Both the position numbers and the translations under genes were made by a program. Positions 1 to 47,360 of a stretch of DNA of 47,360 nt are shown one piece after another. Position 1 is the first letter of the stretch; every line of letters begins with the position of its first letter. This stretch comes from Phycisphaerae bacterium (GTDB lineage: Bacteria > Planctomycetota > Phycisphaerae > JAAYCJ01), in NCBI GenBank assembly GCA_012729815.1, contig JAAYCJ010000302.1, positions 1 to 47,360 on the forward strand, in the 5' to 3' direction. The notes beneath the pieces are model-generated. The model saw only the letters and a program-made list of their open reading frames with translations. It had not been told where the DNA came from and did not search any database.

Positions 1-2
1 AC

Positions 3-761
3 GGGCGGACGATGCTGGCGGCGGCAGGCGAGACGATGGATCCGGTGCAACTCGGGTTGCTCGCGCAGAAGGCGGAGCACGACTGGGCGGGCGCGCCGTG
101 CGGGATCATGGACCAGTTCATCTGCGTTCTCGGCCGAGCGGGTCACGCGCTGCTGCTGGACTGCCGGTCGCAGGAGTTCGAGCACGTGGCGATGGCGTTC
201 GATCACGCGGCTTTGCTGATCGCCGATACGCGGGTGAAGCACGATCTGGGCAACAGCGAGTATCCGGTTCGGCGAGCCCAGTGCGAGAAGGCGGCGGCGA
301 TCATCGGGAGACACGAGCGTGGCGTTGCGGCGCTGCGCGACGTGGACGCGGCGATGCTGGAGAAGTATAAGGGCAGGCTTGATCCGCTGTTGTATCGGCG
401 GGCGCGGCACGTGGTGGGCGAGGACCAGCGGGTGATGGAGGCGGCGGCGGGATTCCGCAGCGGGGATCTGGCGGCGGCGGGCGACGCGATGAACCGGTCA
501 CACGAATCGGCGCGCGACGATTACGAGATTTCGTGCGAGGAGCTGAACTTTCTGGTCGATCGGGTTCGCGAGTGCGAGGGCGTGTACGGGGCGCGGATGT
601 CGGGCGGCGGGTTCGGCGGCTGCATCGTGGCGCTGATCGACACGGCGCGGGGCGAGGCGATCGAGGCCCGTCTGACCGAGACGTACGAGAAGCGGTTCAA
701 CATCAGCCCCGGTATTTTTGTGACGGCTGCGGCAGGCGGCGCGGAGGTGCTTCAGTCATGA
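3..761 (+). CDS. galK: Galactokinase, C-terminal part (5' end outside window)
   Basis: Galactokinase phosphorylates alpha-D-galactose with ATP in the cytoplasm, the entry step of the Leloir pathway. The reading frame is open from the first base, so the gene starts upstream. About 252 residues remain; the family is usually about 380-390 aa, so roughly the first third (sugar-binding N-terminus) is missing. The fragment has the GHMP-kinase catalytic segment A-P-C-G-I-M-D-Q-F, whose Asp (about residue 37 here) is the expected catalytic base, and the late glycine-rich loop M-S-G-G-G-F-G-G-C near the C-terminus. The stop TGA overlaps the ATG of the next gene by 4 nt (ATGA), so the two are translationally coupled. 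Other GHMP kinases are possible, but the motif wording is that of galactokinase. Confidence 0.9.
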   Translation, partial: GRTMLAAAGETMDPVQLGLLAQKAEHDWAGAPCGIMDQFICVLGRAGHALLLDCRSQEFEHVAMAFDHAALLIADTRVKHDLGNSEYPVRRAQCEKAAAIIGRHERGVAALRDVDAAMLEKYKGRLDPLLYRRARHVVGEDQRVMEAAAGFRSGDLAAAGDAMNRSHESARDDYEISCEELNFLVDRVRECEGVYGARMSGGGFGGCIVALIDTARGEAIEARLTETYEKRFNISPGIFVTAAAGGAEVLQS

Positions 762-1768
762 TGCGAGCCGTTCTGGAACAGTTGGTGCGCGGCGAGGATC
801 TGTCGGGCGAGCGGATGCGTGCGGTGTTCGAGCAGCTCATGGCGGGCGAGTTGACCGATGCGCAGATCGCGGCGTTTCTGGCGGCGCTGGCGTGCAAGCG
901 GCCGAGTTCGGAGGAGTTGGCGGCGGCGGCGGCGGTGATGCGCGAGAAGGTAACGACGGTGCCGGTGGGCGTGGACGCGATCGACACGTGCGGGACGGGC
1001 GGCGACGCGCGGAGCACGTTCAACGTTTCGACGTGCGCAGCGATCATCGCGGCGGGGGCGGGGGCGTACGTGGCCAAGCACGGGAACAAGACGAACACGC
1101 GGGTTTCGGGCAGCGCGGAGGCGTTTGCGGCGCTGGGGGTGAACATCGACGCCGAGGTGCCGGTCGTCGCGCGGTGCATCGAGGAGGCGCACGTGGGTTT
1201 TTGTTTCGCGATCAAGCTGCATCCGGCGATGAAGTACGCGGCGCCGGTGCGGCGTGCGATGGCGATCAAGACGATTTTCAATTTTCTGGGTCCGCTGACG
1301 AATCCGGCGCACGTGAAGCGTCAGGTGATCGGGGTGCCGAACGCGGACGAGACGGAGCTGGTGTGCGACGCGTTGCGGCGGCTTGGGGCGGAGCGTGCGA
1401 TGGTGGTGCACGCGATGGAGCGGCTGTGCGACATTTCGATTGCCGGGCCGACGCGGATCAGCGAGCTTCGCGACGGGACGGTGCGGACGTACGTGACGCG
1501 GCCGGAGGAGCTAGGGCTTTCGGCGTCGAGTCTTGATGCGATCATGGTCGAGAGTCCCCAGCAGAGCGCGGAGCGGATCGGCGAGATTCTGGCGGGCAAG
1601 AAGGGTCCGTGCCGCGATATCGCGGCGGTCAACGCGGCGGCGGCGCTGGTGGTGGCCGGGTTGGCGGATGATCTGAAGACGGGTTTGAGGCTGGCGGTTG
1701 AGAGCATCGACTCCGGCGCGGCGAGGGCGGCGCTGGCGAGGCAGGTTGAGATTTCGAATGCTGGTTGA
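758..1768 (+). CDS. trpD: Anthranilate phosphoribosyltransferase-like protein (divergent TrpD)
   Basis: By family, it would transfer a phosphoribosyl group from PRPP to anthranilate in tryptophan synthesis. The 336-aa length is typical. The PRPP loop G-T-G-G-D (about residue 75), K-H-G-N, S-G-S-A-E, H-P-A-M-K and F-L-G-P-L-T-N-P segments are all present in order. The start is the ATG at 758, in the ATGA overlap with galK; the frame is open further upstream but that part is antisense-like filler inside galK. Odd points: the acidic Mg-binding pair, normally in a G-L-D-E context, reads R-L-C-D here, and the usual S-S-x-S-G-S-A-D stretch reads N-T-R-V-S-G-S-A-E. No other trp gene is nearby. Family membership is secure; activity on anthranilate is not. 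Confidence 0.8.
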   Translation: MMRAVLEQLVRGEDLSGERMRAVFEQLMAGELTDAQIAAFLAALACKRPSSEELAAAAAVMREKVTTVPVGVDAIDTCGTGGDARSTFNVSTCAAIIAAGAGAYVAKHGNKTNTRVSGSAEAFAALGVNIDAEVPVVARCIEEAHVGFCFAIKLHPAMKYAAPVRRAMAIKTIFNFLGPLTNPAHVKRQVIGVPNADETELVCDALRRLGAERAMVVHAMERLCDISIAGPTRISELRDGTVRTYVTRPEELGLSASSLDAIMVESPQQSAERIGEILAGKKGPCRDIAAVNAAAALVVAGLADDLKTGLRLAVESIDSGAARAALARQVEISNAG

Positions 1769-1869
1769 ACACTGCCGGCGAGACCGTTCGGGCTGGTACG
1801 AACGGATTGGTCTCTTGTGGATGACCGGCTGGCGGTTGGCACAGTTGTTCTGTCATGATGGGTGGTGGT

Positions 1870-2553
1870 ATGGAAAGCATGTCTAGCACAGCCGGGCGGT
1901 GGCGGGGGGTTTTGTTTGATTTTGATTATACGTTGGCGGATTCTTCGCCTGGGGTGATTGAGTGCGTCAATTTCGCGCTGCGTGAGATGGGGTTGGCGGC
2001 GGCGGCGGCGGAGCATATTCGGGCGACGATCGGGTACAGTCTGGCGGATGCGTTCGCGATATTGACGAATCGGTGCGATCCGCGGGCGGTGGAGGCGTTT
2101 GGGAAGTTGTTTCTGGAGCGATCGGAGCAGGTGATGGTGGATTTGACGCGGGTGTATCCGTGCGTGCCGGCGGTGGTCGGGCGGCTGAGGCGGGCGGGGT
2201 TGAAGCTGGCGGTGGTGTCGACGAAGTATCGGCGTCGGATCGAGGCGGTGCTGGCGCGGGAGAAGCTGGCGGATCAGTTCGATCTGGTGATCGGCGGGGA
2301 TCAGGTCAAGCGGAGCAAGCCGGATCCGGAGGGTCTGTTGGCGGCGATGGCGCGGCTGGAGGTGGCGGAGCGGGCGTGTTTGTACGTGGGCGACAGCGTG
2401 GTGGACGTTCGGACGGCGAGGAACGCGGGTGTGGCGTTCGCGGCGGTGCTCAGCGGGGTGACGGAGCGTTCGGCGCTCGAGTCGGCTGGCGCGACGTGGA
2501 TCATGGCGAGTCTTGAGGAACTGCCGGAGAGGCTTGAGGTCGCGGAGCGATGA
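1870..2553 (+). CDS. HAD-superfamily phosphatase (phosphoglycolate phosphatase/PpaX-like)
   Basis: Cytoplasmic phosphohydrolase of the haloacid dehalogenase superfamily, about 227 aa. Motif I is D-F-D-Y-T with both the nucleophile and acid/base Asp. Motif II is in V-V-S-T-K, the Lys lies in S-K-P-D-P, and motif IV is G-D-S-V-V-D. A helical cap sits between motifs I and II, as in phosphoglycolate and pyrophosphate phosphatases; the substrate cannot be read from sequence. In-frame ATGs occur at 1855, 1858, 1870 and 1879. I chose 1870 because GGGTGG lies just upstream and the conserved fold begins about ten codons later. It follows trpD after a gap of about 100 nt, and its stop overlaps the next start by 4 nt. 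Confidence 0.75.
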   Translation: MESMSSTAGRWRGVLFDFDYTLADSSPGVIECVNFALREMGLAAAAAEHIRATIGYSLADAFAILTNRCDPRAVEAFGKLFLERSEQVMVDLTRVYPCVPAVVGRLRRAGLKLAVVSTKYRRRIEAVLAREKLADQFDLVIGGDQVKRSKPDPEGLLAAMARLEVAERACLYVGDSVVDVRTARNAGVAFAAVLSGVTERSALESAGATWIMASLEELPERLEVAER

Positions 2554-3764
2554 GGGATGAGACGGCGGGAGCGACCCGTTACGCGTGGGTGATATTGGCG
2601 GTCGGGACGTTTGTGGTGTTTGGGTCGCTGGGGTTGGGGCGGTTCAGCTACACGGCGGTGCTGCCGGCGATGCAGGCGGGGCTGGCGATGGATTCGACGC
2701 AGGCTGGGACGCTGGCGACGGCGAACCTGGCGGGGTATCTGGCGTTGTCGGCGGTCGGCGGGGCGCTGGCGGTGCGGTTCGGGCCGCGGGCGGTGATCGC
2801 GACGGGATTGGCGGTGGCCGGGGCGGCGATGGTGCTGACGGGTTTTGCAGATGGATTTGTTTCGGCGGCGGTGTGGCGGGCGATGGCGGGTGTGGGAAGC
2901 GGGGCGAGCAACGTGCCGGTGATGGGGTTGCTGGCGGCGTGGTTCGCGCCGCAGCGGCGGGGGCTGGCGGCGGGGATCGGGGTGTCCGGGTCGTCGATCG
3001 GGCTGATCTTTGTCGGCTGGGCTGCGCCGCCGATTCTGGAGGCGTATGGCGAGGCGGGCTGGCGGGCGTGCTGGTTCGTGTTCGGGGCGATCACGCTGGG
3101 ATTGGCGGCGGTGTCGGTGGCGCTGCTTCGGAATCGGCCTTCAAGCACGTCGGCGGCGAAGGCAGCGGTTTCGCCGGTGGCGTGGGGCAGCGTGTACCGG
3201 TCGGGGGCGGTGTGGCGGCTTGGGCTGGTGTACGTGGCGTTCGGTTTTTCGTACATTATCTATCTGACGTTTTTCGTCAAGTTTCTGATGGCGGAGGGCG
3301 GGTACCGTCCGTCGGAGGCGGGGGACCTGTACGCGGTGATCGGGTGGTTCAGTCTGTTGTGCGGACTGATCTGGGGGACGGTGTCGGACCGGATCGGACG
3401 GAAGTTTGCGTTGGCGGCGGTGTACCTGATCCACGCGGTGGCGTTCGCGTTGTTTCCCGCGTGGCCGAGCCCAGCGGGCTTTACGATCTCAGCGGTGCTG
3501 TTCGGGGTGTCGGCGTGGAGCATTCCGGCGATCATGGCGGCGGGATGCGGGGATTTGCTGGGCGGGCGATTGGCGCCGGCGGGGTTGGGGTTTATGACGC
3601 TGTTTTTCGGGATCGGTCAGACGGCGGCGCCCGGAGTGGCGGGGGCGATGGCGGACGCGGCGGGTTCGTTGATGCCGGCGTTCTGGCTGGCGGCGGGCGT
3701 GGCGTTGGCGGGCGCGGTGGGATCGCTGACGCTGCCGCGTTTTGCGGAGGGTTCAAAACGGTGA
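2550..3764 (+). CDS. Major facilitator superfamily transporter (YbfB/YjiJ-like)
   Basis: A 404-aa integral membrane protein with about twelve hydrophobic segments, the normal size for a single-polypeptide MFS carrier. The opening segment with G-L-G-R-F-x-Y-x-x-x-L-P-A-M resembles the YbfB/YjiJ group. A loop between helices in the second half carries the MFS-type D-R-I-G-R-K signature. The transported compound is unknown. The start ATG overlaps the HAD gene stop (ATGA), and its own stop overlaps the next GTG start (GTGA), so transporter and two HAD phosphatases form one coupled unit. That hints at import or export of a compound that is dephosphorylated in the cell, but this is inference only. 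Confidence 0.8.
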   Translation: MRDETAGATRYAWVILAVGTFVVFGSLGLGRFSYTAVLPAMQAGLAMDSTQAGTLATANLAGYLALSAVGGALAVRFGPRAVIATGLAVAGAAMVLTGFADGFVSAAVWRAMAGVGSGASNVPVMGLLAAWFAPQRRGLAAGIGVSGSSIGLIFVGWAAPPILEAYGEAGWRACWFVFGAITLGLAAVSVALLRNRPSSTSAAKAAVSPVAWGSVYRSGAVWRLGLVYVAFGFSYIIYLTFFVKFLMAEGGYRPSEAGDLYAVIGWFSLLCGLIWGTVSDRIGRKFALAAVYLIHAVAFALFPAWPSPAGFTISAVLFGVSAWSIPAIMAAGCGDLLGGRLAPAGLGFMTLFFGIGQTAAPGVAGAMADAAGSLMPAFWLAAGVALAGAVGSLTLPRFAEGSKR

Positions 3765-4480
3765 AGCCGGTGATCCTGTTCGATCTGGGCAATACGCTGG
3801 TGCGGTACTACCGGCGGAGCGAGTTCGCGGGGATTCTGGGGCGGTCGATCGCAGCGGTGGCGGACGTTTTGTCGGAGGCGGGATTGCCGGTGGCGGCGGG
3901 GGAGGAGCTGGGGCGTCGGGCGGATGCGGAGCGTTACGAGTCGATCGACCACGCGGTTCGGCCGCTGGAGGGGCGGCTGGGGCGGGTGTTCGGGTTCGAT
4001 CCGGCGCGGGTGGAGGCGGAACTGGTGGATCGGGCGGCGCGGGCGTTTCTGGCGGAGACGTTCGCTCTCGCGCATCGTTACGAGGATGTAGTACCGGTAC
4101 TTAGCAAGCTTAAGGAGCGACGCGTTCGGACGGCCATCATTTCGAACACACCGTGGGGCAGTCCGGCGCGGCTTTGGCGGGAGGAGTTGGGGCGGCATGG
4201 GCTTACCGATCTGGTGGATCGGGCGGTGTTTTGCGGGGAGGTGGGGTATCGCAAGCCGCACCCGGCAATTTTTCACTATGCGCTGGAGCGGCTTGGGGTC
4301 GGGCCGGAGGCGTGTTTGTTTGTGGGGGACGATCCGCGGTGGGACGTTGCGGGACCGCGGGCGGTGGGGATCGAGGCGGTCTTGATCGATCGGCTGGGGG
4401 AGTGGCCGGAGGCGGATGCGCCGCGGATCAGGACGCTTGAGGCGCTGTTGGATCAGTCGTCGCGGGGGTCGGAGGGCTGA
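3761..4480 (+). CDS. HAD-family hydrolase lacking the second motif-I Asp
   Basis: About 239 aa. The start is the GTG at 3761, which overlaps the MFS stop as GTGA; the open frame upstream of it is a shadow of the transporter gene. HAD motifs are visible: motif I F-D-L-G-N-T, motif II I-I-S-N-T-P, Lys in Y-R-K-P-H-P, and motif IV G-D-D-P-R-W-D. Motif I reads D-x-G instead of D-x-D, so the usual general acid/base Asp of phosphatases is missing; some HAD members such as YihX also have D-L-G-N. The substrate is unknown. The 3' end overlaps, tail to tail, the last 28 nt of the membrane protein gene on the opposite strand. Confidence 0.75.
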   Translation: MKPVILFDLGNTLVRYYRRSEFAGILGRSIAAVADVLSEAGLPVAAGEELGRRADAERYESIDHAVRPLEGRLGRVFGFDPARVEAELVDRAARAFLAETFALAHRYEDVVPVLSKLKERRVRTAIISNTPWGSPARLWREELGRHGLTDLVDRAVFCGEVGYRKPHPAIFHYALERLGVGPEACLFVGDDPRWDVAGPRAVGIEAVLIDRLGEWPEADAPRIRTLEALLDQSSRGSEG

Positions 4481-4878
4481 TCGAGGTCATCGTCGGGGGG
4501 GACTTTGACGCGGCGGCCGGATTCGGCCCACGGGTCGTAGAATGGGGTCTCGGATGGCTTGACGTCGGCGATCTGGCGGTAGCGCATGGCGAAGCGTCGG
4601 GCGGCGAGGAGGAAGACCACGGTGCCGAAGAGTCCCAGCAGGATCAGGACAGTGACCCAGAAGAGTCCGAGGGCGCGGGCCTTGGCCTGTTCGGGACTGA
4701 CGGCGGGTTGCGTCGTAACGGAGGCGGGGGCTTGGACTTCCGGGCGGGTGGGGGCCGGCTGGCGCAGGTAGAGCCACAGCGGCACGGCCAGGAGGATCAG
4801 CCCGAGGCCGATCAGGGACCAGCCGCAGAGCCGCCGTCGGGGGGAGATTTGCAGATTGTCATCGGTATCGTTCCGCAT
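4453..4878 (-). CDS. Small two-helix membrane protein, unknown function
   Basis: I do not recognise a family. The 141-aa product has two clear hydrophobic segments (about residues 20-37 and 70-92), separated by a Pro/Ala-rich stretch that probably faces the outside. A short charged N-terminus comes first, and an Asp/Pro/Arg-rich soluble tail of about 45 residues ends the protein. A GAGGTGA Shine-Dalgarno precedes the ATG at a good distance, which supports a real gene. It stands alone, convergent with the HAD gene (28-nt overlap of 3' ends) and separated from hydG by about 150 nt without an obvious promoter or terminator. Confidence 0.6.
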   Translation of the reverse strand: MRNDTDDNLQISPRRRLCGWSLIGLGLILLAVPLWLYLRQPAPTRPEVQAPASVTTQPAVSPEQAKARALGLFWVTVLILLGLFGTVVFLLAARRFAMRYRQIADVKPSETPFYDPWAESGRRVKVPPDDDLDQPSDPRDD

Positions 4879-5034
4879 CGGTCACCTCAGCGTTCGCGCC
4901 GGATCACTCTACCGGGATTTTACGGGTCTCGTCAAAGGAAAAGAGGCGGAGCATGAGCGTATTTGCAGCCCTATCACCGGCGCTGAGTAACGCGACGGTG
5001 GACGCCGCTCCCGCACGATTGGAGATTGCATCTC

Positions 5035-6459
5035 CTAGAAGTACAGGTCGCGTTGGTCGGAGGATTTGATCTGGTGGAGGCGTTCCTTGAGTTTGGCTTT
5101 GATGTTTTCGTCGTCGAGTTTTTCGATTTCCTCGGCGATGAGTTTTTCGCCGGCTGCGCGGGTTTCGGGGGATGAGTAGTCGACGAGGTACTCCATGAGG
5201 GTGGTCAGGGCGTTTGGGGTGCAGAAGCGTTTGATGAAGCCTGGGATGGCGAACTCCATGAAGTGTTCGCCGGTACGTCCGACGCGGTAGCAGGCGGTGC
5301 AGAAGCTTGGGATGTAGCCGTCGGAGACGAGTTCGCGCATGACGGTGTCGAGGGGGCGGATGTCGCCGAGGGAGAACTGTTCGCGGTCCATCTGCTGGGC
5401 GTCGCCGGCTTCGGTGTAACCGGCGAGTTCGATTCGGCTTCCGGCATCGATCTGGGAGACGCCGAAGGCCATGACCTCGCGGCGGAGTCTGGCGTTTTCG
5501 CGGGCGGTGAGGATCAGGCCGGTGTAGGGGACGGAGAGGCGGAGGACGGCGATGAGGCGCTTGAAGTCGTGGTCGTTGACGAGGGGCAGGCCGTCGAGGG
5601 AGACTCCGGAGGCCGGCTGGAGTCGCGGGAAGCTGATGGTGTGCGGGCCGACGCCGTAGTGTTTCTGGAGGTGGAGGGCGTGGGTGACGAGGGCGAGGGT
5701 TTCGAAGCGCCAGTCGGCGAGGCCGAAGAGGGCGCCGAGTCCGACGTCGTCGATTCCGGCTTCCATGGCGCGGCTGAGGGCGTCGAGTCGCCAGAGGTAG
5801 TCGCCCTTGCGGGTTTTGGCGGGATGGAGGGCGGCGTAGGCGGCGTGGTGGTAGGTTTCCTGGAAGATCTGGTAGGTTCCGATGCCGGATTCCTTGACGA
5901 TGCGGAAGCCTTCGTGGTCCTGGGGGGCGGCGTTGATGTTGACGCGGCGGATTTCGCCGTGGCCTTCCTTGGTCTGGTAGACGGTTCGGACGCAGTCGGC
6001 GATGAAGCGTGCGTCGTATTTGGGGTGTTCGCCCCAGACGAGGATGAGGCGTTTGTGTCCGCGGCGGATGAGGGCGAGGACCTGGTTTCTCAGGTCGTCG
6101 AGGCTGAGGGTTCGGCGGAGGGCATCGCGGTTGGAGACGCGGAATCCGCAGTAGGCGCAGTCGTTGACGCACTCGTTTCCGATGTAGAGTGGGGCGAAGA
6201 GGACGATGCGGTTGCCGTAGACGTTTCGTTTGAGCTGTCGGGCGGCTTCGAAGATCTGTTCGATGGTTTGCGGGTCGTCGGCGCGGAGCAGGACGGCAGT
6301 GTCATCGGGGTTCAGGGCCTGCTTGTCGAGGCTTTTGGCCAGGACGTCGCGGACCTGGGTTGGATCGGGCGGGCCGGCCTGGAGCATTGCGGCGAGAGCG
6401 TCGTCGTCGATGAAGTCGGCAGCGGTTTTACTGAAGGTCATAGCGGGTAGAGCGGCCAC
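5035..6459 (-). CDS. hydG: [FeFe]-hydrogenase H-cluster maturase HydG (radical SAM tyrosine lyase)
   Basis: HydG cleaves tyrosine with S-adenosylmethionine to p-cresol, CO and cyanide and delivers an Fe(CO)2(CN) synthon for the 2Fe subcluster of [FeFe]-hydrogenases. The 474-aa protein has the radical SAM motif C-x3-C-x2-C (C97, C101, C104) and the HydG-specific C-terminal auxiliary cluster motif C-x2-C-x22-C (C387, C390, C413). I chose the GTG at 6459: AGGAGG lies 8 nt upstream and the start is 4 nt after the hydE stop. A later ATG at 6441 lacks a Shine-Dalgarno. It is the last gene of the large hydrogenase operon. A 6-bp inverted repeat overlaps its stop, but there is no T-run. Confidence 0.95.
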   Translation of the reverse strand: MAALPAMTFSKTAADFIDDDALAAMLQAGPPDPTQVRDVLAKSLDKQALNPDDTAVLLRADDPQTIEQIFEAARQLKRNVYGNRIVLFAPLYIGNECVNDCAYCGFRVSNRDALRRTLSLDDLRNQVLALIRRGHKRLILVWGEHPKYDARFIADCVRTVYQTKEGHGEIRRVNINAAPQDHEGFRIVKESGIGTYQIFQETYHHAAYAALHPAKTRKGDYLWRLDALSRAMEAGIDDVGLGALFGLADWRFETLALVTHALHLQKHYGVGPHTISFPRLQPASGVSLDGLPLVNDHDFKRLIAVLRLSVPYTGLILTARENARLRREVMAFGVSQIDAGSRIELAGYTEAGDAQQMDREQFSLGDIRPLDTVMRELVSDGYIPSFCTACYRVGRTGEHFMEFAIPGFIKRFCTPNALTTLMEYLVDYSSPETRAAGEKLIAEEIEKLDDENIKAKLKERLHQIKSSDQRDLYF

Positions 6460-6463
6460 GGGA

Positions 6464-7540
6464 TTATCCTCCTGTCTCGGCCTGGCGGGCCGATGAAGCG
6501 TTGGTTTGTCGTTTGGAGTCGCCGCGTCCGGCGCCGACGGTGCGGCCGATGTCGTGGATCCGGCTTCGCAGTCGCAGGTGGAAGTCATCGGGACTTTCCT
6601 GCAGGCAGGCCTTGGCCGGGTAGATTTCGTAGAGCGGGCGGTAGCGGAGGGGGGTGAGGTTGGGCATGACGACGTTGGCTCCGCGGACGAGGCCCAGTTC
6701 GCGGCCGTTGGCCTGGTTGACGGTGGCCAGAGCGGTGGTGCTTGGGATGTTGGCCCACGGGCAGGCGAGGCGTGCGAGGGCGACGGCCTTGTAGGTGGTG
6801 ATCTCGTCGTTGGGCACCTGCCGGTCCGGCGGCAGGCGCAGTTGCGACGCCATCTGGGCGAGCGGGGTGTCCGGATGCGGGAGCCACGGTCCGACGCCGA
6901 TCATGTGCAGGCGAAGTTCGCGGAACATCGCGATATCGTCGGCGAGGTCGTCGTAGGACTGGCCGGGGATGCCGACCATCACGCCGCTGCCGACCTCGTA
7001 GCCGAGCTGGTCGAGCCGTCGGAGGATGGCGATGCGGTCGGAGGGGCGGTTGTTCAGGTCGGGGTGGATGATTTTGTAGAGTTTGGGATTGGAGGTTTCG
7101 AACCGCAGGAGGTAGCGGTCGGCCCCGGCCTGGCGCCAGGCGACCAGGTCCTGGTCGGGGCGTTCGCCGAGGCTGAGGGTCACGGCCAGGGGGGTGTCGG
7201 ATTTGATCTGGCGGATCAGGCGGGCCAGGCGGTCGGTTTCGACGCCGTAGTCTTCGCCGGCCTGCATGACGACGGTGCCGTAGCCGAGTTGGACGGCGTG
7301 GGCGGCGCAGTCGAGGATTTCCCGGTCGGTGAGGCGGTAGCGTTCGATTTTGGCGTTGGGAGCGCGCAGGCCGCAGTAGAGGCAGGATCGGGCGCAGACG
7401 TTGGAGATTTCGATCAGTCCGCGAAGGTGGACCTGGTCGCCGACGGCGCGACGGCGCACATTGTCCGCACGGCGCCAGAGTTCTTCGAGGCGCTGTTCAT
7501 TCGTCTCGCGGAGCCAGTAGAGTATCTCGTTTCGGTCCAT
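6464..7540 (-). CDS. hydE: [FeFe]-hydrogenase H-cluster maturase HydE (radical SAM)
   Basis: HydE is the radical SAM enzyme that acts with HydG and HydF to build the 2Fe subcluster of the H-cluster. The 358-aa product starts at the ATG at 7540 and has the C-x3-C-x2-C motif at C49, C53 and C56, followed by a TIM-barrel of the biotin synthase/HydE type with V-M-Q-A-G-E-D-Y and E-T-S-N-P segments. The first 44 nt overlap the end of the upstream receiver-kinase gene in another frame, and no strong Shine-Dalgarno is visible, so translation may depend on coupling. The stop TAA is 4 nt before the hydG start. hydF, the scaffold GTPase, is not in this window. Confidence 0.95.
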   Translation of the reverse strand: MDRNEILYWLRETNEQRLEELWRRADNVRRRAVGDQVHLRGLIEISNVCARSCLYCGLRAPNAKIERYRLTDREILDCAAHAVQLGYGTVVMQAGEDYGVETDRLARLIRQIKSDTPLAVTLSLGERPDQDLVAWRQAGADRYLLRFETSNPKLYKIIHPDLNNRPSDRIAILRRLDQLGYEVGSGVMVGIPGQSYDDLADDIAMFRELRLHMIGVGPWLPHPDTPLAQMASQLRLPPDRQVPNDEITTYKAVALARLACPWANIPSTTALATVNQANGRELGLVRGANVVMPNLTPLRYRPLYEIYPAKACLQESPDDFHLRLRSRIHDIGRTVGAGRGDSKRQTNASSARQAETGG

Positions 7541-8681
7541 CGTTTGCGTTTTCGCGTCGCGGGCTGCGGTTGAGGGTGACGGTGAAGGTGCTTCCCTCGC
7601 CGGGCTGGCTGACCACCGCCGCTTCGCCGCCGTAGAGGGCGGCGAGCTTGCGGACAATCGAGAGGCCCAATCCGCTGCCCAGGATGTTTCGGGTTTTTTC
7701 GTTTTTGATCCGGACGAAATCCTGGAAGAGGCGGTCGGCCTCTTCGTGGGTCATGCCGATCCCGGTATCGGAGACGGCGATGGCCACCCGGTCATCCCGC
7801 GGCTGGAGGCACACATCGACCCGGCCACCGTCCTTATTATATTTTACCGCATTGGAGACGAGGTTATTAAGAATAATTTCGATCTCGCCCCGATCGGCCT
7901 TCATGGGGAGGGGGTCGGGGGCGTCGAGGTGGATGGCGATGTTTCGCTGGGCGGCGGCGGGCGTGGCGGTGTCGATGGCGGTGCGGGCGATTTCGGTCAG
8001 GTTCAGGTCGAGCAGTTCGCGTTGTTTTTTGCCGGATTCGATGCGGGTCAGGTCGAGCAGGTCGACGATGAGCTTCCGCATGCCGTCGAGTCTGACGATG
8101 GATCGTTCGAGCATGTTGTCGTAGACGGCTTGGTCGTTGCCGGCGGCCTTGTCGCGGACGATTCGCAGGTAGCCTTCGATGGCGCCGAGGGGGGCTTTGA
8201 GTTCGTGGGCGAGGACGGAGATGAACTGGAAGCGGACCTGTCGTTTTTCCTCAGCGAGTCGCCGGGCCTGCTGCTGGAGGATCAGGTGCTCGGCGGCTTT
8301 GCGGACGGTGTTTTTGAGTTCGTTGGGGGTGAAGGGTTTGGCGAGGAAGTCGTAGGCTCCGCGTTTGATGGCGGTGACGGCGGTTTCAAGGGAGGCGTAG
8401 GCGGTGATCATGACGGTGAGGGGTTTTTCCTCTTTGGAGGCGATAGCTTGGAGGAGATCGAGGCCGCTCATGCCCGGCAGCTTGTAGTCGAGCAGGAGGA
8501 TGTCGGGGCGGGCCTGTTCGATCATGTCGCGGGCCTGTTCGGCGGTTTCGGCCTGGGCGACGTCGAAGCGGACCTGGCCATTGATGTCGGGGACGGCGAC
8601 GGCGTAGTCGCCCAGGGCGCGGGCAACGCCGAGGCGCATTCCCATCTCATCGTCGACGACCAGCACGTTGAGGGTGTCCAT
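7497..8681 (-). CDS. Hybrid receiver-histidine kinase (REC-HisKA-HATPase)
   Basis: A soluble 394-aa signalling protein with the receiver at the N-terminus. The receiver (about 1-125) has the acidic pair D-D-E, the phosphoacceptor Asp in L-L-L-D-Y-K, and T and K in normal spacing. The HisKA dimerisation helix has the phospho-His in L-A-H-E-L-K-A-P-L-G. The ATPase domain shows the N-box N-N-L-V-S-N-A, G1 D-T-G-I-G-M and G2 G-S-G-L-G-L. No transmembrane or sensor domain is present, so it probably takes its input through the receiver, as part of a phosphorelay with the hydrogenase-like kinase upstream. AAGGAG lies 8 nt before the ATG. It lies within the hydrogenase operon and overlaps hydE by 44 nt. 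Confidence 0.9.
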   Translation of the reverse strand: MDTLNVLVVDDEMGMRLGVARALGDYAVAVPDINGQVRFDVAQAETAEQARDMIEQARPDILLLDYKLPGMSGLDLLQAIASKEEKPLTVMITAYASLETAVTAIKRGAYDFLAKPFTPNELKNTVRKAAEHLILQQQARRLAEEKRQVRFQFISVLAHELKAPLGAIEGYLRIVRDKAAGNDQAVYDNMLERSIVRLDGMRKLIVDLLDLTRIESGKKQRELLDLNLTEIARTAIDTATPAAAQRNIAIHLDAPDPLPMKADRGEIEIILNNLVSNAVKYNKDGGRVDVCLQPRDDRVAIAVSDTGIGMTHEEADRLFQDFVRIKNEKTRNILGSGLGLSIVRKLAALYGGEAAVVSQPGEGSTFTVTLNRSPRRENANDGPKRDTLLAPRDE

Positions 8682-8702
8682 GTTCGCTCCTTGGGCCGTC
8701 GG

Positions 8703-9077
8703 TTACGGCAACAGCCCTTCGATTTCCTCGGCCAGCCTGACCGGATCGACGGGTTTGTCCAGGAACTTCTGGACGGGCATCCACGCCTCGTCGGGGACGA
8801 ATCGGAAGGGGGCGCCAGTTTTTTCGTGGATGGCGGAGAGCATGACCAAGGGGAGGTCGGGGGCATGTTCGTGGATTTCGCGGGCGAGTTCGAGGCCGGC
8901 GGTCTGGGACTCCATCATGATGTCCAGGACCACCAGGTCCGGCCGCTGCCGGTTCAGGATCGCGCGGGCCTCGTCGGCGGAGTAGGCCCCGGTCACCGCA
9001 TGTCCACGGCTCTCCAACACCGCCTTGTTCATGGCGATGATGTCCACGTCGTCATCCACCAGAAGAATATTGGCCAT
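8703..9077 (-). CDS. Stand-alone response regulator receiver
   Basis: A 124-aa single-domain receiver. It has D-D-D near the N-terminus, the phosphoacceptor Asp in V-V-L-D-I-M-M, Ser at the end of beta-4, and the invariant Lys in L-D-K-P. There is no DNA-binding or enzymatic output domain. The stretch from the beta-4 Ser to the beta-5 Lys is 27 residues rather than the 22 seen in CheY and in the neighbouring receiver-kinase. It contains a W-M-P-V-Q-K-F-L-D-K-P segment similar to W-L-K-V-D-K-V-L-D-K-P in the receiver at 11186-11608. The start is the ATG at 9077 with AGGAG upstream. It is preceded by a gap of about 100 nt after the hydrogenase-like kinase gene. Confidence 0.88.
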   Translation of the reverse strand: MANILLVDDDVDIIAMNKAVLESRGHAVTGAYSADEARAILNRQRPDLVVLDIMMESQTAGLELAREIHEHAPDLPLVMLSAIHEKTGAPFRFVPDEAWMPVQKFLDKPVDPVRLAEEIEGLLP

Positions 9078-9177
9078 CGAACTCCTGCCTTTCGCTCGCG
9101 TCGCCCCCGGATCGGGCGACCGGACCGCTTGAAAACCCTTGTTTCTAGCCGATCGGCGTCGCCACCGCAACCGGATA

Positions 9178-11175
9178 CTACTCCTGCTGGCCTTTTCGGG
9201 GCAGAATGACGGTGAAGGTGGTGCCGGTGGGTCCGTCGGCGGGGTCGGCGTTGGACTCCACGGTGATGTCGCCGCGGTGCATCTTGATCACGCCGTAGGC
9301 GACGGCGAGTCCGAGTCCGGTGCCTTTTCCGATCTGCTTGGTGGTGTAAAACGGTTCGAATATTTTCGAGAGCCTGTCTTTGGCAATGCCCACGCCGGTG
9401 TCGGTGACGGCGACGGAGACTTTGTCGGCGTCGCCGCGGGTGACGATTCGCAGGGTTCCGCCGTTGGGCATGGCGGCGTAGGCGTTGGTGATGAGGTTGG
9501 TGAGGACCTGGATGACCTGGTCGCGGTCGAGTTCGGCGGTTGGGTCATCGAGTTCGTGCTCGGACCAGACCATGATGTTCTCGGGGGGCGGGACGGTTCG
9601 CAGGCTGCGGTCGACCAGTTCGGTGACGTCGGTCGGCTGGAGTACGACCTTGTTTTGTCGGGCGAAGTGGAGGAGTCCCTGGACGATTTTTTTGCATCGG
9701 TCGGCCTGGTCGACGATCATGGAGAGGTCGTCCTTGAGGCGGTGGTCGGCGTTTGCTTCGTCGAGCAGGAGGTGGGAGTACATGAGGACGACGCCGAGGG
9801 GGTTGTTGATTTCGTGGGCGATTCCGGCGGCGAGTTGGCCCATGCTGGCGAGTTTTTCGGAGTGCATGAGGGCCTCCTGGACGCTGGCGAGCTGTTCGTT
9901 GGAGACGGCGAGTTCCTTGATGGTTCGACGGAGCTGGTCGATGGTGTAGGGCAGGCACATTTCGCTTTCGGCGAGGCCCTTGTAGATGGCGATGGCGTGT
10001 TCGCGGCAGGAGTCGTAGCCGCAGGCCCCGCAGTTGAGTTCCTCTTCGGGGGCGAACTTGCCCATTCGGGCGAGGATTTCGCCGATGTCGTGGTCGGAGG
10101 GGGCGGGGATCCGCTGATCGTCGGGCGAATAGCGTCGGGTGAGGTCGAGGTCGTCGAAGCTTTCGAGGGTTTGGCGGAATTCTCGCGGGTCGATGGATTC
10201 GGCGCGTTGTCGGACGAATTCGCTGACGCGGGCGCGTCGGGCGTAGAGGGGGAGCGGGGCGGACATGCCGGGCCCCATGATGCAGCCGTTGCAGCAGAGG
10301 ATTTCGAGGAGTTTGGCCTCGAAGGCTCCGGAGGCGAACTCCTTGATGGCTTCGACGAAGTCCTGTCGTCCGTCGGCGGTGATGATCTGGCCGGCCATGA
10401 GGTCTTCGCGGAGGTCGGCGGCCTGGAGGAGTCCGCGGCTGATGGGGAAGAGGGCGCCAAGGCCGGAGTGCGGCGGGTCGAAGTCGGAATCCTGGACCTG
10501 GTCGGGTGTGACACCCTCGGTTTCGAGGAGGCTGCGGAGTTCCTGGAAGGTCAGGACGGCGTCGATTTCGCCGGGGACGTGGGGGCTGGCGGCCTCCTGT
10601 TTTTTAGAGACGCATGGTCCGATGAAGACGATTCGGAGGTCCGGGCCGTGGAGGCGTTTGAGGCATCGTGAGATGGCGACGGCGGGCGAGACGATGGGGG
10701 CGAGGTTCGGGACGAGGTCGGGGTGGTAGCGTTCGACGTAGGCGACGACGGCCGGGCAGGGCGTGGAGATGTAGCGTCGGCCGTCCCTGGCGTTCAGGAG
10801 TCGGCGGTATCGGTCGGCGACGAGGTCGGCTCCGAAGGCGACCTCGGCGACGAGGCCGAAGCCGAGCTTGCGGAGCATGCCGACCACGCGGAAGGGTCCG
10901 AGGTCGACGAACTCAGCGGGGAAGCTGGGGGCCAGGCAGGCGGCCACCTTCGCTCCGGAGTCGAGCAGTTGCCGGACTTGCGGGATGGAGGAGACGACCT
11001 GCTTGGCGTCCTGGCTGCAGACCCTTACGCAGTTGCCGCAACCGATGCACCGTTCGGGGAGGATTTCGGCCTGTCCGTTGGCGATTCGGATGGCCTTGGC
11101 CGGGCATTCGCGGACGCACGTGTAGCAGACACGGCATCGTTCCGGCACGGTCTCGATGAAACGGCCTGACTGCAT
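9178..11175 (-). CDS. [FeFe]-hydrogenase-like sensor histidine kinase (HydS-type, putative H2/redox sensor)
   Basis: A 665-aa fusion. It opens with two [4Fe-4S] motifs (C14-x2-C-x2-C-x3-C24 and C43-x2-C-x2-C-x3-C53). A hydrogenase large-domain follows with H-cluster loops T-P-C140-P, G-P-C188-V-S-K-K and C294-C-N-G-C298. Then come a C-x2-C-x4-C FeS domain (N-C-G-A-C-G-Y-D-S-C), a short helical linker, HisKA with the phospho-His in I-A-H-E-I-N-N-P-L-G, and HATPase. All four expected H-cluster cysteines are present, but the proton-shuttle Cys of the T-S-C-C-P motif is replaced by Pro, as expected for sensory rather than catalytic enzymes. There is no membrane segment. It is flanked by receivers in the hydrogenase operon and probably reports H2 or redox state to them; what it senses is inference. 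Confidence 0.9.
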   Translation of the reverse strand: MQSGRFIETVPERCRVCYTCVRECPAKAIRIANGQAEILPERCIGCGNCVRVCSQDAKQVVSSIPQVRQLLDSGAKVAACLAPSFPAEFVDLGPFRVVGMLRKLGFGLVAEVAFGADLVADRYRRLLNARDGRRYISTPCPAVVAYVERYHPDLVPNLAPIVSPAVAISRCLKRLHGPDLRIVFIGPCVSKKQEAASPHVPGEIDAVLTFQELRSLLETEGVTPDQVQDSDFDPPHSGLGALFPISRGLLQAADLREDLMAGQIITADGRQDFVEAIKEFASGAFEAKLLEILCCNGCIMGPGMSAPLPLYARRARVSEFVRQRAESIDPREFRQTLESFDDLDLTRRYSPDDQRIPAPSDHDIGEILARMGKFAPEEELNCGACGYDSCREHAIAIYKGLAESEMCLPYTIDQLRRTIKELAVSNEQLASVQEALMHSEKLASMGQLAAGIAHEINNPLGVVLMYSHLLLDEANADHRLKDDLSMIVDQADRCKKIVQGLLHFARQNKVVLQPTDVTELVDRSLRTVPPPENIMVWSEHELDDPTAELDRDQVIQVLTNLITNAYAAMPNGGTLRIVTRGDADKVSVAVTDTGVGIAKDRLSKIFEPFYTTKQIGKGTGLGLAVAYGVIKMHRGDITVESNADPADGPTGTTFTVILPRKGQQE

Positions 11176-11185
11176 GGCTCCTGCC

Positions 11186-11608
11186 TCACGGGTGATGATG
11201 CTCCGTCTGACCTGCGGGTTCCTTGAGCAGGCGTCGGATTTCGGCGCGAAGCTGGTCGGGCCGGACCGGCTTGTCGAGGACCTTGTCGACCTTCAGCCAG
11301 GCCTGGGACTCGGCGGAGGGGGTGGCGAAGTTGATTCCCGTACTGGCGGCGACGGCGGTCAGCAGGATGATCGGGGTTTGGGGGTAAAGCTGTTTGAAGG
11401 AATGGCTGAGGACGAATCCCGAGTCCATCTGCTCCATCATGAGGTCGAAGACGGCCAGGTCGGGCCGGACGCTCAGGAGTTTTTCCTCAGCGTCTTCGGT
11501 TCCGACGGCGGTGACGACGTCGTAGCCGGCGGCGTTGAGGGTGAGTCGCATCTGTTCGACGAAATCGGGGTCGTCGTCCACCACGAAGATAGTTTTTTTA
11601 TCGCTCAT
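11186..11608 (-). CDS. Stand-alone response regulator receiver (first of the operon)
   Basis: A 140-aa single-domain receiver with D-D-D-P, the phosphoacceptor Asp in A-V-F-D-L-M-M, Thr at the end of beta-4 and the Lys in L-D-K-P. The Thr-to-Lys distance is 29 residues, seven longer than CheY, with a Trp-containing insert like that of the receiver at 8703-9077. The C-terminal tail is short and His-rich (H-H-H-P); there is no output domain. AAGGAG precedes the ATG at 11608. It lies between hydA and the hydrogenase-like kinase gene, whose start is 10 nt downstream of its stop, so it is the likely direct partner of that kinase. Confidence 0.88.
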   Translation of the reverse strand: MSDKKTIFVVDDDPDFVEQMRLTLNAAGYDVVTAVGTEDAEEKLLSVRPDLAVFDLMMEQMDSGFVLSHSFKQLYPQTPIILLTAVAASTGINFATPSAESQAWLKVDKVLDKPVRPDQLRAEIRRLLKEPAGQTEHHHP

Positions 11609-11650
11609 GACCGCTCCTTGGTTGATGTTGTTCGGCCGGCCGGTGTGGGC

Positions 11651-13372
11651 CTAGACCAGATCGTCCCTTTTGGTGTAGTGGGTGTGCAGCAGGCGATGGC
11701 TGACCTCGCCGAGAGGCTTGCCGAGGAATTCGTCGTAGAGCCGGGTGACCCACTGGTTGCGGTGGCTGACCCGCACGGACTCGGCCTGGTCGATGCGGTA
11801 GAGGCCCCGCATGCGTGCCGCGATGGCTTCGGGGTCGGCGCCGAGGGGCTGGCCGCCGCCGTTGATGCATCCGCCCGGGCAGGTCATGACCTCGATGAAG
11901 TGCAGGTCGTTTCGTCCGGCGCGGACCTGGTCGAGGATGTTGCGGGCGTTCTGGAGTCCGCTGACGACGGCGGCTCCGACTTCGAGGTCGCCGATCTTAG
12001 CCCGCAGTTCCTTGCATCCCTTCATGCCGCGCAGCGGCTGGATCTTGAGTTCGTCCATTTCCTTGCCGGTGATCAAGAAGTGGGCGGAGCGGACGGCGGC
12101 CTCCATGACGCCGCCGGAGGCCCCGAAGATCTTGCCGGCGGTGGTTCGTTCGCCGAAGGGGGTGTCGGGGGTTTCGGGTTCGAGGGCGGTGATGTCGAGG
12201 CCGAACATGCGGATGAGTTGGCCCAGTTCGCGGGTGGTCAGGACGTAGTCGACGTCCGGGACGTGGTTGGGGGCCATTTCGGGCCGGCTGCACTCGAACT
12301 TTTTGGCGGTGCAGGGCATGATGGAGACGCTGACGATGCGGTCGGGATCGAGGCCTTCGCGTTGGGCGAAGAAGCTCTTGATGACCGCGCCCATCATCTG
12401 CTGGGGGCTCTTGCAGCTCGAGACGTTGGGGATGAAGTCGGGATAGAACTGTTCGAGGAACTTGATCCATCCGGGCGAGCAGCTGGTGAGCATGGGCAGT
12501 ACGCCGCCGGTCTGGATGCGGTGGACCAGCTCGGAGCCTTCCTCCATGATGGTCAGGTCGGCGGTGAAGCTGGTGTCGAAGACGCGGTCGAAGCCGAGTC
12601 GGCGGAGGGCGGCGACCATCATGCCGTCGACGTCCTTGCCCGGCTTGACGCCGAATTCCTCGCCGAGGGAGACGGAGACGGCGGGGGCGTGCTGGACGAC
12701 GACCGTTTTGGTCGGGTCGGAGAGGGCGGCGACGACCTCGTTGAGGTAGGAGTGCTCGCTGAGGGCGCCGGTGGGGCAGACGAGGATGCACTGTCCGCAG
12801 TTGACGCAGGTGGAGAGGTTCAGGCCGTCATCGAAGGCGGTGCCGACGAAGGCGCGGCTTCCGCGGCCGACGAAGTCGATGGCGGAAACTCCCTGGATTT
12901 CCTCACAGACGCGGACGCAGCGGCCGCAGAGGATGCATTTGGCCGGGTCGCGGATGATGGAGGGACTGGAGACGTCCATGGTTTCGCGGCTCTTGACTCC
13001 CTGGTAGGTCCGCTGGCGGACGCCGAGTTCCTGGGCGAGGCTCTGGAGCTCGCACTTGCCGTTGCGGGCACAGTAGAGGCAGTCGTCCGGGTGGTTGCTC
13101 AGAAGCAGTTCGACGATGGTTTTTCGGGCGTCGAGCACCTTCGGACTGCGGGTTTTGATCTTCATGTTCGGCGAGACCGGGAAGGAGCAGGAGGGCACCA
13201 GGTTGGGGTTGCCTTCGAGCTCGACCACGCACATCCGGCAGGCTCCGGTCGGGGGCAGGCCCTCGACATGGCACAGGGTGGGCACGTGGATTCCCTGGCG
13301 TTTGACCGCGCTGAGGATGGTTTCACCCTCATTGGCTTCGATCGTTCGACCGTCAACTTCAAGCGTAATCAT
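11651..13372 (-). CDS. hydA: NAD-linked [FeFe]-hydrogenase catalytic subunit HydA (copy 1)
   Basis: Catalytic H2-producing or H2-oxidising subunit of a multimeric, probably electron-bifurcating hydrogenase. The 573-aa protein has an N-terminal [2Fe-2S] domain (C34, then C-x2-C and C), a His-Cys [4Fe-4S] motif H-x3-C-x2-C-x5-C, two further [4Fe-4S] motifs (C-I-L-C-G-R-C and C-V-N-C-G-Q-C), and the H-cluster domain. Its loops are T-S-C298-S-P-G-W, M-P-C354-T-A-K-K and M-T-C498-P-G-G-C502-I-N-G-G-G-Q-P. The L1 loop has Ser instead of the second Cys of T-S-C-C-P; the other copy shares this. There is no extra C-terminal ferredoxin domain. GAGGTG lies upstream of the ATG. The gene lies 35 nt after hydB and before the sensory genes. 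Confidence 0.95.
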   Translation of the reverse strand: MITLEVDGRTIEANEGETILSAVKRQGIHVPTLCHVEGLPPTGACRMCVVELEGNPNLVPSCSFPVSPNMKIKTRSPKVLDARKTIVELLLSNHPDDCLYCARNGKCELQSLAQELGVRQRTYQGVKSRETMDVSSPSIIRDPAKCILCGRCVRVCEEIQGVSAIDFVGRGSRAFVGTAFDDGLNLSTCVNCGQCILVCPTGALSEHSYLNEVVAALSDPTKTVVVQHAPAVSVSLGEEFGVKPGKDVDGMMVAALRRLGFDRVFDTSFTADLTIMEEGSELVHRIQTGGVLPMLTSCSPGWIKFLEQFYPDFIPNVSSCKSPQQMMGAVIKSFFAQREGLDPDRIVSVSIMPCTAKKFECSRPEMAPNHVPDVDYVLTTRELGQLIRMFGLDITALEPETPDTPFGERTTAGKIFGASGGVMEAAVRSAHFLITGKEMDELKIQPLRGMKGCKELRAKIGDLEVGAAVVSGLQNARNILDQVRAGRNDLHFIEVMTCPGGCINGGGQPLGADPEAIAARMRGLYRIDQAESVRVSHRNQWVTRLYDEFLGKPLGEVSHRLLHTHYTKRDDLV

Positions 13373-13407
13373 TCAAGCACCTCGACTAGTCTGTGATTAT
13401 CCGCACG

Positions 13408-16400
13408 TCACTGGGGTTGGGTGAATTCCAGGTCGCACCGCAGGCAGCGCCGGGCCTCGCCGACGGCCGACGGCTCGTCCAAGGAGAGTTCGACCTCGGT
13501 GAAGCACTTGCAGCGTCGTTCGACCGGCAGGTGTGGGATTTCGACGCGGGCCGCGGTGGACCCGTCGTCCTCTTCCTGCTGCATTTCGGTCGGCGGCACG
13601 TAGACCGAGGGGAGTTTGACCTTGGTGAGCGTCTTGAGCAGTTTGCCCGAGAGGTAGCGGTCGATCATGAGGGCCGCCTTCTTGCCGGCGGCGACCGCGG
13701 CGATGACGGTGCTGGGTCCGGTGACGATATCGCCGCCGCCGAAGACGCCGGGCCTTTTGGTGGACCAGGATTCGGCGCTGATGGCGAGGGTGCCCCAGCG
13801 GGTCTGGTCGAGTCCTTCGATCGCCTCTTTTTCGGGCTCTTCGCTGATGGCCACGATGAGGGTGTCGAGTTCGACGTCGAACTCGCTGCCGGGGATCGGG
13901 ACGGGTTTCTGCCGGCCGGAGGCGTCGCGTTCGCCGAGCTTGTTGCGGATGAAGCGGACGCCGCGGAGCTTGCCGTTTTCGACGCGGAGGGCGACCGGGG
14001 CGACGAGCTCGTCGATGGTGATGCCTTCGGCGAGTCCGGCTTCGATTTCCTCGGCGTAGGCGGGCATTTCCTGCCGCGTGCGTCGGTAGAACATGGCGAC
14101 GCTCTGGACACCCGGCTGACGGAAGGCGACGCGTGCGGCGTCCATGGCGGAGTTGCCGCCGCCGATGATTCCGACGCGTCCGCGACCGAGGGCCTTGCCT
14201 TCAAGGTTGTGGGCCTTGAGGAACTTGATGCCGGGGATGATTCCTTCGGCATCCTCGCCGTCGAGTTCGAGGCGTTTGCTCTGGTGGGAGCCGGCGGCGA
14301 TGAAGACGGCTTTGAACTCGTTTTCCATGAGGCCGTCGATGGTCAGTTCGCGGCCGAGGGCCAGGCCGTGGCGGACCTCGATGTTCTCGTTGAGGAGGGC
14401 GTCGATTTCCTTCTTGAGGATCTCGCGAGGCAGGCGGTAGGCCGGGATGGCCCCGACGAGCATGCCGCCGAGTTGGGCTTCGCGTTCGAAGATGGTGACC
14501 TTGTGTCCGAGCAGCGAGAGGTAGTGGGCGGCGGTCAGTCCGGCCGGTCCACCGCCGATCACCGCGACCTTGGCCGCGTCGGAGCGCTCGCGGACGACGG
14601 CGGGCGGGGCGGCGCTGGGATCGACGCGATCGACGACGAAGCGCTTCAGGGCCCGGACCGCCACCGGATCGCCGCCGGTGACTCCCGACCGGCACGCCTG
14701 CTCGCAGGGATGATGGCAGACGCGGGCGCAGGCGGACGGGAAGGGGTTGGCCTGGCGGATGACGCGGTAGGCGTCTTCGTATTCGCCGCGGCCGATGTGG
14801 GCGACGTATCGCCAGACCTCGGTGCCGACCGGGCAGGCGTTTTCGCACGGAGCGCCGACGAGTTCGCGGCAGGAGCCGGCGGGGCAGCGGCGTTCGTAGA
14901 TGTGGGCTTCGTACTCGTCGCGGAACCACTGGAGGGTGCTGAGCACCGGGTTCGGCGCGGTCTGGCCGAGTCCGCAGAGGCTGGTGGCCTTGATGGTCTC
15001 GGCGAGTTTCTTGAGGTACATCACGCCCTGCATGCGGAGGAGGGCGTCGGTGTCGTCCTCCTGTCGGCGCGGTCGGCAGATGGCCCGCAGGATGCCGAGC
15101 ATGCGGCGGGTGCCTTCGCGGCAGGGGATGCACTTGCCGCAGCTCTCGCTCTGGATGAACTCCATGAAGTACTTGGCGAAGTCGACCATGCAGGTCGACT
15201 CATCGACGACGACCAGGCCGCCGGAGCCCATGATGGTGCCGAACTTCTTGAGGGCTTCGTAGTCGGTCGGGATGTCGAGGTGGGCCTCCGGGACGCAGCC
15301 GCCGGAGGGGCCGCCGATCTGGACGGCTTTGCACCGCTTGTTGTTGGCGATGCCGCCGCCGATGTCGAAGACGACCTGGCGGAGGGTGGTGCCCATGGGG
15401 ACTTCGACCAGGCCGGTGCGTCGGACCATGCCGGAGAGGGCGAAGACCTTGGTGCCCTTGCTGCCCGGGGTGCCCATGGAGGCGAACCACTCGGCTCCGC
15501 GCTCGAGGATCAGCGGGAGGTTGGAGAGGGTCTCGACGTTGTTGATGACGGTCGGCTTGCCGAAGAGGCCCTGGACGGCGGGGAACGGCGGACGGGGTCG
15601 CGGCATGCCGCGTTTGCCCTCGATCGAGTGGATCAGGGCGGTTTCCTCGCCGCAGACGAACGCGCCGGCGCCCATCTTGATGATGATTTCTAGGTTCGTG
15701 CCGCTTTCGAGGATGTTCTCGCCGAGCAGGCCGTAGGCCCGGGCCTGGGCGATGGCCTCCTTGAGTCGGCGGATGGCCAGGGGGTATTCGGCGCGGATGT
15801 AGATGTAGGCCTTGGTGGCCCCGATGGCGTAGGCGGCGATCAGCATGCCTTCGAGGAGGCGGTGCGGGTCGCTCTCGCCGACGGCGCGGTCCATGAATGC
15901 GCCGGGGTCGCCTTCATCGGCGTTGCAGATGAGGTACTTCTGGCCGCCCTGTGCGGCGAGGGCGAACTTCCACTTTTTGCCGGTGGGGAAACCGCCGCCG
16001 CCGCGGCCGCGCAGGCCGCTGGCTTCGACGAGGTCGCAGACCTCATCGCGGGTCATGGTGCGGAGGGTCTGAGCGGCGGCTGAGTACCCGCCGCGGGCGA
16101 TGTACTCGTCGATGTTGGTCGGGTCGATGATGCCGCTGGCGGCCAGGACGACCCGCCGCTGGGCGGAGAGGAACGGATGCTCGTCGAGGAAGGGGACGTC
16201 GTCCCAGACCTGGAGTCCGGGGTCTCGGAACTGTCCGAGCACCGCGGCGGTCGGGACCTGGCCCTTTTTGAGCATGGCGTCGAGGATCGCCGAGACGTTT
16301 TCGGCGGTGACGTTGCGGAAGCTGACTCGGGCCTTGCCGGGGAGCTGGACGTCGACGATGGGCTCTTCGGAGCAGAGGCCGACGCAGCCGACCTCGACCA

Positions 16401-16626
16401 CTTCGACGTTGAGCGAGGCGGACGCGAGGTATTCGCGGATGGCGGCCAGGGTTTTGCCGGCTCCGGCGCCGAGGCCGCAGGTGCCGGTACCGACGTAGAG
16501 GACCGGGCGGGCGACCCGCTGACGGCGGAGGCCGGCCAGGAGGTCGGCAAGGGCCTGTTCTCCGGCCGACTGCGCCTTGCCGAAGGGTCCGCTTTTGAGG
16601 CCCGCGATCAGTTCGGGCCACGGCAT
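13408..16626 (-). CDS. hydB: Hydrogenase NADH/flavin subunit HydB fused to a GltD-like NAD(P)H flavoprotein
   Basis: About 1,072 aa. An N-terminal thioredoxin-like [2Fe-2S] domain (C50, C81, C85) is followed by a NuoF-like FMN/NADH domain (R-G-R-G-G-G-G-F-P-T-G, N-A-D-E-G-D-P-G-A-F), an SLBB-type segment (G-G-P-S-G-G-C) and a [4Fe-4S] site (E-S-C-G-K-C-x2-C). Where ordinary HydB ends in ferredoxin domains, this protein continues with a glutamate-synthase small-subunit-like module: an N-terminal Cys-rich FeS region, then two dinucleotide folds (V-I-G-G-G-P-A-G and I-G-G-G-N-S-A-M-D) and a closing C-L-R-C. The fusion could link NADH, FMN, FAD and possibly NADP. In-frame starts lie at 16686 and 16626. 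I prefer 16626 because the codons between look non-coding, although AAGGTG favours 16686. Confidence 0.93.
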   Translation of the reverse strand: MPWPELIAGLKSGPFGKAQSAGEQALADLLAGLRRQRVARPVLYVGTGTCGLGAGAGKTLAAIREYLASASLNVEVVEVGCVGLCSEEPIVDVQLPGKARVSFRNVTAENVSAILDAMLKKGQVPTAAVLGQFRDPGLQVWDDVPFLDEHPFLSAQRRVVLAASGIIDPTNIDEYIARGGYSAAAQTLRTMTRDEVCDLVEASGLRGRGGGGFPTGKKWKFALAAQGGQKYLICNADEGDPGAFMDRAVGESDPHRLLEGMLIAAYAIGATKAYIYIRAEYPLAIRRLKEAIAQARAYGLLGENILESGTNLEIIIKMGAGAFVCGEETALIHSIEGKRGMPRPRPPFPAVQGLFGKPTVINNVETLSNLPLILERGAEWFASMGTPGSKGTKVFALSGMVRRTGLVEVPMGTTLRQVVFDIGGGIANNKRCKAVQIGGPSGGCVPEAHLDIPTDYEALKKFGTIMGSGGLVVVDESTCMVDFAKYFMEFIQSESCGKCIPCREGTRRMLGILRAICRPRRQEDDTDALLRMQGVMYLKKLAETIKATSLCGLGQTAPNPVLSTLQWFRDEYEAHIYERRCPAGSCRELVGAPCENACPVGTEVWRYVAHIGRGEYEDAYRVIRQANPFPSACARVCHHPCEQACRSGVTGGDPVAVRALKRFVVDRVDPSAAPPAVVRERSDAAKVAVIGGGPAGLTAAHYLSLLGHKVTIFEREAQLGGMLVGAIPAYRLPREILKKEIDALLNENIEVRHGLALGRELTIDGLMENEFKAVFIAAGSHQSKRLELDGEDAEGIIPGIKFLKAHNLEGKALGRGRVGIIGGGNSAMDAARVAFRQPGVQSVAMFYRRTRQEMPAYAEEIEAGLAEGITIDELVAPVALRVENGKLRGVRFIRNKLGERDASGRQKPVPIPGSEFDVELDTLIVAISEEPEKEAIEGLDQTRWGTLAISAESWSTKRPGVFGGGDIVTGPSTVIAAVAAGKKAALMIDRYLSGKLLKTLTKVKLPSVYVPPTEMQQEEDDGSTAARVEIPHLPVERRCKCFTEVELSLDEPSAVGEARRCLRCDLEFTQPQ

Positions 16627-16672
16627 CCTCGGTTCTTCCCAACAACGATTCGTCAGTGTGGAATTGCTTGCG

Positions 16673-17155
16673 TTAGACTTGGGCATGATTGGACACCTTA
16701 CTCCGATACTCCTGGATGACCTTCGCCAGTTTCTGCGGCGTGACTTTGGCGTAGAACTCACCGTTGATGTTGACGACCGGGGCCAGTCCGCAGGCCCCCA
16801 TGCAGGCGACGACTTCGAGGCTGAACAGTCCGTCGCGGGTGGTCTGGCCGGGCTTGATCTTGAGCACCTTCATGACCATTTCGAGGTTCTTGAGGGAGCC
16901 TTTGACGTGGCAGGCGGTGCCGCGGCAGACCTGGACGTGGAAGCGTCCCGGCTGATTGAAGCGGAACTGGTTGTAGAACGTCGCCACCCCGTAGATCTTG
17001 CTGGTCGGCAGACCCAAATGGCGTCCGATCCGCTGGACCGTTTCCCGCGAGAGAAACCCTTCCGCTTCCTGGACTTCCTGCAGGATGGGGATCAGCATCT
17101 CCCGTTTCGCCGACGGGTACTTTTCCAAAATGCTTTCGACCTCGGTCATACTCAC
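16673..17155 (-). CDS. hydC: Hydrogenase [2Fe-2S] subunit HydC (NuoE-like, copy 1)
   Basis: Small electron-transfer subunit related to NuoE, which together with HydB and HydA makes the trimeric NAD-linked hydrogenase. The 160-aa protein has a helical N-terminal half and a thioredoxin-fold [2Fe-2S] domain with C77-x4-C82 and C118-x3-C122, the exact NuoE pattern. Translation most likely begins at the GTG at 17155, which overlaps the rex stop as GTGA and has AAGGAG 8 nt upstream; an ATG two codons later is too close to any Shine-Dalgarno. The tight link to rex supports co-transcription from the Rex-controlled promoter. Confidence 0.95.
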   Translation of the reverse strand: MSMTEVESILEKYPSAKREMLIPILQEVQEAEGFLSRETVQRIGRHLGLPTSKIYGVATFYNQFRFNQPGRFHVQVCRGTACHVKGSLKNLEMVMKVLKIKPGQTTRDGLFSLEVVACMGACGLAPVVNINGEFYAKVTPQKLAKVIQEYRSKVSNHAQV

Positions 17156-17787
17156 CTTGCCATCTCCTTCTTCGGTGCACCACGACGGGCAAAGAATGCC
17201 ACTTTTTCAAGGGACACGGTGATGTCCATAGTTTCCACGTAGATATCGGGTCGGACGCGGAGGGCGGCGGGGGCGAAATTGAGGATTCCGCGGACGCCGG
17301 CGCCGACGAGTCGGTCGGCGACTTCCTGTGCCTCGGTGGCGGGGACGGTAATGATTCCCACTTCGATTCGATTATTGCGGACCACTTGGGCAATATCTTC
17401 GACGGGATAGCATCGGCAGCCCTGGATGACCCGGTTGGTCTTGTAGTGATCGCTGTCGAAGGCGGCGACGATGGAGAGTCGCGGTCGTCGGCCGGCGAAG
17501 AAGGCGAGGATGGCCCGTCCGAGGTTTCCGACGCCGACGAGGGCGGCGTTTTGTCCTTCGGGGGCGTCGAGGTGGGCGCCGATACTGGCGAGGAGGGCGG
17601 AGACGTCGTAGCCGCGGGTGGGGGTACCGGAGTATCCGACGGCCATCAGGTCGCGGCGGACCTGGGCGGCTGTGCATCCGGCCATGGAGGCCAACTGGTG
17701 CGAGTAGACGCTCTGGACGCCGCTATCGCGCAGGCCGTGCAAAAGACGGCGGTAGACACTTAGACGACCTATAACTCTGTCGGACAT
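17152..17787 (-). CDS. rex: Redox-sensing transcriptional repressor Rex
   Basis: Rex binds DNA when the NADH/NAD ratio is low and leaves it when NADH accumulates, which derepresses fermentation and hydrogenase genes. The product is about 211 aa, the usual size. It has an N-terminal winged helix with R-R-D-L-M-A-V-G-Y (canonical R-x-D-L-x-x-x-G), the Rossmann loop V-G-V-G-N-L-G-R-A, and the C-terminal segment with F-A-P. It is the first gene of the long hydrogenase operon. A near-consensus Rex site about 50 nt upstream suggests autoregulation along with the whole operon. The start is ATG at 17787, or the GTG just before it; neither has a strong Shine-Dalgarno. Confidence 0.95.
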   Translation of the reverse strand: MSDRVIGRLSVYRRLLHGLRDSGVQSVYSHQLASMAGCTAAQVRRDLMAVGYSGTPTRGYDVSALLASIGAHLDAPEGQNAALVGVGNLGRAILAFFAGRRPRLSIVAAFDSDHYKTNRVIQGCRCYPVEDIAQVVRNNRIEVGIITVPATEAQEVADRLVGAGVRGILNFAPAALRVRPDIYVETMDITVSLEKVAFFARRGAPKKEMAR

Positions 17788-17835
17788 CACGCCACTGCAA
17801 GCTCAGCTTATGCGTCTCGGGCATCACACGGTGGT

Positions 17836-17853
17836 GTGTGAAAATTGTCACAT
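17836..17853. promoter_or_regulatory. Rex operator upstream of the rex-hydCBA operon
   Basis: The sequence GTGTGAAAATTGTCACAT matches the known Rex site TTGTGAAATATTTCACAA at 13 of the 16 positions outside its two central bases, with the TGTGAAA and TCACA half-sites in correct spacing. It lies about 50 nt upstream of rex. A candidate -10 AATAAT (minus strand) sits next to it at about 17860-17865, so binding would block the promoter. The match is seen directly; regulation is inferred from the Rex family. Confidence 0.75.
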
Positions 17854-18055
17854 CGTTACATTATTCACAGTAGCAAATCCATCGGCTTTTTTCAAGGCCT
17901 TCGGGCAAAAAAAAAACGGAGGAAGAGCGGGGGCGGTCGCCCATGCTGCCTGTAACTACTTTATCAACAGCAGTTTATAGCAATGATAAAAAAATGCATT
18001 TTTTAGGGTCTTTCGGGTTCCGCTGGGGCGGGTTTCCGCCGCGTGGGGCGTTTCA

Positions 18056-18085
18056 TTGCCATGGGGCGGCGGGTGGTGCTATAAT
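18056..18085 (+). promoter_or_regulatory. Sigma-70-type promoter for the small zinc-protein gene
   Basis: TTGCCA at 18056-18061 and a perfect TATAAT at 18080-18085, spaced by 18 nt. The expected start of transcription is about 30 nt before the ATG at 18125. Confidence 0.6.
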
Positions 18086-18124
18086 GCAGTGGGGAGAGTC
18101 GATGATCCAGAGCGGGGGAGACCC

Positions 18125-18334
18125 ATGGCCCAGCCAATCGAAGAGGTGGAACGGAAGCTGATGAACGACCACCCGGACCACCGGAATCACCTGTGCGAAC
18201 TGGCGCGACAGCGGGAGATGGCCCGGATCGGTCAACTGGCGCGGGGCGCCCGGTACGTCTGCCACATTTGCGGTCGGGCGGCGGCCCGGGCGGAGAACCT
18301 CTGCGAGCCGGTGGAGATCTCGTCAGCGGGGTAG
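18125..18334 (+). CDS. Small zinc-knuckle-like protein, unknown function
   Basis: A 69-aa protein without a known name to me. The C-terminal half has C46-x2-C49 in Y-V-C-H-I-C-G-R-A-A and a third Cys at C60 (N-L-C-E-P); C24 or nearby His residues could complete a metal site. The N-terminal half is charged and probably helical, with several His (D-H-P-D-H-R-N-H). A GGGGGAG Shine-Dalgarno lies close to the ATG at 18125, and a good promoter with TATAAT precedes it. It may be co-transcribed with the deaminase gene 180 nt downstream, although a separate TATAGT (18457-18462) lies between them. The Cys spacing makes coding likely in spite of the small size. Confidence 0.65.
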   Translation: MAQPIEEVERKLMNDHPDHRNHLCELARQREMARIGQLARGARYVCHICGRAAARAENLCEPVEISSAG

Positions 18335-18515
18335 GCACATCCGTCGCCGGCGGCGGCTTGAATCGTCCTAAGTGGCTTCGATCCAAGGCTCTGCGCTTGG
18401 GGGCGGGGAGGCGGGGGCAAAAATTCGTTTGCGAATCGGGGCGGGATGCGGCATGGTATAGTCTTTTTCCGCTTTGACCGGCCGCCGGCCGCACACGCAT
18501 GCGAAGGATGGACTG

Positions 18516-20867
18516 ATGAGACGGTACGACAACAGTTCGCGGGTCGAGCAGATCGCCCTGGAGCGATCGGGCAAGCCGTTTTGCTATGGCCCGACCGAGA
18601 AGATGAAGGTGGTTGAGGTGCCGGACTTTCCGAGTCTCGGCAAGCTGACCGCATTGCGGTTCATCGAGTGGCTCGGGCGTAATCCGGAGGGCGTGGTTTC
18701 GCTGCCGACGGGCAAGACGCCGGAGCACTTTATCAAATGGACGATCCACTTTCTGGAGAACTGGGAGAAGCGGGCGGTCCAGAAGGAGCTGGGCGGCTGG
18801 GGCATTGAGCCGGGCCACAAGCCGAAGATGAATTCGTACGTCTTCGTGCAGATCGACGAGTTCTACCCGATGAACCCGGCGCAGGAGAACAGCTTCGCGC
18901 ACTACATTCAGCGGTTTTACATCAAGCAGTTCGGTTTCGACCGCCGCAAGGCGCTGCTGCTGGACACGTGGAAGGTGGGGGCACCGGCGGGCCGCGATCT
19001 GGGTTTCGTTTTTCCCAGCGGGGAGGTGGACCTTTCGCTTCGGTACCGCAGTCCGTCCAGCGAGCTGGAGCAGCTTCAGTACGCGGCGATCACGGCGGCC
19101 GACCAGCAGGCGATGGAGTACGAGGCGAAGGTCCGGGAGCTGGGCGGGATCGGTTTTTTCCTGGGCGGGATCGGCCCGGACGGTCACATCGGCTTTAACA
19201 TCCGCGGTTCGGACCACTACGTGACGACGAGCCTGACGCAGATCAACTACGAGACGGCGGCGGCGGCGGCGACGGACCTGGGCGGGATCGAGATCGCGCG
19301 TCAGAAGGCGGTGATCACGATCGGCCTGCGGACGATCACGTGCAATCCGGACGCGGTGGCGATCGTGACGGCGGCGGGCGAAAGCAAGGCGAAGGTGGTC
19401 AAGGACGCGGTGGAGAGCGGGCCGTCGGTGCTGTATCCGGCGACGAGCCTGCAGGAGCTGGACGGGGCGCGGTTCTACCTGACGCAAGGGGCGGCGAAGC
19501 TGCTGGTCGAGCGGCGATACCAGGAGCTGGCGGCCCTGCCGCAACTGCCATACGAGGCGGCGGAGCAGATTCTGATCGACGTGGCGTTCCAGCAGAAGAA
19601 GCCGATGGCGCAGTTGCGCGACGAGGATCTGGCGGCCGACCGGCTGGGGAGCCTGTTGGTCGGGCAGCGCGGGAAGCCGACGAACCTGATCAGCGAGGCC
19701 TACGTGGACCTTTCGGATCGGATCGCCCGGGGGCTTGAGCCGCTTCGCGACTGCCGGTTTCTGCACACGGCGCCGCACCACGACGACATCATGCTCGGGT
19801 ATCTGCCGTACATGCTGCACCTGGTCCGCGAGCCGCAGAGTTCGCATTTTTTCGCGACCCTCACCAGCGGGTTCACCTCGGTGACCAACGGGTACACGAT
19901 GGGGCATTTGCAGAACCTCGACGGATATCTGGATCGCGGGGACTTCGCGGGCCTGCTGGAGGAGGGGTACTTCGCTCCCCACGACCCGGTGGCCCGCAAC
20001 CGCGACGTGTACCAGTACCTGGACGGGGTGGCGGCGAACAGTCCGGAGATGCAGATCGAGGGCGAGGCGCGGCGGATGCTGCGCAACCTGGTCGAGTTGA
20101 CGAACGAGACGGACGTGCGGACGATCCGCAAGGAGATCAAGAAGTACCGCGACTACTTCGATTCGGCGTATCCGGGCAAGAAGGATCCGCCGTTCGTGCA
20201 GATGCTCAAGGGGATGATTCGGGAGTGGGAGGAGGAGCTGCTCTGGAGCCATCTGGGGTTCAACTGCGATCACATTTTCCACCTGCGGCTGGGGTTCTAC
20301 ACGGGCGACATTTTCACGCCGCAGCCGGAATGGGAGCGTGACGTGAAGCCCGTGCTGGCGCTGCTGGAGAGGCTGGATCCGGATATCATCACGGTCGCCC
20401 TGGACCCGGAGGCCAGCGGGCCGGACACGCACTACAAGGTACTCCAGACGATTTCGGAGGCGCTGAAGGCGTACCTGAAGAGCCGCCGCAAGAAGCGGGT
20501 GACGATCTGGGGCTACCGGAACGTCTGGTACCGCTTCCACCCGTCGGAGGCGAACCTGATCGTTCCGGTGTCGATGAACTCGCTGGCGATCACCCGCAGC
20601 GCGTTCCACATCTGTTTCGGGTCGCAGCGGAGCGCCTCGTTCCCGAGCTACGAGTACGACGGTCCGTTCTGCGATCTGGCCCAGAAGATCTGGGTGGAGC
20701 AGTTTTCGGTGCTCAAGACGTGCGTGGGGCGTGATTTCTTCTATAACAATGCGTCGCCGCGTCTGCGGGCGTCCCGCGGGCTGAACTTCATCAAGGCGAT
20801 GAGTCCGGATGAGTTCTTCGAGCAGGCCCAGTCGCTCAAGAAGCTGATGGAGAGCCAGCCGCAGTAG
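18516..20867 (+). CDS. nagB: Glucosamine-6-phosphate deaminase fused to a LmbE/PIG-L-type deacetylase domain
   Basis: A 783-aa, two-domain protein. The N-terminal part (about 1-330) is NagB-like: S-L-P-T-G-K-T-P, Q-I-D-E-F-Y, and the signature G-G-I-G-P-D-G-H-I-G-F-N with the catalytic His. It would convert glucosamine-6-phosphate to fructose-6-phosphate and ammonia. The C-terminal part (from about 420) resembles LmbE/PIG-L zinc deacetylases, with T-A-P-H-H-D-D-I-M-L as the metal motif and a later His in D-T-H-Y-K. One chain could thus deacetylate and then deaminate an N-acetylglucosamine derivative; this is inference. Longer NagB proteins of this kind occur in Bacteroidota and Planctomycetota-like genomes. 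The start is the ATG at 18516 with GAAGGATGG upstream. Confidence 0.85.
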   Translation: MRRYDNSSRVEQIALERSGKPFCYGPTEKMKVVEVPDFPSLGKLTALRFIEWLGRNPEGVVSLPTGKTPEHFIKWTIHFLENWEKRAVQKELGGWGIEPGHKPKMNSYVFVQIDEFYPMNPAQENSFAHYIQRFYIKQFGFDRRKALLLDTWKVGAPAGRDLGFVFPSGEVDLSLRYRSPSSELEQLQYAAITAADQQAMEYEAKVRELGGIGFFLGGIGPDGHIGFNIRGSDHYVTTSLTQINYETAAAAATDLGGIEIARQKAVITIGLRTITCNPDAVAIVTAAGESKAKVVKDAVESGPSVLYPATSLQELDGARFYLTQGAAKLLVERRYQELAALPQLPYEAAEQILIDVAFQQKKPMAQLRDEDLAADRLGSLLVGQRGKPTNLISEAYVDLSDRIARGLEPLRDCRFLHTAPHHDDIMLGYLPYMLHLVREPQSSHFFATLTSGFTSVTNGYTMGHLQNLDGYLDRGDFAGLLEEGYFAPHDPVARNRDVYQYLDGVAANSPEMQIEGEARRMLRNLVELTNETDVRTIRKEIKKYRDYFDSAYPGKKDPPFVQMLKGMIREWEEELLWSHLGFNCDHIFHLRLGFYTGDIFTPQPEWERDVKPVLALLERLDPDIITVALDPEASGPDTHYKVLQTISEALKAYLKSRRKKRVTIWGYRNVWYRFHPSEANLIVPVSMNSLAITRSAFHICFGSQRSASFPSYEYDGPFCDLAQKIWVEQFSVLKTCVGRDFFYNNASPRLRASRGLNFIKAMSPDEFFEQAQSLKKLMESQPQ

Positions 20868-20924
20868 ATGTTTTTCGGCGGACGACGAGCGGTCCGCTTT
20901 ATAGGATTAGACAGGAGCCGAGAC

Positions 20925-21686
20925 ATGACGATGTTTGACGAGATTCAGATATCCAAGGCGATCGCCGAGGCGTACCACCGGAAGGTGTTGAACCACCTGG
21001 CGAGCGACGTGATCATCGTGGGGGCCGGTCCGTCGGGGTTGACGGCGGCGTACTATCTGGCGCGGTCGGGGTTGAAGGTGACGGTGATGGAGAAGCGTCT
21101 GTCGCCGGGCGGCGGGATCTGGGGCGGCGGGATGGCGATGAATGAGGTGGTCCTTCAGGAGGAGGCGCTCCAGATTGCCGACGAGTTCGGCATCCGCCAC
21201 GTTCGGACGGCGGAGGGCCTGCACACCGCGGACTCGGTGGAGTTGGCGTGCGCGTTGTGCCTCAAGGCCCTTCAGGCCGGGGCGGCGGTGCTGAATTTGC
21301 TGACGGTCGAGGACATCCGGGTTCAGCAGGGCAAGGTGAACGGCGTGGTGGTGAACCGGACGGGGGTGTATCCGACGCTGCACGTCGATCCGATCACGTT
21401 CTCAGCGGGGGCGGTGCTGGACGCGACGGGTCACGAGGCGATCCTGGTGGCCACGCTGAAGAAGAAGGGGTTGTTCAAGAGCGACGCGGGCGAAGGGCCG
21501 ATGGACGCGATGGCGGGCGAGGCGTTCGTGGTGGATCGGGCGGGCCAGGTGTTTCCGGGCCTGTGGGTTTCGGGGATGGGCGTGTGCGCGACGTTCGGCG
21601 GACCGCGGATGGGTCCGATTTTCGGCGGGATGCTGTTATCGGGCCGGCGGATCGCCGAGATGATCGGGGCGTCGCTGGCCGAGTGA
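20925..21686 (+). CDS. thi4: Sulfide-dependent thiazole synthase Thi4
   Basis: Thi4 makes the ADP-thiazole precursor of thiamine from NAD, glycine and a sulfur source. The 253-aa product has the FAD/NAD-type loop I-V-G-A-G-P-S-G-L-T-A, followed by E-K-R-L-S-P-G-G-G-I-W-G-G-G. The position of the sulfur-donating Cys of yeast Thi4 is a His here (L-H-V-D-P-I-T-F), the pattern of catalytic enzymes in methanogens that use free sulfide and iron rather than destroying themselves. That suits an anoxic, sulfidic habitat. ACAGGAG lies 7 nt before the ATG at 20925; the frame is open further upstream without a start signal. The 3' end faces the sensor-kinase gene with only 9 nt between stops. No TPP riboswitch fits in the 57-nt gap upstream. 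Confidence 0.92.
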   Translation: MTMFDEIQISKAIAEAYHRKVLNHLASDVIIVGAGPSGLTAAYYLARSGLKVTVMEKRLSPGGGIWGGGMAMNEVVLQEEALQIADEFGIRHVRTAEGLHTADSVELACALCLKALQAGAAVLNLLTVEDIRVQQGKVNGVVVNRTGVYPTLHVDPITFSAGAVLDATGHEAILVATLKKKGLFKSDAGEGPMDAMAGEAFVVDRAGQVFPGLWVSGMGVCATFGGPRMGPIFGGMLLSGRRIAEMIGASLAE

Positions 21687-21695
21687 GGCAAGTGG

Positions 21696-23504
21696 TCACG
21701 GTTCGTATCGGATCGGAAGCGAGAAGAAGAACGTCGAGCCTTTGCCGAACTCGGATTCGACCCAGATTCGTCCGCCGTGGCGGGCCACGATCCGCTGGGT
21801 CATCGCCAGACCCACGCCCGTGCCCGGATACCTGAGCCGTGAGTTGAGGCGTTTGAAGATTACGAAAATCTGATCGAAGTATTCCGGCTCGATGCCGATT
21901 CCGTTGTCGCGAACCGAGAAGACCCAGTGGTCGTCGCGTAGTTCGGCGCGCAGATGGACCTCCGGAACCACGCCCTCGCGTCGGAACTTGATTCCGTTTT
22001 CGATCAGGCGGCGAAACACTTCGACCAACTGCCGTCGGTCCGCCGCCACCCGCGGCAGAGGCTCGATGGCGACGCGAGTTCCGGTCTGGTCGATCATATC
22101 GCCCAGTTGTTCGGCGGCCTCTTCGGCTGCCTTGCCGCTGTCGATGGGTTCAAAGGGCCCGCCCCGCGCGTCGATCTGGGAGTAGTCCAGGAGGTCTCGC
22201 AGGAGCTGGTGCATTCGGGTGGCCCCTTCGACCGCGTGGTCGATGTAGACGTCGGCCTCCTCGTCAAGCTTGCCTTTGTAGCGGATTTTGAGTAACTGGA
22301 CGAAGTTGCCGACCATTCGGAGCGGCTCCTGGAGGTCATGGGAGGCCAGTTCGGCGTATCGGGCCAGATCGGCGTTGGAACGGAGGAGTTCGGCGGTCCG
22401 GCACTGGACCCTGGTATCCAGCTCATCGCGTTCGTGTTGGAGGGCTTCCTGGCGTTCGCGGATTTGCCCGGCCATAAGATCGAATTCGTCGGCCAGGTCC
22501 TCCAATTCCGTTACCCCGGTCACGCCGTTGCGGCGCGGGCGTCCGCCCCGGGCCAGGACGGTGGCGTATTCGGTCAACTGGCGGATGCCTCGGGTGATCC
22601 GCCAGGCGATAAGCACGGCCAGCAGCATCCCGATCGCGCTGACGGCAGTCACCGCCGCCGCGTTCAGCATCAAAGTTCGGCGGACCGGTCCCAGGGCAAC
22701 CGACTCCGGCCGGCTGACTCCAGCCACCCACCCGATATCCGGAATGGGCACTCGGGCGGATATCCGCGTTTCCGTCTCGTTGGGATAGACGAGGGTTCCG
22801 GTATTCTCCCGCCCCGCGAGGGCTTCGGGGAGCAACGGGTCGACGCCGATCCAGTTCCGTTGGTGGTAGGTGTAGGATTCAGGCGGATAGGCGTGGACCA
22901 GGAAACCGGCGCCGTCGAAGATGAGGGTGCGTCCCCCGTGTTCCCTTTCCAGACGGGCCAGTTCATCAAACCGGTCCAGGTCGAGCACCGCGACCATGAC
23001 CCCCTTGAGGTCATCTTCCTCCCGAATGGCCCGGGCAACGATGACCTCGCCGCTCTCGTTGGAGGCGGGCAGGACGTCGGTTACGACCCACTCGCGGCCA
23101 TGCAGGATTCGTTCGTAGAAGTCACTGCCGTTGATGTCAAACGGGAACTCCTGGGCCCGGTTGGCGGCTTGCACCCGGCCCTCCGGGTCCAGCCACGCGA
23201 AATAGGTCACCGCCGGATGATCCGCGATTCCCTTGGCCAGGATCCGCTGGGCCTGCTCCGGCGTGTACGGCTCCAGGAACGTCAGAGCCGACCCGGTTGC
23301 CAGCTCCTGGGCCAGAACGTCTTTGATGTAGCCCTGGAAGGAGAAAGCCACCGCCCGCGCGAACTCCAGGTTCGCCTGGCGTTCCTCGCGCTGGGCCGCT
23401 GCGAACCATCGTTGGAACACGATGGCCTGCGTGGTCAGCATCGGGACCAACGCCACGAACAAGAGCAGAAACAGATGTATTCGCGTACTCCCGCGAAAAG
23501 TCAT
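21696..23504 (-). CDS. Membrane sensor histidine kinase (Cache-like sensor, HAMP, HisKA, HATPase)
   Basis: A 602-aa sensor kinase. An N-terminal helix (about 10-30) anchors it, and about 250 residues of extracytoplasmic sensor follow, with Cache-like features (W-L-D-P-E-G-R-V, V-A-R-A-I-R). After a second membrane helix comes a HAMP linker (W-R-I-T-R-G-I-R-Q-L), then HisKA with the phospho-His in A-S-H-D-L-Q-E-P-L-R, the phytochrome-like subtype, and HATPase (N-G-I-K-F, D-N-G-I-G-I, G-T-G-V-G-L-A). The true start is the ATG at 23504, preceded by GGGAGG; the frame stays open about 1.5 kb further upstream, antisense to the sirtuin gene, and is not coding. No partner regulator is adjacent. A TATAAT on the minus strand precedes it. 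Confidence 0.9.
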   Translation of the reverse strand: MTFRGSTRIHLFLLLFVALVPMLTTQAIVFQRWFAAAQREERQANLEFARAVAFSFQGYIKDVLAQELATGSALTFLEPYTPEQAQRILAKGIADHPAVTYFAWLDPEGRVQAANRAQEFPFDINGSDFYERILHGREWVVTDVLPASNESGEVIVARAIREEDDLKGVMVAVLDLDRFDELARLEREHGGRTLIFDGAGFLVHAYPPESYTYHQRNWIGVDPLLPEALAGRENTGTLVYPNETETRISARVPIPDIGWVAGVSRPESVALGPVRRTLMLNAAAVTAVSAIGMLLAVLIAWRITRGIRQLTEYATVLARGGRPRRNGVTGVTELEDLADEFDLMAGQIRERQEALQHERDELDTRVQCRTAELLRSNADLARYAELASHDLQEPLRMVGNFVQLLKIRYKGKLDEEADVYIDHAVEGATRMHQLLRDLLDYSQIDARGGPFEPIDSGKAAEEAAEQLGDMIDQTGTRVAIEPLPRVAADRRQLVEVFRRLIENGIKFRREGVVPEVHLRAELRDDHWVFSVRDNGIGIEPEYFDQIFVIFKRLNSRLRYPGTGVGLAMTQRIVARHGGRIWVESEFGKGSTFFFSLPIRYEP

Positions 23505-23537
23505 CGCCGCCTCCCTTAAGGTGGACCCATGAGGTTT

Positions 23538-23599
23538 ATTATATGCTCCGAGGAAGGGCGTATCCATTTGTAGCAAGCTCGGCTTGTCGTCACTATAAT
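23538..23599. promoter_or_regulatory. Divergent -10 boxes between sensor kinase and sirtuin genes
   Basis: Two perfect TATAAT hexamers point away from each other: minus strand at 23538-23543, toward the sensor kinase, and plus strand at 23594-23599, toward the sirtuin gene. The -35 regions are weak on both sides, so activators may be needed. The 170-nt gap is otherwise plain. Confidence 0.5.
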
Positions 23600-23675
23600 T
23601 GCCTTGTCGGACCCGCGCTCTTGAGCGGAGGGGGACGCCGTCGTTGTCTGAAGGCTGTCCGGTTCGGAAATCATA

Positions 23676-24464
23676 ATGCTCTCGCAGGAAAGCCAGGAAC
23701 AAGTCAGGCGGGTGGTCGAACTGCTGAGGCGGGGGCGTAGCCTGCTGTTTGTCACGGGGGCGGGGCTGTCGGCGGATTCGGGTCTGCCGACGTACCGCGG
23801 GATCGGCGGGCTGTATCAGGAGAAGATGACGGACGAGGGGATTCCGATCGAGGAGGCGCTGTCCGGCTGGATGATGGAGCGGCGGCCGGAGGTGAGCTGG
23901 CGATACATCGCGCAGATCGAGCGGGCGTGCCGCGGGGCGTCGTTTAATCGCGGGCACGAGGTGATCGCGGAGATGGAGGGTCGGTTCGAGCGGGTCTGGG
24001 TGCTGACGCAGAACGTGGACGGGTTTCACCGGGCGGCTGGGTCGCGGAACGTGATCGACATTCACGGCGACGTGCATGGCCTGTGCTGCACCGGCTGCCG
24101 CTACGGGCGGCGGGTGGACGACTACAGCCGGCTTGAGATTCCGCCCCGGTGTCCGGAGTGCGGAGCGATCCTTCGTCCGGACGTGGTGCTGTTCGGGGAG
24201 ATGCTGCCGTACGAGAAGGCCCAGCGGCTTTCGGCGGAGCTGGCCCGCGGGTTCGACGTGGTGTTTTCGGTGGGGACGACGAGCGTGTTTCCGTACATTG
24301 CCGAGCCGGTTCTGGAGGCGGCCCGGCTGGGGGTTCCGAGCGTCGAGATCAATCCCGACGAGACGAGCGTGACGCCGTACGTGGCGATCAAGATCGCAGC
24401 CAGGGCGGCGGAGACGCTGGAGGCGATCTGGAGCGGGTATCGCCGCGTCGATCGGGGCACGTGA
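23676..24464 (+). CDS. Sir2-family NAD-dependent protein deacylase (sirtuin)
   Basis: A 262-aa cytoplasmic enzyme that removes acyl groups from lysines using NAD. Sirtuin motifs appear in order: G-A-G-L-S-A-D-S-G-L-P-T-Y-R-G (NAD binding), T-Q-N-V-D-G-F-H, the catalytic His in I-H-G-D, two C-x2-C zinc pairs (C-T-G-C and C-P-E-C), and the later G-T-T-S segment. The loop after T-Q-N-V-D-G-F-H-R-A-A-G-S is typical of the bacterial class. Its Shine-Dalgarno (GGAA) is weak. It is divergent from the sensor kinase, and its stop is 6 nt from that of the convergent oxidoreductase gene. Substrates are not readable from sequence. Confidence 0.92.
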   Translation: MLSQESQEQVRRVVELLRRGRSLLFVTGAGLSADSGLPTYRGIGGLYQEKMTDEGIPIEEALSGWMMERRPEVSWRYIAQIERACRGASFNRGHEVIAEMEGRFERVWVLTQNVDGFHRAAGSRNVIDIHGDVHGLCCTGCRYGRRVDDYSRLEIPPRCPECGAILRPDVVLFGEMLPYEKAQRLSAELARGFDVVFSVGTTSVFPYIAEPVLEAARLGVPSVEINPDETSVTPYVAIKIAARAAETLEAIWSGYRRVDRGT

Positions 24465-24469
24465 CCGCC

Positions 24470-25603
24470 CTACCGGTTTGGGGTCGGCGTTTCCTGGCGG
24501 GCGAGGCGGGTGGCTTCGAGGGCGGTGGCGAGGGAGGTTCGGCCGTTTTCCTCGGTGATTTTGCGTTGGCGGCTGTGGTCTTTGGTCCAGGCGATCTGGT
24601 CGGCGAAGAGGTTTCGCAGGATCAGGCCGTAGTTGTGCATTTTGAACGTTTCGTCGCCGTAGCGCAGGTCGAGCTGCTGGTAGACGTCGAGCGACTGGTG
24701 GCGGGCTTTGGCGGAGCGTTCGGCGCCGTGGTACCACTGGCGCACGTCGAGGGCGACGCCGGGAAAGAGTTCGCAGAGGTCGCGGGTGCCCTTTTCGTCG
24801 GCGATGGCGTGGATGCGGACGCGGGTGGGGATCCACTCGTGCAGGGTGACGTCGCCGCGTTCGAAGAGGAATCGCATCTCCTGGCGGTCCATGCGGTTGG
24901 GCTGGGTGAACCCATGGTAGTAGTTGACCAGGACGGTCGGGCCGTATCGGACGGTGCATTGGACCTGCTCTTCGACGCCGGTGGTCGGGCGGATGGTCCT
25001 CTGGGCGGCGACCACGTTGCCCTCGCCCAGCCACCCGGCGAACATGTCGAAGAAGTGCACGCCGTGTTCGATGAAGATGCCGCCGCTTTTTTCGGGGTCC
25101 CAGAACCAGTGTTCGGGGGCGAGTCCCTCGTCGGCGGCATAGTTTTCGAAGTAGGCGTGCAGCAGCTCGCCGAGGATTTTTTCGCGGATCAGCGTGCCGA
25201 TCTTTTCGTAGAGCGGGTTGTACCGCTGCATGAGGTTGGCCACGCAGAAGCGGTCCTTTTCCCTGGCCAGGGCGAGCATCTCGTCGGCCTGTTGGAGGTT
25301 CATGGCGAGCGGTTTTTCGACCAGCACGTGCTTGCCGTGGCGGAGGGCGGCGGCGGCCTGCTGGTGGTGCAGGAAGGGCGGCGTGGAGATGTAGATGACG
25401 TCGACGTCGTTCTGAGCGACGAGTTTTTCGACGTCGACAATGTCGGGCACGCCGTAGCGGCGGGCGGCGGCGTAGGCGGCTTCGCGATGGGTGCCGGCCA
25501 TGCCGACCAGCTCCACGTCGGGAATCTGGGTGAAGTGCTGCAGGGCGAAGAGTCCGAATCCCCCGCAGCCGATGACTCCGAGACGAACCTTATCGTCGTT
25601 CAT
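24470..25603 (-). CDS. Gfo/Idh/MocA-family oxidoreductase
   Basis: A 377-aa NAD(P)-dependent dehydrogenase of the glucose-fructose oxidoreductase/inositol dehydrogenase family. It has an N-terminal Rossmann fold with G-V-I-G-C-G-G-F-G and the E-K-P motif in V-L-V-E-K-P-L-A. The C-terminal alpha/beta domain carries the substrate-site H in I-E-H-G-V-H-F-F-D, with Glu where Asp is more common. The family acts on sugars, cyclitols and sugar derivatives; the substrate is unknown. A strong GAGGGGGG precedes the ATG. It lies 31 nt downstream of the second hydC with no terminator visible, so it may be read from the second hydrogenase operon, an unusual place for a sugar dehydrogenase. Confidence 0.88.
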   Translation of the reverse strand: MNDDKVRLGVIGCGGFGLFALQHFTQIPDVELVGMAGTHREAAYAAARRYGVPDIVDVEKLVAQNDVDVIYISTPPFLHHQQAAAALRHGKHVLVEKPLAMNLQQADEMLALAREKDRFCVANLMQRYNPLYEKIGTLIREKILGELLHAYFENYAADEGLAPEHWFWDPEKSGGIFIEHGVHFFDMFAGWLGEGNVVAAQRTIRPTTGVEEQVQCTVRYGPTVLVNYYHGFTQPNRMDRQEMRFLFERGDVTLHEWIPTRVRIHAIADEKGTRDLCELFPGVALDVRQWYHGAERSAKARHQSLDVYQQLDLRYGDETFKMHNYGLILRNLFADQIAWTKDHSRQRKITEENGRTSLATALEATRLARQETPTPNR

Positions 25604-25634
25604 CGTCGTACCCCCCTCTGATATTGTCGGTTGT

Positions 25635-26210
25635 CTAGCGGCCTTTGGGCTCCACCGACTGGCGGTGGACCTGTTTGGCGTAGCGTTCCAGCAGGGCTGG
25701 GACCTGGTCGGGCGTGACCTTGGCGTGGACCTGGTCGTTGATCATGACCACCGGGGCGAGGCCGCAGGTGCCCAGGCAGCGGGTGCCTTCGAGGGTGAAG
25801 AGGCCGTCGGAGGTGGTCTGGCCGAAGTCGATGCCGAGTTCGTCGCGGAGCCGCTGGACGATCTGCTCGGCCCCCTTGACGTAGCAGGCGGTGCCCATGC
25901 ACACGCTGATGACGAACTGGCCCTTGGGCTGGAGGCGGAAGTAGTGGTAGAAGGTGGCGACTCCGGTGACCTTGGCGGCGGGGATCTGCATGAGCTGGGC
26001 GACCGCGTCGAGGTGGCTGGCGCCGAGGTAGCCGAAATGCTCCTGGACCTTGTGCAGGACGGCGATCAGGTGGCTGTCGGGGTGCTCTTTGGCCCGGCAC
26101 TCCTCGATGAACTTGACCACGTGGTCGGGCAGGGCGGCCTTGGCGACCTTCGAGACGCTCTTCCAGTTGTCGGTCTGACTCTTATCTATGGATTTGATGG
26201 GCTGTTTCAT
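25635..26210 (-). CDS. hydC: Hydrogenase [2Fe-2S] subunit HydC (NuoE-like, copy 2)
   Basis: A 191-aa NuoE-like subunit, about 30 residues longer at the N-terminus than copy 1. The [2Fe-2S] ligands are in C-M-G-T-A-C and C-L-G-T-C, followed by G-L-A-P-V-V. It would pass electrons between HydB and HydA in the second hydrogenase. Its ATG overlaps the stop of hydA copy 2 by 4 nt (ATGA), so the two are coupled. The order B-A-C here differs from rex-C-B-A in the first operon, so the two sets are not a simple recent tandem duplication. Confidence 0.95.
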   Translation of the reverse strand: MKQPIKSIDKSQTDNWKSVSKVAKAALPDHVVKFIEECRAKEHPDSHLIAVLHKVQEHFGYLGASHLDAVAQLMQIPAAKVTGVATFYHYFRLQPKGQFVISVCMGTACYVKGAEQIVQRLRDELGIDFGQTTSDGLFTLEGTRCLGTCGLAPVVMINDQVHAKVTPDQVPALLERYAKQVHRQSVEPKGR

Positions 26211-27967
26211 CGTATTCCCCTCGGCAGCACCGGCGCGTAGGCGGTGTGCAGCAGTTCGTGGGCTTTGGGGCTGCCCGGATGGTCCAGGAATTCCTCGTAG
26301 ATACGTTTGACGGCCGGGTTCTCGTGCGACCGGCGGAGCTGCTTGCCCTGGTCGATCGTGTGGAGGGCCTGGCCGCGGCGTCGGAGCAGTTCGGGGTCGA
26401 GAACCTCGAAACCGCGGGGCGGGTAGGGCTGTCCGCCGCCGCCGCTGCAGCCGGAGGGGCAGGCCATGATTTCGATCACGTGGAACTGCTTCTCGCCGGT
26501 GATGACCTTATCGAGCAGCGTTTTGGCGTTGACCAGGCCGTCGGCGACGCCGACATTGAGGGTCCGGCCGTCGATTTCGACGGCGGCTTCGCGAATTCCG
26601 GCGGCCATGCGGACTTCGGTAAAGTCGAGTTTACCGCCGGTCTTGCCGGTGATCTTCTCAGCCGCGGTCCTCAGCGTGGCTTCCATGACGCCGCCGGTGA
26701 CGCCGAAGATGTCGGCGGCGCCGGTGGCAATGCCCAGGGGGTCGTCGAATTGGCCGTCGGGCAGGTCGAGGAAGTCGATGCCGTAGGATTTGATCATCCA
26801 GATCGCCTCGCGGGTGGTGATCACCGCGTCGGTGTACGGAATGCCTTCGCGGAAGAAGTGTTCGGCGCGTCCGGCTTCGAATTTTTTGGCCACGCACGGC
26901 ATCACGGCGACCATGAAGATCTTTTCCGGGTCGATGCCGGCCTTCTGGGCGTAGTAGGTCTTGGCCAGGACCGAGAGCATCATCATCGGCGACTTGCAGC
27001 TCGAGGCGTGCGGGATCAGTTCGGGATAGAACTTTTCCAGGAAGTTGATCCACGCGGGCGAGCAGGAGGTGAACATGGGCAGCGGGCCCTTGCCGTTCAG
27101 ACGGTCGATCAGCTCGTTGGCCTCCTCGACGATGGTCATGTCGGCTCCGAGGTCGGTGTCGAAGACCTTGTCGAACCCGAGGCGGCGCAGGGCGGTGATC
27201 ATCCGGCCGGTGGCCGGCGTGCCCGGTTCGAGGCCGAAGCCTTCGCCGATGGCGGCCCGGATGGAGGGGGCGGTCTGGACCACCACGTGCTTGTCCGGAT
27301 CGGCCAGGGCCTTCCAGACCAGGTCGGTGTGCGACTGTTCGAGGAACGCGGCGACCGGGCAGGCGTTGATGCACTGGCCGCACTGGATGCAGACCGAGTC
27401 GTCCATGTTGGCCTGGTGGGCGGGGCTGACCACGACGTCAAAGCCGCGGTACTGCTGGCCGAGGTTGTAGACACCCTGGACCTCGGCGCAGACGCGGATG
27501 CACCGGCCGCACTTGATGCACTTGTTGGAGTTGCGGATCACCGATCGGCTGGAGTTCTCGAAGGGGAATTCCTTGCGTTCGCCCGCGAAGAGCCGCTCGC
27601 GCACGCCCAGCGAGTAGGCGAGGTTCTGCAGTTCGCAGTGGCCGTCGCGCTCGCAGGTCTGACAGTCCATCGGATGGTTTTCGAGCAGCAGTTCGACGAT
27701 GTCGCGGCGGGCCTGGCGGATTTCGGGGGAGTTGGTCCGCACCTCCATGCCCTCCCAGACCTGGACGGAGCAGGAGGCCATGAAGTAGGGCATCTCCTTG
27801 ACCTCGACGATGCAGACGCGGCACGAGCCGGCGATGCTGAGATTGGGATGGTAGCATAATCGCGGGATGCGGATGCCGAGGGTCTCAGCCGCCTGCATGA
27901 TGGTGGTATGCTCGGGCACGGAAATCGGCGTCTGGTCGATGGTCAGATTGATCATTTGTTGGGCCAT
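26207..27967 (-). CDS. hydA: NAD-linked [FeFe]-hydrogenase catalytic subunit HydA (copy 2)
   Basis: A 586-aa catalytic subunit with the same domain order as copy 1: N-terminal [2Fe-2S], His-Cys [4Fe-4S] (H-P-M-D-C-x2-C-x5-C), two [4Fe-4S] motifs (C-I-K-C-G-R-C and C-I-Q-C-G-Q-C), then the H-cluster domain. The loops are T-S-C302-S-P-A-W, M-P-C358-V-A-K-K and M-A-C503-P-S-G-C507-S-G-G-G-G-Q-P. As in copy 1, Ser replaces the second Cys of T-S-C-C-P; the third loop has P-S-G-C rather than P-G-G-C. AGGTGA is built into the stop region of the preceding hydB, 7 nt upstream. It differs clearly from copy 1 in sequence and probably in partners or electron carriers. Confidence 0.95.
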   Translation of the reverse strand: MAQQMINLTIDQTPISVPEHTTIMQAAETLGIRIPRLCYHPNLSIAGSCRVCIVEVKEMPYFMASCSVQVWEGMEVRTNSPEIRQARRDIVELLLENHPMDCQTCERDGHCELQNLAYSLGVRERLFAGERKEFPFENSSRSVIRNSNKCIKCGRCIRVCAEVQGVYNLGQQYRGFDVVVSPAHQANMDDSVCIQCGQCINACPVAAFLEQSHTDLVWKALADPDKHVVVQTAPSIRAAIGEGFGLEPGTPATGRMITALRRLGFDKVFDTDLGADMTIVEEANELIDRLNGKGPLPMFTSCSPAWINFLEKFYPELIPHASSCKSPMMMLSVLAKTYYAQKAGIDPEKIFMVAVMPCVAKKFEAGRAEHFFREGIPYTDAVITTREAIWMIKSYGIDFLDLPDGQFDDPLGIATGAADIFGVTGGVMEATLRTAAEKITGKTGGKLDFTEVRMAAGIREAAVEIDGRTLNVGVADGLVNAKTLLDKVITGEKQFHVIEIMACPSGCSGGGGQPYPPRGFEVLDPELLRRRGQALHTIDQGKQLRRSHENPAVKRIYEEFLDHPGSPKAHELLHTAYAPVLPRGIR

Positions 27968-27974
27968 GGTTCAC

Positions 27975-30158
27975 CTATGTTCGATCGACCGCGGCGAAGC
28001 GGCAGACCTGGAAGCATCGGCCGCAGTGGATGCAGCGGGCCTGTTCGATGATGTGGGTCTCGCGGGGCTTGCCGATGATGCACTGGACGGGGCAGGCGCG
28101 GGCGCAGGCGGTGCAGCCGACGCATTTTTCGGCGCTGATCTCGTAGTGGGTCAGCGCGGTGCAGCGGTGGGCCGGGCAGCGTTTTTCGACCACGTGGGCC
28201 ATGTACTCGTCGCGGAAGTGCGTGAGGGTCGAGAGCACCGGGTTGGCGGCGGCCCGTCCCAGTCCGCACAGCGACGATCGGCGCATCAGGCGGCCGAGGC
28301 GTTCGAGGTTGTCCAGATCGGCCAGTTCACCCTTGCCGGCGGTGATCCGTTCGAGGATTTCGAGCATGCGCTTGGTGCCTTCGCGGCAGGGCGTGCACTT
28401 GCCGCAGGATTCATCCTGCGAGAACTGCATGTAGAACCGGGCGATATCGACCATGCAGTCGCTTTCGTCCATCACGATCATCCCGCCGGAGCCCATGATC
28501 GACCCGGCGGCGGTGAGGGTGTCGTAGTCGACCGGGGTATCGATCCACTTGGCGGGGATGCAGCCGCCGGCGGGCCCGCCGGTCTGAACGGCTTTGAGTT
28601 GACGGCCGTCGGGCACGCCGCCGCCGATGTCGAAGACGATCTCGCGGAGGGTGGTGCCCATGGGCACTTCGACCAGTCCGGTGTGGTTGACCTTGCCGGC
28701 GAGGGCGAAGACCTTGGTCCCGCCGCTTTTGTCCGTGCCGATCTGGCGGAACCAGTCGGGACCGTAGTGGAGGACGGCGGGCACGTTGGCCCAGGTTTCG
28801 ACGTTGTTGATGACGGTGGGTTTGCCCCACAGGCCGCTCTGGGTCGGATAGGGCGGGCGGATTCGCGGCTGGCCCCGCGCCCCTTCGATGGAGTTGATCA
28901 GCGCGGTCTCCTCGCCGCAGACGAACGCGCCGGCGCCCAGGCGGATCTCGAGGTCGAAGTCAAAGCCGGAGCCCAGGATGTCGTCGCCGAGCACGCCATG
29001 TTCGCGGGCGAGGGCGAGGGCCGTCTCGACCCGTTTGATCGCCATCGGGTACTCAGCCCGGATGTAGAGGAAGCCGCGATGGGCCCCTACCGCGAACGCC
29101 CCGATGATCATGCCTTCGATGACGGAGAACGGGTCGCCCTCGAGCATATCGCGGTCCATAAAGGCGCCGGGGTCGCCCTCATCGGCGTTGCAGATGATGT
29201 AGCGGACGGGCTCGGTGCTCTTGATGCAGTCGGCCCATTTTTTGCCGGTCGGGTATCCGGCTCCGCCGCGGCCGCGGAGTTTGGAGCGGGTGATCCGCTC
29301 GATCACGTCGGCCGGTTCGTTCTTGTCCAGGGCGCGGGCGAGGGCTTCGAAGCCGTTGTAGTGGACGTATTCGTGGATGTTCTCCGGGTCGATGATGCCG
29401 CTGTTGCGCAGGGCGATTCGGCTTTGGCGGCTGAAGAACGAGACGTCGCCGTAGAGTTCGAAGAACCGCTGGCTGATCGGCTGCTCCTGGACCTTCAGGC
29501 GTTCGACGATCTGGCCGTTTTTGACGTGCTGTTCGACGATTTCGTCGAGATCCTGTTCGGAGGAGACGCGGTAGATGACCTTGCTCGGGCGGACCAGGAC
29601 GTGGGTGGCCTTGCCGACGGCTTCGTCGCGGCAGAGGCCGAAGCAGTTGGCCGTGCTGACCACGGCGCGGCCTTCGTCGACACCGGCCGCATCGAGTTTC
29701 TGTTTGAAGATGGCCCGGAAGTCCTTGTCGAGGAGCTTGCCGCACCGCGTACCGTAGCAGAACAGGAATTCGTACTGGCGGAAGGGTTCGACGCCGCCGT
29801 CAAGCACCAGGTCGGCCACCGGTTGGCCGCCGAGGACGTGTTGGGTGAAGATCTGGTGGACGGCTTCGCGATCGACGTTCTGGTATTTGGTCGGGAGTTT
29901 ACCGGGGACCAGGACATCGACGATGGGTTCGCGGCTGCAGCGGCCGGTGCATCCGACCCGCCGCAGGACCACGTTATCGCGGCCGGAGGCCTCGATGTGC
30001 TTGCGGAACTCGTCGCGGACGTCGTTGGCCCCCGCGGCGTTCTCGCACGTGGCCGATCCGATCTGGATTCGGATCTTCTCCTGCTCCTTGCGCTGGGCGA
30101 GGTAGTCCTTGGCCTGCTGGCGGAGCCTGCGGTAGTTCTCCATCACGGTTGATGCCAT
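27975..30158 (-). CDS. hydB: Hydrogenase NADH/flavin subunit HydB with two thioredoxin-like ferredoxin domains (copy 2)
   Basis: A 727-aa subunit. A first thioredoxin-like [2Fe-2S] domain has C38, C70 and C74. A second, complete one follows with C134-x4-C139 and C172-x3-C176. Then comes the NuoF-like FMN/NADH core (R-G-R-G-G-A-G-Y-P-T-G, N-A-D-E-G-D-P-G-A-F, G-A-F-V-C-G-E-E-T-A), an SLBB segment (G-G-P-A-G-G-C), the E-S-C-G-K-C-x2-C cluster and a C-terminal 2x[4Fe-4S] ferredoxin (C-V-G-C-T-A-C, C-I-H-C-G-R-C). It oxidises or reduces NAD(P)H and feeds HydA. Ordinary HydB has one N-terminal ferredoxin domain; the tandem pair is unusual. The start is the ATG at 30158 with GGTGGGA upstream; an earlier in-frame ATG has no support. 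Confidence 0.93.
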   Translation of the reverse strand: MASTVMENYRRLRQQAKDYLAQRKEQEKIRIQIGSATCENAAGANDVRDEFRKHIEASGRDNVVLRRVGCTGRCSREPIVDVLVPGKLPTKYQNVDREAVHQIFTQHVLGGQPVADLVLDGGVEPFRQYEFLFCYGTRCGKLLDKDFRAIFKQKLDAAGVDEGRAVVSTANCFGLCRDEAVGKATHVLVRPSKVIYRVSSEQDLDEIVEQHVKNGQIVERLKVQEQPISQRFFELYGDVSFFSRQSRIALRNSGIIDPENIHEYVHYNGFEALARALDKNEPADVIERITRSKLRGRGGAGYPTGKKWADCIKSTEPVRYIICNADEGDPGAFMDRDMLEGDPFSVIEGMIIGAFAVGAHRGFLYIRAEYPMAIKRVETALALAREHGVLGDDILGSGFDFDLEIRLGAGAFVCGEETALINSIEGARGQPRIRPPYPTQSGLWGKPTVINNVETWANVPAVLHYGPDWFRQIGTDKSGGTKVFALAGKVNHTGLVEVPMGTTLREIVFDIGGGVPDGRQLKAVQTGGPAGGCIPAKWIDTPVDYDTLTAAGSIMGSGGMIVMDESDCMVDIARFYMQFSQDESCGKCTPCREGTKRMLEILERITAGKGELADLDNLERLGRLMRRSSLCGLGRAAANPVLSTLTHFRDEYMAHVVEKRCPAHRCTALTHYEISAEKCVGCTACARACPVQCIIGKPRETHIIEQARCIHCGRCFQVCRFAAVDRT

Positions 30159-30279
30159 ATCAATCCCACCAATTGAGACATTGGGGAGCACCCCCTGCTG
30201 AGCCCTCATGATTACGGATTGATGGGGCCTTTTCAACGAAAAAATCGCCTCACGGCGGCTTGAGAACGGTGTCGGCGGT

Positions 30280-30307
30280 TTGACAGGCCGATGCGGGCGC
30301 ATATGCT
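30280..30307 (+). promoter_or_regulatory. Possible upstream promoter of the aminotransferase gene
   Basis: Perfect TTGACA at 30280-30285 and TATGCT at 30302-30307 with a 16-nt spacer. It lies about 170 nt from the gene. Confidence 0.4.
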
Positions 30308-30377
30308 CAGGCAGCGGATTGGGGATTTCGGCTTCAGTAGGGGTTGGCCGACAGAGGCCGGAGTCATTTCATGCCCG

Positions 30378-30406
30378 TTGACGGGTTGGGCGGTGGGCGT
30401 TAGACT
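30378..30406 (+). promoter_or_regulatory. Promoter of the aminotransferase gene
   Basis: TTGACG at 30378-30383 and TAGACT at 30401-30406 with a 17-nt spacer, about 70 nt before the ATG. The inverted repeat CCCGT-TG-ACGGG spans the -35 and could be an operator. Confidence 0.5.
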
Positions 30407-30476
30407 TTGGGCTGCCGATTGTCGTGACGGCGCGGTTCGCACCAGATACAGTGGCTGTTCTTAAGGAGATATGACC

Positions 30477-31613
30477 ATGGCCAAGGTGAGGCTATACACG
30501 CCGGGTCCGACCCCGGTTCCGGAGCAGGTTCAACTGGAGATCGCCCAGCCGATGATCCACCATCGGACCAAGGAGTACCAGAATCTATTGGCGGAGGCGA
30601 CGAAGGGGTTGCAGTACCTGTTTCGGACGCAGAATGACGTGCTGACGTTCACCTCGAGCGGCACCGGGGCGATGGAAGGGGCGATCGTCTGCTGCGCCCA
30701 GCCTGGCAAGAAGGCCCTGGTGGCCCGCGGCGGGAAGTTCGGCGAGCGGTGGGGCGAGGTGTGCGAGGCTTTCGGCATCGACTACGTCGCCGTCGACGTC
30801 GAATGGGGCCACGGCGTGGACCCGAAGGTGATCGAAAAGCACCTGAGCCAGGACAAGGACATCAACATGGTCATCGCGGTCCACTCCGAGACCTCGACGG
30901 CGGCGGGCAGCGATATCGAAGCCATCGCCAAGGTGGTGGCCAAGACGCCGGCGCTGTTCATGGTCGATGCGATCAGTTCGGCTGGGGCGATGCCGATCAA
31001 GGTGGACGAGTGGGGAATCGACATCGTGGTGACCGGTTCGCAGAAGGCGTTGATGCTGCCGCCGGGATTGGCGTTCGCGTCGGTCTCGGAGAAGGCCTGG
31101 AAGGTGATCGAGTCGAACAAGCCGAAGGCGTTCTACTTTGACTACCGGGCGTACCGCAAGGCCCTCAAGAAGAACGATGCGCCGTACACGCCGGCCCTGA
31201 CGCTGGTCCGCGGGCTGCACAAGTCGCTGCAGATGATCCAGGAGGCGGGGATCGAGAACGTCTGGAAACGCTGCGCGACGCTGGCGGAGGCGTGCCGTCA
31301 GGCGTTCGTGGCGATGAACCTGAAGATTTACGCCGCTGATCCGGCCGACGCGGTCACCGGCGTGTGGCTGCCCGAGGGCGTGGATGAGAGCGCCTTCCGC
31401 AAGACCCTGCAGAAGGAGTACGGCGTGAACGTGGCGGGCGGGCAAGCGGAACTGTCGGGCAAGATTTTCCGCATGACGCACATGGGCTACGTGGACTCGG
31501 TCGATACGATGGGCGCATTGGCGGCGATCGAGGCGGTGCTGCTGCGGATGGGCCACAAGCTGACGCCCGGGGCGGGTCTGACGGCCGCCCAGAAGGTGCT
31601 GACCGCGAGCTAG
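30477..31613 (+). CDS. Class V aminotransferase (alanine/serine-glyoxylate or serine-pyruvate type)
   Basis: A 378-aa PLP enzyme of the small-chain aminotransferase family that includes serine-pyruvate and alanine-glyoxylate transaminases. It opens with Y-T-P-G-P-T-P-V-P, has H-R-T-K-E-Y and S-G-T-G-A-M-E, the PLP-binding D-A-I-S-S, and the Schiff-base Lys190 in G-S-Q-K-A-L-M. It would use amino acids such as serine or alanine with an oxo-acid acceptor in the cytoplasm. Two ATGs lie close together. The second (30477) sits 8 nt after AAGGAG, whereas the first (30471) is too close, so I chose 30477. The gene is monocistronic, with its own promoter and a rho-independent terminator at 31648-31674. 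Confidence 0.88.
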   Translation: MAKVRLYTPGPTPVPEQVQLEIAQPMIHHRTKEYQNLLAEATKGLQYLFRTQNDVLTFTSSGTGAMEGAIVCCAQPGKKALVARGGKFGERWGEVCEAFGIDYVAVDVEWGHGVDPKVIEKHLSQDKDINMVIAVHSETSTAAGSDIEAIAKVVAKTPALFMVDAISSAGAMPIKVDEWGIDIVVTGSQKALMLPPGLAFASVSEKAWKVIESNKPKAFYFDYRAYRKALKKNDAPYTPALTLVRGLHKSLQMIQEAGIENVWKRCATLAEACRQAFVAMNLKIYAADPADAVTGVWLPEGVDESAFRKTLQKEYGVNVAGGQAELSGKIFRMTHMGYVDSVDTMGALAAIEAVLLRMGHKLTPGAGLTAAQKVLTAS

Positions 31614-31647
31614 GCGGCCTGATCCCGATCAAGGGTCCGATAAGAAC

Positions 31648-31674
31648 GGCCCCGTCCTTGTGGCGGGGCCTTTT
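31648..31674 (+). terminator. Rho-independent terminator of the aminotransferase gene
   Basis: GGCCCCG pairs with CGGGGCC (7 bp) around a 9-nt loop, followed by TTTT, 34 nt after the stop codon. Confidence 0.8.
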
Positions 31675-31686
31675 GCTGCGCCGGTT

Positions 31687-31715
31687 TTGCCGGCCGGGCG
31701 GTTGTATCGTAGATT
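31687..31715 (+). promoter_or_regulatory. Promoter of the candidate structured RNA
   Basis: TTGCCG at 31687-31692 and TAGATT at 31710-31715 are spaced by 17 nt, directly after the aminotransferase terminator and before a gene-free, structured stretch. The expected start is about 31722. Confidence 0.5.
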
Positions 31716-31721
31716 TATTAC

Positions 31722-31977
31722 GGATAAGGCAGTGGATTTGGGACGCTTGGGAGGGAAGCCTCGATGAGGCGAGAGAGACACTGGTTTTGGGCGCTCTGGA
31801 TGATCTTTTGGAACAACCCCACACGTGGCTTTGGCCAGCCCTGGGGTGCCTGGGCTCCGTAGAAGCGCCTGGAAGGTCCGGGCCGCCCGGTACCTGGGGC
31901 CGCTAAGACCCCTAGCAGTAGTTGTCGCACCAGTGACGCTGAGGGAAAGACACGCACTGGTGCGACGACTGTTTATT
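31722..31977 (+). ncRNA. Candidate structured non-coding RNA (unassigned; 6S-like possibility)
   Basis: A stretch of about 250 nt between convergent genes has no plausible ORF but has its own promoter and a terminator-like end. Paired elements, seen by eye: GCCTC/GAGGC (31758-31770); GGCGCT/AGCGCC (31790-31795 with 31864-31869) enclosing ACCCCA/TGGGGT (31816-31821 with 31842-31847) and TGGC/GCCA inside it; GGTCCGGG/CCCGGTACC (31875-31894, one bulge); and a 15-bp terminal hairpin (31921-31969). CACTGGT at 31779-31785 can also pair with ACCAGTG in the left arm of the terminal hairpin, so two exclusive folds exist. It lies next to the 5-formyl-THF cyclo-ligase gene, the usual neighbour of 6S RNA in proteobacteria, but on the opposite strand. 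I saw no match to tmRNA, RNase P or SRP RNA cores. Confidence 0.45.
31921..31977 (+). terminator. Long terminal hairpin at the end of the candidate RNA
   Basis: GTTGTCGCACCAGTG (31921-31935) pairs over 15 positions (one G-U) with CACTGGTGCGACGAC (31955-31969). The 19-nt loop is purine-rich, and TGTTTATT follows. It is strong enough to act as a terminator or a stable RNA 3' end. Confidence 0.5.
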
Positions 31978-31987
31978 GGCCCGAACT

Positions 31988-32074
31988 GAAAAAGGGGACA
32001 TTCTACTTTTTCGCTTTTCCCGGGTTTTTGCCGCCGTCAGGGCCGTTGCGGAAAAGCAGAATGTCCCCTTTTCC
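31988..32074. repeat. Inverted repeat of the GGGGACATTCTACTTT type (possible REP/MITE-like element)
   Basis: The left arm, AAAAAGGGGACATTCTACTTTTT (31989-32011, shown here only by its ends and core GGGGACATTCT), is mirrored at 32050-32074 by its near-exact reverse complement with core AGAATGTCCCC. A spacer of about 38 nt lies between. The right arm ends 2 nt before the 5-formyl-THF cyclo-ligase stop codon. Such arms form a long hairpin in RNA and look like a short mobile or REP-type element. No transposase is in the window. Confidence 0.65.
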
Positions 32075-32075
32075 T

Positions 32076-32744
32076 CTAGAAGTTCACTTCCCAGAACTGG
32101 CGGCGTTCGTCGGGTTCGTCTTCGCCGGTGGGTTCGGAGGCGGGGCGGGTGGAGGATTTGCGGACGAAGCGGAGGAGTTTATGGGGGGTGACGATGGTGT
32201 CGACGGGTTGGTCGTGATCGGCGACCGGAACGCGGGGGACGAGTTGGAGGTCGAAGGCGGCGGCGATTTTGGCGGCTTGGAGGTCGGTGCGGCTCAGGAG
32301 TTGGTCGTAGAACCCTCCGCCGCGTCCGAGGCGTCGCCCGCGTCGGTCGAAGGCCAGACCGGGCACGAGCACCAGGGCCAGTTCGCCGAGGCTGAATCGC
32401 TGGTTGGATTTGGGTTCATTGATTCCGTGGTCGTCCTTGACGAAGTCGTCGGCTGACCGGAGGACGACCGGGTGCATCTGCCATCGGTCCCAGGCGACCT
32501 TTGGGGCGCAGACGGTTTTGCCGGCGGCCAGGGCGCGGCCGATCAGGTCGGCGGTCTGGTATTCGGTGGCGAAGGAGAGGTAGACCATCAGCGAGGCGGC
32601 CTGCTGGAACTCCGGCAGTTCGATGAGTTTTTCGGTGATGCGGGCGGACCACTGGGCGATCTGAGCGGCCGGCGTCTGCTTGAGGGCCTCGCGCATTCTC
32701 TTTCGCAGATCGGCCTTTTCGGTTTTAGGATCCGGACCCGTCAT
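32076..32744 (-). CDS. 5-formyltetrahydrofolate cyclo-ligase
   Basis: This enzyme uses ATP to turn 5-formyl-THF into 5,10-methenyl-THF and so recycles folate in the cytoplasm. At 222 aa it is slightly longer than the usual 190-200. Family segments are an N-terminal K-x-x-L-R-K-R-M helix, Y-L-S-F-A-T-E-Y-Q-T near the folate site, and the ATP-binding V-P-G-L-A-F-D-R-R-G-R-R-L-G-R-G-G-G-F-Y-D. The C-terminal 20 residues are polar and not conserved. Its first 20 nt overlap the end of rarA in another frame, so the two are probably co-transcribed. The stop lies beside the inverted repeat at 31988-32074. Confidence 0.92.
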   Translation of the reverse strand: MTGPDPKTEKADLRKRMREALKQTPAAQIAQWSARITEKLIELPEFQQAASLMVYLSFATEYQTADLIGRALAAGKTVCAPKVAWDRWQMHPVVLRSADDFVKDDHGINEPKSNQRFSLGELALVLVPGLAFDRRGRRLGRGGGFYDQLLSRTDLQAAKIAAAFDLQLVPRVPVADHDQPVDTIVTPHKLLRFVRKSSTRPASEPTGEDEPDERRQFWEVNF

Positions 32745-34086
32745 CGGCGTCTCCCTTGGCTTGGCCGCGGAGTTCGCGGACCTTTTCGAGGTATTCCTTG
32801 ACCCTCGCCTCGCGGCCCCGCTGCGTCGGTTCGTAGTAGATCTTATCCACTCCCAGGTAGTCCTGGATGGCCAGGCCCTCGGGTGCGTCGTGGTCGTACT
32901 GGTAGCCCTCGCCGTGGCCGAGGCGCTTGGCCCCGCGATAGTGGGTGTCGCGCAGGTGGCGCGGGACGGGGACGGTGCGGTTGTTCTTCACGTCGTCCAT
33001 GGCGGTCCAGATCGCCATGGCCGAGGCGTTGGACTTCGGTGCGCAGGCGACGTAGATGGCGGCCTGCGAGAGGGGAAGCTGGGCTTCGGGCAGGCCGATG
33101 AACTCGACGATCTGGACGGCGGCGTTGGCCACGACGAGGGCCATCGGATCGGCGTTGCCGACGTCCTCCGCCGCGCAGATGGCGATGCGGCGGGCGATGA
33201 AGCGGATGTCCTCGCCGCTTTCGAGCATCCGGGCCAGCCAGTAGACGGCGGCGTCGGGATCGGTGCCGCGCATGGACTTGATGAACGCGCTGGCGTGGTC
33301 GTAGTGCATGTCGCCTTCGCGGTCGTAGACGAGGGCCTTTTCCTGGATGGACTCGCGGGCGACGTCGAGGGTGACGACGAGCGGGCCGCCCTTCTCGGCT
33401 GATTTGATCTGCGAGAGGACGGCGACCTCCAGGCCGGTCAGGGCGCGGCGGGCGTCGCCGTCGGAGGCGCCGACGAGGTAGCGGAGGGCGTCGGGCGCCA
33501 CCCGCAGGTCGAGGTTGCCGAAGCCGCGCTCCTTGTCCGCGACGGCCCGTTCGAGCAGGCCCAACACGTGCCGGTCGGTGAGCGGCTCGAAGCGGAAGAT
33601 CTGGGAGCGCGAGACCAGCGGCGAGTTGACGGCGAAGAAGGGGTTTTCGGTGGTCGCGCCGATCAGGATCACGACGCCGCGCTCGACGTCGCGCAGGAGG
33701 ACGTCCTGCTGGGCGCGGTTAAAGCGGTGGATTTCGTCGATGAACAGGACGGTGCGTTTGCCGTCGTCGGCGAGTCGGCGTTCGGCCCGTTCGAGGATTT
33801 CGCGGACGTCCTTGACGCCGGCGCCGGTGGCGTTGAGCTGTTCGAATTCGGTTGAGGTGGTGGCGGCGATGGCCTGGGCGAGCGAGGTCTTGCCGGTGCC
33901 GGGCGGGCCGTAGAAGATGATGCTGGAGAGGCGGTCGGCTTCGAGCATCCGCCGCAGGAGCTTGCCCGGCCCGATGAAATGCTCCTGGCCGACGAACTCG
34001 TCGAGGGTCCGCGGGCGCATGCGGTGGGCCAGCGGGGCCGCTTCGGCCAGTTTCGCCTGTCGCTGGGCACTGAACAGGTCCGTCAC
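32725..34086 (-). CDS. rarA: Replication-associated recombination protein A (RarA/MgsA AAA+ ATPase)
   Basis: RarA acts at stalled replication forks and resembles clamp-loader ATPases. The 453-aa protein has R-P-x-x-L-D-E-F-V-G-Q-E-H, Walker A G-P-P-G-T-G-K-T-S, Walker B L-F-I-D-E-I-H-R-F, sensor A-T-T-E-N-P, and the C-terminal MgsA domain with S-M-R-G-T-D-P-D-A-A. The start is GTG at 34086; GGAG lies 8 nt upstream, and the conserved region begins about 20 codons in. A TAGAAT -10 candidate on the minus strand (34123-34128) precedes it with a weak -35. Its 3' end overlaps the cyclo-ligase start by 20 nt. Confidence 0.93.
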   Translation of the reverse strand: MTDLFSAQRQAKLAEAAPLAHRMRPRTLDEFVGQEHFIGPGKLLRRMLEADRLSSIIFYGPPGTGKTSLAQAIAATTSTEFEQLNATGAGVKDVREILERAERRLADDGKRTVLFIDEIHRFNRAQQDVLLRDVERGVVILIGATTENPFFAVNSPLVSRSQIFRFEPLTDRHVLGLLERAVADKERGFGNLDLRVAPDALRYLVGASDGDARRALTGLEVAVLSQIKSAEKGGPLVVTLDVARESIQEKALVYDREGDMHYDHASAFIKSMRGTDPDAAVYWLARMLESGEDIRFIARRIAICAAEDVGNADPMALVVANAAVQIVEFIGLPEAQLPLSQAAIYVACAPKSNASAMAIWTAMDDVKNNRTVPVPRHLRDTHYRGAKRLGHGEGYQYDHDAPEGLAIQDYLGVDKIYYEPTQRGREARVKEYLEKVRELRGQAKGDADDGSGS

Positions 34087-34174
34087 CGTACTGCTCCAAC
34101 CGGGTTTATCAGGTCATCCCCAATTCTATCCGCTGAGGCGGCGTTAGGGAACAGAGAGGAGAAGTCAGAAGCCT

Positions 34175-34209
34175 GAATAAAAAGGAAGAGTCCGCCGGGG
34201 GCGGCGGAC
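34175..34209 (-). terminator. Rho-independent terminator of the GH127-like gene
   Basis: GTCCGCCG/CGGCGGAC forms an 8-bp stem with a 4-nt loop, followed on the minus strand by TCTTCCTTTTTATT. It begins 10 nt after the stop codon at 34219. Confidence 0.75.
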
Positions 34210-34218
34210 CCACAGGTT

Positions 34219-35868
34219 TCAGACGCGGCGGTCGGTGTAGAAGGGCATGATCGTTCCCGGCGGGTCGATGGCGACGACGGTTTCGCCTCGCCAGGTGACG
34301 GTGTAGTCGCGGCCGTTGACGTGCACCGGCTCGTCGGTTTCGGGCAGATCGTATTGCAGGGTCAGTTGATCGCCGGCGGCGAGGCGGCCCAGGTCCAGGT
34401 ATGGACCGTCGGTGGCGACGGTTCGCGGCTTGCCGTCGATGGCGCAGCGGAGGGTTTCGATCCGCCACCACGAGCGCGGCAGGAGGCTCAGCGAGCAGTT
34501 GGTTTTGGCGGTGACGGTCAGTTGTCCCGCCGCCGGCTGGGCGTGATGGAGGGTCAGGGTCGGATCGTCGCGGTCCATCAGGATGTGCAGGCGGAGCTGG
34601 TCGCCGTCGCGGCGGCAGACGTTGGCCCAGATATCGTGCAGGGCCCGGACGCCCGCGGGCCCGCAGCAGTTCATCAGGCAGTAGTGCAGGTCGCAGTTGC
34701 CGATAAAGTCGTTCGGGCCGGCCCATCCGGCGAAACCGCCGCGGACCATGTCGGCCACGTTGTGGAAGCACGAAAGCTCGGTGTCCTCCCGCTCGACGGT
34801 GTTGCGGACCAGCCGGGTGTCCAGAAGCTGATTGGCCATGAGCTGATTGCGGGCGATCCGCTCGGCCTTCTCGTAGTACTCCAGGTGCCCCGCCTCGGCG
34901 AGGGCCAACGCGGAGTTGATCTGGTCCATGACCGCGCAGGTTTCGCAGCCCTCGTTGTCGTCGCCGTAGCGGCCGAGGAATTCGGGACTCCAGCCGAACG
35001 AGCTACAATGGTTGGCGGCAAACCAGTCGTAGGCCCGTTTGGCGAACGCGACGAGGTCGCTGCGGTTTTCGGCGACGCCCAGCGTGGCGATGCCCGCGAT
35101 GGTGGCGAACCGCGAATGGGTGTGGCCGTCGAGGAGGCCCGATTCCCACTCCTGGCCCTCCTTGCCCGGGCAGTGCCACTCGCCGTCCGGGCGGAAGTAG
35201 GTGCTGTGGTCGACGATGTAGTTGGTCAGGCGGACGGCCATTTCGCGGGCCCGCTCGAGGCCGAGGCGCTTGGCGCATTCGATCAGCGGGTGGATCTGGG
35301 TGCCGCTGAAGTAGAACTGGTGCGGCATGGGCGGAGCGTCCTGGTCGACGACCAGTCCCGGCGTGAAGGTCGGACGGTCGTAGTAGCCGTAGCCGTCGCG
35401 TTTGACCATGACGCGGTAGAGGCCGTCGACCAGTTCCTGGAGTCGTCGCAGGACGGCGGGGTCGCGGGTATCCTCGTACCAGGTCAGCAGCGCCCACAAC
35501 ACGCGGGCCTGGTCGAACCCCTCAGCCACGTGGGCGTCATAGGGTTGGCGCAGGATGGTCGAGTAGTAGGGTTTGTCGGGTTTGGGCCGATAGCTGAGGC
35601 CGTCGCCCTCGTTGAAGTAGGAGATCAGGAGTTTGCGGACGGCGTTTTCGACCTCGCCTGGTTGGGCGAGGTTCAGCATCCGTCGGGCGAGGACAAAGGA
35701 CTCGACGTAGCGTCCGGTCAGGTCGCCGAAGTCGGGCCAGTCGTGTCGGTTCTCGGCTGGGTCGCGTTTGAACATGGTGGAAAAGAAGGGCAGACAGCCG
35801 CGTCGCCGGTCCACGTTGTTGTTGAGGTAGTTCAGGCCGTGTTCGGCTCGCTGGCAGAGGGTGTCCAT
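34219..35868 (-). CDS. GH127/DUF1680-like glycoside hydrolase (beta-L-arabinofuranosidase family)
   Basis: A 549-aa protein with an (alpha/alpha)-barrel type sequence and a beta-rich C-terminus. The metal/catalytic cysteine pattern of beta-L-arabinofuranosidases is visible: E309-T-C311 and the C401-C402 pair in M-N-C-C-G-P-A-G, equivalent to the Glu, Cys and Cys-Cys zinc site in which one Cys is the nucleophile. An upstream Glu (W-S-P-E-F, about residue 296) may be the acid/base. No signal peptide is seen, so it likely acts in the cytoplasm on imported oligosaccharides; exact sugar specificity is unknown. GGAGA lies upstream of the ATG, a promoter sits at 35940-35967 and a terminator follows, so it is monocistronic. 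Confidence 0.8.
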   Translation of the reverse strand: MDTLCQRAEHGLNYLNNNVDRRRGCLPFFSTMFKRDPAENRHDWPDFGDLTGRYVESFVLARRMLNLAQPGEVENAVRKLLISYFNEGDGLSYRPKPDKPYYSTILRQPYDAHVAEGFDQARVLWALLTWYEDTRDPAVLRRLQELVDGLYRVMVKRDGYGYYDRPTFTPGLVVDQDAPPMPHQFYFSGTQIHPLIECAKRLGLERAREMAVRLTNYIVDHSTYFRPDGEWHCPGKEGQEWESGLLDGHTHSRFATIAGIATLGVAENRSDLVAFAKRAYDWFAANHCSSFGWSPEFLGRYGDDNEGCETCAVMDQINSALALAEAGHLEYYEKAERIARNQLMANQLLDTRLVRNTVEREDTELSCFHNVADMVRGGFAGWAGPNDFIGNCDLHYCLMNCCGPAGVRALHDIWANVCRRDGDQLRLHILMDRDDPTLTLHHAQPAAGQLTVTAKTNCSLSLLPRSWWRIETLRCAIDGKPRTVATDGPYLDLGRLAAGDQLTLQYDLPETDEPVHVNGRDYTVTWRGETVVAIDPPGTIMPFYTDRRV

Positions 35869-35939
35869 GCCGCAATGTCTCCGATAGGCGTCGGTTCGCG
35901 AAACTCACCGCCGGTAATTCACCGTCCGGTTACCGTGGG

Positions 35940-35967
35940 ATTGTACGTGTGGCGCGGGTAAAAGCAA
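35940..35967 (-). promoter_or_regulatory. Promoter of the GH127-like gene
   Basis: On the minus strand TTGCTT (35967-35962) and TACAAT (35945-35940) are spaced by 16 nt. The -35 coincides with the T-rich tail of the preceding terminator. Confidence 0.5.
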
Positions 35968-35998
35968 GCGAAGCCGCCGTACCATGCCGGCGGCTTCG
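35962..35998 (-). terminator. Terminator after the DUF2203 gene
   Basis: A 10-bp stem CGAAGCCGCC/GGCGGCTTCG with a 10-nt loop, followed on the minus strand by CTTGCTTTTA, 28 nt after the stop codon at 36026. Confidence 0.6.
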
Positions 35999-36025
35999 GG
36001 TCCGTTGTTTCCTCACGTCAGGCGA

Positions 36026-36466
36026 TTACTTGATGTCTTCCGGCAGACGGCGACGGGCGGCGAAGCTCTCGTAGGCTTCGTGGTAGTACTCGACCGTCTC
36101 TTCGCCCATCCGCCAGCAGAGGTAGACTTCGCGGTCCTGATAGATGGCGGGCCAGTCGACGGCGCCGGTCTGCCAGTCGCGGAGGCGACAGCCGACCTCG
36201 GTCAGTTCCTGGTTGAAGCACTGGAGCTGCTTGAGCAGGGCTTCGTACTGGCGTTTGATCTGCTTGCGCGGGCCGCGTTCGGTTTCGCGGTCGAGGACGG
36301 AATAGCGTTCTTCGAGGACTTTGGCCCGGCAGTAGAGGGCGAGGATGTCCTTGACCACCATCGAGACCAGGACCAGGGACCGGTTGGCCTCGTTGACGGA
36401 AAAGTACTTTGGCTTGCGTTTTCCTTCGCGCAGGCTTGAGAGCACCACGCTGTCGAACTCGCCCAT
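36026..36466 (-). CDS. DUF2203 family protein
   Basis: A 146-aa soluble protein. The family is recognised from the opening K-Y-F-S-V-N-E-A-N, the long helical middle, and the C-terminal block G-C-R-L-R-D-W, V-D-W-P-A, D-R-E-V-Y-L-C-W-R-M-G-E and V-E-Y-Y-H-E. Function is unknown for the whole family. The helical region (about residues 25-85) has the heptad-like pattern of a coiled coil. The gene is monocistronic, with a promoter at 36518-36546 and a hairpin terminator. There is no functional link to its neighbours that I can see. Confidence 0.8.
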   Translation of the reverse strand: MGEFDSVVLSSLREGKRKPKYFSVNEANRSLVLVSMVVKDILALYCRAKVLEERYSVLDRETERGPRKQIKRQYEALLKQLQCFNQELTEVGCRLRDWQTGAVDWPAIYQDREVYLCWRMGEETVEYYHEAYESFAARRRLPEDIK

Positions 36467-36517
36467 TTTCGTCCCTTTCCCAGAAGATCGGCCTCTTGGG
36501 CTTGTCTTTCTATTTTT

Positions 36518-36546
36518 AGCTTAGCGTCAAGTACCTCTTAAGTCAA
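36518..36546 (-). promoter_or_regulatory. Promoter of the DUF2203 gene
   Basis: On the minus strand TTGACT (36546-36541) and TAAGCT (36523-36518) are separated by 17 nt in an AT-rich stretch. Confidence 0.55.
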
Positions 36547-36602
36547 CCCAGCCCGATTCAAGCCTCCTGGCGAGGGTTCGGGCCCGATGGTAAGTCACTC
36601 CA

Positions 36603-37670
36603 TTATATGGGCTTTTGCGCGGCTGGTTGCCGGGACTTGATTCTTTTCATGAGGAACTGCCGTCGGTGGTGATCGGCCCAGACGGCGGCGATGATAATCA
36701 GTCCGATAATGATCCGTTGAATGAAGGGGGAGACGCCGGCGACGACGCAACCGTTGCGTAGGAATTTGATGATAAAGGCCCCTACCACCGAGCCAAGGAT
36801 GGAGCCCTTACCGCCCATGAGGCTGCCCCCGCCGACGACGACGGCGGCGATGACCTCCAGTTCCATGCCGACCCCTTCGGACGGCTGTCCGGTATTTAAG
36901 CGCGAGGCGTACATGATTCCGGCCAGTCCGGTCAGCAATCCGGAAATAACATATACCAATGTCTTGACCCGACCGACGTTGACCCCGCAGAGACGGGCCG
37001 TCTGCTCGTTGGAACCGACGGCGTAGACGTGGGTTCCGAACACGGTATAGCGCAGGACGAAGGCGGCACCCAGGGCCACCGGCAGCAGGATGAACAGGGA
37101 GTATGGGATGTAGATGGCACTGGCGCCCAAGGGGATTTCGAGGACGGCGTTGCCGATCCGCGAGAACGCGCGCGGCAGATTGGTGACCGGCATGCCGTTG
37201 GCGGATTCGAGGGCCAGGCCGCGGACGATCTCCATCATGCCGAGGGTGACGATGAAGGGGGGCAGGTGGCCGCGGGTGATGATCAGGCCGTTGACCAGGC
37301 CGCAGACCGCCCCGGTGGCCAGTCCGGCGGTCAGGCCCAGGACCAGGCCGTAGCCCTCGGCCAGGACCATCGCGGCGTAGACGCCGGCCAGAGCCACCAC
37401 GGAGCCGACGGAGAGGTCGATGCCGCCGCTGATGATGATGAAGGTCATTCCCACCGCGGCGACGGCGAGGACGGCGGTCTGACCGGCGACGTTGCCGAGG
37501 TTCAGGGCGGTCAGGAAGCGTTGCGGTTCGGCGATGCCGAAGACGGCGACGACCAGGAGCAGGACGAAGAGGGGTCCGGCCCGGTCGGAGGTCTCGAAGG
37601 CCAGCTCTTTGAGGCGTGCCGGCCAGTTGGTTGTCGGGGTTGGAAGCGGGGTATCAGCGGCTGTTCTCAT
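36603..37670 (-). CDS. Sugar ABC transporter permease (RbsC-like)
   Basis: A 355-aa integral membrane protein of the ribose/galactose-type importer permeases. It has about nine to ten hydrophobic segments and the family blocks G-M-T-F-I-I-I-S-G-G-I-D-L-S-V-G-S, the E-x-x-x-x-x-x-x-G loop in V-G-S-N-E-Q-T-A-R-L-C-G-V-N (the ATPase contact), and V-V-V-G-G-G-S-L-M-G-G-K-G-S. It starts 10 nt after the stop of the ATPase gene and is the last gene of the GntR-led operon. The periplasmic sugar-binding protein that this type of importer needs is not adjacent in this window. Confidence 0.9.
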   Translation of the reverse strand: MRTAADTPLPTPTTNWPARLKELAFETSDRAGPLFVLLLVVAVFGIAEPQRFLTALNLGNVAGQTAVLAVAAVGMTFIIISGGIDLSVGSVVALAGVYAAMVLAEGYGLVLGLTAGLATGAVCGLVNGLIITRGHLPPFIVTLGMMEIVRGLALESANGMPVTNLPRAFSRIGNAVLEIPLGASAIYIPYSLFILLPVALGAAFVLRYTVFGTHVYAVGSNEQTARLCGVNVGRVKTLVYVISGLLTGLAGIMYASRLNTGQPSEGVGMELEVIAAVVVGGGSLMGGKGSILGSVVGAFIIKFLRNGCVVAGVSPFIQRIIIGLIIIAAVWADHHRRQFLMKRIKSRQPAAQKPI

Positions 37671-37680
37671 GGTTCACCAC

Positions 37681-39246
37681 TTAGGCAAGAGGGTCTGACG
37701 GTGATGGCGCAGGCGCGGCTGGTCGGTCCGGTTCTGTTAACGGTTGACAATCGGCGGCGTCGGCCAGGCCGGTGGCCAGGGCCATGACGCGGTCGGGGTC
37801 GATCCGATCGATGGGGAACTTTCGGCTGAGGCGTCCGCGGGCCATGACGTAGAGCGAGTCGCAGAGGCCCATCAGTTCGGGCAGATAGCTGGAGACGATG
37901 ACGATGCCCTTGCCCTCGCGGGCGAGGGATTCGATGAGGCGGTAGATGTCGGCTTTGGCGCCGATGTCGATGCCGCGGGTCGGTTCGTCGAGCAGGAGGA
38001 CGCGGCAGTCGGCGCCGAGCAGGCGGGCCAGGGCGACTTTCTGCTGATTGCCGCCGGAGAGCTGGTCGATCCGCTGATCGGGCGAGTGGGCTTTGACGTT
38101 GACCGCGGCGATGAGGGTGCGGGCCAGTTCGCGGCGTCGTCGCAGCGAGAGGACGCCCAGTCGGCTGACCTTTCGCGGGACGGCGAGGGCCAGGTTGTCG
38201 GCGATCGAGAGGCTTTGGGCGAGTCCCTCAGCCGCCCGGTCCTCGCTGAGCAGGCCGAGGCGGTGCCGGATCATGCGGTGCGGCGAGGGTGGCAGGACGG
38301 CGGCGCCGCAGACGGCGAGTTCATCCATCTTCGCGTCGTCTAGGCCGAAAACGGCCCGAAGGGTTTCGGTGCGTCCGGCCCCGACCAAGCCGGCGATCCC
38401 GACGATCTCGCCGGCCCGGACCTCGATCCGCGGGACGGTCAGGCCCTTTTGACCGCGAAGATTGCCGATGGTCAGGACCGGCTCGCCGATGTCGTGGCGG
38501 CGCGGCGGGTAGAGCTGGTCGATATCGCGGCCGACCATCATGCGGATGATCTGCTCAGCCGTCACCTCGGCCATGCGTCCGTGGCCGACCCGGCGGCCGT
38601 CGCGGAGGACGGTGTAGGCGTCGCCGATGCGGCCGAACTCCTCGAGGTGGTGCGAGATGTAGATGACGCCGACGCCGTCGTCGCGCAGGCTGCGGATGAC
38701 GGCGAAGAGCTGCTCGGCCTCGTGTTCGGAGAGGGCGGCGGTCGGTTCGTCCATGACGATCAGGCGGGCGTCGAGGCTCAGGGCGCGGGCGATCTCGACG
38801 AGCTGGCGCGACGCGACGCCCAGATCGGACACCAGCGCATCCGGATCGATCACCGCTCCCAGGCGGGCGAAGATGTGGCGGCAGATTTGCCGCTGGCGGT
38901 CGGCCCGGACGATGCCGAACCGGGCGATCTGATGGCCGAGGAACACGTTGGCGTGGACGGGCAGGTGCGGGGCGAGGTTGAATTCCTGGTAGATCATCGC
39001 CACGCCCGCCCGCAGCGCCTCCTGCGGGCCAGCGGGCGCGAAGGGTTGGCCGCGGAAGGTCACGTGTCCGGCATCCGGCGCCACCACGCCGGTCAGCACC
39101 TTGACCAGCGTGCTCTTGCCCGCCCCGTTCTCGCCGGCCAGAACGTGGACCTGACCCGGCGCGACGAGCAGATCGACGCCGGCCAGGGCCGTGGTCGGGC
39201 CGAAGGACTTGTGGATGCCGTGCATTTCGAGCAGAGCGGCCGTCAT
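37681..39246 (-). CDS. Sugar ABC transporter ATP-binding protein (RbsA-like, two ATPase domains)
   Basis: A 521-aa duplicated ATPase of the ribose/xylose/galactoside importer class. Domain 1 has Walker A G-E-N-G-A-G-K-S-T, a degenerate signature followed by I-V-M-D-E-P-T-A-A-L-S. Domain 2 has the expected altered Walker A (G-L-V-G-A-G-R-T-E), a proper L-S-G-G-N-Q-Q-K signature and L-L-L-D-E-P-T-R-G-I-D. It energises uptake with the RbsC-like permease encoded next. It is preceded by a gap of about 110 nt after the SDR gene, where no clear terminator or promoter was seen. Confidence 0.93.
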   Translation of the reverse strand: MTAALLEMHGIHKSFGPTTALAGVDLLVAPGQVHVLAGENGAGKSTLVKVLTGVVAPDAGHVTFRGQPFAPAGPQEALRAGVAMIYQEFNLAPHLPVHANVFLGHQIARFGIVRADRQRQICRHIFARLGAVIDPDALVSDLGVASRQLVEIARALSLDARLIVMDEPTAALSEHEAEQLFAVIRSLRDDGVGVIYISHHLEEFGRIGDAYTVLRDGRRVGHGRMAEVTAEQIIRMMVGRDIDQLYPPRRHDIGEPVLTIGNLRGQKGLTVPRIEVRAGEIVGIAGLVGAGRTETLRAVFGLDDAKMDELAVCGAAVLPPSPHRMIRHRLGLLSEDRAAEGLAQSLSIADNLALAVPRKVSRLGVLSLRRRRELARTLIAAVNVKAHSPDQRIDQLSGGNQQKVALARLLGADCRVLLLDEPTRGIDIGAKADIYRLIESLAREGKGIVIVSSYLPELMGLCDSLYVMARGRLSRKFPIDRIDPDRVMALATGLADAADCQPLTEPDRPAAPAPSPSDPLA

Positions 39247-39355
39247 GATCGCTGCTTCCGATTCCGCATCGGAAGCGATTGTAGAGGATCGGGGCGGTTT
39301 TTGGAAGGCCCCCGTCCAGCGGGAGAACGGCTGAAAAGGAAGACGCTGCGCCCTC

Positions 39356-40123
39356 CTAATGCATCAAGGCTCCGCCGGTGACGTTGATGGCCTGGCCGGT
39401 CAGGTAGTCGGCGTCGGCGGAGGCGAGGAACGCGGCGACGCCGGCGACGTCTTCCGGCGTGCAGAGCCGCCCGAGCGGAATCCGGCTGATGACGTAGTCC
39501 TTGACCTTGTCCACCGGCAGGTTGCGTTTGGCGGCGTATTGCGGCAGCATCTTGTTCCACAGCGGCGTGAATACGAAGCCGGGGCAGATCGCGTTGACGG
39601 TGATGCCGTACGGGGCGAATTCGAGGGCCAGGCTCTGGGTCAGGCCGATGACGCCGAATTTCGAGGCGCAGTACGCTTGGTACTGGCTGGCCCCCTGCTT
39701 GCCGGACTGCGAGCTGAGGTTGATGATCTTGCCGCGGCGGCGTTCGACCATGCCTTTCAGTACGGTCTGGCAGCAGAGGAAGGTTCCCTTGAGGTTGACC
39801 TGCAGATGGCGATCCCAGGTTGCCTCGTCGAGTTCGAGAAAGGGCACGATCTCGGAGACGCCGGCGTTGTTGACCAGCAGATCGACCGGGCCCAGCTTCG
39901 ACTCGACGGCGGCGACCAGGGCTTCGACGGAGGCGCGATCGGCCACGTTCACGCCGACCGCCAGGGCGCGTGGGCCCAGTGCGTCGGCGGTCTGTCTGGC
40001 GGCGGCTGGGTCAAGGTCGGCGATCGCGACGGCGGCGCCTTCGCTCATCAGCCGTTCGGCGACGGCCCGGCCGATGCCGCGGGCCGCTCCGGTCACAATG
40101 GCGGTCTGTCCTTTGAGCCTCAT
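39356..40123 (-). CDS. Short-chain dehydrogenase/reductase (sorbitol/polyol dehydrogenase-like)
   Basis: A 255-aa SDR with cofactor loop T-G-A-A-R-G-I-G, N-N-A-G, Ser in N-L-S-S-Q-S-G, and catalytic Y-C-A-S-K. The segment L-G-R-L-C-T-P-E-D-V-A-G-V and the ending T-G-Q-A-I-N-V-T-G-G are those of classical polyol and oxo-sugar dehydrogenases. The Asp after beta-2 (I-A-D-L-D) suggests NAD rather than NADP. Its ATG overlaps the stop of the zinc alcohol dehydrogenase gene as ATGA, so the two oxidoreductases are made together, possibly for successive oxidations. Confidence 0.88.
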   Translation of the reverse strand: MRLKGQTAIVTGAARGIGRAVAERLMSEGAAVAIADLDPAAARQTADALGPRALAVGVNVADRASVEALVAAVESKLGPVDLLVNNAGVSEIVPFLELDEATWDRHLQVNLKGTFLCCQTVLKGMVERRRGKIINLSSQSGKQGASQYQAYCASKFGVIGLTQSLALEFAPYGITVNAICPGFVFTPLWNKMLPQYAAKRNLPVDKVKDYVISRIPLGRLCTPEDVAGVAAFLASADADYLTGQAINVTGGALMH

Positions 40124-41160
40124 GACTTGCCCTCCGGCATGATGAGGATTTTAAGTCCCCTGCCCTGCCGCATCAGTTCCAAGCCGTCGAAGAAGTCGTC
40201 GATGGCCAGGCGGTGAGTGACGATCTTGTCGCTGACCTGTCCGGCTTCGATCATCCTGACTGCCAGTTCGACGTGGTGCGGTGTGCTGTCGGACGCGCCG
40301 CTGACCATCAGCTCGCGGTAGTGGATCAGCCGAGAGTCGACGAGCATTTCCGAACCGCCCCTCGGCAGGCCGGCGAAGAGGTTGACCATGCCGCCCTTGC
40401 GGGCCATGGCGAAGGCCTGCTGCTGGGCTTCGATGGCCGGGGCGGTGGCGATGACGACGTCGGCGCCCGCGCCGCCGGTGAGTTCCATCACCCGCTCGAC
40501 CGCGTCGCCGGCGGAGGCGTCGATCACCTCCAAGCCGAGTTGCCGGGCCAGGTCGATCCGCTCGGGCGAGCGCTGGGTTACGATCACCCGCGTCGCCCCG
40601 AAGGCCCTGGCGGTCTGGCTGTGCAGGGCGCCCAGCGGCCCGAAGCCGATCACCACCACGGTGTCGCCGAACCTGACGCCGGAGAGCAACTGGGCGTTGA
40701 TCGCGCAGCTCAGCGGTTCGGCCAGGGCGGCGATATCGCCGACGGCGGGCGGGACTTTGACGGCGAAACCGCCCGCCACGCCGGCTGGGGGCACGGCGAT
40801 GTACTCGGCGAACGCCCCGGGAAACTCGCGGCTGATCGGCGTGAGGTGTTCGCAGCGGTTGGTGTGGCCGCGGCGGCAGACCTCGCACCGCATGCACGAG
40901 ATGCTGGTGGCCATGGTCACCCGGTCGCCCACGGCGAAGCCCTGCGTTCCCGCGCCCAGTTCGACGACCTTGCCGACGAACTCGTGGCCGATGATCTGGC
41001 CGGGTTTGACCCGGGGGTCGCCGCGAAGGAGCATCTTCAGGTCGGTCCCGCAGATCGCGCACGCCTCGACCTTCGCCAGCAGGCCGCCCGGCTCGGGTGT
41101 GGGCACGGCGACGTCCTGGAGGCGAAGGTCGCCCTTGTCGTAGTAGCGGATCGCTTTCAT
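40120..41160 (-). CDS. Zinc-dependent alcohol/polyol dehydrogenase (MDR family)
   Basis: A 346-aa medium-chain dehydrogenase. The catalytic zinc ligands are in A-I-C-G-T-D and G-H-E-F-V-G. The structural zinc has C-M-R-C-E-V-C-R-R-G-H-T-N-R-C with the correct C-x2-C-x2-C-x7-C spacing, and the dinucleotide loop is G-F-G-P-L-G. It resembles sorbitol, galactitol and threonine dehydrogenases and probably oxidises a polyol or sugar acid to a ketone. The start is the ATG at 41160, where the conserved MDR opening begins; the open frame upstream is antisense-like. It is coupled to the SDR gene downstream. Confidence 0.9.
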   Translation of the reverse strand: MKAIRYYDKGDLRLQDVAVPTPEPGGLLAKVEACAICGTDLKMLLRGDPRVKPGQIIGHEFVGKVVELGAGTQGFAVGDRVTMATSISCMRCEVCRRGHTNRCEHLTPISREFPGAFAEYIAVPPAGVAGGFAVKVPPAVGDIAALAEPLSCAINAQLLSGVRFGDTVVVIGFGPLGALHSQTARAFGATRVIVTQRSPERIDLARQLGLEVIDASAGDAVERVMELTGGAGADVVIATAPAIEAQQQAFAMARKGGMVNLFAGLPRGGSEMLVDSRLIHYRELMVSGASDSTPHHVELAVRMIEAGQVSDKIVTHRLAIDDFFDGLELMRQGRGLKILIMPEGKS

Positions 41161-41212
41161 GGCACTCCCTGAATTGCGGAACAGAAATGAGCGCCGGTCC
41201 GGAGCGGCGGTT

Positions 41213-42040
41213 TCATCGCGCGGTCTCCTGAATGATCTCATCGATCGCCTTCTGGAGGTCCGCCGCGATTTTGCCGGCCAGCATTTCGGGATACGGGACG
41301 CTCCACTTTTCGCAGGCGGCGCGGGCGTCGCGGGAGAATTGGGCGAGCTGGCCGGGCAGGGCGCGGGCGATTGCGGGCGCATCGACGTGGCGCAGGTAGT
41401 CGAGCAGGATTTGGCCGCCGCCGTCGCGGTGGATTCTTCTGGCGACGATCGGCCACCAATCGGGCCCGATATCGCCACGAAGGGCCCGGAGGATCTCGAG
41501 GTGGGCCTGGAACAGTTCATGCTGGGCTGCGATCAGGTGGAATGGTCCGCGGCGGCGAAGGTACTTGGCGTGGATGTAGGCGTAGATCCAGTAGATCTCG
41601 ACGGTCCAGACCAGCCGGTCGGGGCGGTAGGCAGGTTCGTTGGAGGCCGGCGGGGCCTGGAGGATGCCCGCCTTGTCGAAGATGACCTTGGCCGGCTCGA
41701 CGCGGACCGGTTCGCGCGGGGCGGCGAGGAAGTTGATATCGTACTGGCTGAGGCGGCCGTCGGACTCGAAGAGGACGGCGTAGTTCTTGTAGGTATCGCA
41801 GTTGATCCGTTCGGGCCACCAGAGGATCGGCTGAACGCCCGCCTGTTCGAAGAGGCCGCGCAGGTCAGCGTCGAAGGCGGCGAATTCCTCGGCGCGGATC
41901 ACGAGCATCGGGTCGACGTCCGACCAGCGGTCCTCATCGGACGTGCCCATCGAGCCGCTGGCGTAGGCGGCCAGGACCCGCGGATCCTTCTCGAAGACCC
42001 GCATCGTCCGCTCCAGGACCTGTCTCATGATCTCATTCAT
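41213..42040 (-). CDS. Nucleotidyltransferase-domain protein (aminoglycoside adenylyltransferase-like)
   Basis: A 275-aa protein with an N-terminal NTP-transferase fold: Y-A-S-G-S-M-G, followed after a short spacer by S-D-V-D-P-M-L, the G-S...D-x-D metal motif. A mostly helical C-terminal domain follows (H-A-K-Y-L-R-R-R-G, H-E-L-F-Q-A-H). The pattern recalls streptomycin/lincosamide-type nucleotidyltransferases, and in such a setting the target could be an amino-sugar or sugar metabolite rather than a drug. Substrate and role are unknown. It lies between the lyxose isomerase-like and alcohol dehydrogenase genes in the same direction with gaps of 33 and 52 nt, so it belongs to the operon. Confidence 0.7.
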   Translation of the reverse strand: MNEIMRQVLERTMRVFEKDPRVLAAYASGSMGTSDEDRWSDVDPMLVIRAEEFAAFDADLRGLFEQAGVQPILWWPERINCDTYKNYAVLFESDGRLSQYDINFLAAPREPVRVEPAKVIFDKAGILQAPPASNEPAYRPDRLVWTVEIYWIYAYIHAKYLRRRGPFHLIAAQHELFQAHLEILRALRGDIGPDWWPIVARRIHRDGGGQILLDYLRHVDAPAIARALPGQLAQFSRDARAACEKWSVPYPEMLAGKIAADLQKAIDEIIQETAR

Positions 42041-42073
42041 TCGTCGGTTTTCCTTGTTGAAAGAGCGGATATT

Positions 42074-43589
<1,516 letters not shown>

Positions 43590-43590
<1 letters not shown>

Positions 43591-44366
43591 CAGTCCATCC
43601 TCAATCCGCCGTTGACCGCGATGTTGTCGCCGGTGATGTAGGCCGCGGCGTCCGAAGCCAGGAACAGCACAGCCCCCGCCACGTCGCGCGGCTGGCCCAG
43701 GCGGCCCAGGGCGGTCATCTTCGTGAGATTCTCCAGACTCTCTTTGGTCGAGAACCTATCGTGGATCGCGGTCAGGATCACGCCGGGCGAGACCGCGTTG
43801 ACGGTGATTCCGTACGGGCCCAGTTCTTTGGCCAGGGCCTTGGTCAGCGTGTTGACGCCGCCTTTGGGCGTGGCGTAGGAGACGCCGCCGGGCCCGCCGC
43901 CGGAGCGGGCGGAGATCGAGGAGATGTTGACGATCCGGCCCCAGCCGTTTCGCTTCATGCCCCCGACCGCATGCTTGGCGCAGAGCATCGCGCTGGTCAG
44001 ATTGAGCGCGATCGCCTTGTTCCACAGCGCCAGGTCCATGTCTTCGCAGGCGACCAGTTCGAGCTGCGTGCCCGCGTTGTTGACGAGGATGTCCACTCGG
44101 CTGGCCTTCTCGTCGATTTGGCGGAACATCGCTTCGATCCGCGCCGGCTCGGTCAGATCGGCCTGGACGGACCAGGCGCTGCCGCCGGCGGCGGCGATCC
44201 GCTGGACCACCTGGTCGGCCGCAGCGGCGCTGGCGTTGTAGTGCACGATCACCGTCGCCCCGTTCTGGGCAAGGGCGTCGGCAATCGCCGCGCCGATGCC
44301 CGTGCCCGCCCCGGTCACCAGGGCGGTCTTTCCCGTCAGATCGACGGTCAGTTTCGCTTGCGTCAC
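43590..44366 (-). CDS. Short-chain dehydrogenase/reductase (3-oxoacyl reductase/gluconate dehydrogenase-like)
   Basis: A 258-aa SDR with T-G-A-G-T-G-I-G, N-N-A-G, Ser in N-I-S-S-I-S and catalytic Y-A-T-P-K. The residues after beta-2 (H-Y-N-A-S) lack the acidic NAD-type Asp, so NADP is possible. The start is the GTG at 44366: it overlaps the GntR stop as GTGA and has AGGAGA 7 nt upstream. An upstream ATG in frame would lie inside the regulator gene and has no Shine-Dalgarno. The closing V-N-G-G-L-R-M-D is typical. The substrate is probably a sugar or polyol, as suggested by the operon. Confidence 0.88.
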
Positions 44367-45091
44367 GTGAATTCTCCTGTGCCGGCGTTTTGCATCCGGG
44401 CGGCGCGCCACTCGTCGAGTTGTCCGACGACGTGGTCGTGCATCCGCTTCTGGGCTTGTGGACGGTCGCCCCGTTCGATGGCGTGGTAGATGGCCCGGTG
44501 TTCGGCGACGCCCCTGGCGACGACGTCGAGCCCCTGGATCATCGGTTCTTGAGCCTTGCGACGGAACTGGGCGGCGATGAGCTGGCCGAAGACCTGCATG
44601 ATCGGATTGCCGGTGGCCCGCAGCAGCGCCTGGTGGAAGAGCTGGTCGGCCTGTTCGGCCGCCCGCCAGTCCCCTTCCGATTTCTCCATCTGCTCGATGG
44701 CGTCCAGCATCCCGAGCAGGTCGCGGGCGCTGCGCCTGGCGGCGGCCATACCGGCGATCGAACTTTCGATGCTGGCCCGGGCCTCGACCATGTCCTGGAA
44801 GGTGTAGCCCTTCCGCTCCAGGTGCCAGGCGATCGGGTCGCCCAGCCGTTCGATCGAGGGGGCGGCCACGACGGTGCCGCCCTTTCGCTTGGTCACGATC
44901 AGCCCCTGCTGGCGCAGGACGCTGAGACCCTCTCGCAGACGGCGGATTCCCACCCCCAGCCGGTGCGAGAGCTCCTCGTGCGTGGGCAGTCGGTCGCCGG
45001 GGCCCAGGCCCTCCTGGTCGATCAACGCACGGAGCCGTTCGGCCAGTTGATCGCGACTGGCCGTTATCATGCCATCTTTAATACTTTTCAT
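44363..45091 (-). CDS. GntR-family (FadR subfamily) transcriptional regulator of the sugar-type operon
   Basis: A 242-aa regulator. The N-terminal winged helix carries G-D-R-L-P-T-H-E-E-L-S and G-L-I-V-T-K-R-K-G-G-T-V-V. The C-terminal FCD domain is all-helical, with the metal or ligand His and Asp residues in F-H-Q-A-L, E-H-R-A-I-Y-H-A-I and H-D-H-V. It is the first gene of the operon and overlaps the SDR gene (GTGA). The promoter -10 ends only 9 nt before the ATG at 45091, so that start would be leaderless or nearly so. The alternative is the ATG at 45070, which has a weak AGATGG. A TCATG-A-CATGA palindrome overlaps the ATG and suggests autorepression relieved by an operon metabolite. Confidence 0.9.
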   Translation of the reverse strand: MKSIKDGMITASRDQLAERLRALIDQEGLGPGDRLPTHEELSHRLGVGIRRLREGLSVLRQQGLIVTKRKGGTVVAAPSIERLGDPIAWHLERKGYTFQDMVEARASIESSIAGMAAARRSARDLLGMLDAIEQMEKSEGDWRAAEQADQLFHQALLRATGNPIMQVFGQLIAAQFRRKAQEPMIQGLDVVARGVAEHRAIYHAIERGDRPQAQKRMHDHVVGQLDEWRAARMQNAGTGEFT

Positions 45092-45098
45092 GACATGA
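45088..45098. promoter_or_regulatory. Palindromic operator candidate at the GntR start
   Basis: TCATGACATGA is a perfect 5-bp inverted repeat around one base, placed between the -10 box and the start codon, the usual place for GntR autorepression. A wider pair, TCATTA and TAATGA, lies about 15 nt apart further upstream (about 45133-45160). Confidence 0.45.
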
Positions 45099-45099
45099 T

Positions 45100-45128
45100 A
45101 ATCTACAGATCGAACGCGTCGGTGTCAA
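45100..45128 (-). promoter_or_regulatory. Strong sigma-70-type promoter of the GntR operon
   Basis: On the minus strand a perfect TTGACA (45128-45123), a 17-nt spacer and TAGATT (45105-45100). The -10 ends 9 nt before the annotated ATG of the GntR gene. Confidence 0.75.
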
Positions 45129-45330
45129 TGGCTCATTATTCGGCAGCATTGAGTAATGATATACCTAAAAAGTAATTGCAAGCCATGACTGCCGGACGTT
45201 AATGCAGGCCGGCTACGCTATCTTTGCTTCACCGGTCTTGTTCAGAGGCTGTGAGGGCAGGGATGGGGCGGACGAAGCGAAGGCGATGTTCGTCTTGACG
45301 TTGGCAGCCCAAGAGGATGGCGGGTGAGCC

Positions 45331-46314
45331 CTATTCGACCCATTGCTCCGCCGGTTCGGCGATTTGCTTGGTGTCAAACTCGGGGAAATCCGCCACCATT
45401 TCGAACTGGCCGTTGACGATGCGATAGATGTTGCCGTAGGCGTCGATGTGGTAGAGGCGATTCTGAGGGTCCGGGACGAGGTCCCAGACGATGCCGCCGA
45501 CCTGGGCGTCGAAGATCGCCTGGGCCTCCAGGGCATTGTCCTGGTACTCGCCGGCGGCGTCAAATTGCATGAGGCTGCTGCGGTTGACGCCGTCGGCGGT
45601 CTGGTCGGCGTTCCAGACGTATACCTGGCCGTCGGAGTTGACGGCCAGGCCCCCGGTCCTGTCCAGGCCGTGCTCCGGCTGCTCCACCACCATGGCGACA
45701 AAATTGCCGTTGGCGTCGAACTTGTGGACGCTGAACGGATCAGCCGCGTAGAGCGAGTCGTCCGGACCGATCGCCAGGAACTCGCCGATGATGACGCTGC
45801 CCTCATCGTAGTCGATGATCGCCGTTTCGTTGGCTCCGTCGGCGTCGTAGCGGTAGACGACCGTGTCCTCGACTCCGGCGGGGTAGTCCAGGCTCACGTA
45901 CACGCGGCCCTGGGAGTCGACGGCGAAGTCCGTCGTCCAGAGGGCGCCGAGGCGGTCGAGGTCGTTCGGATCGAACACGGTGTTCTGAAACTCGCCCGCG
46001 GAGTCGTAGCGGACGGCGTAGTCGTTGCCGAAGATGAAGAAGCTGCCCGAAACGAAACGGATCTTGCTCGCGCCGGAAATCCGCTGGTCGTCGTTGGCGA
46101 TGAACTGGACGAACGTCCCGTCGGACTGCCGCTTGAAGACTCCCTTCATCGCCGACAGCGCGTACAGCTCGCCGTCGGCGTCGAACGTCAGGCTGTAGGG
46201 GAATTCGGGCGGATAGGTGGCGGCGGCGTTGGGGTCGGCCGGCGCTGCGCCACAGCCGGCGAGAGCGCACAGCATCGCCGCGGTCAGAAACACCGGATAG
46301 GGTCTGCGAACCAT
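45331..46314 (-). CDS. Predicted lipoprotein with NHL/SMP-30-like beta-propeller repeats
   Basis: A 327-aa exported protein. A short basic N-terminus, a hydrophobic stretch and L-A-G-C21 form a lipoprotein signal, so the mature protein should be lipid-anchored outside the cytoplasm. The rest is made of repeating units with Y-A-L/Y-V-S/Y-A-A-D and D-x-x-G-x-x-Y or D-A-D-G motifs spaced by about 40-50 residues, as in NHL or SMP-30 type beta-propellers; about six units can be counted. AGGAGG precedes the ATG at 46314, and a promoter lies at 46430-46458. The next gene upstream encodes a paralog. Function is unknown; ligand binding or surface recognition is a guess. Confidence 0.75.
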   Translation of the reverse strand: MVRRPYPVFLTAAMLCALAGCGAAPADPNAAATYPPEFPYSLTFDADGELYALSAMKGVFKRQSDGTFVQFIANDDQRISGASKIRFVSGSFFIFGNDYAVRYDSAGEFQNTVFDPNDLDRLGALWTTDFAVDSQGRVYVSLDYPAGVEDTVVYRYDADGANETAIIDYDEGSVIIGEFLAIGPDDSLYAADPFSVHKFDANGNFVAMVVEQPEHGLDRTGGLAVNSDGQVYVWNADQTADGVNRSSLMQFDAAGEYQDNALEAQAIFDAQVGGIVWDLVPDPQNRLYHIDAYGNIYRIVNGQFEMVADFPEFDTKQIAEPAEQWVE

Positions 46315-46429
46315 GAAGAGCCTCCTGTATGGCTGTGCTGAACGACCGAACCGCAGCCTCGGGTCCGGAACCTCCTTCGCCGGTGTTGCGTCTGGCATCC
46401 GCGACCGCGTTGTTCCCCGATTTTTTGCC

Positions 46430-46458
46430 ATTCTACCGGCGTTGCCGGACGGCTGCAA
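46430..46458 (-). promoter_or_regulatory. Promoter of the beta-propeller lipoprotein gene
   Basis: On the minus strand TTGCAG (46458-46453), a 17-nt spacer and TAGAAT (46435-46430), giving a leader of about 110 nt before the ATG at 46314. Confidence 0.55.
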
Positions 46459-46534
46459 CCTTTCCGTCGGAGTGCAACGCTGTCGCCTATCGTTGCCGGT
46501 CCTGGGGCGGAGTCCGGGATCGACCGTCTCCGTC

Positions 46535-47360
46535 TTAGCGGCCGCCCGAACCGTAGTCGGCGAAGATCGCGAGTTGACCGTCGTCAGTGATCTCGAAGAC
46601 GTCGCCGTACAGGTCAATTACGTAGAGCCGGTCATTTGGTCCGACCACCAGGTCGGCTGCGTACTGATCAAGCCTTCCGTTGCCGATCGTTTCCGGCGAA
46701 AGCCTCATTTCGATGAAGCCGCCGGTCGAGTCGAACGTCAGCACTGACGAACCGATGTCGCCTCGAAGCCCGGACCCTTGGTCCCACACGTGGAGGTTGC
46801 CCGCGACGTCGACGGCCAGCCGCGCCGGAGACTCGCACCCCGACTGGCCGCTTTCCACCACCGTGGAGATGAAATTCCCATCGGGGCCGAAGCGTTCGAT
46901 GGTGGTCCGCGTCGCCACGTACAGGTCGCCGTTGGCGGCCAGTTCCAGGCCAACCGCGCCCGGGGCGCCGGCCTCGCCGTCGCTGACGATCACCGTCTCG
47001 TTGAGCCCGTCCGCGTCGATCCGGTAGACAAGGCCACCGCTGCCTCTTCGGCTTTGTCGGCCGCGGTCGAAGGCGAAGTACACGCGGCCCTGGGCGTCGA
47101 CGACCATGTCCTCGATCGCGCCGCCCCCGAGCCGTCGGAGGTCATTGGGGTCGATCAGTTCGGCGACGAACCCGCCATCGGCGTCGAAGAGCTGGATGGC
47201 CGGACTGCCGCTCGAATCCTGGCCGATGTAGTAGTGGCCGTTGACGAAGCGGATCCGGTCGACGCTAAAAAGGTGGTTATCGTAGCTGGAGATGAACATC
47301 TGGTACTCGCCGTTTTGCAGGCGGTACACGCCGCTCTTGGCGGTGGCGATGACGGGTGCG
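46535..47360 (-). CDS. Paralogous beta-propeller protein (5' end outside window)
   Basis: At least 275 residues; the frame runs off the window edge, so the N-terminus (and any signal peptide) is not seen. The protein parallels the lipoprotein downstream: K-S-G-V-Y-R-L-Q-N-G-E-Y matches K-G-V-F-K-R-Q-S-D-G-T-F. D-P-N-D-L-x-R-L-G and V-D-x-Q-G-R-V-Y occur in both, as does the closing R-L-Y-x-I-D-x-Y-G-D/N. It is therefore a tandem duplicate of the same beta-propeller type. The two genes are 220 nt apart and the second has its own promoter. Confidence 0.75.
   Translation of the reverse strand, partial: APVIATAKSGVYRLQNGEYQMFISSYDNHLFSVDRIRFVNGHYYIGQDSSGSPAIQLFDADGGFVAELIDPNDLRRLGGGAIEDMVVDAQGRVYFAFDRGRQSRRGSGGLVYRIDADGLNETVIVSDGEAGAPGAVGLELAANGDLYVATRTTIERFGPDGNFISTVVESGQSGCESPARLAVDVAGNLHVWDQGSGLRGDIGSSVLTFDSTGGFIEMRLSPETIGNGRLDQYAADLVVGPNDRLYVIDLYGDVFEITDDGQLAIFADYGSGGR

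Follow-up and report, generated by a model that had tools for sequence, protein, structure and literature searches.

Locus and gene neighbourhood

The window, by which we mean the whole 47,360-nt stretch of DNA analysed here, corresponds to one entire contig of a 367-contig assembly. The stretch of interest occupies the gap between a class V aminotransferase gene and a convergent 5-formyl-THF cyclo-ligase (5-FCL) gene, the latter preceded on the same strand by a rarA/mgsA-type gene (Table 1). As proposed in a preliminary description of this DNA, the gap holds no recognisable genes; three frames from it, compared with Pfam, gave no match. An intrinsic terminator (a 9-bp G+C-rich stem followed by TTTTGCTG; −19.8 kcal/mol) ends the aminotransferase gene and separates it from the RNA predicted downstream. 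Beside the aminotransferase gene, minus-strand genes at 26207–30302 encode an [FeFe] hydrogenase large subunit and a NuoF-like subunit.

The RNA is adjoined at 31988–32074 by a REPIN-like palindromic repeat, consisting of AAAAGGGGACATTCTACTTTT and an inverted copy of it. This motif has 40 copies in the genome, many of them arranged as inverted pairs about 63 nt apart (a control with the reversed pattern found none). Because of this repeat, microRNA-like matches appeared in the Rfam scan; they fall on the palindrome, not on the RNA, and were discarded. Searches of phage, plasmid and viral contigs yielded nothing useful for the RNA stretch.

Table 1 Features of the RNA locus and its flanks (window coordinates).
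Feature	Position	Strand	Remarks
Class V aminotransferase gene	30471–31613	+	Upstream flank of the gap
Intrinsic terminator of the aminotransferase gene	31648–31670	+	Stem followed by TTTTGCTG
Candidate sigma-70-like promoter, TTGCCG-N17-TAGATT	31687–31715	+	Predicted start near 31722
5′ domain of the predicted transcript	31722–31825	+	Stem 31730–31734/31779–31783 with nested hairpins
Conserved rod	31826–31911	+	Outer helix 31827–31832/31906–31911; middle helix 31838–31847/31892–31900
Conserved linker, CCCUAGCAG	31910–31918	+	Identical in homologue; proposed seed
Terminator hairpin	31919–31971	+	13 conserved pairs, 17 in the window
U-rich tail, CTGTTTATTG	31969–31978	+	Homologue counterpart TTATTTTTT
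5-FCL gene	32076–32744	−	Downstream, convergent flank

Candidate promoter and terminator of the predicted transcript

The −35/−10 pair reported in the preliminary description ranks 19th among 94,650 contig positions when scored with a sigma-70 weight matrix, and a site as good is found in 6 of 520 tiles, its own tile counted; judged by a strict consensus cut-off of 9 of 12 positions, it falls short. This fair sigma-70-like promoter would begin a transcript of 256 nt at around 31722, where the 5′ end of the RNA would probably lie. Within the predicted 5′ domain, the stem listed in Table 1 forms with pairing probabilities above 0.9.

The terminal hairpin, described earlier as 15 bp long, is real: it comprises 12 perfect pairs (31924–31935/31955–31966), or 17 when G-U pairs are included (31919–31935/31955–31971), with TGTTTATT after it. 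By chance, the whole window should hold 0.8 inverted repeats with arms of at least 11 nt; two were found. The hairpin and the U-rich tract that follows it are as expected of an intrinsically terminated small RNA (sRNA), and this terminator would set the 3′ end near 31971–31978.

A homologue in a second genus

With a covariance model derived solely from the window sequence, we recovered a single convincing relative, which comes from a second genus of the same family (genome G002, contig C168, 15234–15392; E = 0.04). The window RNA and this homologue are each the sole model match in their own genome. The homologue is intergenic, and its tail reaches the stop codon of a protein-kinase-like gene that converges on it; the two copies differ in gene context, and both run toward a convergent gene. 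In the third genome of the order, which is 73% complete, the single-sequence model found no match, nor did a two-sequence model (R3) in the approximately 23% of that genome to which it was applied. Two other model matches were rejected, one (in G010) because a long helicase-like reading frame covers it and the other (in G005) because it aligned poorly.

The window RNA and its homologue align end to end over 31827–31978. The alignment runs through CCCUAGCAG(U/C)AGUUGUCGCA into the terminator hairpin and the U tail; in the hairpin, both partners of one pair differ (A-U to G-C), as does a single partner in each of two others. The U-rich tails present in both sequences fix the strand of the RNA, which is the plus strand in the window. 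Upstream, the 84 nt anchored on CCCTAGCAG scored 15, whereas neither 20,566 pieces of real DNA nor 1,000 shuffles gave a score above 7. Taken alone, sequence statistics at whole-genome scale are weak (blastn E = 0.005; Smith–Waterman E of about 2 against real DNA); what carries the case for homology is the anchored test together with the terminator and the fold common to both copies. When 41 and 397 genomes were searched by plain nucleotide comparison, only short matches came back. Among these, recurrent class-wide matches of 24–28 nt at 31864–31891 were set aside as probable rsmH-like coding sequence on the other strand; several of the matching loci presumably encode the RTFQALRI motif of rsmH.

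The two copies share a common structure in which all 35 pairs are standard in both sequences, and in which four pairs have changed on both sides and nine on one side; when the partners were slid by 1–3 columns, only 34–50% were paired. The count of 35 leans toward structure because being standard in both sequences was itself the criterion by which pairs were chosen. The comparison suggested earlier thus did reveal compensatory changes, conservation and covariation here being those of two sequences. Insertions and deletions of 2, 4, 2 and 4 bases separate the copies and break the frame, which excludes a shared reading frame. Both copies are intergenic and non-coding, and their structure is conserved with compensatory changes, as expected of an sRNA. 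By contrast with the aligned part, positions 31722–31825 do not significantly resemble the sequence that precedes the homologue, and this 5′ part is accordingly either fast-evolving or not part of the RNA.

Predicted fold of the RNA and the proposed switch

The conserved part of the RNA (31826–31978) would consist of a rod-like irregular hairpin, followed by the linker CCCUAGCAG and then the terminator. The rod is capped by an apical hairpin at 31867–31873/31877–31883 (UGGA-WGG-UCC). Energy minimization of the window sequence yields this rod for transcripts starting at 31820 or later, and that of the homologue yields it at all starts tried. In the core folds predicted for the two sequences, most of the linker is single-stranded. 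Taken whole, the 259-nt stretch is moderately better folded than its shuffles (z = −2.25), a result matched by 89 of 725 contig windows when G+C content is considered; the conserved part folds more strongly (z = −3.79 for 31813–31977), as does the homologue (z = −5.08). Pairing between the transcript ends is not unusual, being matched or exceeded by 2,886 of 6,729 pairs with the same spacing.

The preliminary description had seen in this stretch a structured RNA, reaching from promoter to terminator, with two mutually exclusive folds. The analysis supports a structured RNA on the plus strand, with a promoter-like site and a terminator close to the proposed ends and with a homologue in another genus; it does not support the exclusive folds. 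The element supposed to switch between them, CACTGGT, does lie at 31779–31785, but its pairing with the arm of the terminal hairpin costs about 20 kcal/mol and has a computed probability of 0. That pairing is not conserved either, since none of the 7-mers upstream in the homologue is complementary to the hairpin arm there. In the full-length window transcript, a different helix (31786–31798/31860–31873) is predicted to be better than the rod by 2.5 kcal/mol. It is absent from the homologue, and only the rod is common to both sequences. This helix and the rod are the only nearly equal pair of folds seen in the predictions, and they do not demonstrate a switch.

Comparison with 6S RNA and other known families

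The Rfam scan of the RNA stretch, which included the 6S family (RF00013), returned no match up to E = 10. RNase P RNA and SRP RNA are both encoded elsewhere in the genome, and the RNA is therefore not the only copy of either. Rfam detected 6S RNA in 21 of the 41 sampled genomes and in none of the three from the order to which the window belongs. We built a class-specific 6S model (R1) from an alignment of 18 6S RNAs of the class. This model is significant in most sampled genomes of the class, with E-values down to 1e-47; it reaches at most 2.6 bits in the RNA region and is also negative in all three genomes of the order. A model that is significant in most relatives and negative at this locus indicates that the RNA is not 6S, and the doubt about 6S voiced in the preliminary description was well placed.

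The sequence blocks of the class 6S RNAs (TGTTCG...ACCGAT near the 5′ end and GGCATTGCGGTGGAGG at the 3′ end) were not found in the window RNA. Nor does it have their architecture, in which a long closing stem joins the ends and encloses a large central bubble; the rod has small internal loops only. Functionally, 6S RNAs associate with the RNA polymerase holoenzyme, for which they are templates of product RNAs. The 5-FCL gene is a neighbour of 6S RNA in the enterobacterial arrangement. Of 12 class 6S loci tested, none has a cyclo-ligase, rarA or aminotransferase gene within 1.5 kb.

The survey also brought out a clear class-wide 6S RNA, with the consensus CCTCTGCCATGTTCG...GAACCGAT...GGGTT...GGCATT.CGGTGGAGG, which in many genomes lies below the Rfam cut-off or is missed by Rfam. 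It was undetected in the order of the window and in several other families of the class.

Interpretation

We put at roughly one half the probability that the plus strand of this stretch encodes an independently transcribed sRNA that likely acts by base-pairing through its exposed linker, with the rod as a stability or protein-binding module. The computations show its homology, common fold, intergenic position and strand, whereas we infer its transcription and its mechanism. The linker would base-pair with target mRNAs, and the rod would stabilize the RNA or bind a protein. A mostly unpaired linker between a rod and a terminator is common anatomy in base-pairing sRNAs, and for this reason we take base-pairing to be the likeliest mode of action; gene regulation is our best guess for the job of the RNA. 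It resembles intrinsically terminated trans-acting sRNAs in being an intergenic gene with a promoter-like site, stem-loops, an exposed conserved stretch and a terminator with a U-rich tail. It differs from trans-acting sRNAs generally in that its terminator arm is unusually strongly conserved in sequence, and in having no similarity to Rfam families.

An alternative, unlikely but deserving some weight, is that the RNA is a 3′-UTR-derived or read-through product, that is, the processed 3′ end of the transcript of the upstream gene, and lacks a separate promoter. In favour of this, the RNA and the gene before it share a strand in both genomes, and no strong promoter lies near the core of the homologue. 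However, the upstream genes are not the same in the two genomes, and in the window both the intrinsic terminator of the upstream gene and, beyond it, a promoter-like site precede the RNA.

Somewhat less probable is a structural role in which the RNA binds a protein; it could, for instance, bind RNA polymerase as a substitute for 6S. Its rod-like fold would suit such a role, as would the distribution of 6S itself, which is undetected by Rfam and by the class model in three of three genomes of the order and is present in most sampled genomes of the class. There is a parallel in the Ms1 RNA of Actinobacteria, which substitutes for 6S RNA in binding RNA polymerase (PMC9130861); the likeness, drawn through the Rfam scan only, is that of a structured RNA where canonical 6S is missing. 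The rod, however, is about 85 nt long compared with about 185 nt for class 6S, and there is neither a large central bubble nor a strong stem joining the ends. Moreover, 6S likewise escaped detection in several further families of the class, which makes its absence from the order weak evidence. The stronger proposal, that the order has lost canonical 6S and that a new RNA family has replaced it in the regulation of RNA polymerase, is highly improbable.

We consider it quite improbable that the locus is a mere strong terminator between convergent genes and the remainder unconstrained spacer. It is true that conservation is highest in the terminator and that no other hairpin is as stable, but upstream of the anchor the rod has kept both its sequence and its pairing, and the linker, which a terminator does not need, is conserved as well. 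Finally, 6S RNA itself, with which the window RNA shares a rod-like non-coding form and, in this one genome, the 5-FCL neighbour, has a negligible probability, because that gene neighbour is its sole support and the window RNA, unlike 6S, lacks a sequence or covariance match, a central bubble and a closing stem, and ends in a separate terminator.

The RNA thus probably represents a new sRNA family of an ordinary kind, narrowly distributed and intrinsically terminated, with two known members. If so, the family is an undescribed one; a brief literature search found no described regulatory RNA for this group. Plain BLAST can miss a relative such as the one reported here, with which the longest exact blocks are only 9 and 10 bases, whereas a covariance model built from one sequence finds it.
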